Assembly: GCA_945874825.1 (NCBI GenBank)
Contig: CAMCIK010000008.1
Location: 1 to 64,000 of the forward strand
Reading direction: 5' to 3'
Length of the DNA stretch: 64,000 nt
Source of the DNA: Phenylobacterium deserti
Lineage (GTDB): Bacteria > Pseudomonadota > Alphaproteobacteria > Caulobacterales > Caulobacteraceae
The notes under the pieces were generated by a model. It saw only the letters and a program-made list of their open reading frames with translations, ran no database searches and was not told the origin of the DNA. Shown piece after piece: positions 1-64,000 of this stretch (position 1 is its first letter; the number at the start of each line of letters is the position of its first letter). The position numbers were made by a program, and so were the translations under genes.

Positions 1-2396
1 CGGCCGAGGGCTTCCTGGCCGTGGCCGTCGAGCAGACCGCCCAGGCGGTGCGGCGCATCTCTACCGAGCGCGGTTTCGATCCCCGCAACCATGCCCTCGT
101 CGCCTTCGGCGGCGCGGCGGGCCAGGTGGCCTGCGATGTGGCCGAGGCCCTCGGAATGGACGAGGTGCTTTGCCCGGGCAGGGGCAGTGTGCTGTCGGCC
201 TGGGGGATGGGTCAGGCCCGGCCCACCGTCCTTCTGCAGGCCGGGCTGGAGACACCCCTCGACGCAGGGGGGCTCGCCGCTGCGTCGGATCTCGCCGCCC
301 GGCTCGGCGCGGAGGCGCTCGCAGGCCTGGCCGCCCAGGGGATCGACGGTGGCGAGGTCCAGGTCCGCCTCGGCCTGCGCTACGATGGCGCCGACGCCGT
401 CCTGTCCGTGGAGCCGGGACCTGAGAATGATGTCCGGAAGGCCTTCGACGGTGCCCACCGCCGGCTGTTCGGCTTCACCGAATCCGACCGGGGTGTCCGC
501 ATCGCCAGGGTCGAGGTCGAAGCTGTTGAGGCGACGACACCCCCCCTGCCGGTGGGACCCACCCCGGACGCTCCGCCCCCCATCTCCATCCCCCCCGGTA
601 CCCGGCAGGGCGTCATGCAGATGACCTGCCGGTCGCAGGCCCTGTCCGCACCCGTGGTCGAGGCCGCCGCCCTGTCCAGGATCGAGGGTCCGGCCCTCAT
701 CGTGCGCGATGACACCCAGGTCGCCGTCCTGCCGGGCTGGCGGGCCGAGGGGGAGGCCGACGGCCTGATCCGCCTGACCCGCATCGCCGGCCCTGCCCGC
801 CGGGAGGTACGCCTGGACCGGCCCGACCCCGTGACCCTGGAGCTCTTCAACCGCCGCTTCATGGGGGTGGCCGAGGCCATGGGGGCGGCCCTGGAGCGCA
901 CGGCGCACTCGGTCAACATCAAGGAAAGACTGGATTTTTCCTGCGCTCTCTTCGATGCCGACGGCGGTCTGGTGGCCAATGCGCCGCACATGCCCGTGCA
1001 CCTGGGCTCCATGGGGGCCTCCGTCCTGGCCGTGCGCGAGCGGCGCGGGATCCTGAGGCCGGGCGAGGCCTTCGCCCTCAACAATCCCTACGCGGGCGGG
1101 ACCCACCTGCCGGACATCACCGTGGTCATGCCGGTCTTCACACGGCCGGAGGCGGAGGGGTCCCCGGACCTCTTCGTCGCCGCCCGCGGGCACCATGCCG
1201 ACGTCGGCGGCGTCCAGCCTGGCTCCATGCCGCCCTTCTCCAAAACCCTTGAAGAAGAAGGGGTTTTGCTTGACGCCCTGCCCATCATGCGAGCCGGTGT
1301 CTTCCTTGAGGCCGAGGTCCGGCAGGCCCTGCTGGCGGGTCCCTGGCCCTGCCGGGCGCCGGACCGCAACCTCGCCGACCTGAAGGCCCAGCTCGCCGCC
1401 TGCCAGGCCGGGGCCGACACCCTTGCGGGCATGATCCGGGACCAGGGCGATGAGGTCGTCGCCCGCTACATGGACTTCGTCCAGGACAATGCCGCCAGCG
1501 CCGTGCGCCGGGCCCTGCACCGACTGTCGGACGGCGAGGCCAGGGTTCCCATGGACGGGGGCGGCGAGATCGCTGTGCGCATCACCCTGGATGGCGACCG
1601 GCAGGGAGCGGAGATCGACTTCACCGGGTCATCCGACCAGGTACCGACGAATTTCAATGCGCCCTCGGCCATCGTGGACGCCGCCGTCCTCTACGTCTTT
1701 CGTACCCTGGTGGACGATGACATTCCCCTCAACGCTGGCTGCCTGAAGCCCCTGCGGGTTCGCACCCGGCCCGGATCCCTCCTGGCCCCTGCCCCGCTGG
1801 CGGCGGTGGTGGCGGGCAATGTCGAGACCAGCCAGCATGTGGTCGACGCCCTCTACGCCGCCCTCGGCGTCATGGCCAACGCCCAGGGCAGCATGAACAA
1901 CCTGACCTTCGGGGATGCCGACCGGCAGTACTACGAGACCCTCTGCGGTGGGGCCGGCGCCTCGGCCCGGGGACCGGGTGCCAGCGGTGTGCATACCCAC
2001 ATGACCAACTCGCGCCTGACCGATCCGGAGATACTCGAGCGTCGCTTCCCGGTGCGGCTGGAGGCGTTTGAAATCCGGAAGGATTCGGGAGGCGAGGGCA
2101 CCTTCAGGGGTGGCGACGGCGTGCGCCGGCGGATTCGTTTTCTGGCCCCCCTGGAGGCGGCCCTTCTGTCCACCCGCCGGACGGACGCGCCCCGGGGCCT
2201 GGCCGGCGGCGGCCCCGCCCGGCCCGGCAGCCAGCGCCTGATCCGCGCCGACGGCGCAATCCTGACCCTCGGCGGCTGTTTCTCGGTGACTGTCGCAGCG
2301 GGGGAGGCCATAGAGATCGAAACCCCCGGTGGCGGCGGCTTCGGACCGCCCTCCGCCACATCCGCGCCGGATTCCGAAGCTAGTCACGCCCCATGA
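1..2396 (+). CDS. 5-oxoprolinase / hydantoinase A-B fusion, 5' truncated by window edge
   Basis: Frame is open from the window start. Hydantoinase-A C-terminal part (HALVAFGGAAGQVACDVAEALG) followed by HyuB-like region (NPYAGGTHLPDITVV, GTFRGGDGVRRR, TPGGGGFG). Confidence 0.9.
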   Translation, partial: AEGFLAVAVEQTAQAVRRISTERGFDPRNHALVAFGGAAGQVACDVAEALGMDEVLCPGRGSVLSAWGMGQARPTVLLQAGLETPLDAGGLAAASDLAARLGAEALAGLAAQGIDGGEVQVRLGLRYDGADAVLSVEPGPENDVRKAFDGAHRRLFGFTESDRGVRIARVEVEAVEATTPPLPVGPTPDAPPPISIPPGTRQGVMQMTCRSQALSAPVVEAAALSRIEGPALIVRDDTQVAVLPGWRAEGEADGLIRLTRIAGPARREVRLDRPDPVTLELFNRRFMGVAEAMGAALERTAHSVNIKERLDFSCALFDADGGLVANAPHMPVHLGSMGASVLAVRERRGILRPGEAFALNNPYAGGTHLPDITVVMPVFTRPEAEGSPDLFVAARGHHADVGGVQPGSMPPFSKTLEEEGVLLDALPIMRAGVFLEAEVRQALLAGPWPCRAPDRNLADLKAQLAACQAGADTLAGMIRDQGDEVVARYMDFVQDNAASAVRRALHRLSDGEARVPMDGGGEIAVRITLDGDRQGAEIDFTGSSDQVPTNFNAPSAIVDAAVLYVFRTLVDDDIPLNAGCLKPLRVRTRPGSLLAPAPLAAVVAGNVETSQHVVDALYAALGVMANAQGSMNNLTFGDADRQYYETLCGGAGASARGPGASGVHTHMTNSRLTDPEILERRFPVRLEAFEIRKDSGGEGTFRGGDGVRRRIRFLAPLEAALLSTRRTDAPRGLAGGGPARPGSQRLIRADGAILTLGGCFSVTVAAGEAIEIETPGGGGFGPPSATSAPDSEASHAP

Positions 2397-3019
2397 TCGC
2401 CCACGCCTTTGCCCTCGCCCTTGCCCTGGCCGCCCAGGAGCCCGCAGCCTCCGCGCCGCCCGCCGATGCGCCTCTGGCCACGGCCGAGCGGGTTGCCGCC
2501 CCCGCGGCGGAAGCCCCGGGCCCGACGGGCGCGCCCAAGGACGACTATGGACTGGTCGGCTGGTGCTACGGCGTCCTGGACGGCTACCTTGCCCAGCACG
2601 ACCGGGTGATGCCGGAAGTGACCCGGATCGAGAAAACCTATCGACGGCCTGGCTCGTCCCTTCAGAGCGACCTTAAGGTCTACGGCGACCTCCAGGCCCA
2701 GGGTCGGATCCACCTGAAGCAGTTCAACTCCGCCCTCCAGGTCGCCGAGAAGGCCAGCCTGTCCCCCCTGCGCCCGCGGGGAGAGGCGGCCATCGCCAAG
2801 GGACGCGCCGTCTGGGCGCCCGCCGCCAACCTGCCCACCCGCACGGTCGCCCAGCAGTGGATGGGATGGACCCTGCCCCAGGCCTGCCCAGTCGCCGCCG
2901 AGCGCCTGGCCCGCAATGCCCCCCTGATGGGTGCCGCCTTCGACCCGGGTCCATCGCCGCCAGAGGACCCGGCGGCGGCCGCCGCGCCGGCCCTGCGCGG
3001 CGCAAACGAGCCGCAATAG
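2393..3019 (+). CDS. Hypothetical secreted protein (208 aa) with Ala/Pro-rich N-terminus
   Basis: 4-nt overlap with the upstream stop; signal-like N-terminus MIAHAFALALALAAQ; no recognised domain. Confidence 0.7.
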   Translation: MIAHAFALALALAAQEPAASAPPADAPLATAERVAAPAAEAPGPTGAPKDDYGLVGWCYGVLDGYLAQHDRVMPEVTRIEKTYRRPGSSLQSDLKVYGDLQAQGRIHLKQFNSALQVAEKASLSPLRPRGEAAIAKGRAVWAPAANLPTRTVAQQWMGWTLPQACPVAAERLARNAPLMGAAFDPGPSPPEDPAAAAAPALRGANEPQ

Positions 3020-3074
3020 CCCTGCTTCCCAGGTCCGTGTAGGCTGGGCCGGACCTGAACGCCCGAGGCCCGAC

Positions 3075-3719
3075 ATGACCGCGCCGCACCTGATCTACTT
3101 CGCCGATCCCATGTGCTCGTGGTGTTACGGCTTCTCGCCGGTGGTTGAGGATATTCGCCGCACCTTCGGCCGGGCCCTGCCCGTGAGGCTTGTCATGGGC
3201 GGCCTGCGCCCCGGTACCGAGACCCCCATGACCCAGGAGGCCAAGGACAGCCTGCGCGGCCACTGGACCCACATCACCGAGGCGGCGGGCCTGCCCTTCG
3301 GCGGCGCGGTCCTGGACGATCCCGGCTTCCTGTATGACACCGACCCCGCCGCCCGGGCCGTGGTACGGGTCCGCCGGGACAATCCCGAGGGTGCCATCGC
3401 CTACCTGGGCCGGCTCCAGAGGGCCTTCTATGCCGAGGATCGCAACATCACCCGCCCCGAGGTGCTGGCCGAACTGGCCGCCGACTACGGGGTGGCACCC
3501 GAGGCCTTCCTGGCCGACTTCGACAGTGACGACCTGAAACACGAGACTTGGTCCGACTACGGGGTCTCTCAGCGCGCCGGCGTGACGGGCTTCCCCACCC
3601 TGGTGGCCGGCCCGGGATCGGAAGGGACCTACGGCGTCGTCACCCGGGGCTACAATCCGGGCGACCAGGTCCTGGCCATTCTGCACAACTGGCTGGAAGG
3701 CCCGCCAGCAAACGTCTGA
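3075..3719 (+). CDS. DsbA family (FrnE-like) thioredoxin-fold protein
   Basis: MTAPHLIYFADPMCSWCYGF with CSWC motif and cis-Pro region GVTGFPTLV. ATG at 3075 chosen over the longer ORF. Confidence 0.88.
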   Translation: MTAPHLIYFADPMCSWCYGFSPVVEDIRRTFGRALPVRLVMGGLRPGTETPMTQEAKDSLRGHWTHITEAAGLPFGGAVLDDPGFLYDTDPAARAVVRVRRDNPEGAIAYLGRLQRAFYAEDRNITRPEVLAELAADYGVAPEAFLADFDSDDLKHETWSDYGVSQRAGVTGFPTLVAGPGSEGTYGVVTRGYNPGDQVLAILHNWLEGPPANV

Positions 3720-3960
3720 GGGCGAAGAGTCCAGCGACGTTAGCACGCTCACCAGAGGACACAGCGCCCATGACCCGGGCGAGGGTGAGCGAGCCTGCGC
3801 CGGGAACGCCTTCTCGGATGCGCCGGTTCTGGATCACGCGAAGCAGAACCACAACAATGGTGATCACCAATAGGATGTGGATAAACCCACCTATCGTGTA
3901 GGAGGTCACGAGTCCTAATATCCAAAGGACGAGCAGGATCATTGCGACTGTGTAAAGCAT
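3640..3960 (-). CDS. Small lmo0937-like membrane protein with unusual C-terminal extension
   Basis: MLYTVAMILLVLWILGLVTSYTIGGFIHILLVITIVVVLLRVIQNRR matches my recollection of the family. The frame continues and overlaps the dsbA-like 3' end antisense. Confidence 0.65.
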   Translation of the reverse strand: MLYTVAMILLVLWILGLVTSYTIGGFIHILLVITIVVVLLRVIQNRRIREGVPGAGSLTLARVMGAVSSGERANVAGLFALRRLLAGLPASCAEWPGPGRPDCSPG

Positions 3961-4146
3961 GGCTTTCTCCGGGTTACGCACTGTGTTCAGGTGGGTGTAA
4001 TCTGGTTTCCGATTGCAGCCATGGAACGAAGGCAAATGCGAACATTTGCGCCATATCAATTTGCGGGCCGCCTCGACTTCCGAGGCGAAGCAGGTTGTCT
4101 CCCGGGCGCGGGATGAGACCGATGGCGTGCGCCCGGGTCTCCGGGA

Positions 4147-4518
4147 TCAGCCGCCGATGATCACCTTTTCCTCGCCCCACCAGAGGGGGCTCTTCGGCAG
4201 GTCGATGAACTTCCGCTCGTCCTCGAGCAGCAGGCGACCGGCCTCGCGGGCGGCGGGTTCGCCGGCCAGGGCGGCGAGGTCCTCGAGGCTGTCGTACCAG
4301 AGCTGGGCCACCCCATCGAACTGGGGCGGGGCGTTGCGGCTGGCGCGAATGCCGGCGCTGAGCGTCTCGTCCAGGGAATGCAGCTGGACGTAGCGGCGGA
4401 TGCGCAGGGCGTCCTTCACGCTGGCCACCAGGGGGCCGTGGGTGTTGAGCCAGTAGTCCTGGAACTGCTCGCGGGTCAGGTGCGGCAGGCGGACGAGGGC
4501 AAAGGTGAGCTTGATCAT
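4147..4518 (-). CDS. EthD domain-containing protein
   Basis: MIKLTFALVRLPHLTREQFQDYWLNTHGPLV is an EthD-type dimeric alpha/beta barrel signature. Confidence 0.85.
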   Translation of the reverse strand: MIKLTFALVRLPHLTREQFQDYWLNTHGPLVASVKDALRIRRYVQLHSLDETLSAGIRASRNAPPQFDGVAQLWYDSLEDLAALAGEPAAREAGRLLLEDERKFIDLPKSPLWWGEEKVIIGG

Positions 4519-4633
4519 GGGGTATGCCTCATTTCCAGGTCGCCGGAACTTCGGACGTGAAGACGGCCAATGGCGAGTCTTTCCTTGCGCCCTGCCCCTC
4601 CCCCTCGACGCCGGGATGGCTTAAATCGGCGGG

Positions 4634-7252
4634 ATGCGCACAGAGACCCCCGCCCCGATCCGCCTGACCGACTATCGGCCGCCCACCTTCCTCGTGGATG
4701 AGGTTCACCTGGACTTCGACCTGCAGCCGGAGGCGACACGGGTGAAGGCCCGGCTGACCCTGCGGCGGAACGGTGAGGCGGGGGTGCCCCTGCGGCTGGA
4801 CGGGGAGCGGCTGAAGACCGTGTCGGTTGCCATCGACGGCCGGGCCCTGGAGCCGAGCGCCTACGCTGCCGACGACCACAGCCTGACGATCCCGGAGGTT
4901 CCCGACGCCTTCGTCCTGGAGACCGAGGTCGAGATCAACCCAGCGGCCAACAAGGCCCTGGAGGGGCTCTACATGTCGGGGGGCCGGTTCTGCACCCAGT
5001 GCGAGGCCGAGGGCTTCCGCACCATCACCTGGTATCCCGACCGGCCGGACGTCCTGGCCCGTTTCACCGTGCGCATGACGGCGGACGACGCCTGGCCGCG
5101 CCTCTTGTCCAACGGCAATCTGGTGGAGACCGGCCGGGGGACCGACGGACGCCGTTATGCGGTGTGGAACGACCCCTTCCCCAAGCCCTGCTACCTCTTC
5201 GCCCTAGTGGCCGGTGAGCTGGACGAACTGGCCGACGACTTCGTCACCGCCAGCGGGCGGAAGGTGGAGCTGAAGGTCTATGTCGACCCGGGCATGTCGG
5301 CCCGAGCGGCCTACGCCATGGACGCCCTGAAGCGGTCCATGCGCTGGGACGAGGAGGCCTTTGGACGCGAGTACGACCTGGACCTCTTCATGATCGTCGC
5401 CGTGCGCGACTTCAACTTCGGGGCCATGGAGAACAAGGGCCTCAACATCTTCAACTCGTCCCTGTTGCTGGCCGACCCGGAGACGGCGACGGACCTGGAC
5501 TATGAGCGCATAGAGAGCGTGGTGGCCCATGAGTATTTCCACAACTGGACGGGCAACCGGATCACTTGCCGGGACTGGTTCCAGCTGTGCCTGAAGGAGG
5601 GCCTGACCGTCTTCCGCGACCAGAGCTTCTCGGCCGACATGCGCGGCGAGGCGGTGCAGAGGATCAAGGACGTCAAGGCCCTGAGGGCCCGGCAGTTCGC
5701 CGAGGACCAGGGCCCGCTGGCACATCCGGTGCGCCCCTCCAGCTACCTGAAGATCGACAACTTCTACACGGCGACCATCTACGAGAAGGGTGCCGAGGTC
5801 ATTCGGATGCTGAAATCCCTGATCGGGGCCGAGGCTTTCCGGAAGGGCATGGATCTATATTTCGAGCGCTGGGACGGCCACGCCACCACGGTGGAGGCCT
5901 TCATTGCCTGCTTTGCCGAAGTCTCCGGCCAGGACCTGTCAGCCTTCTTCGCCTGGTATGAGCAGGCCGGCACGCCGAGGGTGCGGATGACCTCGCGCTG
6001 GACGCCGGAGACGGGCGAACTGGAGATCACCCTCACCCAGAGGACGCCAGCCACCCCGGGTCAGGCCGACAAGCGCGTCCTTCCGGTCCCGGTCCGCCTG
6101 GGCCTGCTGGACGTCGAGGGCCGGACAATGGCCTTCAGCCGGGATGGCCAGGCCCTGGACGAGACCCTGGTGGTCCTCGAGGCCGAGGAAACGCGCCTTA
6201 CCCTGTCCGGCGTGACCTCGCGCCCGGTCGTCTCGGCCCTGCGGGGCTTCTCGGCGCCGGTAGAGCTGTCGTCGGACGCCCGGCCGGGGGACCGTTATGT
6301 CCAGTTGGCCGGCGATGCCGACCTGTTCAACCGCTGGGAGGCCGGCCAGGAGGTGGCCCGCGACCTGATCCTGGCCCGGGCCGGGGGCGCGCCCGATGAG
6401 GTGGGCGAGGAACGCTTCGCCGAGGCCATGGGCCGGGCCCTGGACGACCAGGCCTCGGAGCCCGCCTTCAAGGCCCTGCTGCTGGCGCTGCCCACTGAGG
6501 CCGACCTGGCCGTGGCCCGGCCACCCGCTGACCCGGCGGCCCTGCATGCGGCACGGGAAGCCCTGCGCCTGCGCCTGGCCGTCCACCTGGAGGCGACCCT
6601 GAAGCGGCTGCACCTGGGCCTGCAGGACGGCGCCAGCTTCTCGCCCGACGCCGCAAGCGCCGGACGCCGGGCCCTGCGAAATGCGGCCCTGGATCTGCTG
6701 GCCGCCAACCCCCGCACCGAGACCCGGGACCTGGCCGAGGGCCATTACCGGGCGGCCGGGAATATGACCGATGCCATCGGCGGCCTGAACGCCCTCATGA
6801 CCCTGGGCGGGACAGCCTTCGCCTCGGCCCTGAAGGACTTCCATGCCCGCTGGCGGAACGAGCCCCTGGTAATCGACAAGTGGTTTGCCCTGCAGGCCCG
6901 GGACCCCTCGCCCGAGGCCCTGGAGCGGGTGATCGCCCTGACGCGCCACCCGGATTTCAACGCCCAGACGCCGAACCGGCTCCGGGCCCTGGTCGCGACC
7001 TTCGCCTCGGCCAATCCGGCCCGCTTCCATGCCGAGGACGGCTCAGGCTACCGCTTCCTGGCGGACCAGATCCTTTCGGTGGATCGCTACAACCCCATGA
7101 TCGCCGCCCGGCTGGTGGAGCCCCTGGGATCCTGGGAGCGCTACCGGCCCGACCTGGGGGCGAAGATGAAGGCCGAGCTGGAGCGGATCGCCGCCGCGCC
7201 GGGCCTCTCCCGTAATGTTCTGGAACTGGTCGGTCGGTCGCTGGAGGGCTGA
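4634..7252 (+). CDS. pepN: Aminopeptidase N (M1 family)
   Basis: GAMENKGLNIFN and HEYFHNWTGNRITCRDWFQLCLKEGLTVFRDQ (HExxH-x18-E); full-length 872 aa. Confidence 0.97.
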   Translation: MRTETPAPIRLTDYRPPTFLVDEVHLDFDLQPEATRVKARLTLRRNGEAGVPLRLDGERLKTVSVAIDGRALEPSAYAADDHSLTIPEVPDAFVLETEVEINPAANKALEGLYMSGGRFCTQCEAEGFRTITWYPDRPDVLARFTVRMTADDAWPRLLSNGNLVETGRGTDGRRYAVWNDPFPKPCYLFALVAGELDELADDFVTASGRKVELKVYVDPGMSARAAYAMDALKRSMRWDEEAFGREYDLDLFMIVAVRDFNFGAMENKGLNIFNSSLLLADPETATDLDYERIESVVAHEYFHNWTGNRITCRDWFQLCLKEGLTVFRDQSFSADMRGEAVQRIKDVKALRARQFAEDQGPLAHPVRPSSYLKIDNFYTATIYEKGAEVIRMLKSLIGAEAFRKGMDLYFERWDGHATTVEAFIACFAEVSGQDLSAFFAWYEQAGTPRVRMTSRWTPETGELEITLTQRTPATPGQADKRVLPVPVRLGLLDVEGRTMAFSRDGQALDETLVVLEAEETRLTLSGVTSRPVVSALRGFSAPVELSSDARPGDRYVQLAGDADLFNRWEAGQEVARDLILARAGGAPDEVGEERFAEAMGRALDDQASEPAFKALLLALPTEADLAVARPPADPAALHAAREALRLRLAVHLEATLKRLHLGLQDGASFSPDAASAGRRALRNAALDLLAANPRTETRDLAEGHYRAAGNMTDAIGGLNALMTLGGTAFASALKDFHARWRNEPLVIDKWFALQARDPSPEALERVIALTRHPDFNAQTPNRLRALVATFASANPARFHAEDGSGYRFLADQILSVDRYNPMIAARLVEPLGSWERYRPDLGAKMKAELERIAAAPGLSRNVLELVGRSLEG

Positions 7253-7310
7253 TTTCCACAGATCCAGACCCGGGCGTTGGCGAACTGTTCACCCTCTCTG
7301 TGGTGAAGAC

Positions 7311-8807
7311 GTGAGTCGGAGCGGCGCAGGGCCCTCCTTCGTGGGAGCTTCAGCGGTGTCGGCAGTCAGCGATTTCGGACAGACCCCACGCCCCGCCCTC
7401 TGGGGTGGCGTTGCGAACGGTCCCCTTATGCTTGCCGGACTGGGCGCGGCGGTCCTGACCGCTGGCCTCGCCGTATCGGTCAGCGACGTAGCCCCGGCCC
7501 TTTCGAACGTGCTGATGATGGCTGGCCCCCTGGGGGTCCTGACGGGCGCCGGCGGCCTCTGGCTCGGGCGCAGGGGAGCCCGGGGGGGACCGGATGGTGT
7601 ACCGCCCGGGAACAAGGGCGAGGCTCCACCGGAATCCCTGGTGGAAGCCGTCCAGATCATGGCCTCTGCCTTCGCTTGCTGGGATGCAGAAGGCCGGCTG
7701 GCGGGTGCCAATGCCGCCTTTGCCCGCATGTTCAACCTCGACGCCGAGTTGATGAAGCCCGACTCGCCCCACGCTGAATTCTCCCGCCTTACCCGGCAAG
7801 CCATCCGGCAGTCCGTGAAGCCCGACGGTGGCGCTCCCGGCCTGCGCGAGGTGGAGTTCACCGACGGGCGCTGGGCGCAGATCCATGAGCGACGGACACC
7901 GTCGGGTGGCCTGGTCATGACCGCTGTCGACATCACGGGCCTGAAGCTTCGGGAGGTCGAACGCAGCCGGGACGAAGAGGCCATGCGCGACGCCGTAAGC
8001 CGGCTTGAGGCCAGCAAGGCGCAGCTTTCTGACCTGGCCAGCAAGTACGAGACCGAGAAATTCCGCGCTATCGAGGCCAGCCGGGCCAAGAGCGAGTTTC
8101 TCGCCAATATGAGCCACGAACTGCGCACACCGCTGAACGCCATCATCGGATTCTCGGAGATCATGGGCCAGGAACTGTTCGGACCCGTCGGGGCCACCCA
8201 GTACCGGGGCTATGTCACGGACATACTGAGCTCGGGCCAACACCTCCTGGCCCTGATCAATGACGTGCTCGACATGTCCAAGATCGAGGCGGGCAAGATG
8301 GCGCTCTATCGCGAGCCCCTGAGTGTCAGCCCGCTCGTGGAAGAGGCCTTCCGCCTTGTGCGCAACCGGGCCGAGACCTCAGGTCTCATGCTGTTCGCGG
8401 ATATCGAGGATGACCTGCCTGAGGTCCTGGCCGACCCCCGGGCACTTAAGCAGATCCTACTCAACCTGATGTCGAACTCGATAAAGTTCACCCCCGCTGG
8501 TGGCCGCGTCTGCGTTCGGGCCGAGGAGGAGGAGAACGGCGTGCGCCTGTCGGTGGAGGATACCGGCATTGGAATCGACGCCGCAGACCTGCACCGCCTG
8601 GCCGTCCCCTTCGAGCAGGTCGAGACCCAGCAGTCCAAGACCACCCAGGGAACGGGGTTGGGACTGGCCCTCTCCAAGGCCTTCGTCGAACTGCATGGCT
8701 CGAACCTGACCATAGAGAGTGCACCCGGCCAGGGCACCCGGGTCAGCTTCAGTCTTGCCTTGGCGGAGGTCCGTCCCCGGGACGCGGCGGCGGTCCCTGA
8801 AGCCTAG
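7311..8807 (+). CDS. pleC: PAS-containing sensor histidine kinase, PleC/DivJ family
   Basis: FLANMSHELRTPLNAIIGFSEIMGQELFGP H-box, NLMSNSIKFTPAGG, DTGIGI, GTGLGLAL. GTG start at 7311 chosen because the longer ORF overlaps pepN. Symbol inferred from sequence plus synteny with pepN/glnE. Confidence 0.65.
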   Translation: MSRSGAGPSFVGASAVSAVSDFGQTPRPALWGGVANGPLMLAGLGAAVLTAGLAVSVSDVAPALSNVLMMAGPLGVLTGAGGLWLGRRGARGGPDGVPPGNKGEAPPESLVEAVQIMASAFACWDAEGRLAGANAAFARMFNLDAELMKPDSPHAEFSRLTRQAIRQSVKPDGGAPGLREVEFTDGRWAQIHERRTPSGGLVMTAVDITGLKLREVERSRDEEAMRDAVSRLEASKAQLSDLASKYETEKFRAIEASRAKSEFLANMSHELRTPLNAIIGFSEIMGQELFGPVGATQYRGYVTDILSSGQHLLALINDVLDMSKIEAGKMALYREPLSVSPLVEEAFRLVRNRAETSGLMLFADIEDDLPEVLADPRALKQILLNLMSNSIKFTPAGGRVCVRAEEEENGVRLSVEDTGIGIDAADLHRLAVPFEQVETQQSKTTQGTGLGLALSKAFVELHGSNLTIESAPGQGTRVSFSLALAEVRPRDAAAVPEA

Positions 8808-9480
8808 GCGGACGACCGCCGCCTGGCCTAGCGTCCTGCGCCAGGGCCTCGGCCACCTGGGCCCGGATTTCGGGAGACTGGCGGGCGGCCCAGGCCGTCA
8901 CCGCCTCTTCTATCTGGCTGCGGGCTGCAAGTTCGCGAAGGCGGGCAGCCTCCAGCGTGCGGCTTGTCTCGTCGGCTGACGCCTCGCCCCGCGCCAGGGC
9001 GTCCCAGGCCCTGACCCGTTCCCGGCGAGCGGCATGCAGGTCGGGACGGACCGCTTCACTCTGCGCCACCAGGAGGGCCCGGAATTCCTGGCGCTGGGGC
9101 TCTGGCAGGTCCCGGCTGGCCCGCATGAGCGGACTCCCGCCAGGCCTCGGGGCCTGGGGCGGCGACGGATCCCTAGAAGGCGGAGGGGGCGGCAATGCGA
9201 CCTCCGGGTCCTCCCGCAGCGGCCCGGGCCGGCGTTCATCCCTGCGAACCACCAGGGCGGGTGATGGAGACGGCAAGGCTTGCGCTGGGAGGGTTTCCGG
9301 CCCCGAGGGTCCGGCTGGCGGGACCCGGGGCTCAAGGCCCTGAGAGTCCGGTGAAGCCGCCTCGACGCCAGGAGCTGGGTCTGCGTGCAACTGGCGCCAA
9401 CCCCCGGCAATCAGGCCGACCAAGAAGAGGTTGAGGGCGGCAGAGACGAAGAGCGCCACCACAAGCGCCCGGCGGTTCAA
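8749..9480 (-). CDS. Periplasmic heavy-metal-resistance (CnrX/Spy-like) protein
   Basis: N-terminal TM MNRRALVVALFVSAALNLFLVGLIAGG, Pro-rich linker, then a helical LPEPQRQEFRALLVAQSEAVRPDLHAARRERVRAWDAL region resembling the Metal_resist/Spy family. Confidence 0.7.
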   Translation of the reverse strand: MNRRALVVALFVSAALNLFLVGLIAGGWRQLHADPAPGVEAASPDSQGLEPRVPPAGPSGPETLPAQALPSPSPALVVRRDERRPGPLREDPEVALPPPPPSRDPSPPQAPRPGGSPLMRASRDLPEPQRQEFRALLVAQSEAVRPDLHAARRERVRAWDALARGEASADETSRTLEAARLRELAARSQIEEAVTAWAARQSPEIRAQVAEALAQDARPGGGRPPRLQGPPPRPGDGPPPRQD

Positions 9481-9956
9481 GATCGGACGCCCATGGCGGA
9501 CTCGGCGACCGGAGCTTCCCAGGGCGTCAAAGCCTCGGAGAGAATGGAGTCAGGGTCCGAAGCATAGAAGGGCGCTGCGGCAGGACGCAGGACCGGGTCC
9601 ACGAGACGCGGCGCGGCGACAATTCCCGCCAGGCAGGCTGCAGCGAGAGCCGCACCGCCGGTCAGGGTCAGCACCCAGGAGCGCCGTAGGGATTGCCGGA
9701 CCTGGACCGGGGCGGCGGCCTGCACCCGCGTTGTCACGGCTGCCGTCGGACGTGGTGCCTCCCAGGCGAACAAGAGGCGATCCAGCGAACGCGCATCCTC
9801 GAGAAGACGCCGGGCCTCAGCGGGATGGGCGGCGATCCAGGCCTCGGCACCCGGGCGATCCGCCTCGGGCCACCGGGCGGGGTCCCCGCCAAAGGACTCC
9901 GCCAGTTGGCGCACGCGCGCCTCTGCGGCGGCCGCGGAATCGGGGCGCGGGGTCAT
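9477..9956 (-). CDS. Putative membrane anti-sigma factor
   Basis: 4-nt overlaps with the ECF sigma gene upstream and the CnrX-like gene downstream; cytoplasmic N-terminus, single TM (SWVLTLTGGAALAAACLAGIVAA), short periplasmic tail. Confidence 0.65.
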   Translation of the reverse strand: MTPRPDSAAAAEARVRQLAESFGGDPARWPEADRPGAEAWIAAHPAEARRLLEDARSLDRLLFAWEAPRPTAAVTTRVQAAAPVQVRQSLRRSWVLTLTGGAALAAACLAGIVAAPRLVDPVLRPAAAPFYASDPDSILSEALTPWEAPVAESAMGVRS

Positions 9957-10558
9957 GTGACGAGATCCGACAAGGCCGCACGAAGGGCTCGCCGCCCACG
10001 CGAAAGAAGGCTCTCCAAGGCTTCGACGCTGATCCCGAGGGCGGCGGCAGCCTGGATGTTGCCCATCTCCTGGTAATGGCAGAGGACGACCGCCTCGCGC
10101 TGGCGGGCGGGAAGGATCGCCATGGCTGCAGCCACGCGTTCGCCCACGTCACTGGCCTCCAGCCCCCGGTCCGGCGCCGGACCGGGGTCGACCAGGGCCT
10201 CCAGGTCCTGCGGTCCGCCAGGCCGGACCCGGCGCAGGCGGTCGCGGCAGAGATTCAGGGCCACCCTGTGGAGCCAGGCGTCGAAGCGGGCTTCCCCGAA
10301 GCGCCAGACCGGTGCCTGCCGCCAGGCCCGGATCAGGGATTCCTGGGCGATGTCTTCGGCCTCAGCGGCATCTCCCAGGACACGGGCCGCAAGGGCGGTG
10401 AGGCGAGGCAGCTTTCGGGCGGTCAAGGCCCGTACAGCCAACGGGTCCCCGGTTCCGACCCTGCGGACGAGGTCTGCATCCGGGTCGTCGACGGGTGGAG
10501 ACGCCGCTGGCCGGTCGGAATGTATGCGCCCGAGGGCGTCAGTTGCCGGTCGCAGCAC
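9953..10558 (-). CDS. ECF-family RNA polymerase sigma factor
   Basis: Region 2 (EAEDIAQESLIRAWRQAPVWRFGEARFDAWLHRVALNLCRDRLRR) and region 4 (LPARQREAVVLCHYQEMGNIQAAAALGISVEALESLLSRGRRALR). GTG start inferred. Confidence 0.9.
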   Translation of the reverse strand: MLRPATDALGRIHSDRPAASPPVDDPDADLVRRVGTGDPLAVRALTARKLPRLTALAARVLGDAAEAEDIAQESLIRAWRQAPVWRFGEARFDAWLHRVALNLCRDRLRRVRPGGPQDLEALVDPGPAPDRGLEASDVGERVAAAMAILPARQREAVVLCHYQEMGNIQAAAALGISVEALESLLSRGRRALRAALSDLVT

Positions 10559-10988
10559 GCTGTCTCTGCCGCATGGCGGCCACCTCTGTCTTGTCCAGGG
10601 CCCCGTCGCGGTTGGAGTCCGCGACATCGAAGCGGCGCTTGCTGGCCGTCTCCAGTTCCGACCGGGACATGGATCCGTCTCCGTTGGAGTCTGTCGTGCG
10701 CCATAACTGGCTCATGGCCGCCTCAGCCCTGGCCCCGCCGAAGGTGCGGGCCATCCCGGCGATCTTGTCGAACTCGGCCCGGGAGACCTGACCGTTCTTG
10801 TCGGAATCCAGGGACTGGAGGGTCTTGTCCACGTTGGCGGTCCGGTACTCGGTGTAGAGCACCTTGCCGTCGCCGTTCTGGTCCAGCTTGGGCGGGCCCA
10901 TCTGGGCCGTCGCCGGCGCGGCCCACAGAACCGTCAGAAGGGCCGGGGCGGAAAGCGCGGCTGCGCAGGCGGAAAGGTTCAGACGCAC
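10539..10988 (-). CDS. Secreted EF-hand calcium-binding protein
   Basis: Signal peptide, then four EF-hand loops: DQNGDGKVLYTE, DSDKNGQVSRAE, DSNGDGSMSRSE, DSNRDGALDKTE. GTG start at 10988 inferred. Confidence 0.85.
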   Translation of the reverse strand: MRLNLSACAAALSAPALLTVLWAAPATAQMGPPKLDQNGDGKVLYTEYRTANVDKTLQSLDSDKNGQVSRAEFDKIAGMARTFGGARAEAAMSQLWRTTDSNGDGSMSRSELETASKRRFDVADSNRDGALDKTEVAAMRQRQRAATGN

Positions 10989-11043
10989 TCGGGAATCTCC
11001 GGTCCTTGGATGTTGAACGAATTGAACCCTGAATTCCGGCGTT

Positions 11044-13917
11044 TCAAGGGCGGACAAGGGTTTCGAAGGCTTCCTGCGCGTGCCTGCGGGTTCGCCCCAG
11101 CCGGGTGACGAGGCTACGGAAGTCACGGGCACCGCCGGCCCGGGCCAGCCTGCGCTTGAAGGCGTCGGGCTGGTCAGTGGGGTCACCGGCGTCCCCGAGG
11201 GCGAGGCGGAGCACCTGGGTCAGGTTCTGCTGCAGGGTCCAGGCCTCCAGGAGGGGACCGACCGCGCCGGCCAGTCCCGCCGCGGCCATGGCCTCCAGGG
11301 CGTGTGCGGTGCCGGCGCGCAGGGGGCCGCCTGCGTGCGCATGGGCGAGTTGAAGAAACTGGGCGGCAAACTCGATGTCCACCAGGCCTCCGGGCGCGAG
11401 CTTCATGTCCCAGAGACCCGATGCCGGCTTCTCCTGGGCGATGAGAGCGCGCATCTCACGCACGTCGCGGGCCAGGACGGCGACGTCACGGGGCTGGCGC
11501 AAGGTCATCTCGATAGCGTCGGCCACGTCCCTGGCGAAGACGGGATCGCTGGACCAGACCACCCTGGCGCGGGTCAGGGCCATGAATTCCCAGGTCTCGG
11601 CCTCGGTCGCGTAGTAGGTGCCGAAGGCGGTGAAGGCGACGGCGACGGGACCCTTGGAGCCAGAGGGCCGCAGGCGCATGTCGACCTCGTAGAGCTCGCC
11701 TTCCGAAGTCGGCAGGGACAGGGCGGCCACCAGCCGCTGGGTGAATCGGGCGTAGAAGGTCTCTGCAGACCAGCCCTTGAGGGTGGAGACGGTATCTGGC
11801 GTCGCGACCCTGTGGACGGTCATCAGGTCGAGGTCAGAACCCGCGCTCATCTCGCGGGATCCGCACTTCCCGAGGGCGACCACCGCCACCTGCCCCTCGA
11901 AGTCGCCCCCAAGGCGGACGGCCTCGGCGAGGGCGACGGGCGCCAGGGCCTCGATGCTGGCGTCCGCCAGGCCAGCGAAGCCATGGCCCGCGGCCTCGGC
12001 ACCCGCGGATCCGCTCATCACCTGGACACCGATGCGGAAGGCCAGCTCCCGGTGCTGGCGCCGTACGGAATCCATGGCCGACTCGAAATCGACAGCCCTG
12101 GCCACGGCACTCTGCAGGGCCTGGCGATCCTCCTGCGGGTCGATGTCGCCGAAGAAGGCCGGATCCAGAAGGGCGTCGATGGCGGCAGGGCGACGCGCCA
12201 GGGTGTCCGCAAGGCGGGGGGCAAAGGCCATGACCTCAACGATCAAGGCGAAGAGCCCCGGCTGGGCGAGGAAGAGGGACTGGAGCTGGACCCCGCTGGA
12301 CAGGCGCGAAAAGAACGCCCCGAACCGGGTGAAGGCAGCGTCCGGGGCACCGGTGGCCTGGGTGGCCTCGAGCAGTCGAGGGGCAAGGCGGGTGAAGAGT
12401 TCGCGCCCGCGCTCCGAGCGGGTGGCAGAGATGTGTCCGTGGTGCCAGGCGCGGATCGTCCCGGATACCTGGGCGGGACTGGAGAAGCCCATCCGAGCCA
12501 GGGTGCGCAGGGTTTCGGGATCGTCGTCGACGCCCGTGAAGATCAGGCTACCGAAGCGTGACGACAGGGGCTCCTCGCCCGGGAAGAGTTCGCCATAGCG
12601 CCGGTTGACGACCTTCAGTATCCGCTCGACGTGCGCATCGAAACTGCGCAGCCGGTCGAAGCCGGACAGGGCCGCGACCCGTCGGCGTTCGGAATCGGAC
12701 TCCGGCAGGCGGTGGGTTTGCTCGTCGGCGAGCATCTGCACCCTGTGCTCCAGGTCGCGTAGGCGGCGGTAGGAATCGTCAAGCTCGTGACGAGTCTCCT
12801 CCGAGACATGCCCCGCTGCCGCCAGGGCGTTAAGGGCGTCGAGGGTGCGATGGCTTCGCAGCCCCGGGTGACGACCCCCGAGGATCAGCTGCTGTGTCTG
12901 GACGTAGAACTCGATCTCGCGGATGCCGCCCCGGCCAAGCTTGAGGTCCGCGCCCCGGGCCGAAAGACGATCGTCGACCTTGTGGATGTGGATCTGGCGC
13001 TTGATGGAGTGGATGTCCGCTATGGCTGCGAAGTCAAGGTTCCGCCGCCAGATGAAGGGCAGTAGCTCCGTCAGGAAGGCGTCCGCTCGGGAGATGTCGC
13101 CGGCGCAGGGCCGGGCCTTGATGAAGGCCGCCCGCTCCCAGTTCTGGCCAACGCTCTCATAGTAATCGAGGGCGGCGACGGTCGAGACCGCTGGCGGCGT
13201 CGAGCCCGGGTCCGGCCTCAACCTCAGGTCCATGCGGAAGACATATCCTTCAGGTGTGCGCTCCTGCATCAGCTCCGTCAGCTTGTGGGTCAGGCGGACG
13301 GCAAAGGCCTGGGGTTCGATCCCCGGCGAGAGCCGCAGGGCGTCGGGATCGAAGAAGATCGAGATGTCGATGTCGCTCGAATAGTTGAGCTCGAAGGCGC
13401 CGTGCTTGCCCATGGCGATGCAGAAGACTCCCGGAACCGGTCCGTGACGGTCGTCGGATGGCGGAACGAGGCGGCCGGCGGCAACCTCGGCACTCGCGGC
13501 GCTGGACAGGGCCGCCGCAAGGGCGGAGTCGGCAAACCTGGCCAGGGCACCGGTGACCTGGTCCAGATCCCAGGCACCGCCAAGGTCGGCAATGGCCGTC
13601 AGGAGATGAAGCTCGGCCTTGAGCCGCCGGAGGCCCGGGCCCGCGACCTCCGGAGAGGCGGTGGCCAGGACGCCGGTGTCGTCCAGGATCCGGCCGAGAC
13701 TGGCCTCGGGGTCGGAATCAAGGAGCCGCGCCAACCGGGCGGGATCCCGGCGGGCGAGTCCCGCGAGATAACCGGACGCACCGAAGACCGGCGCAAGGGC
13801 CGCGCGTTCGGCCGCAGAGAGGTCGCGCACTGCCGCAATCGCGTCGAGGAGGCGTTCGGCGGGACGGGCGTCCAGCACCGGGCCACAGGGGGACAGCCGC
13901 TGGCCGAGGGCGGTCAT
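11044..13917 (-). CDS. glnE: Bifunctional glutamine synthetase adenylyltransferase/deadenylase
   Basis: 957 aa; two nucleotidyltransferase modules (GKHGAFELNYSSDIDISIFFD and GKCGSREMSAGSDLDLMTV). Confidence 0.96.
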   Translation of the reverse strand: MTALGQRLSPCGPVLDARPAERLLDAIAAVRDLSAAERAALAPVFGASGYLAGLARRDPARLARLLDSDPEASLGRILDDTGVLATASPEVAGPGLRRLKAELHLLTAIADLGGAWDLDQVTGALARFADSALAAALSSAASAEVAAGRLVPPSDDRHGPVPGVFCIAMGKHGAFELNYSSDIDISIFFDPDALRLSPGIEPQAFAVRLTHKLTELMQERTPEGYVFRMDLRLRPDPGSTPPAVSTVAALDYYESVGQNWERAAFIKARPCAGDISRADAFLTELLPFIWRRNLDFAAIADIHSIKRQIHIHKVDDRLSARGADLKLGRGGIREIEFYVQTQQLILGGRHPGLRSHRTLDALNALAAAGHVSEETRHELDDSYRRLRDLEHRVQMLADEQTHRLPESDSERRRVAALSGFDRLRSFDAHVERILKVVNRRYGELFPGEEPLSSRFGSLIFTGVDDDPETLRTLARMGFSSPAQVSGTIRAWHHGHISATRSERGRELFTRLAPRLLEATQATGAPDAAFTRFGAFFSRLSSGVQLQSLFLAQPGLFALIVEVMAFAPRLADTLARRPAAIDALLDPAFFGDIDPQEDRQALQSAVARAVDFESAMDSVRRQHRELAFRIGVQVMSGSAGAEAAGHGFAGLADASIEALAPVALAEAVRLGGDFEGQVAVVALGKCGSREMSAGSDLDLMTVHRVATPDTVSTLKGWSAETFYARFTQRLVAALSLPTSEGELYEVDMRLRPSGSKGPVAVAFTAFGTYYATEAETWEFMALTRARVVWSSDPVFARDVADAIEMTLRQPRDVAVLARDVREMRALIAQEKPASGLWDMKLAPGGLVDIEFAAQFLQLAHAHAGGPLRAGTAHALEAMAAAGLAGAVGPLLEAWTLQQNLTQVLRLALGDAGDPTDQPDAFKRRLARAGGARDFRSLVTRLGRTRRHAQEAFETLVRP

Positions 13918-15344
13918 GGTGCCGAGGGCAGGACGACGGCGGCACGGAGCCCCGGTCCCGAACCGTCAAAGTGGCCCGGCCCATCCCCCAGCTCGAAACG
14001 GCCGCCATGGGCTTCGGCGACCGCGGCGACCAAGGACAGGCCAAGGCCGACGCCGGGCAGGTTCCGGCTGTTCTCCAGGCGCACGAAGCGCTGGATGACC
14101 CGGTCCCTGTCGGCTGTCGGCACTCCGGGGCCAGTGTCCGTCACCGAGATCTCGATTTCGCCGGAGGCCATTCGTCGAAGCCGAACCCTTACCGCTCCAC
14201 CGGCCGGGGTGTACTTCACCGCATTGTCCACGAGGTTGGCAAGGGCCTGGGCCAGGAAGGCCGGATTGCCCCTTACCGCCAGACCCGCGGAGACATCCGA
14301 GGCGATCTCGAGCCCAATGTCCTCGCAAAGCGGGCCGTATAGCTCCGTCATGTCGCGAACCATGGCCGCAGGATCGAAGCGCACCGCATTGGGCGCCTCC
14401 CCGGCCGCCTGGAGGCGCGAGATGGCGAGTACGGCGGAAAAGGTCCTGAGGAGGCCATCGGTATCGTCCAGGGCCTGGCCCAGAGCCTGGCGGGCGTCGC
14501 CCCGTCCGGCCTCGGCATCGAGCAGGGCGGTGTCCAGCCGGGCCTTCAGGCGGGTCAGGGGCGAGCGCAGGTCGTGAGCGATGGCGTCGCCAGCATGCCG
14601 GTGGGCGGCCATGGAGCGGTCGAGTCGGTCGAGCATGTCGTTCAGACCCTCGGCCAGCTGGTCGAGCTCATCCCCGGCTCCCCGAACAGGGGCGCGGGCC
14701 GCAAGGTTCCCGTTCCTCACGGCCGTCACGACGTCCGTGAGCCCGGTCATGGCGCGGGTGAAGCTGCGGCTGGCCTGGAGCCCAACGGCTATGCCCAGAA
14801 CCACCAACAGGGTGCCGGCGCCCCAGAGGCCCCGGACGATGGTCACGATGAAATCCCGGTCGTCGCTGGCGTCGGCGCCGACGAAGAGGGTTTCACCGCC
14901 GGAGAGGCGAAGCTGCAGGCCTCGGGCGGGGATCGACTGCGGGCGTCCTGCCACACCTGGCCCGGAAAGGGAAAAGCGGGTCCAGGTCGGGGCGCCGGTG
15001 AAGTTCTCGACGGGGCTCTGGGCGAGGGAACCGGTAATCCTGGCACCGTCCGGGGCGAGGAAGAGATATACGAAGCGCCGCTCGCCAGCCATCCGGGTCA
15101 CCAGGACGGGGTTGAGGGCGGCGGGGCCCGCACGGTTGTAGACCGCGACCAGGCTGTCCGCCTCCCGGCGGATTTCCGCATCCGTCCGCCTTCGGGCTTC
15201 TCCGGCGGCGGCCATGTAGACATAGGCCATGAAGATGGCCCCGGCGAAGGCGAAGAGGGCCAGGGACAGGAGGGTCAGTCTGAAAGGCGCCGCCCTGAAG
15301 AGCCGCAGGAAACCCCCGGAGGGTGGCGCCGGGGCCTCAGGCAT
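13914..15344 (-). CDS. HAMP-containing sensor histidine kinase
   Basis: Two TMs, HAMP, AIAHDLRSPLTRLKARLD H-box, NLVDNAVKYTPAGG, DTGPGV. Start at MPEAPAPPSGG; the longer ORF runs into the RR gene. Confidence 0.93.
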   Translation of the reverse strand: MPEAPAPPSGGFLRLFRAAPFRLTLLSLALFAFAGAIFMAYVYMAAAGEARRRTDAEIRREADSLVAVYNRAGPAALNPVLVTRMAGERRFVYLFLAPDGARITGSLAQSPVENFTGAPTWTRFSLSGPGVAGRPQSIPARGLQLRLSGGETLFVGADASDDRDFIVTIVRGLWGAGTLLVVLGIAVGLQASRSFTRAMTGLTDVVTAVRNGNLAARAPVRGAGDELDQLAEGLNDMLDRLDRSMAAHRHAGDAIAHDLRSPLTRLKARLDTALLDAEAGRGDARQALGQALDDTDGLLRTFSAVLAISRLQAAGEAPNAVRFDPAAMVRDMTELYGPLCEDIGLEIASDVSAGLAVRGNPAFLAQALANLVDNAVKYTPAGGAVRVRLRRMASGEIEISVTDTGPGVPTADRDRVIQRFVRLENSRNLPGVGLGLSLVAAVAEAHGGRFELGDGPGHFDGSGPGLRAAVVLPSAP

Positions 15345-16008
15345 CCAGCCGATACCCCGCCCCGCGGATGGTCTCGAGCATGGGGTGTTCGAAGCCCTTG
15401 TCGATCTTGGTGCGCAGCCGCGAGATGTGGACGTCGATGACATTGGTCTGGGGGTCGAAGTGGTACTCCCAGACCTTCTCGAGCAGCATGGTTCGCGTCA
15501 CGGCCTGTCCGGCGTGCCGCATCAGGAACTCCAGCAGCTGGAACTCCCGGGGTTGCAGGTCGATCTCGCGGCTCGCCCTTTGCACCTTGCGCCCGATGAG
15601 GTCCATCTCCAGGTCCCCGACCCGGAGATAGGTGAGAACCGATCCGGTCTCCCGCCGCCGCGACAGGGCCTCGACCCGGGCGATGAGCTCGGCGAAGGCA
15701 TAGGGCTTGACCAGGTAGTCGTCCGCTCCCGCCCGCAGGCCCGCGACCCGGTCATCGATCTCGCCCAGGGCCGAGAGGAAGAGGACAGGAGTCTCATCCC
15801 CCTCCCGGCGGAGGGTCTCGACCAGGCCGACCCCATCCAGGCAGGGCATCATGCGATCGACGATCATGACGTCGAAGCTACCCCTGCGGGCGGCCTCGAG
15901 CCCAGCCAGGCCGTCTGGACACAGGGTCGAGGTGTGGCCGGCATCCAGGAGACCCCGGGCCATGACCTCGGCGGCGGGCTGGTCATCCTCGACGATCAGG
16001 ATCTTCAT
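15337..16008 (-). CDS. OmpR-family response regulator
   Basis: MKILIVEDDQPAAEVMARG, DVMIVDRMMPCLDG receiver; C-terminal winged helix (TNVIDVHISRLRTKID). Confidence 0.95.
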   Translation of the reverse strand: MKILIVEDDQPAAEVMARGLLDAGHTSTLCPDGLAGLEAARRGSFDVMIVDRMMPCLDGVGLVETLRREGDETPVLFLSALGEIDDRVAGLRAGADDYLVKPYAFAELIARVEALSRRRETGSVLTYLRVGDLEMDLIGRKVQRASREIDLQPREFQLLEFLMRHAGQAVTRTMLLEKVWEYHFDPQTNVIDVHISRLRTKIDKGFEHPMLETIRGAGYRLDA

Positions 16009-16022
16009 GCCCACTACCCTGA

Positions 16023-17558
16023 TCAGTCGGCGATCTTGACCGGCAGGAAGATGGTCCTGCCTCCCCGCCAGACGGAGACAAGGACGCTGGGCCGACCCGC
16101 CTTCCGGGCCTGGTCGACGACGGCCGCCAGGTCAGAAGGCATGGCGAGGGTCCGATCGCCCGCACGCAGGATCACGTCGTTGGCCTGCAGTCCCTTGGCG
16201 GCGGCGTCGGAATCCCGTTCCACAGCCCCGATGATGAGGCCGCGGACATCGGCCGGAAGTCCGGTGCGGCGGCGGGCGGCGTCGTCGAGGGGCGACACCA
16301 TCATTCCGAGGATGGCCTGGCCGGCGGCGGGCGCGGGACGAGCGGGCCCGGGTCCAGTTCCGCCGGGTCCCGCGGGACCTGCCGCAAGCTGGGACTCCGA
16401 GGGACGGACGCCCGAGCGGATGTCGACGGTCCGCGGCTTGCCATCGCGGATCACCTGGAGCCGCAGGAGGTCCCCGGGTGCCGCTGAGGCGACCTGCCGC
16501 GTCAGCTCCGCAGAGCTTTTCACGCGCACACCGTTGACCGAGAGCACAATGTCGCCCGCGGTCAGTCCCGCCTTGTCCGCCGGAGCCCCAGGCGTGAGCT
16601 CGGCGACGATGGCGCCCTTCTGGCCGGCGAGGCCCTGGGCGGCGGCCATGTCCTCGTCGAAGTTCTGGATGGTGGCGCCGATATAGCCGCGCACCACCTT
16701 GCCGTTGGAGATCAGCTGGCGGGAAACCCTGGCAGCCACGTCGGCGGGTACGGCGAAACCGATACCCACGGAGCCCCCGGTGGGTGAGAAGATGGCGCTG
16801 TTGACCCCGATCACGCGTCCATAGACGTCAAAGGTCGGTCCGCCGGAGTTGCCACGGTTGATGGGCGCGTCGATCTGGATGTAGTCGACGAAGGTCTCGC
16901 CGATATCCCGTCCGTAGGCCGAGACGATGCCCGCGGTGGCGGTCCCGCCCAGGTTGTAGGGGTTGCCGACGGTCAACACCCAGTCGCCTACCCGGGGCCG
17001 GGCAGAGTTCTCGAAGTTGACGAAGGTGAAGCCCGTACCCTTGACCTTGAGGATGGCCATATCCGTGCCCTCGTCGCGTCCGACGACCGTCGCCTCGAGC
17101 TCAGTCTCGTCCTTCAGGACAACCTTGATGCTCTCGGCGTCCTCGATGACGTGATTGTTGGTCACCACGTAGCCATCTGCCGAGATGAAGAAGCCCGACC
17201 CGGCCGACTGCCGGCGCGGACCATTTCCGCCCTCATTGCCCTCCTCGCCACCCTGCCCGGGCGGCTTAATCTCGAAGGGCAGGCCCGGAATCTGCCGCTG
17301 CAGGCGGGACATGTCGACCCGGCTCGTCACGTTGATCGAGACCACCGCGGGGGAGACCTTCTCGAAGATGTCGGCGAAGGACATGGGCGCCCCCGGAGGC
17401 GGGGCGAAACTGGCACTGGCCGCTGCCACTGGCGTCGCGGTCGGATCACTTCCGCTGCGCTCGGCGGCGTTGAGCCCGGCACCCGCGGTCATAGCGATGC
17501 CAGCGACAAGGGCTCCCGCGAGGGCCCCGAAGAGGTAACGGCTCTTGTTCGAGCTCAT
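16023..17558 (-). CDS. degP: Do/DegP-like periplasmic serine endopeptidase with PDZ domains
   Basis: Trypsin-like core with NNHVIEDAE, TDMAILKV, NRGNSGGPTFD, followed by PDZ regions. Confidence 0.94.
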   Translation of the reverse strand: MSSNKSRYLFGALAGALVAGIAMTAGAGLNAAERSGSDPTATPVAAASASFAPPPGAPMSFADIFEKVSPAVVSINVTSRVDMSRLQRQIPGLPFEIKPPGQGGEEGNEGGNGPRRQSAGSGFFISADGYVVTNNHVIEDAESIKVVLKDETELEATVVGRDEGTDMAILKVKGTGFTFVNFENSARPRVGDWVLTVGNPYNLGGTATAGIVSAYGRDIGETFVDYIQIDAPINRGNSGGPTFDVYGRVIGVNSAIFSPTGGSVGIGFAVPADVAARVSRQLISNGKVVRGYIGATIQNFDEDMAAAQGLAGQKGAIVAELTPGAPADKAGLTAGDIVLSVNGVRVKSSAELTRQVASAAPGDLLRLQVIRDGKPRTVDIRSGVRPSESQLAAGPAGPGGTGPGPARPAPAAGQAILGMMVSPLDDAARRRTGLPADVRGLIIGAVERDSDAAAKGLQANDVILRAGDRTLAMPSDLAAVVDQARKAGRPSVLVSVWRGGRTIFLPVKIAD

Positions 17559-17655
17559 GGTGCGCACTTCTTTCCCTTCGGCCCGCCGCGATCCTTCGCA
17601 GTCGGGCATGAACCTACATGCCAAATAGCGGGGGTCCGCTCAAATGAGGAATACG

Positions 17656-18159
17656 TCATGCATTGGGATCGTCCGGAGACGATTTCAGGGCAGGATCATG
17701 GCCATCCGTGCGAGCCAACAGGTCGGAAAGGCGCCTCGCCTCCGCTTCTGAGAGGGCGTCGTCGGGCTGGGCAGGCCGTCGCAGGCGCGCCGCGAGGGCC
17801 AGGACGCCGGCGATCACCACCGCCAGGGGCGCCAGCCAAAGCGCAAGGTTCGCCCAGGAGAAGGACGGCCGCAGGAGGACGAATTCGCCGTAGCGGTCGA
17901 CCAGCCAGCCCCGGACCTGGGCGTCATCCTGACCAGAGGCGATGCGCTCTCGCACCAGGCGGCGCAGGTCGACCGCGAGGCCGGCTTCGGAATCCGCGAT
18001 GGACTCGTTCTGGCAGACCATGCAGCGCACCTCACGGAAGAGGGCCCGGGCGCGGGCCTCCTGGGCAGGGTCCGGGAGGCGCTCAGCGGGATCCGAGGCC
18101 GCCGCCAGGCACAGGGCGGCCGCCAGGGCGACGGCCAAGGGCACGCCAAACCGCCTCAA
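17656..18159 (-). CDS. ccmH: Cytochrome c maturation protein CcmH (CycL)
   Basis: REVRCMVCQNESIADSEAGLAVDLRRLVRERIASG, the LRCxxCQ-type motif; C-terminal TM. Confidence 0.93.
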   Translation of the reverse strand: MRRFGVPLAVALAAALCLAAASDPAERLPDPAQEARARALFREVRCMVCQNESIADSEAGLAVDLRRLVRERIASGQDDAQVRGWLVDRYGEFVLLRPSFSWANLALWLAPLAVVIAGVLALAARLRRPAQPDDALSEAEARRLSDLLARTDGHDPALKSSPDDPNA

Positions 18160-20132
18160 GGCTGGATCTCGCGCCGGCGACCCGCCGCCAGCCGGAGCCT
18201 GCGGTCTGTCAGGGAGACCAGTCCGCCGAGGGCCATGATCGCGGGGCCGATAAAGATGAGCAGGGCCAAGGGGTTCCAGAAGCCCCGGACCAGCCAGACT
18301 CCACGCCCCTCCGGCCCCAGTCTGCGTTCACCCAGAACCACGTAAAGGTGGCTGACGTTCACCGTGCAGATGGCCACCTCCGAGGTGATCTGGCCCCCGG
18401 CCGGGTAGAACCGGCGGGAAGGGGTCAGGGCGCAGACCTCCCGCCCATCCCGCAGGGCCGAGATGCGCGCTGTTTCGGCCTCGTAGTTCGGTCCGTCGAT
18501 GATGCGGACATCCTTCAGGACCAGCTCCCAGGCACCGACGCGCAGGGACTGGCCCGGCGCCAGGGTCTGTGCGGCCTCGAGTTTCCAGGCGGTCTCGAAG
18601 CAGGCGCCGAGGACGAAAACGCCCAAACCCAGGTGAGCGAGGGTCGTCCCCCAGGCACCCCGTGGCAGGCCCCGGAGGCGGCGCAGGCTCTCCGCAAGGG
18701 GGCCCCGGAAGAGCCGGATGCGTTGGGCGGCCTCGGCCAGGGCACCCACAATACGCCAGGCCGACAGGCCGAGGCCGAGGCTGGCAAAGGCCTTGCGGGG
18801 CGTCAGGAACCAGAGGGCGGCCAGGCCGGCAAGTACGCCAAGGACAAGGGCGGGGATCAGCGCCCGGACGGCCGGCGACAGGTCGCCTCGCTTCCAGGCC
18901 AGCAAGGGACCGAAGGGAACCAGAAGGCAAAGTATGGCCATCAGGGGTGTGAAGGTCAGGTTGAAGTAGGGGGGGCCGACCGAGATCGCCTCACCGCTGA
19001 CCGCCTCCCGGATCAGCGGGAAGAGCGTTCCCAGGAGGACCGTGAGGGTCGCCGCCGACAGGAGGATGTTGTTCGCCACCAGGGCGCTCTCGCGGCTGAC
19101 CGGCGCGAAGACGCCGCCAGCGGCGAGGCCAGGTGCCCGAAAGGCGAAGAGAGTGAAGGCCGACCCGGCCGTCGCCAAAAGGATGCCAAGAAGCAGTACG
19201 CCCCGGGTTGGGTCCACGGCGAAGGCGTGGACGGAGGTCAGGACGCCCGAGCGCACCAGGAAGGCACCTAGCATGGAGAAGCTGAAGGCGGTGATGGCGA
19301 GGAATACCGTCCAGCCGGGAAGCGCACCCCGCTTCTCCGTCACGACGGCTGAATGCAGGAGGGCGGTGGCGACCAGCCAGGGCATGAAGCTGGCGTTCTC
19401 GACGGGATCCCAGAACCACCAGCCGCCCCAGCCCAGCTCGTAGTAGGCCCAGTAGGCCCCCAGGGTTATGCCGACAGTCAGGAAGCTCCACGCCGCAAGG
19501 GTCCAGGGGCGCACCCAGCGGGCCCAGGCCGCCTCGATCCGACCCTCGACCAGGGCCGCGACCGCCAGGGAGAAGACCACCGACATGCCGACATAGCCCG
19601 CATAGAGGAAGGGCGGATGGACGGCCAGGGCCGGGTCCTGGAGCAGGGGATTGAGGGAACGGCCCTCTACGGGTGGATCGGCGAGGCGGACGAAGGGGTT
19701 GGAGGCCAGCACGGTGTAGGCCAGGAAGACCGACCCGATCAGGCCCTGCACTGCCACCGCCACGGCCTTGAGATCGCGAGGCAGATCCCGCCCCCGGCTG
19801 GCGAGCAAGGCACCAAATCCCGTAAGGGCGAGGTTCCAGAGCAGCATGGACCCCTCGTGGCTGCCCCAGGTGGCGGAGACCCGGTACAGGAGCGGCTTCT
19901 CCGAGTGCGAGTTGGCCGCAACGTTGGCTACCGAGAAGTCGGACGTAACAAAGGCGTGAACCAGGGCCGCGAAGGCCAGGGCCAGGGCGCCGAAGGTGGC
20001 CAGGGCCGCACCCTCCCCCGCCCCCGCCATAAGGCCTGAGCGCCGGTACCTGCCGAGGATGGATAGCAGCACCTGGGCCAGGGACAGGACCAGGGCGAGG
20101 GTCAGGGCGAAGGAACCGAACTCGGTGATCAT
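18156..20132 (-). CDS. ccmF: Heme lyase CcmF/NrfE family (CycK)
   Basis: Polytopic; WGSHEGSMLLWNL and ELGWGGWWFWDPVENASFMPWL tryptophan-rich motif. Confidence 0.96.
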   Translation of the reverse strand: MITEFGSFALTLALVLSLAQVLLSILGRYRRSGLMAGAGEGAALATFGALALAFAALVHAFVTSDFSVANVAANSHSEKPLLYRVSATWGSHEGSMLLWNLALTGFGALLASRGRDLPRDLKAVAVAVQGLIGSVFLAYTVLASNPFVRLADPPVEGRSLNPLLQDPALAVHPPFLYAGYVGMSVVFSLAVAALVEGRIEAAWARWVRPWTLAAWSFLTVGITLGAYWAYYELGWGGWWFWDPVENASFMPWLVATALLHSAVVTEKRGALPGWTVFLAITAFSFSMLGAFLVRSGVLTSVHAFAVDPTRGVLLLGILLATAGSAFTLFAFRAPGLAAGGVFAPVSRESALVANNILLSAATLTVLLGTLFPLIREAVSGEAISVGPPYFNLTFTPLMAILCLLVPFGPLLAWKRGDLSPAVRALIPALVLGVLAGLAALWFLTPRKAFASLGLGLSAWRIVGALAEAAQRIRLFRGPLAESLRRLRGLPRGAWGTTLAHLGLGVFVLGACFETAWKLEAAQTLAPGQSLRVGAWELVLKDVRIIDGPNYEAETARISALRDGREVCALTPSRRFYPAGGQITSEVAICTVNVSHLYVVLGERRLGPEGRGVWLVRGFWNPLALLIFIGPAIMALGGLVSLTDRRLRLAAGRRREIQP

Positions 20133-20608
20133 GGCGCATACCGCCCCGGTGCGTTGTCGCCGCGCCATTCGCCCTGGGCCTTCAGGGACTCGCTGACCTG
20201 CTTGGGCATGTAGTTTTCATCGTGCTTGGCCAAAACCTGGCGCGCCTCGAAGATGCCATCCTGGCGGAAGGTTCCGGTGGCCACGATCCCCTGTCCCTCC
20301 CGGAACAGGTCCGGCAGGTCGCCCTGGTAATGGACCCGGTCGGTGGCCCGATTGTCCCTGACAGTGAACTCGACGCGCCCGTCGGCGTGCTTGACCACGC
20401 TGCCGTCGACGACAAGGCCGCCCAGCTGCACGGACCGTCCCGGCGGCGGCTTGGCGGCGTCGGCCTGGGCGGGCGTGTAGAAGTAGGAGATCGACCCGCG
20501 GAGCCCCCAGAGGGTGAGGCCTACCGCCAGGACCAGGACCGGTGCCACCACCGCGAGGATGGTCAGCCGCCGTCTTGCCCGGGGAGATCTCGGAAGGAGA
20601 CCGCTCAT
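20129..20608 (-). CDS. ccmE: Cytochrome c maturation chaperone CcmE (CycJ)
   Basis: RRRLTILAVVAPVLVLAVGL, heme-binding VLAKHDENYMPKQV. Confidence 0.96.
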   Translation of the reverse strand: MSGLLPRSPRARRRLTILAVVAPVLVLAVGLTLWGLRGSISYFYTPAQADAAKPPPGRSVQLGGLVVDGSVVKHADGRVEFTVRDNRATDRVHYQGDLPDLFREGQGIVATGTFRQDGIFEARQVLAKHDENYMPKQVSESLKAQGEWRGDNAPGRYAP

Positions 20609-21678
20609 TTCATGGGCTCCGTGCGGGCCGCGGCTTCCAGGCGCCCAAGGATGTCGGCCTTGCCGGAATAGCGCTGACGGGCCTGTTCGAGGGCGGCGTC
20701 GCGCTTTGTGGCATCGCCCAGGACGGCATAGGAGCGAACCAGCCGGATCCAGCCCTCCGGGTCGTCCGGATTGGTCTGGAGGCGCTGGGCAAGCCCGGAC
20801 ACCATGCGCCCGATCATCTCCGAGGCTGGACCGTCCGCCACAGGCCCGGCAGGTGCCTGGGCTTCACGGATCGCAGTTTCGATGTCGGCCTGGCGGGGAT
20901 CCCCGGCCGGAAGGTCAGAAGCGATCCCTTGAAGGTCCCGGACCCCGCCCACACGATCGCCCGACGCCGCCCTTGCCCGGGCGAGATGGAAGCGGGAAAC
21001 AAGAGAGCCCGGCGCAAGGCGAAGGGCCGTGACAAGGGCCTCCCGGGCGTCGGGGGTCACCTCACCGCCTGCGCCGCTGATCAGGCTGAGACCCAGCATT
21101 TCCCAGAGGTCGGCCCGTTCCGGCGCGAGCGCGACCGCCCGGCGCAGGGCCTTGGCTGCGGCGGCCGGATTGCCGGACTGGGCTTCGGCGAGGGCGAGGA
21201 ATCGATAGCCCTCGGCCTCGGGACGGACCTTGGTGGCCTGGCGAAGGACAGCGGCCAACTGGGGGGCATCGAGATCGGTGATGGGGCTGGCTCGCCAGGC
21301 TTCCACCCGCCGCAGCAGGGGCTGGTCCGGCAACCCGGGCTGTCCCACGACCAGGTAGCCGGCGAGGGCCAGGACACCGACGGCGGCCGCCGCCGCGAGG
21401 ACGACGGGTCTCTGTGCCTCAGACGCCGTCCAACCAGCCTGCGGGTCCTCTGCGGCCGCCAGCAGGCGCCGTCCGGCCTCGGCGCGGGTGGCGTCCCGCT
21501 CTCCAACCTCCATGAGGCCGCGTGCGGCGAGATCGTCGATTTCGGTCAACTGACGGAGATAGACGTCGAGAGTCGGGTCCACGAGGCCGGATTCCGCAGC
21601 GGACCGGGCTGCCCTGAGGAAGATGACTGCCGCAGCGGCGACCGATAGCAGGCCCGCTGCCGTCCAGAAAACGACCAT
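20605..21678 (-). CDS. ccmI: Cytochrome c maturation protein CcmI (CycH), TPR
   Basis: Two N-terminal TMs plus TPR region (LRLAPGSLVSRFHLARARAASGD); first gene of the ccm run. Confidence 0.92.
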   Translation of the reverse strand: MVVFWTAAGLLSVAAAAVIFLRAARSAAESGLVDPTLDVYLRQLTEIDDLAARGLMEVGERDATRAEAGRRLLAAAEDPQAGWTASEAQRPVVLAAAAAVGVLALAGYLVVGQPGLPDQPLLRRVEAWRASPITDLDAPQLAAVLRQATKVRPEAEGYRFLALAEAQSGNPAAAAKALRRAVALAPERADLWEMLGLSLISGAGGEVTPDAREALVTALRLAPGSLVSRFHLARARAASGDRVGGVRDLQGIASDLPAGDPRQADIETAIREAQAPAGPVADGPASEMIGRMVSGLAQRLQTNPDDPEGWIRLVRSYAVLGDATKRDAALEQARQRYSGKADILGRLEAAARTEPMK

Positions 21679-21727
21679 GGCCGCCGTTTAGCTGGTTTGG
21701 CGCACAAGGGCGAGGGGTACCGTGGCG

Positions 21728-23110
21728 TCAGGTCAGCGCGCGCGGCAGGTCCACCCGGGCGCGCAGGCCGCCGAGGGGAGACTCGGAGAGCTGCAGGTCG
21801 CCGCCGTAGGCCCGGGCGAGGTCCCTGACGATGCTGAGGCCCAGTCCAGAACCGGGGGCCGACTCGTCCAGGCGCGCGCCCCGGGCCATGGCAGCCTCGC
21901 GCTCCGCCGGCGCCAGACCTGGCCCATCATCGTCGATGGTCAGGGCGAGCCTGTCGGTACCGACAGCCTCTGCGACGACCCGAACGCGGCTTCGGCCCCA
22001 CTTGCAGGCGTTCTCGAGGAGGTTCCCCGCCATCTCGAGCATGTCCTGGCGCTCGCCCAGGAAAACAAGTTCCTCAGGGGCGTCCCAGTCGATCCTGGGG
22101 CCCCTCCCCGCATACAGGCGGCCAAGCGTCCGCGCGATCTCGTCGAGCACGGCGGCCACGCCGGTAGACTGGCCCGCCCCGGCATGCCGGGCGGCGGCCC
22201 GGGCCCGCCGGAGGTGATGATCCACCTGCCTCACCATGACCCCGGCCTGCTGCGACACCATGTCGGCCAGAGCGCCCGTCTCCCGGGAGGCGGCAGTGGT
22301 CAACACCGCGAGGGGCGTCTTGAGGGCGTGCGCAAGATTGCCCACATGGGCGCGCTGGCGCTCAAGGGTATCGCGGTTATGGCGCATCAGGGCGTTGAGT
22401 TGGTCCGCCAGGGGTCGCAGCTCGCGCGGATAGGTCCTGAGCAGACTTTCCGCCCGCCCCGACCGGAGGTCCGCGACCTCGTCACTGAGGGCGAAGAGCG
22501 GCCTCAGCCCCAGCCTGACCTGGACCACTACCGCCGCAACCAGGCCTGCTGCCAAAAGGACGAAGACCACCGAGGTCGCGGCGAAGAATCCCCTCACATC
22601 CGCATCGACGGGACGCCGGTCCTCGGCCGCCAGGACGATCACCGGCGCCGGATCGCCGGGGAGGACCAGCCGCGTGGCGCGGACCCGGAGTTTCTGGCCC
22701 GAGGGCCCGGGAACCTCGTAGCTGACCGTGCCGGCGGGCTGGGCCTCCAGCCGCTGCGCCAGACCAGCCGGTGTCGACAGTTCGAGGTCCCAGAGGGACC
22801 GGGACCGGGCGAGCACGGTGCCGACGCCGCCGGTCCGGGGCCTCAGCACCTGCCAGTAGCGACCTGAATAGACCCTAAGGGTCCGCAGGTCGCCGAGGTC
22901 GCGGACGGTGAGCGCATTGCCGGCGGCCGGCTGGGCGGCGGCGGCAAGGCTGTCCGTCAGGTCCGCCAGGCCCTGGTCGAAGCGGCGCAGGGCGGCCTGT
23001 TCGAAAAGCAGGCCGAGCAGAAGGGTCGCTGCAGCCAGGACGGCCGTCAGCCCCACGGCGGCCAGTAGGACCAGCCTTCTGACCAGGGAGGGGCCGGGAG
23101 AGGCAGTCAC
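21728..23110 (-). CDS. Sensor histidine kinase (PhoQ-like)
   Basis: HVGNLAHALKTPLAVL H-box, NLLENACKWG, DDDGPGL, GSGLGLSIV; overlaps the RR gene by 4 nt. Confidence 0.93.
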   Translation of the reverse strand: MTASPGPSLVRRLVLLAAVGLTAVLAAATLLLGLLFEQAALRRFDQGLADLTDSLAAAAQPAAGNALTVRDLGDLRTLRVYSGRYWQVLRPRTGGVGTVLARSRSLWDLELSTPAGLAQRLEAQPAGTVSYEVPGPSGQKLRVRATRLVLPGDPAPVIVLAAEDRRPVDADVRGFFAATSVVFVLLAAGLVAAVVVQVRLGLRPLFALSDEVADLRSGRAESLLRTYPRELRPLADQLNALMRHNRDTLERQRAHVGNLAHALKTPLAVLTTAASRETGALADMVSQQAGVMVRQVDHHLRRARAAARHAGAGQSTGVAAVLDEIARTLGRLYAGRGPRIDWDAPEELVFLGERQDMLEMAGNLLENACKWGRSRVRVVAEAVGTDRLALTIDDDGPGLAPAEREAAMARGARLDESAPGSGLGLSIVRDLARAYGGDLQLSESPLGGLRARVDLPRALT

Positions 23111-23784
23111 GCGGGCTCAGGTCCCGGGGGGCCGCCCAGCCTGTAGCCGAGGCCCCTCTGGGTGAGGATCCGGTCGGCCCCGATCTTTCGTCGCAGCCGG
23201 GCGATGATCACCTCCATGGTGTTGGAGTCCCGGTCGAAATCCTGATCGTAGAGATGCTCCGTCAGTTCAGTCCGGCTGATCACCCGCCCCGCATGCATCA
23301 TGAGGTAGTGCAGGAGCCGGTACTCCAGGGAAGTCAGGCGTACCAGCTCACCCGCCAGGGTGACGGAGGCCGCGCCGGGATCGAGGACCAGGTCGCCGCT
23401 GCACAGGCTGGCCGTCGCCCGACCTGCCGCCCGCCGCAGGAGCGCCCGAAGCCGGGCCAGCAGTTCGGCGGTATTGAAGGGCTTGGTCAGGTAGTCATCA
23501 CCGCCGGCGTCGAAGCCCGCGACCTTCTCGGCCCACCCGTCCCGGGCGGTGAGGATGAGGACCGGGGTTGAGACCCCCGCCGACCGCCAGCGCCGCAGAA
23601 CAGAAACGCCGTCGACCACCGGCAGGCCCAGGTCCAGCACCACGATGTCGTAGGGTTCGGTTTCCCCCAGGAACCCCGCCTCTCCACCATCGGAGGCCAG
23701 GTCGACGGCGTATCCCGCCTCCGCCAGGGCGAGCTTCAGGCTGCGGGCCAGGTCGGGGTCGTCCTCGACGAGAAGGAGGCGCAC
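23107..23784 (-). CDS. OmpR-family response regulator
   Basis: VRLLLVEDDPDLARSLKLALAEAGY; YDIVVLDLGLPVVDG; winged helix. GTG start inferred. Confidence 0.94.
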   Translation of the reverse strand: MRLLLVEDDPDLARSLKLALAEAGYAVDLASDGGEAGFLGETEPYDIVVLDLGLPVVDGVSVLRRWRSAGVSTPVLILTARDGWAEKVAGFDAGGDDYLTKPFNTAELLARLRALLRRAAGRATASLCSGDLVLDPGAASVTLAGELVRLTSLEYRLLHYLMMHAGRVISRTELTEHLYDQDFDRDSNTMEVIIARLRRKIGADRILTQRGLGYRLGGPPGPEPA

Positions 23785-23788
23785 GGGA

Positions 23789-24124
23789 TCAACCTCCCCT
23801 CTGTTCGAGGATTCGGCCCGTCCGGGCATCCGCCACGAAGACAACCACCCGGTTGTCTGAGGTGCGCCAGGTGATCAGGTAGACGGGTCGGCCGTCGACG
23901 GTCTCGCCGAAACGGGTGTCCAGCTGTTCGCCCGGGGTCCGGGAGGCAATGGTGGCGAGGACCTGGGAAAGGGGTGCCAGGCTTCCCTCACGCACCGCGT
24001 CCCGGGCCCGGTCCTGGTCGGGCCGACGCGTCTGGGCCGTCGACGGTCCGGACGCCCCGGCCAGCAATACCGCAGCCAGCAAGGCCGCCGCCCGGGCGCA
24101 CACGTTCGGAGAGGTCCGGCTCAT
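23789..24124 (-). CDS. PepSY domain-containing periplasmic protein
   Basis: Signal peptide; PLSQVLATIASRTPGEQLDTRFGETVDGRPVYLITWRTSDNRVVVFVADARTGRIL. Confidence 0.82.
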   Translation of the reverse strand: MSRTSPNVCARAAALLAAVLLAGASGPSTAQTRRPDQDRARDAVREGSLAPLSQVLATIASRTPGEQLDTRFGETVDGRPVYLITWRTSDNRVVVFVADARTGRILEQRGG

Positions 24125-24172
24125 GGAGCAATCCTGTGACGGATCGCATGAACCTCGGCTGAACCGCCGCCC

Positions 24173-25096
24173 TCAACGGCGCCGGGGCGCATAGGGCCGG
24201 TCCTCTCGCCAGCGCGTGGCGAAGGCCTCGAGCTGCGGATCCGGGGAGTCAGGAAGCATGAGCTGAATGCGGGCGATGAGGTCGCCCCTGCCACCGCGAC
24301 CGTCGGCAAGCCCCTTGCCCTTCAGCCGAAGGGACTGGCCCGAATTCGCGCCCTTGGGCACCGATATGCTGACGGGCCCGTCGGGCGTCGGAGCCTGGAC
24401 CCGTCCGCCGAGCACGGCGTCCGGGATGGCGACCGGCAGGTCCATCACGAGTTGCTCACCTTCCTTGCGGAAGACAGGGTGAGGCCGGATCACCAGTTCG
24501 ATCAGGGCGTCGCCCTTGCCGCCGCGCCCCACCCCGCCATGCCCCCTCAGACGAAGGGTCTGGCCATCGCCCGCGCCTGCGGGGATGGTGACGTCGAGGG
24601 TGCGTCCGTCCTGGAAGGAGATGCGCTTCTTGCCGCCGAGTATGGCCTCCTCGAGGTCGACCTCCAGGCGGGCTCGGACATCGGATCCACGAGCCGAGAA
24701 CCCGGGGCCAGGGCCCGTCTCGCCGCGGGTACCTGCACGGCCGCCCCGGCGTCCGAACATCTCGCCCAGGATATCGCTGAAGTCGGCGGACTCGAATCCG
24801 CCCCCGCCGAAGCCCGGCCCTTGGCCGCCGCCCTGGCCGCCCGGGAAGCCCCGGAAGACCTCGCGGCCATCGGCGTCAATCTCGCCGGCGTCGAACTTGC
24901 GGCGCTTGTCGACGTCCCCGAGGAGGTCAAAGGCCCCGCTGACCTGCTTGAACCGCTCTTCGGAGGCCTTGTCGCCTGGATTGGCGTCCGGGTGATGCTT
25001 CTTGGCCAGTTTCCGAAAGGCCTTGCGGATGTCATCGGCCCCGGCGTTACGCGGAACGCCGAGCACCTCGTAGGGATCTCGCGCCACGGGGGTCAC
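24173..25096 (-). CDS. DnaJ C-terminal domain protein (CbpA-like J-domain co-chaperone)
   Basis: DPYEVLGVPRNAGADDIRKAFRKLAKKHHPDANPGD J-domain with HPD; G/F region; DnaJ_C. Confidence 0.95.
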   Translation of the reverse strand: MTPVARDPYEVLGVPRNAGADDIRKAFRKLAKKHHPDANPGDKASEERFKQVSGAFDLLGDVDKRRKFDAGEIDADGREVFRGFPGGQGGGQGPGFGGGGFESADFSDILGEMFGRRGGRAGTRGETGPGPGFSARGSDVRARLEVDLEEAILGGKKRISFQDGRTLDVTIPAGAGDGQTLRLRGHGGVGRGGKGDALIELVIRPHPVFRKEGEQLVMDLPVAIPDAVLGGRVQAPTPDGPVSISVPKGANSGQSLRLKGKGLADGRGGRGDLIARIQLMLPDSPDPQLEAFATRWREDRPYAPRRR

Positions 25097-25195
25097 CTCA
25101 GCTGGGAAAACAAACCGGCTTCTGAGTTAGGGTCCGACGTCAGGTCCGCAAGGGCAAGTGTTGCAAAAATGCGACGCCCAGGATGCTCCAGCGCC

Positions 25196-25660
25196 TCAGG
25201 TGTCCAGACCGCGTTCGGCCAGGAGGTCTGGCGCGGCGTGGTCGACCATGTCATCCTCGTGCTCGAGTTCGGACTCGGAAATCGTCTGTCCCCGCACCGA
25301 CACACCCGCACGGTGCACGCTTTCCGGATCGCCGCTGATCAAAGGATGCCAGTCGGCGAGCCCCCGCCCCTCATGGAGGCGACGATAGGCGCAGGACTTC
25401 GGCATCCACCCGAGCCTGGGGATAAGGGCCGGGGTCAGGGAGATGCAGTCGGGCACCTCGCGCTTGCGGCCGGGATAGTTCGAGCAGCGGCAGCTCTCGG
25501 CATCGAGCAGGCGGCAATGCACCCGGGTCGGGATCACCTCGCCGCTGTCCACGTCCTCGAAGCGGACCAGGCAGCACAGGCCACAGCCATCGCAGAGGCT
25601 TTCCCACTGTTCGCGGGTCATGCGCTCAAGGGGGGTGGTCTCCCAAAAGGGACGCGTCAT
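25196..25660 (-). CDS. YcgN-family cysteine cluster protein (UPF0260)
   Basis: CDGCGLCCLVRFED, CRLLDAESCRCSNYPGRK, DWHPLISGDPESVH. Confidence 0.93.
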   Translation of the reverse strand: MTRPFWETTPLERMTREQWESLCDGCGLCCLVRFEDVDSGEVIPTRVHCRLLDAESCRCSNYPGRKREVPDCISLTPALIPRLGWMPKSCAYRRLHEGRGLADWHPLISGDPESVHRAGVSVRGQTISESELEHEDDMVDHAAPDLLAERGLDT

Positions 25661-25749
25661 GGGGTCTGTCTAGCCGGGAGGCGATGGCGGCGCCACCCCG
25701 AGGGACGGCGGGGCTTGGACGATGGGGCAACGGGGGTTAAGGGGGCGCG

Positions 25750-27561
<1,812 letters not shown>

Positions 27562-28052
27562 GCGGCAGCCGTGGATATCCCTTCACCCCTGATTTTCCTA
27601 AAGGATCCCGCAGACCTCACCGGTGATCCACACCTCGTCCACAGACCCTGCACGCATACGTCCACCGCGCCGGACCCCAGGGGCCTTGCGCCACGGGGTG
27701 CCGAGTGGGAGCGTCGTCTTGTCGAAAGGCGACGCGTGGTGACGGAAGGGGTAACCCGGACGGGGCCGAGCGGAGGGGCCGGATCGGAGTGGTGATCGGG
27801 GGCGACCCTGGGAGCCGTTCAGGATCGCGGTCCCGGGCGCGGCGGGAAGGGCGGGGCGACCCGTCGGACTGCAGCCAACCTGCCTCGGGACTCAGATCTC
27901 CCAACGGATCTGAAAGCGGGCGGCGGACCGGGCAACCGGTGCGTCGCCCTCTTGCTTTTTGGGCCTGTGCCCCAGGGGTCTGGTTCGCGGTTGCCTTCCC
28001 CTGAAAGGCGCCTAGTTTGCCCGGGAGGACCCAGACCCCCGGAGGCCGCGTC

Positions 28053-29060
28053 GTGAAGCTGTTCAGGACATTCACAATCCTCGCCATCGCCGCGCTCGCC
28101 TGGGCCTGCTCGCCCCGGCAGGACGCAGGCGCGGCGGATGCGGACGCTGGCGTGATCCGGTTCGCCACCGACTGGCGTGCCCAGGCTGAACAGGGCGGCT
28201 TCTACCAGGCGCTGGCAACGGGCGAGTACGAGAAGCGGGGCCTGAAGGTCCAGATCATCCAGGGCGGGCCGGGCGTGAATGTCCCGCAATTGCTCGCCGC
28301 CGGCGCCGTCGAGGCCGGCATGGGCTCCAACAGCTTCATCGCCCTCAACCTGGCCGGCGAGGGCGTGCCGGTCCGCGCCGTCGCGGCCATGATGCAGAAG
28401 GATCCCCAGGTCCTGATCGCCCACCCCGACCAGGGGATCGAGCGGATCGAGGATCTCAAGGGCCGTCCCATCCTGCTGTCCGACGCCTCGGTCACGGCTT
28501 TCTGGGTCTGGCTGAAGTCGAAATACGGGTTCGAGGACTCCCAGATCCGGAAGTACACCTTCAACTCCGCCCCCTTCCTCGCTGACAAGTCAGTGGCCCA
28601 GCAGGGGTACCTGACCAGCGAGCCTTTCACGATCGAGAAAACCGCAGGACTGAAGCCCCGGGTCTTCCTGCTGGCCGACAACGGCTATCCGTCCTACGCG
28701 GCCATGATCTTCTTTCCCCAGTCGCTGATCGACAAGGATCCGGCCCGGGTCCGCGCCTTCGTCGAGGCGAGCGCCGCCGGCTGGAAGTCCTACCTGACGG
28801 GAGACCCGAAGCCTGGCGACGCCCTGATCCTCAAGGACAATCCGGAGATGAGCCAGGACCTGCTCGACCAGGCCCGGGAAAAGATGCGCCAGTACAACCT
28901 GGTCGAAGGTGGAGACGCCGCCACGGGCGGGATCGGCGTGATGACCGAGGGACGCTGGAAGGCCTTCGCCGAGATGGCGATCGCCCAGGGCGTCTATTCC
29001 AAGGACCTCGACCACACAAAGGCCTACACCCTCGACTTCGTCCGGCCCGCGGGAAAGTAG
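28053..29060 (+). CDS. ABC transporter substrate-binding lipoprotein (NitT/TauT, NMT1-like)
   Basis: Lipobox ALAWAC; VIRFATDWRAQAEQGGFYQALATGEYEKRGLKVQI; GTG start. Confidence 0.9.
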   Translation: MKLFRTFTILAIAALAWACSPRQDAGAADADAGVIRFATDWRAQAEQGGFYQALATGEYEKRGLKVQIIQGGPGVNVPQLLAAGAVEAGMGSNSFIALNLAGEGVPVRAVAAMMQKDPQVLIAHPDQGIERIEDLKGRPILLSDASVTAFWVWLKSKYGFEDSQIRKYTFNSAPFLADKSVAQQGYLTSEPFTIEKTAGLKPRVFLLADNGYPSYAAMIFFPQSLIDKDPARVRAFVEASAAGWKSYLTGDPKPGDALILKDNPEMSQDLLDQAREKMRQYNLVEGGDAATGGIGVMTEGRWKAFAEMAIAQGVYSKDLDHTKAYTLDFVRPAGK

Positions 29061-29063
29061 GTC

Positions 29064-29813
29064 GTGACGCCCACCGTCGCCCTTCAGGACGTCGAAGTCG
29101 ACTACCGGGGTCGGGGCCGCGCCCTCGGGCCCGTGACCCTGACCATTGAGGCGGGCGAGATCGTCGCTCTTGTCGGCCCCTCGGGCTGCGGCAAGTCCAC
29201 GGCGCTCCGGCTTCTCGCCGGCCTGGAACCGGCCACCCGAGGACAGGTCCATCGGGCTGTGGGGCGAGGCGAGACGTCTGTGGTCTTCCAGGCCCCGACC
29301 CTGGCGCCCTGGATGAGCGCCGCCGCCAACGTGGCCCTGCCCCTTGAGCTCTCAGGGACCCCACGGCCCGAGGCGCAGGCCCGGGCGACCGAGGCCCTGG
29401 CGCGGGTGGGTCTGGCCGGTGCCGGGGAGTCGCGGCCCGCCCAGCTTTCCGGGGGCATGGCCATGCGTACCTCCCTGGCGCGCGCACTGGTGACCCAGCC
29501 GCGCCTGCTGATGCTGGACGAGCCCTTCGCCGCCCTTGACGAGATCACCCGGCGCACCCTGGCCGACGACGTCCTTCACCTGTGGTCCGAGACCCGGCCG
29601 GCGATCGTCTTCGTCACCCACAATGTCGAGGAAGCCGCATACATGGCCAGCCGGATCGTGGTCCTGACCCGCGGCCCGGGGCGTGTCGCCGGCGAGGTCC
29701 GGGTCGACGCCCCCCTGCCCAGGCCCCCGGGCTTCCGGGCCAAGCCGGTCTTCGCTGAGGCGGCGGAGGCCGTGTCCGCCCTCCTCGCCGCAGGCTCAGA
29801 GGCCGTCGCATGA
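29064..29813 (+). CDS. ABC transporter ATP-binding protein (NitT/TauT type)
   Basis: GPSGCGKSTALRLLAGLEP, LSGGMAMRTSLARALVTQPRLLMLDEPFAALDE. Confidence 0.95.
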   Translation: MTPTVALQDVEVDYRGRGRALGPVTLTIEAGEIVALVGPSGCGKSTALRLLAGLEPATRGQVHRAVGRGETSVVFQAPTLAPWMSAAANVALPLELSGTPRPEAQARATEALARVGLAGAGESRPAQLSGGMAMRTSLARALVTQPRLLMLDEPFAALDEITRRTLADDVLHLWSETRPAIVFVTHNVEEAAYMASRIVVLTRGPGRVAGEVRVDAPLPRPPGFRAKPVFAEAAEAVSALLAAGSEAVA

Positions 29814-30577
29814 AGCGGGTCGTCGACGCCCTGGCCCCGGCGGCGCTGATCCTTTTGCTCCTGGCGGGCTGGGAGGCGGCGTGTCGCCTGACAGGTGTTC
29901 CTGCCTACTTCCTACCGCCGCCCTCGAAGGTGATGCTGGCCGCCGCATCCGGACTGACGGTCCTGGTGCCCGCCGCCTGGAATACCCTCTCCGTAGCCCT
30001 GGTCGCCCTTGTCCTCGCCGCCGGGGCTGCCCTGGCCCTGGCCCTGCTGGTCGGCCTGAGCCCGCTTCTGGAGCGCGCCGTACGCCCGCTGGCCTCCGCC
30101 CTCCAGGTCACGCCGGTGGTGGCGGTGGCACCTCTGATCCTTATCTGGGCCGGGATCGACCATCCCGAGCGCGCGGTGATCGCCCTGGCGGTCCTGGTGG
30201 CCTTCTTCCCGATCTTTTCCGGAACGGTGACCGGTCTCAGGTCTGCGGACCCGGACCTCGAGCGGCTGTTTGATCTCTATGGCGCCAGTCGCCTGCAGAG
30301 GGTCCTCAGGCTGCGGCTACCTGCGGCGGTTCCCTTCCTGATGGAAGGCCTGAAGGTCGGAGCCGGCCTGGCTATCATCGGGGCGGTGGTGGCTGAGTTC
30401 GCTGCGGGCTCCGGGGGAGTCCGGGGCCTCGCCTGGCAGATCTTGGACGCGGGCAACAAGCTGCAGACTGACCGGATGATCGCCGCCCTTGTGGTCTTGG
30501 CGGTGATGGGTGTCGCGGTCCACGCAGGGCTCGAGCGGCTGGAGGGCGCGGGGCTGAGGTGGTGGCGTGGCCGTTAG
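29810..30577 (+). CDS. ABC transporter permease (SsuC/TauC-like)
   Basis: Polytopic; EAA-loop-like region DLYGASRLQRVLRLRLPAAVPFLMEGLKVG. Confidence 0.93.
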   Translation: MKRVVDALAPAALILLLLAGWEAACRLTGVPAYFLPPPSKVMLAAASGLTVLVPAAWNTLSVALVALVLAAGAALALALLVGLSPLLERAVRPLASALQVTPVVAVAPLILIWAGIDHPERAVIALAVLVAFFPIFSGTVTGLRSADPDLERLFDLYGASRLQRVLRLRLPAAVPFLMEGLKVGAGLAIIGAVVAEFAAGSGGVRGLAWQILDAGNKLQTDRMIAALVVLAVMGVAVHAGLERLEGAGLRWWRGR

Positions 30578-30603
30578 GCCGAGGTTAACGGCCGCTCCCT
30601 AGT

Positions 30604-31743
30604 GTGGGCCCGATGGGAGACAATCTCCCGAGACAGGCTAGAAATCGGGCCTTTGAGAGTACCCTGCGCATGAAGCAAAGCGCCGCCGAGCTTATGGACC
30701 TCGCCAAGGAGAAATCCGGCGAACACAGGCGCGAGCTGATGCATCGCGTTGCGGACATGTATTTCCAGTTCGGCCCGCGGGTCGATGATCCGGAACTTGC
30801 GCTCTTCGATGATGTCCTGAGCCAGTTGGCCCAGGAGATGGAAAGCCGGGTCCGGGCGGAACTCGCCAACCGGATGGCTTTGGCCCGCACCCCCCCGGTC
30901 CGCCTGATCCGCACCCTCGCCCGGGACGAGATCATCGATGTCGCCAGTCCCATCCTCCAGCTCTCTCGGGCGGTGTCGGAGGAGGATTTGATCGACCTCG
31001 CGCGAACCCGCGGCGACGCCCATCTGAAGGCGATTTCGCGACGGTCGAACCTTCCCGCCAGCGTTACAGACCTCATTGTCGACCGGGCGGGCGAAAGCAC
31101 GCTGGAAGTGCTCCTGGCCAACGCCTCGGCCAACCTGTCCCGCGAGGCCCATGAGCGCCTGGTGGACCGCGCCGTCGAACATCCCGCCCTGCAGGCGGCC
31201 GTGGTCCGTTACGCCAAGCTGCCCGTCGACCTGCTCAACGAGATGTACTTCGTCGTTGAGGCGCGCATGCGCAGCGTCATCCTGCAACGCAACGCCCAGA
31301 TCAAGCCGGAGGAGCTGGACGAAGCCCTCAGGCAGAGCCGGGACCGCCTTGCCAGCCGCAAGACCAATCATCCCCCCGATTTCGCCAGGGCTGAAAAGAC
31401 AGTCAAGGCGGCGGAGGTCAGGGGCACCATAAGCCCCAATGTCCTGGTTGGCTTCCTCAGGAGCGGCGACACAACCGCCTACCTGATCGCAATCTCGAAG
31501 CTGGCGGGCACCGACTTCGAGACGGCGCGCACCATCCACGAGCGGCGGGAACTCGACGCCCTGTCCATCGTCTGCAAGGCGGCTGGATTCGACCGCGCCA
31601 TCTTCATCACCATGGCCGTGCTCGTGCTCGGCCGGGAGAACAATCCCATGGGTCGCGCCCGGGAGTATGGCGAGATCTACGAGGCCCTGCCCCGCGAGGT
31701 CGCAAAGCGGACCGTCCGTTTCTGGGGTGACAGAAGGGGTTGA
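30604..31743 (+). CDS. DUF2336 domain-containing protein
   Basis: Helical-repeat protein (ASPILQLSRAVSEEDLIDLARTRGDAHLKAISRRSNLPASVTDLIVDRA) typical of DUF2336. Start could be 30613. Confidence 0.82.
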   Translation: MGPMGDNLPRQARNRAFESTLRMKQSAAELMDLAKEKSGEHRRELMHRVADMYFQFGPRVDDPELALFDDVLSQLAQEMESRVRAELANRMALARTPPVRLIRTLARDEIIDVASPILQLSRAVSEEDLIDLARTRGDAHLKAISRRSNLPASVTDLIVDRAGESTLEVLLANASANLSREAHERLVDRAVEHPALQAAVVRYAKLPVDLLNEMYFVVEARMRSVILQRNAQIKPEELDEALRQSRDRLASRKTNHPPDFARAEKTVKAAEVRGTISPNVLVGFLRSGDTTAYLIAISKLAGTDFETARTIHERRELDALSIVCKAAGFDRAIFITMAVLVLGRENNPMGRAREYGEIYEALPREVAKRTVRFWGDRRG

Positions 31744-31752
31744 GCCCTGCCG

Positions 31753-32631
31753 TCAGGCCTGGCGGCGCACCAGCCTGGCGTAGTCATCCATCAGGCTCAG
31801 CGAGATGTTACCGGGGGTAAACCGGTACTCACCGATCTCCGACACCGGGGTCACTTCGGCGGCGGTCCCCACCACGAAGCATTCCGAGAATGACGCCAGC
31901 TCCTCGGGCCGGATGTGGCGCTCGATCACCTCGAAGCCCTTTGAACGGGCTAGGGCGACGACCGTCTGCCGGGTCAGGCCGTCCAGGAAACAGTCGGGCG
32001 TCGGCGTGACCAGGGCACCATCCTGCACGAAAAAGACATTCGAACCGGTGCTCTCGGCCACATAGCCGCGGTAGTCGAGCATCATGGCGTCTGTGTAGCC
32101 GGCCTTCTCGGCGGCGTGCTTGGACAGGGTGCAGATCATGTAGAGTCCCGTGGCCTTGGCGTGCACCGGCTCTGAGTCGGGCGAAGGACGCCGGTACTTC
32201 GCCCAGCACATCCGGATGCCCTGGGCCTTCTGCTCCGGTGAAAAGTAGGACGGCCAATCCCAGACAGCCACGGCGACGTGGATCCGGGTATTCTGGGCCG
32301 AGACACCGATCATCTCCGAGCCCCGCCAGGCGATCGGCCGGACGTAGGCATCCTCAAGCCCGTTGCGGGTGCACGTCTCCTTGCAGGCCTGATCGATCTC
32401 GTCCACCGTGAACGGGATTTCGAAATCCAGGATCTCGGCCGACTTGAACAGACGTTCCGTGTGCTCGCGCAGCTTGAAGATTTCCCCGCCATACATGCGC
32501 TCGCCCTCGAACACGGCGGACGCGTAATGGAGGCCGTGGGTCAGTACGTGCACCTTCGCTTCGCGCCAGGGCGTAAACTGGCCGTCCAGCCAGATCCATC
32601 CATCGCGGTCGTCGAAGGGAACAAGTGACAT
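31753..32631 (-). CDS. ilvE: Branched-chain amino acid aminotransferase
   Basis: WLDGQFTPWREAKVHVLTHGLHYASAVFEGERMYGG; AYVRPIAWRG; class IV aminotransferase. Confidence 0.95.
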   Translation of the reverse strand: MSLVPFDDRDGWIWLDGQFTPWREAKVHVLTHGLHYASAVFEGERMYGGEIFKLREHTERLFKSAEILDFEIPFTVDEIDQACKETCTRNGLEDAYVRPIAWRGSEMIGVSAQNTRIHVAVAVWDWPSYFSPEQKAQGIRMCWAKYRRPSPDSEPVHAKATGLYMICTLSKHAAEKAGYTDAMMLDYRGYVAESTGSNVFFVQDGALVTPTPDCFLDGLTRQTVVALARSKGFEVIERHIRPEELASFSECFVVGTAAEVTPVSEIGEYRFTPGNISLSLMDDYARLVRRQA

Positions 32632-32722
32632 TGGGAACGCATCTCCTCTCGCAGGCCGTTCCTTACAGCCCCGCGTGGGCGCGCCGTCAATGGGATAACC
32701 GGCGTAGGCGGGGGGGACGGCC

Positions 32723-33433
32723 ATGGTGAAAGACGCCGCCACCGGGCGGGTCCGACACCTTCTGGTCGTGGACGACGATGACCGGATCCGCGAACTCCTG
32801 AAGGCCTTCCTCACCCGCGCCGGGTTTCGGGTGTCGGCGGCACCGGGGGGAGAGGCTGCCCGCCGCTTGCTCGAGGCCCTGGACTTCGACCTGGCCATCC
32901 TCGATGTCATGATGCCCGGAGAGGACGGCCTGTCCCTGGCCGCCTGGATGCGGAGCCGCCCGGGTTCGGCAGGTCGCCTTCCTGTGCTGATGCTGACCGC
33001 CCGCGGGGATCCCAGCGACCGCATCGAGGGCCTGCGCAGGGGCGCTGACGATTACCTGGCCAAACCCTTCGAGCCCGAGGAACTGGTGCTGCGGATTGAA
33101 GCCATCCTCCGGCGGATCGCCGAGGCGCCGTCCGGCGCGGGAGGCGGCCTCAGCCTGGGGCCTTGCAATTTCGACCCGACGCGGGGCGAGCTGACCCGCG
33201 AGGGCCACCCTGTGCGCCTGACGGAGGCCGAGGTCAGCCTGCTGCGTCGCCTTGCCCAGACCCCGCACGAACCTGTCGAACGCCAGGACCTGATTAACGC
33301 CGACGTCGACCCGGGCGGCCGGGCCGTCGACATCCAGGTCACACGCCTTCGCCGGAAGATCGAGATCGACCCCCGGTCGCCCCGCTACCTTCAGACCGTG
33401 CGTGGGGTCGGCTATCTGCTTGCGCCGGACTGA
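32723..33433 (+). CDS. OmpR-family response regulator
   Basis: HLLVVDDDDRIRELLKAFLTRAGF; FDLAILDVMMPGEDG; winged helix. Confidence 0.95.
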   Translation: MVKDAATGRVRHLLVVDDDDRIRELLKAFLTRAGFRVSAAPGGEAARRLLEALDFDLAILDVMMPGEDGLSLAAWMRSRPGSAGRLPVLMLTARGDPSDRIEGLRRGADDYLAKPFEPEELVLRIEAILRRIAEAPSGAGGGLSLGPCNFDPTRGELTREGHPVRLTEAEVSLLRRLAQTPHEPVERQDLINADVDPGGRAVDIQVTRLRRKIEIDPRSPRYLQTVRGVGYLLAPD

Positions 33434-33434
33434 G

Positions 33435-34790
33435 ATGGCGCGATCCTTCCCTGCACCGGAGGCCTGGAGGCGGCTGATAAAGCGCAGCCTGCCCGCCACC
33501 CTCTATGGGCGAACCTTCCTGATCATCGTCCTGCCGGTCGCCCTCATGCAGCTTGCGGTGGCTTGGGTGTTCTTCGACGCCCACTGGCGGACGGTGACCA
33601 TGCAACTTTCAGATGGCTTGGCGGGCGACGTCGCCTGGGCCCTGGAGAGCTATGAGGATGACCCCTCCCCCGCCGGCCTCGCCCGCACGGCGGGACGGGC
33701 GGAACGGTCCATGAGCCTCTCCATCGCCTACCTGCCCGACAGGCCGCTGCCGGAGACCCGCCGGCGGAATGCCTTCGCCACCGTGGATTCTTCCCTGCGG
33801 CAGGCGCTTGCCGCGCGGATCGACGCCCCCTTCTGGTTCGATACCACCCGCTACCCGGCCTATGTGGACATCCGGGTCCAGGCCCACGGCGGCGTGCTTC
33901 GCGTCCTGGCACCCAGGGAGCGGGCAGTCGCGACCCAGGGCGGCATATTCCTGGGGTGGATGGCGGCAGCGACCCTGATCCTGACCGGGGTCTCTCTGGT
34001 CTTCATCCGCAATCAGGTCCGGGCGATCGAGCGCCTCGCCCAGGCGGCGGAAGACTTCGGCAGGGGCCGCGATGCCCCAGCCTTCAAGCCCTACGGGGCG
34101 CGGGAGGTTCGGCAGGCCGCCAAGGCCTTCCTCGCCATGAAGGCGCGTATCCAGAGACAGATCGAACAGAGGACGGCTCTGCTGGCTTCGGTCAGCCACG
34201 ACCTGAGGACGCCGCTGACGCGCCTGCGCCTCGAGCTCGCCATGACGGACCCCGGGCCCGCCACGGAAGCCATGAAGCGCGATCTCTCAGAGATGGAGCA
34301 CATGATCGACGAATACTTGGCCTTCGCCCGCGGAGAGGGCGGCGAGCAGGCTGTCGATATGGATCTGGGGGCCCTGGTCCGGGAGGCGGCTGAGGGTGCC
34401 CGGCGGAGTGGATCACCGATCGAGGTTACTCTTCCTGCCGATGGCGTCCCCTACCGGGGTCGTCGCGGTGCCCTCAAGCGGGCTCTCGCCAACCTCATCT
34501 CCAACGCTTCGGCCCATGGAGAGCAGGTGCACGTCGGCGTGAGCCTCACGGACGGGGGTGTCACGGTGACCGTCGACGATGACGGACCTGGCATCCCGCC
34601 TGAGCGCCGCGAAGAGGCCTTCCGGGCCTTCAACAGGCTGGACGACTCCCGCAACCAGAACGCCAAGGGCGTAGGGCTGGGTCTCGCCATCGCTAGGGAC
34701 GCGGCCCGGGGGCATGGTGGCGATGTGCGCCTGGAGGACTCGCCGCTGGGCGGACTTCGTGCTGTCCTGCGGTTGCCGGCGGGCAGCTAG
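33435..34790 (+). CDS. EnvZ-like sensor histidine kinase
   Basis: Two TMs, HAMP, LLASVSHDLRTPLTRLRLELAM, NLISNASAHG, DDDGPGIP; one base after the RR stop. Confidence 0.94.
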   Translation: MARSFPAPEAWRRLIKRSLPATLYGRTFLIIVLPVALMQLAVAWVFFDAHWRTVTMQLSDGLAGDVAWALESYEDDPSPAGLARTAGRAERSMSLSIAYLPDRPLPETRRRNAFATVDSSLRQALAARIDAPFWFDTTRYPAYVDIRVQAHGGVLRVLAPRERAVATQGGIFLGWMAAATLILTGVSLVFIRNQVRAIERLAQAAEDFGRGRDAPAFKPYGAREVRQAAKAFLAMKARIQRQIEQRTALLASVSHDLRTPLTRLRLELAMTDPGPATEAMKRDLSEMEHMIDEYLAFARGEGGEQAVDMDLGALVREAAEGARRSGSPIEVTLPADGVPYRGRRGALKRALANLISNASAHGEQVHVGVSLTDGGVTVTVDDDGPGIPPERREEAFRAFNRLDDSRNQNAKGVGLGLAIARDAARGHGGDVRLEDSPLGGLRAVLRLPAGS

Positions 34791-34888
34791 TCGATCCGCC
34801 GTGCTGACCTGTCTTTCACCTGCCAACACCCTGCACCCGAGCGTGACATGATCCCGTGGGATTGACAGGATCCGTAACCTGTAAGAAA

Positions 34889-34903
34889 TTTTACGCTGTA
34901 AAA
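34889..34903. promoter_or_regulatory. AT-rich palindrome upstream of the DUF2147 gene
   Basis: TTTTAC-GCT-GTAAAA in an otherwise GC-rich context. Confidence 0.35.
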
Positions 34904-34938
34904 CCCTTAGTGCCCAAACCTTCGAGGAGCCGACCGCC

Positions 34939-35406
34939 ATGTCCCGTCCCGTCGAAAGCGCGATCCGCGTACCGGTCATAACTAGCCTTTGCGCCGCCGC
35001 TGCCTCTGCGCTGCTCCTCGCAGCCACAGCTGCGGCCGCCTCACAGTCGCCGGTGGGGACCTGGTACACTCAGGACCGCAGCGCCAAGGTCCGGATCGCA
35101 CCCTGTGGCCAGAAGCTCTGCGGCCAGATCGTCTGGGCCCGTGACCGCGCCGGCGGTTCCGCTGCGGCGGCGCGGGACGCGGCCAACCCCGATCCCGCCC
35201 TGAGATCGCGGCCAATCATTGGCCTCCAGATCATCCGCGACTTCACCCCGGCGGGTCCCGGCAAGTGGGGCGGAGGCAAGATCTATGATCCCAATTCGGG
35301 GCGCACCTATGCCTCGAAGATGAGCCTGTCGGCGCAAGGCGTCCTGAAGGTCGAGGGCTGTGTTTCCGTCATCTGCCAGGCCCAGACCTGGACCCAGGCC
35401 GACTAG
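34939..35406 (+). CDS. DUF2147 domain-containing secreted protein
   Basis: Signal peptide; GTWYTQDRSAKVRIAPCGQKLCGQIVWARD ... IYDPNSGRTYASKMSL. Confidence 0.9.
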   Translation: MSRPVESAIRVPVITSLCAAAASALLLAATAAAASQSPVGTWYTQDRSAKVRIAPCGQKLCGQIVWARDRAGGSAAAARDAANPDPALRSRPIIGLQIIRDFTPAGPGKWGGGKIYDPNSGRTYASKMSLSAQGVLKVEGCVSVICQAQTWTQAD

Positions 35407-35452
35407 AGCCTGTTTCGTTTCGATAACCGGTTCCCAGTAATCGGAAAAGGAC

Positions 35453-36247
35453 CTAGCCGCCGAGCTCCGCCGACCGGCTGGCGGCGGCGGCGACGGCGTC
35501 CTTCAGAAGCGGCCCCAGACCGGCCTCCCGACCCAGCACGCTCAGTGCCGCCTCAGTGGTTCCTCCTGGCGAGGTGACCTGCCGACGCAGTTCCGCGGGC
35601 GTCTGACCGGTCGCGTCGAGAAGCGCGGCTGCGCCGATCATGGTGGCCCGGGCGAGTTCCCGGGAAGCGTCCGCAGGCAGGCCAGCCGCGGCGCCCGCCG
35701 CCTCGAGGGCTTCAACAAAGGCGTAGAAATAGGCCGGCGCCGACCCGGAAACGCCCGTGGCAGCGTGCAGCAGTCCCTCCTCGGCCAGATCCACCACGAC
35801 GCCCACTGGGGCAAAGAGGCTCCGAGCCCGGCCGGCAGCCTCCGGATCGGTTGCAAACAGACTGGCCACGCCCCGGCCGACGGCAACGGCTGTCGTGGGC
35901 ATGATGCGGGCCACACGCCGGCCCCCGAAGGCCTCGGAGATGTCGGCGGCCCTCACCCCCGCCACCACGGAGACGATCACGGCATCCGGCGGCAGATGGG
36001 GGGCGACAGCTAAGACCGCCTCCCGCCAGGCCTGGGGCTTGACCGCCAGAAGGACGGTCCCCGCCCGGGCGATCTCTCGAGGCCCCAGATCGCCCAAGGC
36101 CCCAGCCCGGATCGCCCCGAGGGCGGCTTCGGACGGTGAGGGATCGAGGATCATGAGGTCGCCGGTGGACGGCCCGCCAAAGCGAAGCCAGCCCTCGATG
36201 AGGGCGCCGCCCAGGCGTCCGGCACCGAGCATAAGGACAGGTTTCAT
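35453..36247 (-). CDS. proC: Pyrroline-5-carboxylate reductase
   Basis: VLMLGAGRLGGALIEGWL; GVSGSAPAYFYAFVEALEAAG; TSPGGTTEAALSVL. Confidence 0.95.
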   Translation of the reverse strand: MKPVLMLGAGRLGGALIEGWLRFGGPSTGDLMILDPSPSEAALGAIRAGALGDLGPREIARAGTVLLAVKPQAWREAVLAVAPHLPPDAVIVSVVAGVRAADISEAFGGRRVARIMPTTAVAVGRGVASLFATDPEAAGRARSLFAPVGVVVDLAEEGLLHAATGVSGSAPAYFYAFVEALEAAGAAAGLPADASRELARATMIGAAALLDATGQTPAELRRQVTSPGGTTEAALSVLGREAGLGPLLKDAVAAAASRSAELGG

Positions 36248-36279
36248 TCGCGCCTCCGGTTCCGCCCGACAGGACGGCT

Positions 36280-36783
36280 TCAGGCCACGCCGACCGTCTC
36301 GAACATGCAAGCGGCGAGGGCTTCCGCGGGAGATTTGCCGCACCGGACCAGGAAATCAAAGGCAGGAAAGAACCGGTCCGCTGCCTCCATGGCCACGTCG
36401 ATCATGCCGGCGGTCTGGCCCAGCCCGGGGTATTCGCCCGGCAGGAGTGGGGTCCCGAAGCGAAAGAGGATCTCGCCATCCTCGCGCATCTCGAAAAGGC
36501 CGAGCGAGGCGCGGGCATTCACGCCCGACAGGAGCTCATAGACCTGGGCGCGCAAGGATGGCGGCGCACGCATGTCCAGGGACAGGCTGACCTGCAGACA
36601 GTCCACATCCGGTCGCCAGGTAAAGCAGAGGCCGAAATCCCGCCAGCCACCGGTGAGGGTAAAGGCGACGTCTCCGCGCTCGGTCCGGTCGAACTGCAGG
36701 TTCTCGGCCTCGAGGACATGCTCGACGACGTCCAAGGGGTCTTGGCTGAACAGGCCCTCGTCCTCGGACAGGAAAGATTCCAT
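36280..36783 (-). CDS. YbjN domain-containing protein
   Basis: DVVEHVLEAENLQFDRTERGDVAFTLTGGWRDFGLCFTWRPDVDCLQVSLSLDM. Confidence 0.88.
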   Translation of the reverse strand: MESFLSEDEGLFSQDPLDVVEHVLEAENLQFDRTERGDVAFTLTGGWRDFGLCFTWRPDVDCLQVSLSLDMRAPPSLRAQVYELLSGVNARASLGLFEMREDGEILFRFGTPLLPGEYPGLGQTAGMIDVAMEAADRFFPAFDFLVRCGKSPAEALAACMFETVGVA

Positions 36784-36908
36784 GCGCCCGAATGCCTCCG
36801 CACTGCGATCGAATCGTCGATCGGTCGGGAGGACGCTAATCCGGTTCGGGAGATTCCCTACAGTGGGATTCACCCGGTTGCTGCGCCTTCAGAGCGCAGA
36901 CCTGTGGA

Positions 36909-37163
36909 TCATTTCGCCGCGGGCTTGCGCGGAGCCCGCGGCGGGGCCGCGGCGCGCAGGCTGGCGACCTCCTCGCGGAGGGCGGCGATCTCGGCCTTGA
37001 GGGCATCGATTTCGTCGCGACGCACGAGGTCCAGCTCGGCGACCCAGCGGTCGGCCTGGACGCGGAAGGCCGCCTTGGCCTCGTCGCCCGCACTTTGCGC
37101 CAGTCCCATAGCGGCATTGGTCAGCCGGGCCATCTCATCAAGGAAGGGGTTCTGTGTTTGCAT
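36909..37163 (-). CDS. ubiK: UbiK/YqiC (BMFP) accessory factor family
   Basis: 84 aa; NPFLDEMARLTNAAMGLAQSAGDEAKAAF and a coiled-coil C-terminus. Confidence 0.85.
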   Translation of the reverse strand: MQTQNPFLDEMARLTNAAMGLAQSAGDEAKAAFRVQADRWVAELDLVRRDEIDALKAEIAALREEVASLRAAAPPRAPRKPAAK

Positions 37164-37175
37164 ATTGGCAATATG
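37161..37175. promoter_or_regulatory. Palindrome CATATTGGCAATATG in the ubiK/lgt divergent region
   Basis: Perfect 7-bp arms around a single G; one arm contains the ubiK start codon. Confidence 0.35.
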
Positions 37176-37244
37176 GGCCCATCGGGGATGAAAACGAAGG
37201 CCTTCTCGGATAGAGATTTATCCGTAATCACACGGAGACCTGCC

Positions 37245-38063
37245 TTGGCCCTGCCCTTTCCGCAGATTGACCCCGTTCTGATCCAGATCGGGCCCTTGGC
37301 CATCCGCTGGTATGCGCTGGCCTACATCGTCGGCATCCTGGCCGCATGGCGTTATGCTAGCGCCCTGGTCGACCGGGCCGACCTGTGGACGAAGCGGGGA
37401 CCGCCTGTGGACAAGCCGGGTCTCGAAGACCTGGTCCTGTGGATCACCCTGGGGATCATCGCCGGCGGCCGGCTGGGCCATGTCCTCTTCTATACCCCCG
37501 GCATCCTGCTCTCCGATCCCATGGAAGTGCTGCGGGTCTGGAACGGAGGCATGAGCTTCCACGGTGGCTGCCTTGGGGTCCTCGTGGCCGTCGGGCTGTT
37601 CGTCCGACGTAAGGGGCTCGACCTCTTTTCCGTCGGAGACCTGGTCTGCGCCGTGGTTCCCATCGGTCTCTTCCTCGGGCGTATCGCAAACTTCATCAAT
37701 GGCGAACTCTGGGGCCGGCCCACGGACCTGCCCTGGGCGATGGTGTTCCCGGCGGCGGGCCCTGAGCCCCGGCACCCCAGCCAGATCTATGAGGCCGTGC
37801 TGGAGGGCGTGCTCCTGTTCCTGGTCCTGCGCTGGGCCACGCACAAGCGGCGCTGGCTCGGCCGACCGGGGGTCGTCGCGGGGATCTTCTTCGCCGGCTA
37901 CGGACTGTTCCGGATTCTCGTGGAGATGGTCCGCGAACCCGACATCTACATGCCCGCCTTCCCCATGGGCGTGACGATGGGCATGCTCCTCAGCCTTCCC
38001 ATGGTCATCTTCGGTGTCTGGCTGATCCGGCGAAAACCTGCCCCGGGCGACCGCGCGCCGTGA
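37245..38063 (+). CDS. lgt: Prolipoprotein diacylglyceryl transferase
   Basis: QIDPVLIQIGPLAIRWYALAYIVGI; GRIANFINGELWGRPTDLPWAMVFP; HPSQIYEAVLEG. TTG at 37245 with upstream GGAG preferred; ATGs at 37173/37188 possible. Confidence 0.93.
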   Translation: MALPFPQIDPVLIQIGPLAIRWYALAYIVGILAAWRYASALVDRADLWTKRGPPVDKPGLEDLVLWITLGIIAGGRLGHVLFYTPGILLSDPMEVLRVWNGGMSFHGGCLGVLVAVGLFVRRKGLDLFSVGDLVCAVVPIGLFLGRIANFINGELWGRPTDLPWAMVFPAAGPEPRHPSQIYEAVLEGVLLFLVLRWATHKRRWLGRPGVVAGIFFAGYGLFRILVEMVREPDIYMPAFPMGVTMGMLLSLPMVIFGVWLIRRKPAPGDRAP

Positions 38064-39121
38064 GCCTGGCCGGACGCCTTGCAGAGCGGATCCGGAGCGC
38101 CGGACCGGTCAGCGTGGCCGAGTACATGCACCTTTGCCTGCATGATCCCCGTGACGGCTATTATGCCGTGCGCCCGGCGATCCGGGCCGACGGCGACTTC
38201 ATCACCGCGCCCATGGTCAGCCAGATCTTCGGCGAACTGATTGGCCTCTGGATGATTGAGGTCTGGAGGCAGATGGGTCGGCCCGATCCGGTCCGGCTCG
38301 TCGAACTGGGGCCCGGCGACGGGACCCTGATGTCGGATCTCCTGCGAGCCGCCCGGCTGGAGCCGGACTTCGCGGCCGCGATTGACCTCTGGCTGGTAGA
38401 GCCCTCCCGCCCCCTGCGGGTACAACAGGTGCAGAAGCTGGGCGCCTTGGCGCGCCATGCGGACAGCCTGGACGAGGTTCCCAAGGGCGCGCCCCTGCTC
38501 GTCTTCGCCAATGAGGTCCTCGATTGCCTGCCGACCCGGCAGTGGCAACGCCGCGAGGGTAGCTGGCACGAGCGTCGTATCGGTTTGGCCGGAGACCAGC
38601 TGGTCTTCGGGCTCGCCCCGGCTCCGGGCCTGGAGGGCGCGCCGGAGGCGGCACCCGATGGGGCAGTCTTCGAACACTCCCCCGCCCAGGAGGCCCTTGC
38701 TTCCGAACTTGGCGCCCGGATCGCCAGTGAGGGCGGGGCCGCACTTCTGGTCGACTACGGGCGTGGGACGCCGGGCCTCGGCGATACCCTGCAGGCCGTG
38801 TCCGGACACCGCAGGGTCGACCCTCTCGAGCACCCGGGTCAGGTCGACCTGACCGTCCACGCCGACTGTCCCTCCGTCCTGGCGGCCGCCCGGCGAGAGG
38901 GCGTCGAGACCCAGGGTCCGATGGCGCAGGGCGATTTCCTGCGGGTCCTGGGCCTTGAGGCGCGCGCCAGGACCCTCAGCCTGGCCCAGCCCGAATCCGG
39001 GGATCGGATACGGCGGCAGGTTGAGCGCCTCTCCGGAGCGGACCAGATGGGCGACCTCTTCCTGGCCGTTGCCCTTCACTCCCCCGGCCTCAGGCCGCCG
39101 GGATTCGGAGCCCAGACATGA
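38060..39121 (+). CDS. MidA/NDUFAF7-like class I SAM-dependent methyltransferase (COG1565)
   Basis: DGYYAVRPAIRADGDFITAPMVSQIFGELIGLW; VELGPGDGTLMSDLL; GTG start. Confidence 0.93.
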   Translation: MSLAGRLAERIRSAGPVSVAEYMHLCLHDPRDGYYAVRPAIRADGDFITAPMVSQIFGELIGLWMIEVWRQMGRPDPVRLVELGPGDGTLMSDLLRAARLEPDFAAAIDLWLVEPSRPLRVQQVQKLGALARHADSLDEVPKGAPLLVFANEVLDCLPTRQWQRREGSWHERRIGLAGDQLVFGLAPAPGLEGAPEAAPDGAVFEHSPAQEALASELGARIASEGGAALLVDYGRGTPGLGDTLQAVSGHRRVDPLEHPGQVDLTVHADCPSVLAAARREGVETQGPMAQGDFLRVLGLEARARTLSLAQPESGDRIRRQVERLSGADQMGDLFLAVALHSPGLRPPGFGAQT

Positions 39122-39894
39122 GCGGAGCGCCGCCGACCTTCCTGACCTCGCCGCGCCTTGACGTGACCGGAGTGCGGCATGCCTTCTTCACCCGCCAGGG
39201 CGGAGTTTCCTCGGGGATCTATGCCAGCCTCAACCTGGGCCGCGGGTCCCGGGACGATCCCGCCGCGGTTCTGGAAAACCAGGCGAGGGCGGCGTCGGCC
39301 CTCGGCCTTGAGGCCGACTCCCTGGCCATCGCCTACCAGGTGCACTCCGCTCGGGTACACATCGCGGAGCAAGCCTTTGGCGATGAACGGCCCGAGGGTG
39401 ACGGCGCGGCGACCGTTACGCCCGGCGTGCTGTGCGGGGCCCTTGCAGCGGATTGCGCCCCGGTGCTGATGGCGGATCCCAAGGCACGGGTCGTCTGCGC
39501 CGTCCACGCCGGCTGGCGCGGTGCCCTAGGAGGGGTAATCGAGGCCGGAGTCGCGGTGATGACTGGCCTGGGGGCGTCGCCCGGACGCATAGTTGCAGCG
39601 GTCGGCCCCTGTATCGGCCCACAGTCCTACGAGGTCGGCGAGGACTTCCGCCAAGCCTTCCTGGATGCGGATCCCGGCAGCGCCTCGCGCTTCCACGCCA
39701 CCGACAGCTATTCCATCGCCTTCGACCTGCCCGCCTACGCCCTCGAAAGGCTCCGGCGGGCGGGCGTGGAACAAGCCGAGTGGATCGGCGCCGACACCTA
39801 TTCCGATCCCGAGCTGTTCTTTTCGAACCGTAGGGCCCTACACCGTCAGGAACCCGACTTCGGGCGACTGCTGTCAGCCATAGCCCTGGTCTGA
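39118..39894 (+). CDS. pgeF: Peptidoglycan editing factor PgeF (laccase-domain)
   Basis: [52 protein letters not shown]. Confidence 0.95.
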
Positions 39895-39976
39895 CGGGAT
39901 TCCACCGGGAGAGGCCTTGCCCCCTTCCCTCGCCCTGCTAAAAGCCCGGCAAGGCGAAATGAGGCGGAGAGTCCCG

Positions 39977-40912
39977 ATGAAGCTGCTAGCCGGCAACTCC
40001 AACAGGACCCTGGCCGAGGCCGTCGCCTCCCACCTCGATCTCCCCCTGACCCGGGCGCAGGTAAAGCGTTTCTCGGACAACGAGATCTTCGTCGCCATCG
40101 AAGAAAATGTCCGCGGCGAGGACATCTTCGTCATCCAGTCGACCAGCTATCCGGCTAACGACAACCTGATGGAACTGCTGATCTGCATCGACGCCCTGAA
40201 GCGGGCGTCGGCACGGCGGATCACGGCGGTCATGCCCTATTTCGGCTATGCTCGCCAGGATCGGAAGACCGGTGGCAGAACGCCCATATCGGCCAAGCTG
40301 GTCGCCAACCTCATCACTCGCGCAGGCGCCGACCGGGTCCTGACGATGGACCTGCATTCCGGGCAGATCCAGGGCTTCTTCGATATCCCGACCGACAACC
40401 TGGTGTCCGCGCCCCTGATGGCGGGCGACATCAAGAGGCACTACGAGAAGACCGAAGACCTGCTGATCGTGTCTCCCGACGTCGGCGGCGTGGTCCGAGC
40501 CCTCGCCTTGGCGAGCCGGCTCAATGCAGAGCTGGCCATTGTGGACAAACGCCGCTCGGGGCCAGGCAAGAGCGAGGTCGCCAACATCATCGGCGACGTC
40601 GAGGGCCGCCGGTTGATCCTGTTTGATGACATCGTCGACTCGGCCGGGACGCTCTGCAACGCCGCCCAGTCCCTGGTCGACGCTGGCGCCGTCGAGGTCT
40701 CGGCATACGTCACCCACGGTGTCCTTTCCGGTGCTGCCTATGACCGGGTGCAAAACTCGGTGCTCAAGGAACTGGTGATCACCGACTCGATCGAGGCGAC
40801 AACCCAGGTGGCTGGAGCTTCAAAGATCCGGCTGGTGTCTTGCGCAGCCCTGATCGGCGAGGCCGTTCGCCGGATCGCCAACGAAGAATCGGTCTCTAAG
40901 CTGTTTGACTGA
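39977..40912 (+). CDS. prs: Ribose-phosphate pyrophosphokinase
   Basis: [60 protein letters not shown]. Confidence 0.97.
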
Positions 40913-41002
40913 TCCTGCAGGTTTGCTCCCTCCACCGAAGCAGGAGATACTGCCCACAATCGTCCACACGACCCGCCGCGGAAGCCCCGGGGAGCGAGAG
41001 CC

Positions 41003-42028
41003 ATGTCCCAAGTGCCAAGAACCCTCACAAAGCTCGCTGGCCTCGCGGCCATAGCCCTCGTCGTGGCCGCCTGCAGCCCGACAAATGATCCCCTGAGCGC
41101 CGCGCGCAGTAAGCCGCCGGAGATCGTCATTGGGCCGCGCATCATCGACCAGGCCGGGGCCTACCGGAACTTCATCGACCGGACGACCGCCATCTCGCCT
41201 GCCTTCACGGATGGCGCATCGGTGTCCCGCGCGGTGGCGACCGGGAGCACGATCGAGCCCAGCCAGATCATGCAGGGTGCCATTGCCTACGGGGTTATTG
41301 TCGCCCTTGAAGAACCCGCCTTCGTCGCCGGCGTCCGCGCCCAGGCGATCGGAGACATTCAGCGGGCCCAGCTCGCGGAGTCCATCACGGCCAACCCTTA
41401 CAACGTCCTGGGGATCCAGGGGTCGGGCGATGCCGCCACCCGGGTCACCCTGGTCTTGGCCGAGGACGGTCAACGCCTTTACGACGCCGGCAAGGCGGTC
41501 AAGCAATCGGCTTATGACGTCCAGAAGCAGGCCTGGTCGAAGGCTGAGGTGGCCGACCGGACCGGACGGCTGGCCAGCGCCAAGGCGCAAGCCTCTGTCC
41601 TGTTCGACAGCGACCTCAGCGAAGCAGACCTGAGGGGCCACGCCGGCACTCGGCGCCCCACTGGCGGCCCCATCGAACCGCACTACAGCCAGTCCGTGAT
41701 CCGGGCCGTCGCCGTGGCGGCCCTGGCCATACTGGGCCAGGCCGGCCCGGCCCGGAACGACGCTATCGGTGCCGTCATGCAGGACCCGAACATCAATACC
41801 TGCACCCGCATGACCAAGCTGAACCTCAACCAGTGCCTGGCCGTCTCTAAGCCCCACTACGAGGATATCTTCTGTCTCGGCCAGCACATCATGATGGACA
41901 GCGGCAGGTGCGTCATCAAGGCATCCGGCCAGAAGGAACCCTACGAGGCGCGCTTCGTTCCGACGGTGAAGCCGAACACGCCGGTCAAGGCCACCGCACC
42001 GGCCAAGAAGCCCGCAAAGAAGAAGTAA
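41003..42028 (+). CDS. Hypothetical lipoprotein (341 aa) with Lys/Ala/Pro C-terminal tail
   Basis: Lipobox LVVAACSP; ends KATAPAKKPAKKK; no domain recognised. Confidence 0.8.
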   Translation: MSQVPRTLTKLAGLAAIALVVAACSPTNDPLSAARSKPPEIVIGPRIIDQAGAYRNFIDRTTAISPAFTDGASVSRAVATGSTIEPSQIMQGAIAYGVIVALEEPAFVAGVRAQAIGDIQRAQLAESITANPYNVLGIQGSGDAATRVTLVLAEDGQRLYDAGKAVKQSAYDVQKQAWSKAEVADRTGRLASAKAQASVLFDSDLSEADLRGHAGTRRPTGGPIEPHYSQSVIRAVAVAALAILGQAGPARNDAIGAVMQDPNINTCTRMTKLNLNQCLAVSKPHYEDIFCLGQHIMMDSGRCVIKASGQKEPYEARFVPTVKPNTPVKATAPAKKPAKKK

Positions 42029-42116
42029 CGCGCCGCACAGGGTCGGCTGGCCCGTTGCAAGGTGCCGGGGTTTTGTGTATTTAGCCGCCTCTTTCGACCC
42101 TTCCCGGGGCGTCCGT

Positions 42117-42139
42117 CGCCGCGCGGCGTCCGCGCGGCG
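42117..42139 (+). promoter_or_regulatory. GC-rich hairpin in the rplY 5' leader
   Basis: CGCCGCGCGG-CGT-CCGCGCGGCG, 10-bp perfect stem with 3-nt loop, 21 nt upstream of the rplY ATG. Confidence 0.45.
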
Positions 42140-42160
42140 GCTTCGTTTCGAGGCAGGGCC

Positions 42161-42760
42161 ATGGCCGATATCATTCTGAACGTCGAAGTCCGCGAGCGTA
42201 CGGGCACGGGCGGCGCCCGCGCCACCCGTCGCGAGGGCAAGGTCCCCGGTGTGCTGTACGGCGGCGGCAAGGATCCCGTTGCCATTGCCGTGAAGGCCAA
42301 TGAATTCCGCAAGGCCCTCCATACCGGCAAGCTCCAGGGTCACCTGGTAACCCTGAAGTACGGCAACGAGACCCAGCCGGTCATCGCCAAGGTCGTGGAC
42401 ATGCATCCGGTGACGGATGATCCCTGGCACTTCGACCTGTACCGGGTCGACGCGCACCAGCAGATCCGTGTCGCCGTCCCGGTCCACTTCCGCAATCAGG
42501 AAGCCTCACCGGGCCTGAAGCGTGGCGGTACGCTCAACGTCGTCCTCCATGAGATCGAGCTGAACTGCCCGGCCGACCACATCCCCGAGGAAATCCTCCA
42601 CGACCTGACTGGCCTGGATATCGGCGAGACGATCCGTGTCAGCTCGCTTAACCTGCCCGAAGGCATCACCGCCGTGGCTTCCGGCGATGTGGTCGTGGCC
42701 ACAGTGGCCGGTTCGGCAGCTGCCGCCTCGGCCGCCAGTGCCGAGGGCGCCGAGGCCTGA
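42161..42760 (+). CDS. rplY: 50S ribosomal protein L25 / general stress protein Ctc
   Basis: ILNVEVRERTGTGGARATRREGKVPGVLYGGGKDP; VVDMHPVTDDPWHFDLYRV. Confidence 0.97.
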   Translation: MADIILNVEVRERTGTGGARATRREGKVPGVLYGGGKDPVAIAVKANEFRKALHTGKLQGHLVTLKYGNETQPVIAKVVDMHPVTDDPWHFDLYRVDAHQQIRVAVPVHFRNQEASPGLKRGGTLNVVLHEIELNCPADHIPEEILHDLTGLDIGETIRVSSLNLPEGITAVASGDVVVATVAGSAAAASAASAEGAEA

Positions 42761-42781
42761 GGCCCGGCCTGACGGCCCCGC

Positions 42782-43399
42782 ATGCTGATCCTTGCCGGCC
42801 AGGGGAACCCGGGCCCGGCCTATTCCGGGAACCGGCACAATATCGGCTTCAGGGCTGTCGACGCCATTGCCTCGCGCTGGGGCTTCGGCCCCGAGCGTAG
42901 CCGCTTCCAAGGCCTGGCCCGGGAAGGTGTCATCGAGACCCCGGAGGGGCCAGTCCGGGCCCTGACCCTGAAGCCCCAGACCTTCTACAACGAAAGCGGC
43001 CGGGCGGCGGCGGCGGCGCTCAGGTTCTTCAAGCTGTCGCCAGCGGACCTGGTGCTCTTCTACGATGAGATCGATCTTGCCGGCGGCCGCTTCCGGATGA
43101 AGACCGGGGGCGGGGCTGCAGGCAACAACGGCGTCCGCTCCGTCACGGCTCATGTGGGGCCAGATTTCCGGCGGGCGCGCCTGGGTGTGGGGCACCCGGG
43201 ACACAAGGACCGGGTCCAGGGACATGTTCTTTCGGACTTCCACAAGTCGGAGTTGGCCTGGGTCTCAGCCCTGGTCAATGCCGTCGCCGATGCCGCACCC
43301 CTGCTCGCCGCCGGGGAGGATGAGCGCTACCAGGCCGAAGTCCTGCGCCTTGCGCCTGCCGAGAAACTGGACCCCCGCAGGCCCGGCGATCTGGCGTGA
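42782..43399 (+). CDS. pth: Peptidyl-tRNA hydrolase
   Basis: MLILAGQGNPGPAYSGNRHNIGF; TLKPQTFYNESGRA; GAAGNNGVRSV. Confidence 0.97.
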   Translation: MLILAGQGNPGPAYSGNRHNIGFRAVDAIASRWGFGPERSRFQGLAREGVIETPEGPVRALTLKPQTFYNESGRAAAAALRFFKLSPADLVLFYDEIDLAGGRFRMKTGGGAAGNNGVRSVTAHVGPDFRRARLGVGHPGHKDRVQGHVLSDFHKSELAWVSALVNAVADAAPLLAAGEDERYQAEVLRLAPAEKLDPRRPGDLA

Positions 43400-43457
43400 C
43401 CATTTCACAGGCGCGTGCTAGTCGCCGCGCCTGCAGTTCCGAGGAGTTTCCTGAATC

Positions 43458-44555
43458 ATGGCCCTGAAAGTCGCCATTGTCGGCCTGCCCAATGTGGGCA
43501 AGTCGACCCTGTTCAATGCCCTGACCCAGACCGCCGCCGCCCAGGCCGCGAACTATCCTTTCTGCACCATCGAGCCCAATGTCGGCGACGTGGCAGTACC
43601 AGAGGCGAGGCTGGAGGCCCTGGCCGGTATCGCCGGGTCGAAGGAGATCATCCCCGCCCGCATCAATTTCGTGGATGTCGCCGGCCTTGTCCGCGGTGCC
43701 TCGCAGGGCGAGGGCCTCGGCAACCAGTTCCTTGCCAACATCCGAGACTGCGACGCCGTCGCCTTTGTCTCACGCTGTTTCGTCGACGACGATATCACCC
43801 ACGTCGAGGGGCGGGTCGACCCCATCTCGGATCTAGACATCATCGAGACCGAACTCATGCTCGCCGACCTGGAGAGCCTGGAAAAGCGGGTGGTGAACTT
43901 CGAGAAACGGGCAAAGACCGGGGACAAGGAGGCCGCCGCCACCCTCGCCCTGATCAAACTCGCCCTCGCCCAGCTTACCGAGGGACGCCCGGCCCGGGCC
44001 GCCCAAGTACCCGCCGAAGAGGAGAAGGGCTGGCGCATGCTCCAACTGCTGACCGCCAAGCCGACCCTCTATGTCTGCAACGTGGACGAAGCCTCCGCTG
44101 ATCAAGGTAATGCCTTCTCGGGCGAGGTGGCGGCGCGCGCGAGCCGGGACAAGGCCAAGTCGGTGGTCATCTCGGCCCAGATCGAGTCCGAGATCGCCCT
44201 GCTGGATGCCGGTGAGCGCGCCGAGTTCCTCGAGACCCTGGGACTGGTCGAGCCGGGCCTGAACCGCCTGATCCGGGAAGCCTACTCCCTCCTGGGCCTC
44301 CAGACCTACTTCACAGCCGGTCCCAAGGAGGCCCGCGCCTGGACCATCCCGGTCGGGGCCACGGCACCCCAGGCGGCGGGCGTGATCCACACCGACTTCG
44401 AGAAGGGCTTCATCCGGGCCGAGACCATCGCCTTTGACGACTACGTAAAGTTCAAGGGCGAGGCCGGTGCCCGCGAGGTGGGTCGTCTGCGCTCGGAAGG
44501 CAAGGATTACGTCGTCCAGGACGGCGACGTCATGAACTTCCGCTTCAACGTCTGA
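43458..44555 (+). CDS. ychF: Redox-regulated ATPase YchF (Obg family)
   Basis: VAIVGLPNVGKSTLFNALTQT; FVDVAGLVRGASQGEGLGNQFL; C-terminal TGS. Confidence 0.97.
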   Translation: MALKVAIVGLPNVGKSTLFNALTQTAAAQAANYPFCTIEPNVGDVAVPEARLEALAGIAGSKEIIPARINFVDVAGLVRGASQGEGLGNQFLANIRDCDAVAFVSRCFVDDDITHVEGRVDPISDLDIIETELMLADLESLEKRVVNFEKRAKTGDKEAAATLALIKLALAQLTEGRPARAAQVPAEEEKGWRMLQLLTAKPTLYVCNVDEASADQGNAFSGEVAARASRDKAKSVVISAQIESEIALLDAGERAEFLETLGLVEPGLNRLIREAYSLLGLQTYFTAGPKEARAWTIPVGATAPQAAGVIHTDFEKGFIRAETIAFDDYVKFKGEAGAREVGRLRSEGKDYVVQDGDVMNFRFNV

Positions 44556-44600
44556 GAACTTGGAAGCGGCCGGTCGCCCTCGGGCGACCAACCGTGGGCC

Positions 44601-44636
44601 CAACAAGAAAGGCCGGCCGCCCTGCAGGCGACCGGC
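44601..44636 (-). terminator. Candidate intrinsic terminator downstream of the bc1 operon
   Basis: On - strand: GCCGGTCGCC-TGCAG-GGCGGCCGGC (10 bp with one G-U) followed by CTTTCTTGTTG. Confidence 0.6.
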
Positions 44637-44661
44637 TCTGGTTTCGCGCGGAGGCGGGACC

Positions 44662-45513
44662 CTAGTGGGCCACGTTCCGCCAGATTCGCTTGTAGCTCAT
44701 GTAGAGCAGGCCAGCGAGGATCAGCAGATAGATCATCGCGCCGACGCCGAAGGCCTTGCGCTCCTCCATCTTGGGCTCGGAAGCCCAGGTCAGGAAGGCG
44801 GCGACATCACGGGCCTGCTGGTCGATCGTTGACTTCGTATCGTCGTCAAACGTGACCTTGTCCGCTGCAAGTTGCGGCGGCATGGCGATGAAGCCTCCGG
44901 GAGGCGCATGCCCCTTGCCCTTCCAGAAGGCCGAGACGTCCCCGAGCATGTAGGGGTTGTAGTACTGGCCCGAGGGAACCTCGAGGCCCGCCGGAGGGGT
45001 CGAGTAACCGGACAGCAGCGAGTAGATATAGTCCGCTCCGCCCATCCGCGCCTTGGACAGGGTCGAGAAGTCCGGCGGCAGGGCACCGCCGTTGCCAGCC
45101 CGGGCCGCCGCCTCATTCGGGTAGGGGTTCGGGAATCGATCGGCCGGAGTCGCCGGACGCTTCACTATGTCGCCCGTCTCCTGATCGATCTCCGAGGTCT
45201 CGAAGTCCTTTGCGATGGTCTTCACGTCGGGGTTGTCGTTCGGGTTCGGGTACTTCGGGTCGTAGAAGGGTCCTCCCTTCTGGCCCAGGTTCCGGAACGA
45301 CATCAAGTCCATCGAGTGGCAGGCCGCGCAGACCTCCCGGTAGACCTTGAAACCCCGCTGAAGCTGTGCGCGGTCAAACTTGCCAAAGGGGCCGTTGAAG
45401 CTCCATTCGACCGTGCGGGGCTCCTTCTGGGAGCCGGCGGCGAGGGCCGGCCCGCCCGCAAGGGCAAGACCGAGCGCCGCTATCGCGAGACATTTGCGAA
45501 GCATCAGGCTCAA
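44662..45513 (-). CDS. petC: Cytochrome c1 (bc1 complex)
   Basis: [16 protein letters not shown] heme motif; C-terminal TM ending [13 protein letters not shown]. Confidence 0.95.
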
Positions 45514-46829
45514 CCCCTCTTCTCAGGCGAAGCCGCGGCACCCACGGGCAGGGCGGCAGAGTGCGAAAGGACCGGTTCGCTGATCGACTTCGGCTGCGAC
45601 AGGGGGTTCTCGGTGAGGCCCATCACCGGCAGGATGATCAGGAAGTAGGCGAAATAGTAGGCGGTAGCGAAGCGCGACAGCCAGACCATGGAGTTCAGGT
45701 CCGCATCCAGCAGCTGGAAGGACTTCAGCCCGGGGATCACGTAGTCATCCGGCAGGCGTCCGCCGCAGAAGCCCAGCACGAGGCATGCGACCACGAAGAT
45801 GAAGAAGTACATCCGTGTGGTGGGGCGATAGCGGAGTGACCTCACCCTCGAAGTGTCCAGCCAAGGCAGGATGAACAGGACTGCGATGGCGCCGAACATC
45901 AGGAGCACGCCCATCAGTTTGTCCGGAACCGCCCGAAGGATGGCGTAGAAGGGTAGGAAGTACCACTCCGGCACAATGTGGGCGGGCGTTACCAGCGGGT
46001 TAGCCGGGATGTAGTTGTCCGGATGGCCGAGAGCGTTGGGGGAGAAGAACACGAAAGCCGCGAACATCAGCATGAACAGGGCGATCGCGAAGCCATCCTT
46101 CACCGTGTAGTACGGGTGGAAGGGAACCGTGTCCGCCTTGGACTGCACATGCACGCCGGTAGGGTTGTTGTTCCCGGTCACGTGCAGGGCCCAGACGTGC
46201 AGGATCACCACGCCGGCGATCATGAACGGCATCAAATAGTGCAATGAGAAGAAGCGGTTCAGGGTCGCATTGTCGACCGCGAAGCCGCCCCACAGCCAGG
46301 TGGTGATGGACTGGCCGATCAAGGGCAGGGCGCCGAACAGGTTGGTGATCACCACAGCGCCGTGGAAGCTCATCTGGCCCCAGGGCAGGACGTAGCCCAT
46401 GAAGGCGGTGGCCATCATCAGCAGGTAGATCACGCAGCCCAGGATCCAGAGGAGCTCGCGAGGTGCCTTGTAGGACCCGTAATAGAGGCCGCGGAACATG
46501 TGGGCGTAGACCGCGATGAAGAACATCGAGGCCCCGTTGGAATGCATGTAGCGGATCAGCCAGCCGTAGTTCACGTCGCGCATGATGCGCTCGATGGACG
46601 CAAAAGCGTGGTCCACATGCGGCACGTAGTGCATGGCCAGGACGATGCCGGTGACCAGCTGGATGCCCAGGCAAAGCGCGAGGATGCCGCCGAAGGTGTA
46701 CCAGTAGTTCAGGTTCTTCGGGGTCGGGAAATCAACCAGGCTGTCGTAGGCCAGACGGGCGATCGGAAGGCGGGCGTCGAGCCAGCGCTCGAAACCGGTC
46801 TTGGGGATGTAGTTCGAATGTCCACTCAT
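45510..46829 (-). CDS. petB: Cytochrome b (bc1 complex)
   Basis: [49 protein letters not shown]. Confidence 0.98.
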
Positions 46830-46834
46830 GTCGG

Positions 46835-47389
46835 TCAGCCCACCTTGACCACAGTGTCGGAAAGGAAGGCGTATTCCGGAACCTCGAGGTTCGTGGGCGC
46901 AGGGCCCTTACGGATTCGGCCAGAGGTGTCGTAGTGCGATCCGTGGCAGGGGCAGAACCAGCCGCCATAGTCGCCGCCGCCGAAGGTCGGCACGCAGCCC
47001 AGGTGGGTGCAGGTGCCGATCAGGACCAGCCACTCGGCCTTGCCAGGCTTGTGGCGCACCTCATCGGTGGCGGGGTCCCGAAGGACTGCCTTGTCGTCCT
47101 TGATGGCCGCGGCGATCTCCGCACCGGTCCGGTGCCGGATGAACAAGGGCTTGCCGCGCCATTTGATGGTTACGGACTGGCCGAGCTGAACCTTGGTCAG
47201 GTCGAACTCCACCGAGGCCAGGGCGAGGGTATCGCCGGCGGGGTTCATCTGGTCGACGACTGGCCAGGCCACCGTCGCCGCCGCACCGAGCGCCGCGACG
47301 CCAGCCGCGATGTGAATGAAATCGCGCCGGCTGGGGTCGTCCCCATCCGCGCCATGTTCGGGGTTCGCGCCCGTCACGCTGTCGGCCAC
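46835..47389 (-). CDS. petA: Ubiquinol-cytochrome c reductase Rieske iron-sulfur subunit
   Basis: TCTHLGCVP...[23 protein letters not shown] Tat-like N-terminus. Confidence 0.97.
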
Positions 47390-47588
47390 TTTGAAGCCAC
47401 CCTTCGCTTGGGGACTGCGCCGGAAGGGCGCGGCCCGTTCTCGACCCCGCCAGTCGATCTGGTAAGGGTCACCCGGACTGAACGCGCTGAACGCCGACGG
47501 ACCGTCCGGGAAGCCAAGCCGCCAAGGGCGAAGGGACTCCCGCCGATTCGCTGCGGACCGCGCACAGCCCGTGGCTGGATCACCTAGA

Positions 47589-48068
47589 ATGCTGCTCGCT
47601 CTTTTTCAACCTGACATTCCGCAAAACCTTGGCGCCGCCATCCGGCTCGGGGCTTGCCTGGACACCCCGGTGCACGTCATCGAGCCCTGCGGCTTTCCCC
47701 TGTCGGACAAGGCGATCCTCAGGGCGGCCATGGACTATGGCGACCCGGGCGAGGTGGTCCGCCATCCCAGCTGGGATGCTTTTCAGGCCGCAGCGACAGG
47801 ACGGATCGTCCTGTTCACCACCCAGGGAGCGGCCCCGCTGCACGAATTCGCCTTCCAGGCCGACGACATCCTGCTGTTCGGCCGGGAAAGCGCAGGCGTG
47901 CCGGATTTCGTCCACGACGCCGCCGACGCCCGGGTCATCATTCCCTTGAGCCGCGGGCGACGATCCTTCAACCTGACCGTCTCGGCGGCAATCGGCCTGT
48001 CCGAGGCCCTTCGTCAGACCGGGCGGTTTCCCGCTTTTCATCCGCAAGATTTTCCCAACCATGATTGA
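47589..48068 (+). CDS. trmL: tRNA (cytidine(34)-2'-O)-methyltransferase
   Basis: [54 protein letters not shown] fold. Confidence 0.93.
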
Positions 48069-48936
48069 TCCCGCCGTCCTGGAGACCCGCAACGCCCGCG
48101 CGCGCGCCTGGTTCGACGCCTTGCGCGACCGCATCGTCGCCGTCTTTGAGCAGCTCGAGGTCGAAGCGCCCGCAGACCTCTTCCCCGGGGAGCCCGCGAA
48201 GTTCGAGCTGAAGCCCTGGGTTCGCGAGGCCGGCGGCGGCGGGGTGATGGGCTTCCTGCGCGGTGGCCGGTTCATCGAGAAGATGGGCGTGCACATCTCC
48301 CTGGTGCACGGGACCTTCACCCCCGAGATGGCCGCCAACATGCCCGGCGCGGACAAGGACCCCCGCTTCACAGCCACCGGAATCAGCCTCATCGCCCATA
48401 TGCGCAGCCCGAAGGTCCCGGCGGTGCACATGAACACCCGCTTCCTAGCCACCCAGACCGGCTGGTTCGGTGGCGGCGCTGATCTGACCCCCACCCTGGA
48501 CGTCCAGCGTAGCCAGGAGGCACCGGACGCCATCACCTTCCACGCCGCCCTGAAGGCCGCCTGCGACCGGCACGATCCGGCCTGGTACCCAGACTTCAAG
48601 GCGCGCTGCGATGAATACTTCTACCTGCCCCACCGCAAGGAACCGCGGGGCATCGGCGGCATCTTCTATGACCACCACAATTCTGGAGACTGGGACCGGG
48701 ACTTTCAGTTCACCCAGGATGTGGGCGAGGCCTTGCTGGAGGTCTATCCTAGGATCGCCCGGAGCCGGATGCACGAGCCCTGGACTGAGGCCGACCGCCG
48801 CGAGCAGCTCATCCGCCGCGGCCGCTACGTGGAGTTCAACCTGCTCTACGACAGGGGCACCATGTTCGGCCTCAAGACCGGCGGCAATATCGAGAGCATC
48901 CTGTCCTCCATGCCCCCCGAGGTCATCTGGCCCTGA
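48061..48936 (+). CDS. hemF: Oxygen-dependent coproporphyrinogen III oxidase
   Basis: [61 protein letters not shown]. Confidence 0.97.
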
Positions 48937-48951
48937 GACGACGCAAGGCGA

Positions 48952-49656
48952 TCAGGTCCGCCCGCCGGCCTCGATGAAGCTGCGCAGCCGGCGGCCTACC
49001 TCCAGCCGGTCATTGCCCTGCACGTAGCTGGCCACCGCAGCATCGGCCTGCGCATCGGTGTAGCGGTTCCCGCGCCGCGCCTCGATCAGGGCCAGGGCGT
49101 AGTCCGGCTCGAACTCGGGATGAAGCTGTATCGAGATCGCCCGGCGCTCGGGATAGGCCAGGGCACCGAAGGGCGTGAAGTCGCTGGCCGCCGCGAGCCG
49201 GGCGTCGCCGGGAGGCTCCACCACCTGGTCCTGGTGCGAGGCCGCAACCGCCAGGGTCGGGAGGCCCGAGAGCCAGCCGTCCGGACGGGCCTCGTAGCGG
49301 TGCAGGCCCACGCCCCAGCCCTTGGGCGACTTGATCACCCGCCCGCCGAAGGCCTCGGCCATCACCTGGTGCCCGAAACAGACGCCGACCAGGGCGGTGC
49401 GCCCGGAGGCCGCGTTCAGGAAGACCTTCAAGGGCGCGATCCATGGCAGGGGATCGTAGACACCGGCGGAGGATCCGGTCACCAGGCAGGCGTCCCAAGC
49501 CGAAGGGTCGGAGGGTAGCTGTCCCAGGGCCACGTCAAAGGTCTCGGCGGTATCGCCCGCCTTCAGGAGTAGCTGCCGGAACATGGCGGGATAGTCCCCG
49601 AAGCGCTCGGAGAGGTCGCCCGGCGGCGCGCCGGTCTCGAGTATGGCCAGCCTCAC
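48952..49656 (-). CDS. Class I glutamine amidotransferase (GMP synthase-like)
   Basis: LVGVCFGHQVMAEAFGG nucleophile elbow; QLHPEFEP. Confidence 0.9.
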   Translation of the reverse strand: MRLAILETGAPPGDLSERFGDYPAMFRQLLLKAGDTAETFDVALGQLPSDPSAWDACLVTGSSAGVYDPLPWIAPLKVFLNAASGRTALVGVCFGHQVMAEAFGGRVIKSPKGWGVGLHRYEARPDGWLSGLPTLAVAASHQDQVVEPPGDARLAAASDFTPFGALAYPERRAISIQLHPEFEPDYALALIEARRGNRYTDAQADAAVASYVQGNDRLEVGRRLRSFIEAGGRT

Positions 49657-49659
49657 GGC

Positions 49660-50925
49660 TCAGGCCCCCATTCCGCGAAGGACTGCAGCCAGGCGGGCGC
49701 GGACAGCCTTTGCGTCTGACGGGAAGTCCTCGTCCATCCACCAGGCCTCGACCTCGCGCAGGGCCTCCCCCACCTTCGGGCCAGGACGTGCGCCGGCCGC
49801 CATGGCGTCCGCGCCGGACACCGGAAGGGACCTCGTTCGCCAGGCCCCCGCCTCGGCGACCAGGGCGCGCCAGTCACCTGACGCCTCTCCGTCCGGCGAT
49901 CGGGCCCAGGCCAGACGAAGCCGGTCCAGGGCGGTCCCAGAACCCAGAAGGTGTAGGGCGCGGCGGAGCTGCCGGGGCGACATCCAGCTGACCAGCCGGG
50001 GATCGCGCCCCGCCGCCGCCACAAGTCGCTCCCTCTGCGCGCTGGACAGGCGCAGGCGCGCGGCCTCCCGGGCGACATCGGTGGCCCCCTCGGGGAACAG
50101 GGCGCCCAGCCGGAGCAGGGCATCGGCGGGACGGCCCTCCACGGCCTCGACCCGGCACAGGCCCTCCAGCCGCGACAGGTCACCGGCGAAGGGCAGGACC
50201 TGGGCCAGCACGCCAGTCGAAGCCATCAGTCGCAGGGCGGGCCGGGGATCGGGCGCGCCCAGCAGGACGACGATCTCCTTCAGGACACGTTCCGCCGCGA
50301 GGGTCGAAAGACTCCCGGCCTGGGCCGCGCAAGCCTCGACCGCCGCCGGGTCCGGCTCGCCCTGGCCGTACCAGGCGAGGAATCGGAAGTAACGGAGGAT
50401 ACGAAGATGGTCCTCGCGGATCCGTCGCCCCGGGTCTCCGACGAAGACAATCCGGCCCGCCCGGGCCGCGGCGACGCCGAGGCCTGTGGGATCGATCACG
50501 CGCCCGCTGCGGTCGGCGTAGAGCGCGTTCAGGGTGAAGTCCCGCCGAGCGGCATCCTCCGCCCAGTCGTCGGTAAAGGCCACCACGGCGCGCCGGCCGT
50601 CGGTCTCCACGTCGCGCCTCAGGGTCGTGATCTCGAAACCCCGACCGCCGCTGACCGCCGTCACCGTACCGTGCTCCAGGCCGGTGGGAACCGACTTGAG
50701 CCCCGCGGCCTCCAGCGCTGTAACCACGACGGGCGGCTCGAGGGCGGTCGCCAGGTCGATGTCGGCAATCGCGCGTCCCATGACCGCGTTACGCACGCAG
50801 CCCCCGACGAAGCGCACGCAGCCCCGCCCGCCCGCCGCCTCCAGGGCGTCCAGGACGGCAGTCGTGGCCGGATCTTTCAGCCACCCGGCATCCGCCAGGA
50901 CCATCTCCGCAGCCGCGCCGGTCAC
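49660..50925 (-). CDS. CCA-adding tRNA nucleotidyltransferase family
   Basis: VRFVGGCVRNAVMGRAIADIDLAT; RRDFTLNALYADRSG; EDHLRILRYFRF. Confidence 0.94.
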   Translation of the reverse strand: MTGAAAEMVLADAGWLKDPATTAVLDALEAAGGRGCVRFVGGCVRNAVMGRAIADIDLATALEPPVVVTALEAAGLKSVPTGLEHGTVTAVSGGRGFEITTLRRDVETDGRRAVVAFTDDWAEDAARRDFTLNALYADRSGRVIDPTGLGVAAARAGRIVFVGDPGRRIREDHLRILRYFRFLAWYGQGEPDPAAVEACAAQAGSLSTLAAERVLKEIVVLLGAPDPRPALRLMASTGVLAQVLPFAGDLSRLEGLCRVEAVEGRPADALLRLGALFPEGATDVAREAARLRLSSAQRERLVAAAGRDPRLVSWMSPRQLRRALHLLGSGTALDRLRLAWARSPDGEASGDWRALVAEAGAWRTRSLPVSGADAMAAGARPGPKVGEALREVEAWWMDEDFPSDAKAVRARLAAVLRGMGA

Positions 50926-51575
50926 GCGGGTGCCCCGAACAGGCGATGGGAAAGGACACGCAGCATCCCCGCCGTCGCCCCCCAGATGAAGCGCTCGTCG
51001 TGGGTCATGGCGTAGAAACGGCGCTTGCCGCCATCCGGCAGTTCGCGCTCGTGGGTCTCGTGGTTGGTTCCGTCCATGAGGAAGCCGAAGGGCGTCTCGA
51101 AGATGTCCGCCACCTCGTCGGGATTGGGCTCGAGGCTGAAGCCATCCTCGATGAATGCGACCACCGGAGTGACCAAGTAGCCCGTCCCCGTCCGGTAGGG
51201 CGTCGAAAGGCCGACGGGCGAGACGAAGCCGGGTGCCAGTCCCACCTCTTCCTCGGCCTCGCGCAGGGCCGCCTGCCAGGGTGTCTCACCCGCGTCGCAG
51301 CGCCCGCCCGGGAAGGCGACCTGGCCCGCATGCCGCCTCAGGGTGTCCAGCCGGGTGGTCAGGAGAACGGAGTAGCCGTGCGGCCGTTCAATCAGGCCCA
51401 CAAGGACAGCAGCGGGGGTCAGGGTGTCCAGCGGCGGAAAGTACGGATCCGGCTCGAAGTCGAAGTCCGAGCTGATCTGGTCCACGGTCCGATGCGCGAG
51501 GGGATCCAGCCGCTCGGCAAGCCGGGTCTCCAGGAGGGGCCGGGCGCCAGGGGCCGCCAGCTGGTGCGGGCTCAC
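50922..51575 (-). CDS. CoA pyrophosphatase-like NUDIX hydrolase
   Basis: VAFPGGRCDAGETPWQAALREAEEEVGL NUDIX box; HAGQVAFPGG. Confidence 0.93.
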   Translation of the reverse strand: MSPHQLAAPGARPLLETRLAERLDPLAHRTVDQISSDFDFEPDPYFPPLDTLTPAAVLVGLIERPHGYSVLLTTRLDTLRRHAGQVAFPGGRCDAGETPWQAALREAEEEVGLAPGFVSPVGLSTPYRTGTGYLVTPVVAFIEDGFSLEPNPDEVADIFETPFGFLMDGTNHETHERELPDGGKRRFYAMTHDERFIWGATAGMLRVLSHRLFGAPA

Positions 51576-52135
51576 GCCTCGACGTCCCCGGCCGAGCCCA
51601 GGTCGAAGGCCACGCCCCCGGACCGGACGACCAGACGCCCGGACTCCGCTTCAGCCAGCTCGACCAGTTCATAGAAGACAGGACGGGCGACTAGGGCCTC
51701 CAGACCCCGCCGCACATGCAAATAGGGACGAGGTTCGCCGGTCAGGGGATCAGTTTCCACCCGCAGGGCGTTTTCGGGACCTGCGCGGACCTCGTCCCCG
51801 ACATTGGTCTGGAAGACCAGGTCCTCGCCCTCCCGGTCCACGCGAACGGCGATGAAGGGGGCGTCCTCGACGGTGATCCGCATCTTTTCCACCGGCGTCA
51901 CCAGGTGGAAGCCGTCGGGATCCTTCCTCAGAACCGTAGAGAAAAGGCGCACCAAGGCTTCGCGGCCGATGGGGGTGCCTTCATGGAACCACTGTCCATT
52001 GCGCTTGATGACAATGTCGATTTCGCCGCAATGGGCCGGACTCCAGAGGTGCACCGGCGGCAGGCCCCGTCCGGGCGCCTGCCGCGCTGCGGTGGCGACG
52101 CCCTCCAGGCCGGAAGATGGCTGAGTCTCGGACAT
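51572..52135 (-). CDS. DUF1285 domain-containing protein
   Basis: IDIVIKRNGQWFHEGTPIGREALVRLFSTVLRKDPDGFHLVTPVEKMRITVEDAPFIAV. Confidence 0.9.
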   Translation of the reverse strand: MSETQPSSGLEGVATAARQAPGRGLPPVHLWSPAHCGEIDIVIKRNGQWFHEGTPIGREALVRLFSTVLRKDPDGFHLVTPVEKMRITVEDAPFIAVRVDREGEDLVFQTNVGDEVRAGPENALRVETDPLTGEPRPYLHVRRGLEALVARPVFYELVELAEAESGRLVVRSGGVAFDLGSAGDVEA

Positions 52136-52198
52136 GTACTCAAGGTAGGCCCGAGCGCCGCCAGGCTCAACCTTGCCTGGACTGAGCACTTCGGAACG

Positions 52199-52678
52199 TC
52201 AGGCCCGAACCGGGCCTTCCATCGGGCCTGAAGCCCTGCGCGCAAGCACGCGGCGCGGATCCACCGGGCCGGGCAGGCGTATGCCCCCCGTCGGATCGGC
52301 TGAGTATCCGAACCGTTCGAAATAGGGGGCATCCCCGACCAGCAGGATCGGCCCTTCGCCAAGGGCATCCGCCGCCTCGCCGGCGTGCTGGACCAGCCGT
52401 CCGCCCAGCCCGTCCAGCCGACGGCCTGAATGGACTGCCAGGGGCCCAAGGAAGAGGGCCGGGGTTGCGCCGATGTGGATGTCCCAGAGTCGGACCACCC
52501 CGACGACCTTGCCGGCCTCCACCGCACAGAAGGACAGATCAGGGCGGAAGCGGGCGAATTCCCGCACACGCTCGGAGACCTTGACGAACCGACCGGGCCC
52601 GAAGGCATGGTCGAGCAGGGCCTCGATATGTGCGGCGTCGCCAGGCGTCTCGGGACGCAGGCTTACTTCGGATTGCAC
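52199..52678 (-). CDS. GNAT family N-acetyltransferase
   Basis: VSLRPETPGDAAHIEALLDHAFGPGRF; LFLGPLAVHSGRRLDGLGGRLVQHA. GTG start inferred. Confidence 0.87.
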   Translation of the reverse strand: MQSEVSLRPETPGDAAHIEALLDHAFGPGRFVKVSERVREFARFRPDLSFCAVEAGKVVGVVRLWDIHIGATPALFLGPLAVHSGRRLDGLGGRLVQHAGEAADALGEGPILLVGDAPYFERFGYSADPTGGIRLPGPVDPRRVLARRASGPMEGPVRA

Positions 52679-52767
52679 GGCGTGGAGCAAGGCGTTCCCC
52701 CCGGCGCCGCTCCCCGGCGCGAGGGCCGGGCGTGTAGGACCCGCTGCCCCGCGCGTCAACCGCAGGT

Positions 52768-53103
52768 TCAGAGCCAGTTCCGGGGCCAGGCCTCTCCCAG
52801 GGGTCGGACCTCTCCCGGAAGGAGACCTTTCCGGCGCATGGCCGCGTCTGTCAGTGGGGACAGGGCCTGAACCGGTTCAATACCTGACCGGGGCCCTGGG
52901 GCCACGGGAGCCTCGACCCCCGCAGCGTCGATCGCCTTCCACTCCGCCTGTCCCTGGTCGGCGAACCCCACGGCGAAGAACAGCCTCCGGGGCTCACCGG
53001 CGGGTTCGGTCAGGACGGCGATGACCCAACCGGGCATGGACCTCTCCAGGATGGCTGCGGGGCGCGCAAGTTGCCGTGCGTCGGGCTTCAGGCCAAGGTG
53101 CAT
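52768..53103 (-). CDS. Hypothetical protein (111 aa; start possibly 53037)
   Basis: Open frame between well-assigned genes; MPGWVIAVLTEPAGEPRRLFFAVGFADQGQAEWKAIDAAGV. Confidence 0.6.
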   Translation of the reverse strand: MHLGLKPDARQLARPAAILERSMPGWVIAVLTEPAGEPRRLFFAVGFADQGQAEWKAIDAAGVEAPVAPGPRSGIEPVQALSPLTDAAMRRKGLLPGEVRPLGEAWPRNWL

Positions 53104-53108
53104 CGACC

Positions 53109-54362
53109 ATGAGCGAGTCCCCCGCAGAAGACGACCTGTCCCTCCGCGCCCTGATGGGGCGGCCGGACTACCTGCGATACTGGCTGTCCCGCGTCGCCTC
53201 GACCCTGGGCGTGCAGATCCAAAGCGTGGCCCTGGGCTGGCAGGTCTACGCCGTGGCGCGGGAGACCATGGATGTCGCCCAGTCGGCCTTCTTCGTGGGC
53301 ATGATCGGCCTGGCAGCCTTCATCCCCATGCTCCTGCTCGCCCTGCCGGCGGGGGAGACCGCGGACCGGCATGACCGCAAGGCTATCCTGCGTCTCTGCT
53401 ATGTGGGCGAGATCCTGACTGCCCTGGTGCTGGTCGCCGCCTCCCATTTCGGCTTTGCCACCCTGCCCTTGCTGCTGGGCGTCGCCGTCGCCTTCGGGGC
53501 CAGCCGGGCCTTCATGGGTCCAGCCGGCACGGCCCTTGGCCCCATGCTGGTCCCCCGCAGCCTCCTGCCCCGCGCCATCGCCCTGAACTCCCTCGCCTGG
53601 CAAAGCGCCTCCATTCTCGGACCGGCCATCGGGGGCATACTGGTCGCCATTTCCCCGGGCCTCTCCTACGCCGCCGCCGCAGGCCTCTACCTCTTCGCCC
53701 TGGCCTGCGTTTCGGGTCTGCGCGGAAATACCCAGCCCGAGGTCAATCCCGGTTCGCGCCTCGCCCTGATCAAGGAGGGCCTGAGCTATGTCTGGAGTAA
53801 CAGGATCGTCTTCGGGGCCATCTCCCTCGACCTGGTGGCTGTGCTCCTGGGCGGGGCCACAGCCCTCCTGCCTGTGTTCGCCCGGGACGTCCTGCACGTC
53901 GGGCCGGAAGGCTTCGGCTTGCTCAGGGCCGGGCCGGCCATCGGAGCGACCCTGGTGGCGGTTATCCTCGCCCGGCATCCGATCCGCAGGTTTGCCGGTC
54001 CGGTCATGTTCGCCGGCGTGGCGGTCTTTGGCCTGGCCACCATCGTCTTCGGCCTGTCGACCTCCCTGCCCCTCTCCGTCCTGGCCCTGGCGGTTCTGGG
54101 AGGCGCGGACATGCTCAGCGTCTATGTCCGCCAGACCCTCGTCCAGATCGTCACGCCCGACGCCATGCGCGGTCGGGTCGCGGCCGTTTCTGGCCTCTTC
54201 ATCGGCGCATCCAACGAACTCGGCGAGTTCGAGAGTGGCGTTGTCGCCCGCTTCCTGGGGCCGGTAGGCGCAGCGGTCGCCGGCGGGGTCGGCGCCGTCA
54301 TGGCCACCGCCCTCTGGGCCCGGCTGTTTCCTGACTTGCGCAAGGCCGACCGCCTCGAATAA
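53109..54362 (+). CDS. MFS transporter (EntS-like)
   Basis: Polytopic; YLRYWLSRVASTLGVQIQSVALGWQVY; LALPAGETADRHDRKAIL; VYVRQTLVQIVTPDAMRGRVAAVSGLF. Confidence 0.92.
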   Translation: MSESPAEDDLSLRALMGRPDYLRYWLSRVASTLGVQIQSVALGWQVYAVARETMDVAQSAFFVGMIGLAAFIPMLLLALPAGETADRHDRKAILRLCYVGEILTALVLVAASHFGFATLPLLLGVAVAFGASRAFMGPAGTALGPMLVPRSLLPRAIALNSLAWQSASILGPAIGGILVAISPGLSYAAAAGLYLFALACVSGLRGNTQPEVNPGSRLALIKEGLSYVWSNRIVFGAISLDLVAVLLGGATALLPVFARDVLHVGPEGFGLLRAGPAIGATLVAVILARHPIRRFAGPVMFAGVAVFGLATIVFGLSTSLPLSVLALAVLGGADMLSVYVRQTLVQIVTPDAMRGRVAAVSGLFIGASNELGEFESGVVARFLGPVGAAVAGGVGAVMATALWARLFPDLRKADRLE

Positions 54363-54398
54363 CTGGCGGCGCATTCACTTTCATCGGGAGTTTTTTCA

Positions 54399-55343
54399 AT
54401 GGGCGCACTTGAGGGAAAAGTTGTTCTGGTGACCGGCGGCGGCAACGGCATCGGCCGCGACTGCGCGCTGATCGCAGCCCAGGAGGGCGCCAAGGTGGTC
54501 GTCAACGACCTTGGTGGCGGCCTGAAGGGTGGCGACGAGGGCGACGCGGGTCCCGCAGAGGCGGTGGCCCGGGAAATCCGCGCCGCCGGCGGCGAGGCGG
54601 TCTCCAACTCCGAGAGCGTGACCAGCTTCAAGGCCGTGCAGGGCATGGTCGAGCAGGCCATGGACAGCTTTGGCGGCCTTCACGCCGTGATCAATCCGGC
54701 CGGCATCCTGCGCGACGTCATGTTCCACAAGATGAGCGAGGACGACTGGGACCGGGTCATCGACGTGCACATGCGCGGCTCGTTCAATGTCGCCCGAGCC
54801 ACCATCGAGCTGTTCCGCGAGCAGAACGACGGTGCCTACATGTTCTTTACCTCGACCTCGGGCCTGTTCGGCAACGTTGGCCAGGCCAACTATGGCGCAG
54901 CCAAGATGGGCATCGCTGGCCTGTCACGGATCATCGCCATGGAAGGGGCCCGCAACAACGTGCGCTCCAACTGCCTGGCTCCCGTGGCCTGGACCCGCAT
55001 GACCCAGTCCGTGCCGGTCAAGGACGAGGCTGCCGCCGCCCGCCGGGCGGTGATGGCCGAGACGATCCGCGCCGACCAGCCGGCCCGCTTCTCCGTGGCC
55101 ATGGTGGCACCGGCCGCCGCCCACGTCTCGGGCCAGATTTTCGGCGCCTCGGGCGAGAACATCATCCTCTACTCCCAGCCCCGTCCGGTCGAGACCGTGA
55201 CCAAGGAAGAGGGCTGGACCGTCCAGTCCATCCTGGACGAGGCCGTGCCAAAGATGGCACCGAAGTTCTTCGACCTGAACCGCGGCCCCATGCCTGGCAG
55301 CAACAACGCCCAGCAGCCTGCAGCCGCCAAGCCGGCGTCCTGA
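54399..55343 (+). CDS. SDR family oxidoreductase (hydroxyacyl-CoA dehydrogenase-like)
   Basis: GKVVLVTGGGNGIGRDCALIAAQEGAKVVVNDLGG; NYGAAKMGIAGLSR. Confidence 0.92.
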   Translation: MGALEGKVVLVTGGGNGIGRDCALIAAQEGAKVVVNDLGGGLKGGDEGDAGPAEAVAREIRAAGGEAVSNSESVTSFKAVQGMVEQAMDSFGGLHAVINPAGILRDVMFHKMSEDDWDRVIDVHMRGSFNVARATIELFREQNDGAYMFFTSTSGLFGNVGQANYGAAKMGIAGLSRIIAMEGARNNVRSNCLAPVAWTRMTQSVPVKDEAAAARRAVMAETIRADQPARFSVAMVAPAAAHVSGQIFGASGENIILYSQPRPVETVTKEEGWTVQSILDEAVPKMAPKFFDLNRGPMPGSNNAQQPAAAKPAS

Positions 55344-55352
55344 GTTCGGCGT

Positions 55353-55380
55353 CCCCGGCCAGGTCCTGACCTGGCCGGGG
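55353..55380. terminator. Strong hairpin after the SDR gene (no clear U-tract)
   Basis: CCCCGGCCAGGTC-CT-GACCTGGCCGGGG, 13-bp perfect inverted repeat 9 nt after the stop. Confidence 0.45.
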
Positions 55381-55715
55381 ATACCGGCTCCTTCGACGCG
55401 AGCGCTTCTTGACGACAGAGTAAGCACGCACAATCCGGCGTTTAATCGGCCCAAGAATGGGTTCACCTCACTTGGATTCGGGATACTGTAAACTTCCAGC
55501 CGGATTTTGAGAGGCTAGTTCATCTTGAAGGACGTTGATGCTGATCAATGAGATGATTTTACCTCAATCAAATCCGATGTCTGATCTTTGTAAAATCATT
55601 ACTCTGCATCTGAAATTTTGCTTGCCAAAATGATGCTGGCCGAGTTCGATCAGATTTCAATGTCAATTGTACATACTTGGAGCTTCTTGCCCACTTACGT
55701 GCGAGGTTCAAGATT

Positions 55716-56129
55716 ATGACCAGCGGCATCGATAAAGAGGGTGATCCCACACCTAGAAGCTATCATCTTGGCGACTTTTTCGCCCAATTGAGCGAACCCG
55801 GAAGGTGCCTAGCGGTAGAAGTTGGGAATGACTTCTGGGAACGCGGTGTCCCACAGCTGCCGCCCGGGCGATTGGTAAGTTTGATTGAGAGCTCCGAGAA
55901 TTGGGAAAGCTGGGAACGCCATCCTAACGGCGAGGAGTTCATACTTCAGCTCACAGGTTCGCTTGAGTTGATCCTAGACCTTGGCCATCGCCAGGACACG
56001 CTCACGCTAAACCCCAACGATTTCGCAATCGTGCCTCAGGGAGTCTGGCATACCGCCAATGTCCCGCTGGCCGGTCATGCCCTGTACATCACACCGGGTG
56101 AAGGCACAGAGCACCGGCGCCGCGACTGA
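55716..56129 (+). CDS. Cupin-fold protein (lower-GC islet)
   Basis: NGEEFILQLTGSLELILDLGHRQDTLTLNPNDFAIVPQGVWHTANVPLAGHALYITPGEGTEHR, cupin motif with HT. Confidence 0.75.
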   Translation: MTSGIDKEGDPTPRSYHLGDFFAQLSEPGRCLAVEVGNDFWERGVPQLPPGRLVSLIESSENWESWERHPNGEEFILQLTGSLELILDLGHRQDTLTLNPNDFAIVPQGVWHTANVPLAGHALYITPGEGTEHRRRD

Positions 56130-56309
56130 TCCGGAGGCGTTTATAGAGGTGCTTGGTCCGCTTCCTTCCAACTTCGGGCCATTACGTGCCCTGAGGCGTT
56201 TAGCTGAAAGCAGACATGCCACCTTGAGTGACTCTTGGCCGGCATCCGCGATAGAATCAGCGTCCGAAAACCGCCAGACATTCGCCTCGGATAGGACCAT
56301 CCTCAGGCT

Positions 56310-57797
56310 ATGGACCTGGATCCCGCCGCCAGCTTTCGCGCCTTCGCTACCCGGGACGAGCGACTCGACGGACGGCTGTTCGGGGGCGTCGTCACGACTG
56401 GAATCTACTGCCGGCCCGTTTGTCCGGCCCGGAAGCCCCGGCCGGAGAATGGGCGGTTCTTCAGCTCGGCGGCGGCAGCCCAGCATGCGGGTTTCCGGCC
56501 CTGCCTGAGGTGCCGCCCGGAGACCGCCCCGGAACTCGGTGCCTGGAACGGGACCGGCAACACGGTCTCCCGGGCCCTGGCCCTGATCGACCTAGGGGCC
56601 CTGGACACCGGCGACCTCCAGGACCTGACCCGACGTCTGGGCGTCGGAGAACGGCATCTCAGGCGCCTCTTCCAGGAACACCTAGGGGCCTCGCCTGTCT
56701 CGGTGGCCCAGACGCGGCGGCTCCTCACGGCCCGCCGCCTGATCCTCGAGACCGGGCTCTCCATGTCTGAGGTGGCCCTCGCCTCCGGCTTTGGCAGCAT
56801 CCGGCGCTTCAACGAGGCTTTCCAGGCCGCCGGCGGCAGTGCGCCCTCGAGCCTGCGCGCACGGTCCGGGGCCAAGGCGGGGCTGGAGGGCGGCGTCACC
56901 CTAAGGCTCGCCTACCGAGCGCCCTACGACTGGCCCCGCATGCTGGACTTCTTCGCCCAGCGGCAGGTGGCAGGTGTCGAAAGCATCGACGGGCAGGCCT
57001 ATGTGCGGACCCTAGCGGTCGGGGGCGTCGCAGGAGTGGTCCGGGTTGAGCCTGGTCGGGGCGACAGTCTGTCCGCCAGCCTCTGGTTTCCTGATCTCCG
57101 CGGCCTTCCCCGGGTCCTGGCCCAGGTACGGCGGGTGTTCGACCTCGCCCTGGACCCTGAACCCGTTCTGGCGCATCTGGGCGAGGATCCGGATCTCGTG
57201 CCCCTCCTTGCCCAGCGGCCGGGTCTTCGGGCGCCCGGCGCCTGGGACGGCTTCGAGCTGGCGGTCAGAGCCATTCTCGGCCAGCAGGTGTCGGTCACAG
57301 CCGCCCGGGGCCTGGCGGGTCGTATCGCGGAGCGCCACGGCGTTCGCCTCGACTTCGAGCCGGCCCGCCGGTTCGGCCTGGACCGGCTGTTCCCGGGACC
57401 AGAGCGCCTCGCCGGCATCGACCCGGAGTCCCTGCCCATGCCCCGGGCCCGCGGCCGGGCCCTGGCGGCCATCGCCCAACTGGCCCTGGAAGACGGCCAG
57501 CTGTTCGGTCCCGGCCAGGACCTCGAAAGCGCTGTCCGCAGACTCACCGCCCTTCCGGGGATCGGGGCCTGGACCGCCCAGTACATCGCCATGCGCGCCC
57601 TGCGCGAGCCCGACGCCTTCCCGCATTCGGACCTGGCCCTCCTGAGGGCGGCTGCGGACCCGGAAGGGCGGCGCCCCTCCCCCGAAGCCCTGCTGGCGCG
57701 GGCAGAGGCCTGGCGTCCCTGGCGGGCCTACGCCGCGGCCCATCTCTGGGCGAAGGACGCTGACGCCGCATCCCACCGCAAAGGACATCCGGAATGA
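56310..57797 (+). CDS. Ada N-terminal / AraC / AlkA-type 3-methyladenine glycosylase fusion
   Basis: GVVTTGIYCRPVCPARKPRPENGRFF and FRPCLRCRPE (Ada Zn site); AraC HTH; GQQVSVTAARGLAGRIAERHG plus LPGIGAWTAQYIAMRAL (HhH-GPD). Confidence 0.95.
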   Translation: MDLDPAASFRAFATRDERLDGRLFGGVVTTGIYCRPVCPARKPRPENGRFFSSAAAAQHAGFRPCLRCRPETAPELGAWNGTGNTVSRALALIDLGALDTGDLQDLTRRLGVGERHLRRLFQEHLGASPVSVAQTRRLLTARRLILETGLSMSEVALASGFGSIRRFNEAFQAAGGSAPSSLRARSGAKAGLEGGVTLRLAYRAPYDWPRMLDFFAQRQVAGVESIDGQAYVRTLAVGGVAGVVRVEPGRGDSLSASLWFPDLRGLPRVLAQVRRVFDLALDPEPVLAHLGEDPDLVPLLAQRPGLRAPGAWDGFELAVRAILGQQVSVTAARGLAGRIAERHGVRLDFEPARRFGLDRLFPGPERLAGIDPESLPMPRARGRALAAIAQLALEDGQLFGPGQDLESAVRRLTALPGIGAWTAQYIAMRALREPDAFPHSDLALLRAAADPEGRRPSPEALLARAEAWRPWRAYAAAHLWAKDADAASHRKGHPE

Positions 57798-58369
57798 AGA
57801 TCGACGCCCCTGCGCCCCTTCGGCTGACAGTCTCGGAACTCTCCTCGCCCCTCGGCTGGATCGAGGTGATCCTCGACGAGGCCGGAATTGTCCGGGGCCT
57901 CGACTTCGGCTCCGGACTCCCGCGGATTCGCCGCCGGATGGAGCGCCTGTATCCCGGACTCCTCTTCAGAGCCGGGACAGCGCCCGCCCGAGTATCGCAG
58001 GCACTGGAGGGATACTTTGAGGGCGACCCGGGCGCCCTGGCCCGGCTCGACTGTGCCACCGCGGGGACACGCTTCCAGGAGCATGTCTGGACGGCACTGT
58101 GCGACATTCCACCCGGCGTGACCCGGAGCTATCTCGATATCGCCCTGCAGGTGGCCTCGCCGCAGGCAGTCCGGGCGGTGGGTCTGGCGAACGGTGCGAA
58201 CCCTGTGGCCCTGCTCATCCCGTGTCATCGCGTGATCGGCCGGTCAGGCGCCCTGACCGGTTATGCCGGCGGCCTGGACCGAAAGGCCTGGCTGCTGGCT
58301 CACGAAGGTGCGCCCGTCGCCGCCCCGGGGTGGGCGTCCCGCCACTCGTCGACGGTCATCTCCCAATAG
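57794..58369 (+). CDS. ogt: Methylated-DNA-[protein]-cysteine S-methyltransferase
   Basis: ANGANPVALLIPCHRVIGRSGALTGYAGGLDRKAWLLAHEG. Confidence 0.95.
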   Translation: MKIDAPAPLRLTVSELSSPLGWIEVILDEAGIVRGLDFGSGLPRIRRRMERLYPGLLFRAGTAPARVSQALEGYFEGDPGALARLDCATAGTRFQEHVWTALCDIPPGVTRSYLDIALQVASPQAVRAVGLANGANPVALLIPCHRVIGRSGALTGYAGGLDRKAWLLAHEGAPVAAPGWASRHSSTVISQ

Positions 58370-58935
58370 AGCGAACGCCGGAGGGTCCCGTCGGGCCGGC
58401 GGCTGTCGCGCTCGCCCATAGGGCGGAAGCCGGCAGCCTCGATCACCCGGGCCGAGCGCACATTGTCCAGGGCCGCCGTCAGGCCGATCAGGCGCACGCC
58501 CAGCACCTCGAACATCCAGCCGAAGGACCGGGCCGCACCCGTGGTCCCCTGCCCGCGGTTCTGGCGGTCAGCCCGGGTCGCCCCGGCGATCTCGGCGGAC
58601 GACCGGTCCGGCCAGACGCTGAAGCGGGAATAGCCGGCGACTTCGCCATCCTCGTCCAGGGACAGGACCAGGACTGCCTCTCCCCTCCCCTGCTGGACCG
58701 CCGTCGCCTCGATCCAAGCTCGGACGCTCTCCTCGGTAATCGGCCGGGGCAGGTCATAGATCGGGTCCGAGACCCTGGGATCGGCCAGCATCCGGGCCAG
58801 GGAGGTCGCATGTCCGGGGACGGCTATGACCCGGTCGGGGCCCAGACTGGCGGGGTCCACCTCACGGATGCGCCGGCGGATATCGGCCTCTTCCCCGGGA
58901 GATGCCCGGATCACTGTAACTGGCGGATCGCTCAT
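58300..58935 (-). CDS. GNAT family N-acetyltransferase
   Basis: VAGYSRFSVWPDRSSAEIAGATRADRQNRGQGTTGAARSFGWMFEVLGVRLIGLTAALDNVRSARVIEAAGF. Confidence 0.85.
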   Translation of the reverse strand: MSDPPVTVIRASPGEEADIRRRIREVDPASLGPDRVIAVPGHATSLARMLADPRVSDPIYDLPRPITEESVRAWIEATAVQQGRGEAVLVLSLDEDGEVAGYSRFSVWPDRSSAEIAGATRADRQNRGQGTTGAARSFGWMFEVLGVRLIGLTAALDNVRSARVIEAAGFRPMGERDSRRPDGTLRRSLYWEMTVDEWRDAHPGAATGAPS

Positions 58936-59417
58936 TGCGCGAGGGCCACCAGCGCCTCGCCGGTCAGGCGCCGGGTCGTCCAGTCGTCCATCGCGAGGGC
59001 CTCGAGGCGATCGTAGAAGCCGATGGCGGGGGCGTTCCAGTCCAGCACCGACCATTCCAGCCGGGCCAGTCCCTCCTCCCGGCAGCGCTGCGCCAGTGTC
59101 CTGAGCAGGGCCAGGCCTGCCCCCACACCCCGGTGCTCCGGCCGGACGAAAAGGTCCTCGAGCCAGATCCCGTGGCGACCCCGGAAGGTGGAGTAGGAAT
59201 AGAACCAGAGGGCAAAGCCGACCGGAGCGGCACCGATCTCCGCAATGTCGCAGAAGACCCGCGGCGAAGGCCCGAAGAGGTCGCGGGCCAGGCCCTCGCG
59301 GGTTGCGTCCACCTCATGCGCCAGCCGCTCATAGTCGGCCAGGTCCAGGATGAACCGGTGGATGGTCGCCAGATCGTCCGGTCCGGCGGGCCGGACCTGC
59401 ACCGCCTCAGACGGCAC
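58932..59417 (-). CDS. GNAT family N-acetyltransferase (diamine acetyltransferase-like)
   Basis: VQVRPAGPDDLATIHRFILDLADYERL; GIWLEDLFVRPEHRGVGAGLALLRTLAQ; DWNAPAIGFYDRLEA. Confidence 0.92.
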   Translation of the reverse strand: MPSEAVQVRPAGPDDLATIHRFILDLADYERLAHEVDATREGLARDLFGPSPRVFCDIAEIGAAPVGFALWFYSYSTFRGRHGIWLEDLFVRPEHRGVGAGLALLRTLAQRCREEGLARLEWSVLDWNAPAIGFYDRLEALAMDDWTTRRLTGEALVALAQ

Positions 59418-60471
59418 GGTACCAGTCCACCCCGGCCTCGTCCTGGGTGCGCACGACGAGGCCCCGGGTCATCAGGCAGTTGAGATGGGCCAGGCTCTCG
59501 CCGGTGGCCATGCCCAGGGTCCAACGATCGATCGTGCGGCGGAAGAGGATGTGGAAGGTGTCGATGGCCCGCTTGGGCTCCTCCAGCAGCTTGTGCAGCC
59601 GGATCAGACTGCGTTCATGGCCGCCGATCAGGTGGTCGATTCGCGCATGCAGGCCGTGGAAGGGCTCGTTGTGGGCCGGCAGGACCAGGACATCGTCCGG
59701 CACGACCCCTCGGATCCGCGCCAGGGAGGTCAGCCAGTCGGTCAGGGGATCGCCCGCGGGCTCCGTTGGGAAGACCGAGACGTTCGAGGTGATCTTCGGC
59801 AGGACCTGGTCGCCGCTGATCATCACCTTAAGGTCGGGGCACCAGAGGCAGGCGTGCTCCGGGGAATGGCCCGAGCCCACCACCACCCTCCAGTCATGAT
59901 CACCGATTGGCACCACGTCACCGTCGGAAAGGCGTTGGAAGCTGTCCGGCAGGGCATGAACACTCTTGCCGAAACCTCCGAACCGGGCGCGGTAGTCCTC
60001 CAGTGCCTCCTCATCCCAGCCCGCGGCGCGATAGAAGACCAAGGCGTCCTCGGGCGCCTCGCGGCCGGTGTCGGCCGACAGGGAGCGGCACATCAGGAAC
60101 TCCAGCCGGGTAATCCAGAGGCGACACCCGAACTTGCGCGTCATCCAGCCGGACATACCGATGTGGTCGGGGTGCATGTGGGTGACGAAGACGCGTGTGA
60201 CGGGCAGGCCTTCGAGGGGTCCCGCCAGGGCCTTGCGCCAGGACTCCCGGGTCGCCTGTCCGCCCAGGCCCGTGTCGACGATCGCCCAGCCACCCGCCTC
60301 GCGGATCGCCCAGACATTGATCCAGGCCAGAGAGCCGCCCAGGGGCATGCGTAGCCACTTCACCCCGGGGGCGACGTCCACAGCCTCTCCCTGGTCTGGC
60401 CCCCCCGGGAAGGGATAGCTGAGCTTGGCCTTGTGAGCCTCAAGGACCGGATCTTCGAAACCATCGCGCAT
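59407..60471 (-). CDS. MBL-fold metallohydrolase
   Basis: VFVTHMHPDHIGMSGWMTRKFGCRLWIT (HxHxDH-like); VVVGSGHSPEHACLW; VLPAHNEPFHG. Confidence 0.93.
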   Translation of the reverse strand: MRDGFEDPVLEAHKAKLSYPFPGGPDQGEAVDVAPGVKWLRMPLGGSLAWINVWAIREAGGWAIVDTGLGGQATRESWRKALAGPLEGLPVTRVFVTHMHPDHIGMSGWMTRKFGCRLWITRLEFLMCRSLSADTGREAPEDALVFYRAAGWDEEALEDYRARFGGFGKSVHALPDSFQRLSDGDVVPIGDHDWRVVVGSGHSPEHACLWCPDLKVMISGDQVLPKITSNVSVFPTEPAGDPLTDWLTSLARIRGVVPDDVLVLPAHNEPFHGLHARIDHLIGGHERSLIRLHKLLEEPKRAIDTFHILFRRTIDRWTLGMATGESLAHLNCLMTRGLVVRTQDEAGVDWYRAV

Positions 60472-60658
60472 GCAGGGACTCCTTACCTGGGCAGTGTCGG
60501 CCGTCCGGGCACCCGGATCAAATCCAAATCCATGGGAAGGTGTCCAGAAACGTTCACAGTTCGCCGGAGCCCCTCAATCGGCTCCAAGGCGACTTGCCGT
60601 CGGCGCCACCAAGGGATTAAGAGCCAGAGGAACAGATATACCCGGAGGGAACCTCACC

Positions 60659-61981
60659 ATGAAACGCCTCGTACTCGGCCTGGCCACGGCGGGCCTGGCC
60701 CTCGTGCTGGGAACGGCTGTTGCCGTCTCGGCCTCCAAGAAGGAAGAAGCCGCCCTGGCGGCGGCGCGCACCCAGGGAATGGCAGAGGCCCCCGCCGTCG
60801 CCCAGGCGGCCGGCATCGCCTGCCAGGTCACCGACGCGCGCTTCGTCGGCAAGATGGTGGATCCCAAGACCAAGGCCGCCACCAACTTCTACGAGATCGA
60901 CTGCGATCGCGGCGTCGGCTTCGTCCTTCAGGCTCCCGCCGGCGTCAAGCCCACCGCCTTCAGCTGCGTCGAGGCCAATTCTACCCAGCCGGACGGCAAG
61001 CCGCCGTCCCTGCCCTGCAAACTGCCTGGAAACGCCAATGCGCTGGCTGACCTTGCGCCCCTCCTGACCAAGGCGGGGGTGGCCTGTACACCTGACGCCG
61101 CCCGGGGCATTGGCCAGACGGCCAAGAACACCTTCCTTGAAGTCTCCTGCCAGGGCGGCTCCGGTTATGTCCTGCAGGTTGATGCGCCGGCCAATCCCGA
61201 TGGCACCGCGGTCGCCAACGACTGCCTGACCTTCGACGCGACCGCCGGCAACATCAAGTGCACCCTGCATGACGCCGCCTACCGCCTGGCCGTTGTCGAC
61301 CGCTACGCCGCGGCCGCCAACAATGGCTGCGTGGTGAAGGATCGCCGTTACATCGGCATGTCTCAGGGAGGATCGAGTTATTACGAAGCCTCCTGCCAGG
61401 ACGGCAAGGGCTACATCTACAAGGTCGAGAAGGGCCAGGTCTCCCAGACCACGTCCTGCGAGAAGGCCATGGCCCTGCTGGGCGGCTGCACCCTGACGGA
61501 CGCCAAGGAGGCCCAGACCGCCCAGGCCGGCCTCTATTCGAATCTGTCCAAGAAGGCCGGCTTCGACTGCCAGGTCTCCAAGTATGCGCCCTTCCCCGCA
61601 CCGGCCGGCAAGGACGTCGTTGAGATGGCCTGCGCCAACCGCCCGGACGGTGCCGTCGGCATCTTCACGGCCAAGGCCGAAACCACCCAGGTGGTGGACT
61701 GCGCCCGAGCGCCGATCGTCGGATACCGCTGCTCCTTCTCCAAACCTGAGGCCTCCCTCAAGGCCGTGACGAGTGACCTCAAGAAGATGGGCAAGACGGA
61801 GTGCGAGGTCTCGGCGGTACGCGTGCTCGGCAAGACCGCGACCGGCACCACATACCTCGAGACCGCCTGCGCTGACGGCCTCAAGGGCTATATCCTGGAG
61901 TACAAGAGCGAGCCTCTGACGCCGATCAACGCCGTGGGCTGCGCCTTCTCCAGGGATTGCGCCCTGCCCGGCAACAAGTAG
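60659..61981 (+). CDS. Secreted/periplasmic cysteine-repeat protein, five degenerate ~80-aa repeats with four Cys each
   Basis: Signal-like MKRLVLGLATAGLALVLGTAVAVSA; exactly 20 Cys by hand count in five groups of four; repeat marker YxExxC (FYEIDC/FLEVSC/YYEASC/VVEMAC/YLETAC). Confidence 0.85.
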   Translation: MKRLVLGLATAGLALVLGTAVAVSASKKEEAALAAARTQGMAEAPAVAQAAGIACQVTDARFVGKMVDPKTKAATNFYEIDCDRGVGFVLQAPAGVKPTAFSCVEANSTQPDGKPPSLPCKLPGNANALADLAPLLTKAGVACTPDAARGIGQTAKNTFLEVSCQGGSGYVLQVDAPANPDGTAVANDCLTFDATAGNIKCTLHDAAYRLAVVDRYAAAANNGCVVKDRRYIGMSQGGSSYYEASCQDGKGYIYKVEKGQVSQTTSCEKAMALLGGCTLTDAKEAQTAQAGLYSNLSKKAGFDCQVSKYAPFPAPAGKDVVEMACANRPDGAVGIFTAKAETTQVVDCARAPIVGYRCSFSKPEASLKAVTSDLKKMGKTECEVSAVRVLGKTATGTTYLETACADGLKGYILEYKSEPLTPINAVGCAFSRDCALPGNK

Positions 61982-62005
61982 GGCGGGCATAGTCCCGAAT
62001 GACGA

Positions 62006-62041
62006 GGGCCCGCGGGATCGCTTCCGCGGGCCCTTTTCTTT
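62006..62041 (+). terminator. Intrinsic terminator after the cysteine-repeat gene
   Basis: GGGCCCGCGG-GATCGCTT-CCGCGGGCCC followed by TTTTCTTT. Confidence 0.85.
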
Positions 62042-62059
62042 GCCCCCGGGGTCGGAAGC

Positions 62060-63601
62060 TCAGATGGCCGCCTCGATGAATCTTGGGCCCCGCTGGGACA
62101 TGGCGCTGGCGAAGGCGGCCTCGAAGGACTCGCCGGTCTCGCAGCGCGCGGCCTCGACCCCCAGACCCCGGGCCAGGGACACCCAGTCGATCTTGGGATC
62201 GCCGAGGTCCAGCAGCTTGCGCGCCGAGGGGCCCGGCTGGCCAGCGCCGGTCCGGTTCATCTCGATATTCAGGATGCGGTAGCTGTGGTTGGCGAAGACC
62301 ACCACGGTGACGTCCAGCTTCTCGCGGGCCATCGTCCACAGGCTCTGCACCGTGTACATGGCCGAGCCGTCGCCGTTCAGGGACACCACCTTGCGGTCCG
62401 GACAGGCCACCGCCGCGCCAATGGCCATGGGGCCACCGATGCCGATGGCACCACCCGTCAGGGCCAGGACCTCGTGGGGAACCGTGGTCATGCAGGGCAC
62501 GGCGATCCCGCCCCCGGAGGTGACCGCGTCGTCGCACAGGATGGCTCCCTCGGGCAGGTGACGGGCCACGGCCACGCCGCAGGCCTGGGGCGTCAGGGCA
62601 CCAGACGCCGGGCTGGCCGGGCGCTTCAGGGGCTGGGACGGACCCGAGGCCGGGGCACCCAGGGCGTCCGCCAGGGCCTCCAGGGCGGCGGCGGCGTCCG
62701 TAGCGCGGTCAGCCAGGGAGAGGGTGGCACAACCGTCGGGCACAAGCAGGCTGGGCCGGCCCGGATAGGCGAAGAAGGCGACAGGCTGGGTGGTGCCGGC
62801 AAAGACCATCAGGTCCGTCCCGGCCAGTTCCTCCAGGGCGGCCTCGCCGAAGTACTGCATCCGGGCCGGGGCGAAGACCCCCGCGCCCCGGGGCTGGCGG
62901 GCCACGAAGGTGTCGGTCAGGACGCGCACGCCGGCAGCCTGCAGCCGGGCGGCCTGGACCAGGCCAGCGGCCAGGCAGGCACCGCCGCCGATCAGCACCA
63001 CTGGCGCCGAGGCGGACCGGATCGCCCGGGCAGTAACCTCCACGGATTCCCCGTCCGGCGCGCGCGGCCCGGGACACGAGGCCGCGGCGAAGGTGGTGTC
63101 TGTCTCCGTCCAGGCCGCGTCCGCCGGCAGGATCAGGCTGACGGGCCCAGCGGGCGGGCCATGGCTGGCCGTGATGGCCTCTGCGGTGACAGCGGCCACG
63201 GTATCCGCGCTGTCCGCCGACTTCACCCAGAGAGAATTGGCCGCAACGATGGACGGGATGTCCGAGTTCAACGGGGCGTCGTACTGGCGGTGATAGGTGG
63301 CGTGGTCGCCGACCACATTGACGAGGGGCGTGTAGGCCCGGCGGGCATTGTGCAGGTTGGCCAGGCCATTTCCGTAGCCAGGCCCCAGGTGCAGCAGGGT
63401 GCAGGCGGGGGTCCCCGTCATCCGGCCATAGCCGTCGGCGGCGCCGGTGGCCACGCCTTCGAACAGGCACAGGACCGGACGCATGGCCGGCTGGCCGTCC
63501 AGGGCGCTGACGAACTGCATCTCACTGGTACCGGGATTGGCGAAGCAGGCGGTCACGCCGTTCTCCACCAGGGTGCGCATCAGGGCGTCGGCGCCGTTCA
63601 T
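62060..63601 (-). CDS. Acetolactate synthase large subunit-like ThDP enzyme
   Basis: CFANPGTSEMQFVSALD; GAADGYGRMTGTPACTLLHLGPGYGNGLANLHNARRAYTPLVNVVGDHA; GDGSAMYTVQSLWTMAREKLDVTVVVFANHSYRIL. Confidence 0.92.
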   Translation of the reverse strand: MNGADALMRTLVENGVTACFANPGTSEMQFVSALDGQPAMRPVLCLFEGVATGAADGYGRMTGTPACTLLHLGPGYGNGLANLHNARRAYTPLVNVVGDHATYHRQYDAPLNSDIPSIVAANSLWVKSADSADTVAAVTAEAITASHGPPAGPVSLILPADAAWTETDTTFAAASCPGPRAPDGESVEVTARAIRSASAPVVLIGGGACLAAGLVQAARLQAAGVRVLTDTFVARQPRGAGVFAPARMQYFGEAALEELAGTDLMVFAGTTQPVAFFAYPGRPSLLVPDGCATLSLADRATDAAAALEALADALGAPASGPSQPLKRPASPASGALTPQACGVAVARHLPEGAILCDDAVTSGGGIAVPCMTTVPHEVLALTGGAIGIGGPMAIGAAVACPDRKVVSLNGDGSAMYTVQSLWTMAREKLDVTVVVFANHSYRILNIEMNRTGAGQPGPSARKLLDLGDPKIDWVSLARGLGVEAARCETGESFEAAFASAMSQRGPRFIEAAI

Positions 63602-63638
63602 GTGGTCTGGGCCTCCCCGCCCGTGCCGGCCCTTCGGG

Positions 63639-64000
63639 TCAGGCCGTCTCGAAAACTATGACGCCAGGGTCCGGCGCTTTCGCAAACATCCGCCCGATGA
63701 AGGCCGCCCGCAAGGCCCGCGCCACCGGCTGGGCGATGTAGCCCTTGTCAGTGATCTCCCCGGCGTTGGCGTCGGGGCCGTCCGGCAGGACCAGGGCCCG
63801 GGCCACCCGCCCCGCACCGCCCCCACCCCGGGCGTTGTGAGCGCTGACCGCGGCGTGCACGGCCTCTGCCACCGCCTCCAGGGGGTGGCCGGGACGGGGA
63901 TAGAAGAGCAGGCCCACGCCGGCCTCGCCCTCACCGCAGACGATGGCGTCGGTGACCGCGTCGCCCACCGCGCCGATCACGGCGATCCGCAGCTCGCCCA
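63639..64000 (-). CDS. C-terminal part of a feruloyl-CoA synthase-like AMP-binding enzyme, truncated by window edge
   Basis: LRIAVIGAVGDAVTDAIVCGEGEAGVGLLFYP ... ARALVLPDGPDANAGEITDKGYIAQ resembles the C-terminus of Fcs-type ligases; frame is open to the window end. Confidence 0.65.
   Translation of the reverse strand, partial: GELRIAVIGAVGDAVTDAIVCGEGEAGVGLLFYPRPGHPLEAVAEAVHAAVSAHNARGGGGAGRVARALVLPDGPDANAGEITDKGYIAQPVARALRAAFIGRMFAKAPDPGVIVFETA

Follow-up and report, generated by a model that had tools for sequence, protein, structure and literature searches.

Tandem domains of approximately 75-80 amino acids are known from bacterial periplasmic proteins of the BLIP/PepSY/SmpA_OmlA/DUF2874 (PF11396) group, whose members carry between one and four copies of the domain and for which inhibition has been proposed as a function (PMC2954215). 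In Caulobacter crescentus, the secreted envelope protein YjbI, which is built of repeats and contains cysteines, takes part in outer-membrane regulation (PMC12864828) and illustrates one role open to a protein of this sort. The protein described here is encoded in the window, i.e., the 64,000-nucleotide stretch of Phenylobacterium deserti DNA that was analysed. It shares with the first group tandem domains of similar size, predicted export and, judging by the secondary structure of our models, a helical region followed by four antiparallel strands. It differs in that no sequence relation and no significant structural match could be detected, and in having four invariant cysteines per domain and five copies of it. 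With YjbI, compared by description, it has in common a repeat structure with conserved cysteine pairs, occurrence in the Caulobacteraceae and predicted secretion, whereas YjbI is a pentapeptide-repeat beta-helix with four cysteines in all (PMC12864828).

Table 1. Features of the five-repeat gene in the window.
Feature	Position	Strand	Description and basis
Ribosome-binding site GGAGGG	60644..60649	+	9 nt 5' of the ATG; sequence
Gene for the five-repeat, probably exported protein	60659..61981	+	440 aa plus stop; translation
Predicted Sec-type signal peptide	60659..60733	+	residues 1-25; basic n-region, hydrophobic core, ...AVSA/SKK; by eye
Repeat 1	60767..61036	+	Cys 55/82/103/120; alignment, profiles, model
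Repeat 2	61031..61279	+	Cys 143/164/189/201; alignment, profiles, model
Repeat 3	61274..61507	+	Cys 224/246/267/277; modelled alone, pLDDT 89, pTM 0.81
Repeat 4	61514..61750	+	Cys 304/325/348/358; alignment, profiles, model
Repeat 5	61748..61978	+	Cys 382/404/428/434; C3-C4 gap of only six residues
Intrinsic terminator	62004..62035	+	14-pair stem, T-rich tail

The ATG at 60659 is backed by the GGAGGG at 60644-60649, and this start is fixed because the reading frame is closed about 15 codons upstream in two relatives (L005 and L007). Comparison of the gene with its close relatives gave dN/dS values of 0.12-0.18; it is therefore a translated gene under purifying selection. The P. deserti genome carries one copy, and the mature part of the protein contains one histidine and no tryptophan. 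The initial annotation had presented the gene as monocistronic with a clean terminator; the genes on either side lie on the opposite strand, and the stem of the terminator was found 3' of the gene. No promoter-like site for the gene was found by a sigma-70 scan. Elsewhere in the window (56310-58369, + strand), two overlapping ORFs look like a single operon; judged by eye, they would encode a DNA alkylation repair protein of the Ada/AlkA type and a methylguanine methyltransferase.

The translation contains 20 cysteines and no others, arranged in five groups of four exactly as had been proposed (Table 1). It also agrees with the spacings of 88, 81, 80 and 78 residues reported between first cysteines, and with the contexts listed for the second ones (FYEIDC, FLEVSC, YYEASC, VVEMAC and YLETAC). 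The G(Y/F)-containing strand said to follow the second cysteine is present in the other repeats, but repeat 4 (VGIFTAK) has no Y or F after the G. The regularity of the cysteine spacing is not due to chance, since 200,000 random placements of 20 cysteines produced no match to it. Profile comparison shows homology among the five repeats, with pairwise hhalign probabilities of 98.0-99.6% and E values ranging from 2e-13 to 5e-24.

This arrangement is conserved among relatives. In 89 homologues, all 20 cysteine columns are near-invariant, 19 being free of substitution and one showing a single serine. Exactly four cysteines were counted in 466 of the 469 repeats scored in 104 homologues and paralogues, the three exceptions being repeats truncated where a contig or a model stops. 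These 104 sequences differ in size by whole units, with 1, 2, 3, 4 or 5 repeats. Five repeats is the commonest form among homologues; one genus of the Caulobacteraceae mostly has three instead, and four-repeat forms occur in other members of the family (L071, L080). Across diverse repeats, only the four cysteines and the glutamate of the ExxC motif are fully invariant, while the glycine preceding strand 3 is nearly so. These residues look like a structural fold signature, with no obvious catalytic set. In a tree of the repeats, which rests on few columns and leaves many forks unsettled, repeats of like position mostly cluster together, and this is clearest for repeats 1, 4 and 5. Such clustering suggests that the five-repeat form is old in the Caulobacteraceae and predates the spread of the family.

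Structure prediction gave the full-length protein as five distinct copies of a single four-cysteine domain, and one repeat was also modelled by itself. Repeat 3, predicted with an alignment of 75 repeats (scores in Table 1), was modelled with helices at residues 2-5 and 8-15, strands at 21-29, 35-41, 46-52 and 55-61, and a last helix at 62-67, so that an antiparallel meander sheet of four strands lies between an initial helical part and a short final helix. In this model C1 comes immediately before strand 1, strand 2 ends at C2, C3 lies right after strand 4 and C4 in the tail. The full-length model repeats the same order of elements five times with a pLDDT of about 80 and a pTM of 0.52, the latter being as expected if the arrangement of the domains were loose or poorly determined. 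Confidently predicted domains in a chain with this whole-chain pTM are consistent with a beads-on-a-string layout, without amounting to proof of it.

The initial annotation could not assign the protein to a named family and took it for an uncharacterised repeat family. This reading held: Pfam, NCBIfam, PDB sequences and Foldseek yielded no confident match, and the repeat is a domain with no name, domain model or solved relative. The whole protein had no Pfam match to PepSY, BLIP-like or DUF2874 families at E values up to 10, nor did 53 diverse repeats at E values up to 1. No match to the five-repeat protein was obtained among PDB sequences, nor any in a viral fold library. A Foldseek search with the single domain gave no match at E <= 0.001; its best 50 entries included none named BLIP or PepSY, and the highest TM-score over the query, 0.46, was to propeller blades. 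Foldseek's top matches, beta-propeller blades and galectin-like sheets, share with the repeat a local four-stranded antiparallel meander, whereas neither the closed ring of blades nor a global superposition was found (single-domain TM-scores of at most 0.46). Full-length matches to nucleoporins, galactanases and lectins (E values down to 1.5e-6) were rejected as local sheet similarity because their TM-scores were only 0.11-0.16 with an rmsd of approximately 19-30 A. The NCBIfam model NF049870 (MakCD) matched weakly a 38-residue stretch of repeat 3 (E 0.0052; 16.9 bits against a cut-off of 110 bits), and only one of the 53 diverse repeats matched it (E 0.04). Sixteen of 23 close orthologues also match but share one segment, and the diverse repeats disagree; we consider this match as noise or as a lead only. 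A literature search, made without a locus tag or sequence, found no description of the five-repeat protein.

These searches bear directly on the main rival explanation, according to which the protein is a periplasmic inhibitor or regulator like those of the BLIP/PepSY/SmpA_OmlA/DUF2874 group, its tandem domains clamping a peptidase, a lytic enzyme or another envelope partner. Domain size, element order, tandem copies and predicted export all match the description of that group (PMC2954215), and the sheet modelled for the single repeat is of the same type. Yet the 53 repeats scanned against Pfam recovered neither PepSY, BLIP nor related families, the PDB sequences gave nothing, the single domain found no structural match at E 0.001 or better and came closest to propeller blades, and no enzyme is consistently encoded beside the gene. 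We therefore regard an inhibitor of this type as unlikely.

Export of the protein by the Sec pathway is probable, based on a signal peptide that is clear by eye and conserved in relatives, its cleavage site also being placed by eye. It lacks a lipobox cysteine, and residues 1-25 form the only low-confidence segment of the full-length model. The same genome encodes DsbB. The presence of cysteines in whole fours across proteins of one to five repeats strongly supports the probable formation of disulfides within each repeat; this gain and loss in fours is the strongest sequence evidence for pairing inside the repeat. The most likely connectivity would be C1-C2 and C3-C4, since each of these pairs would close a loop of variable length. 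Co-loss of a cysteine pair was sought as a clue to connectivity, and no repeat with a lost pair was found among the 469 repeats of the 104 proteins. Cysteine spacings within the repeats range from 6 to 27 and CxxC is absent from every repeat; both facts speak against redox sites of the thioredoxin type and against zinc knuckles. Four invariant cysteines per unit, whatever the number of units, might also be expected of a protein that binds metal (Zn, Fe-S or Cu) through each repeat and stores or handles it in the envelope. However, the lack of any closely spaced CxxC pair, the disulfide-forming enzyme of the genome, the export signal, the near-absence of histidine and the absence of metal transport genes among the neighbours together make this reading very improbable.

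The protein is nearly universal in the Caulobacteraceae and nearly exclusive to them. A homologue was found in 148 of the 150 genomes of the family sampled, and in all 134 that were near-complete (completeness >= 90%, contamination <= 5%), covering 22 of 22 genera. Its presence in Caulobacter crescentus is likely, given named Phenylobacterium records and this occurrence in every genus. In a sample of 120 genomes from the order, the 25 with a homologue were all Caulobacteraceae, and none of the 95 others had one. Approximately 380 genomes of the class from outside the family provided one clear case, a three-repeat protein encoded on an 11-kb contig of a metagenome-assembled genome (MAG) with 5% contamination (G473) and missing from four relatives; it may be the result of contamination or transfer. 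A Gly-rich insert in repeat 1 is common to this protein (L159:206-1267, +) and to a three-repeat protein from inside the family (L152:4965-6038, -, G055), which suggests either a transfer or the misbinning of a contig. The phylum sample yielded no credible homologue beyond the Caulobacteraceae, and plasmids and phages gave no match. Several other candidates from outside the family were rejected: L144 and L145 are not plausible genes, and L146 matches over no more than 34 of the 75 positions of the profile (E 0.0043). L115 (1495-1893, -), from genome G356 of another alphaproteobacterial family, encodes 132 aa, apparently membrane-anchored, with one possible four-cysteine domain. Its membership is doubtful, as it is a weak match (E 0.0013), lacks the invariant glutamate and does not occur in the single sister genome.

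The locus is mostly syntenic and lies among housekeeping genes. In many genera the gene is divergent to genes for an MBL-fold hydrolase and a protein like enoyl-CoA hydratase, with GNAT, DUF1285-like, NUDIX and CCA-adding enzyme genes in the same run and a TPP enzyme or dihydroorotase-like gene downstream, identities being read from sequence. Being all housekeeping, the neighbours of the conserved locus imply no functional guild or partner.

Paralogues are found in other settings. In genus g14, a second copy of five or three repeats (L082:4911-6329, -; L157:4983-6389, +; L165:4986-5960, -; L166:4791-6287, +) has a CcrM-like DNA methyltransferase gene and an RNase HII gene to one side and genes for two DsbA-like thioredoxins to the other. 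An extra exported paralogue with two repeats and eight cysteines occurs in genus g22 (L160:4995-5684, -; L161-L164) and adjoins YchF-like GTPase and dienelactone hydrolase-like genes. A single-repeat exported paralogue was detected in one genome (L155:4962-5465, -), next to a PdaC/DUF3298-like lipoprotein gene. A further paralogue, in genome G091 (L151:4644-6236, -), combines three four-cysteine repeats and a TonB_C domain (PF03544, residues 451-527, E 1.7e-8) in one fusion protein. Contexts such as the TonB_C fusion and the CcrM-like and DsbA-like flanks provide weak functional hints.

The TonB_C fusion, together with a five-repeat paralogue (L093) that adjoins a TonB-dependent receptor gene, would fit a role in TonB-dependent uptake as the partner of an outer-membrane receptor. 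We nevertheless consider such a role decidedly unlikely: the fusion is absent from 15 other genomes of its genus (1 of 16 overall), a genus in which many other proteins carry TonB_C domains, and no such gene is found at the conserved orthologous locus.

The explanation that we prefer, and to which we give an even chance of being right, is that of a lineage-specific, Sec-exported and Dsb-oxidised envelope protein, whose disulfide-pinned domains constitute a multivalent binding or structural array. According to this proposal, the protein would be exported by Sec as a soluble envelope protein and its signal peptide removed, after which the periplasmic Dsb system would oxidise the mature protein, with DsbB driving the oxidation. 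Five tandem copies of the small domain (helices, four-stranded antiparallel meander, short helix) would each be pinned by two intra-repeat disulfides, most likely C1-C2 and C3-C4, and joined by short linkers into what would be an elongated chain. This chain may serve as a non-catalytic array, for multivalent binding or structure, devoted to one constitutive partner in the periplasm or outer membrane; it is the architecture that suggests the binding role. More tentatively, and with much more doubt than confidence, the repeat could represent a new domain superfamily, possibly with a new fold arrangement, that originated in the ancestor of the Caulobacteraceae or close to it. The protein would then be an indispensable envelope component, and losing it would kill or badly harm any member of the family, C. 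crescentus included.

A single protein thus marks a whole bacterial family, being found in each near-complete genome sampled and almost nowhere else. The repeat would add a domain to Pfam, and oxidative folding in the Alphaproteobacteria would probably gain a major client. The natural series of 1, 2, 3, 4 and 5 disulfide-pinned units should be useful for the study of repeat-protein evolution and for design. One member of the Caulobacteraceae is a leading model for bacterial cell biology, and the protein could be a clue to an envelope function found only in this family.
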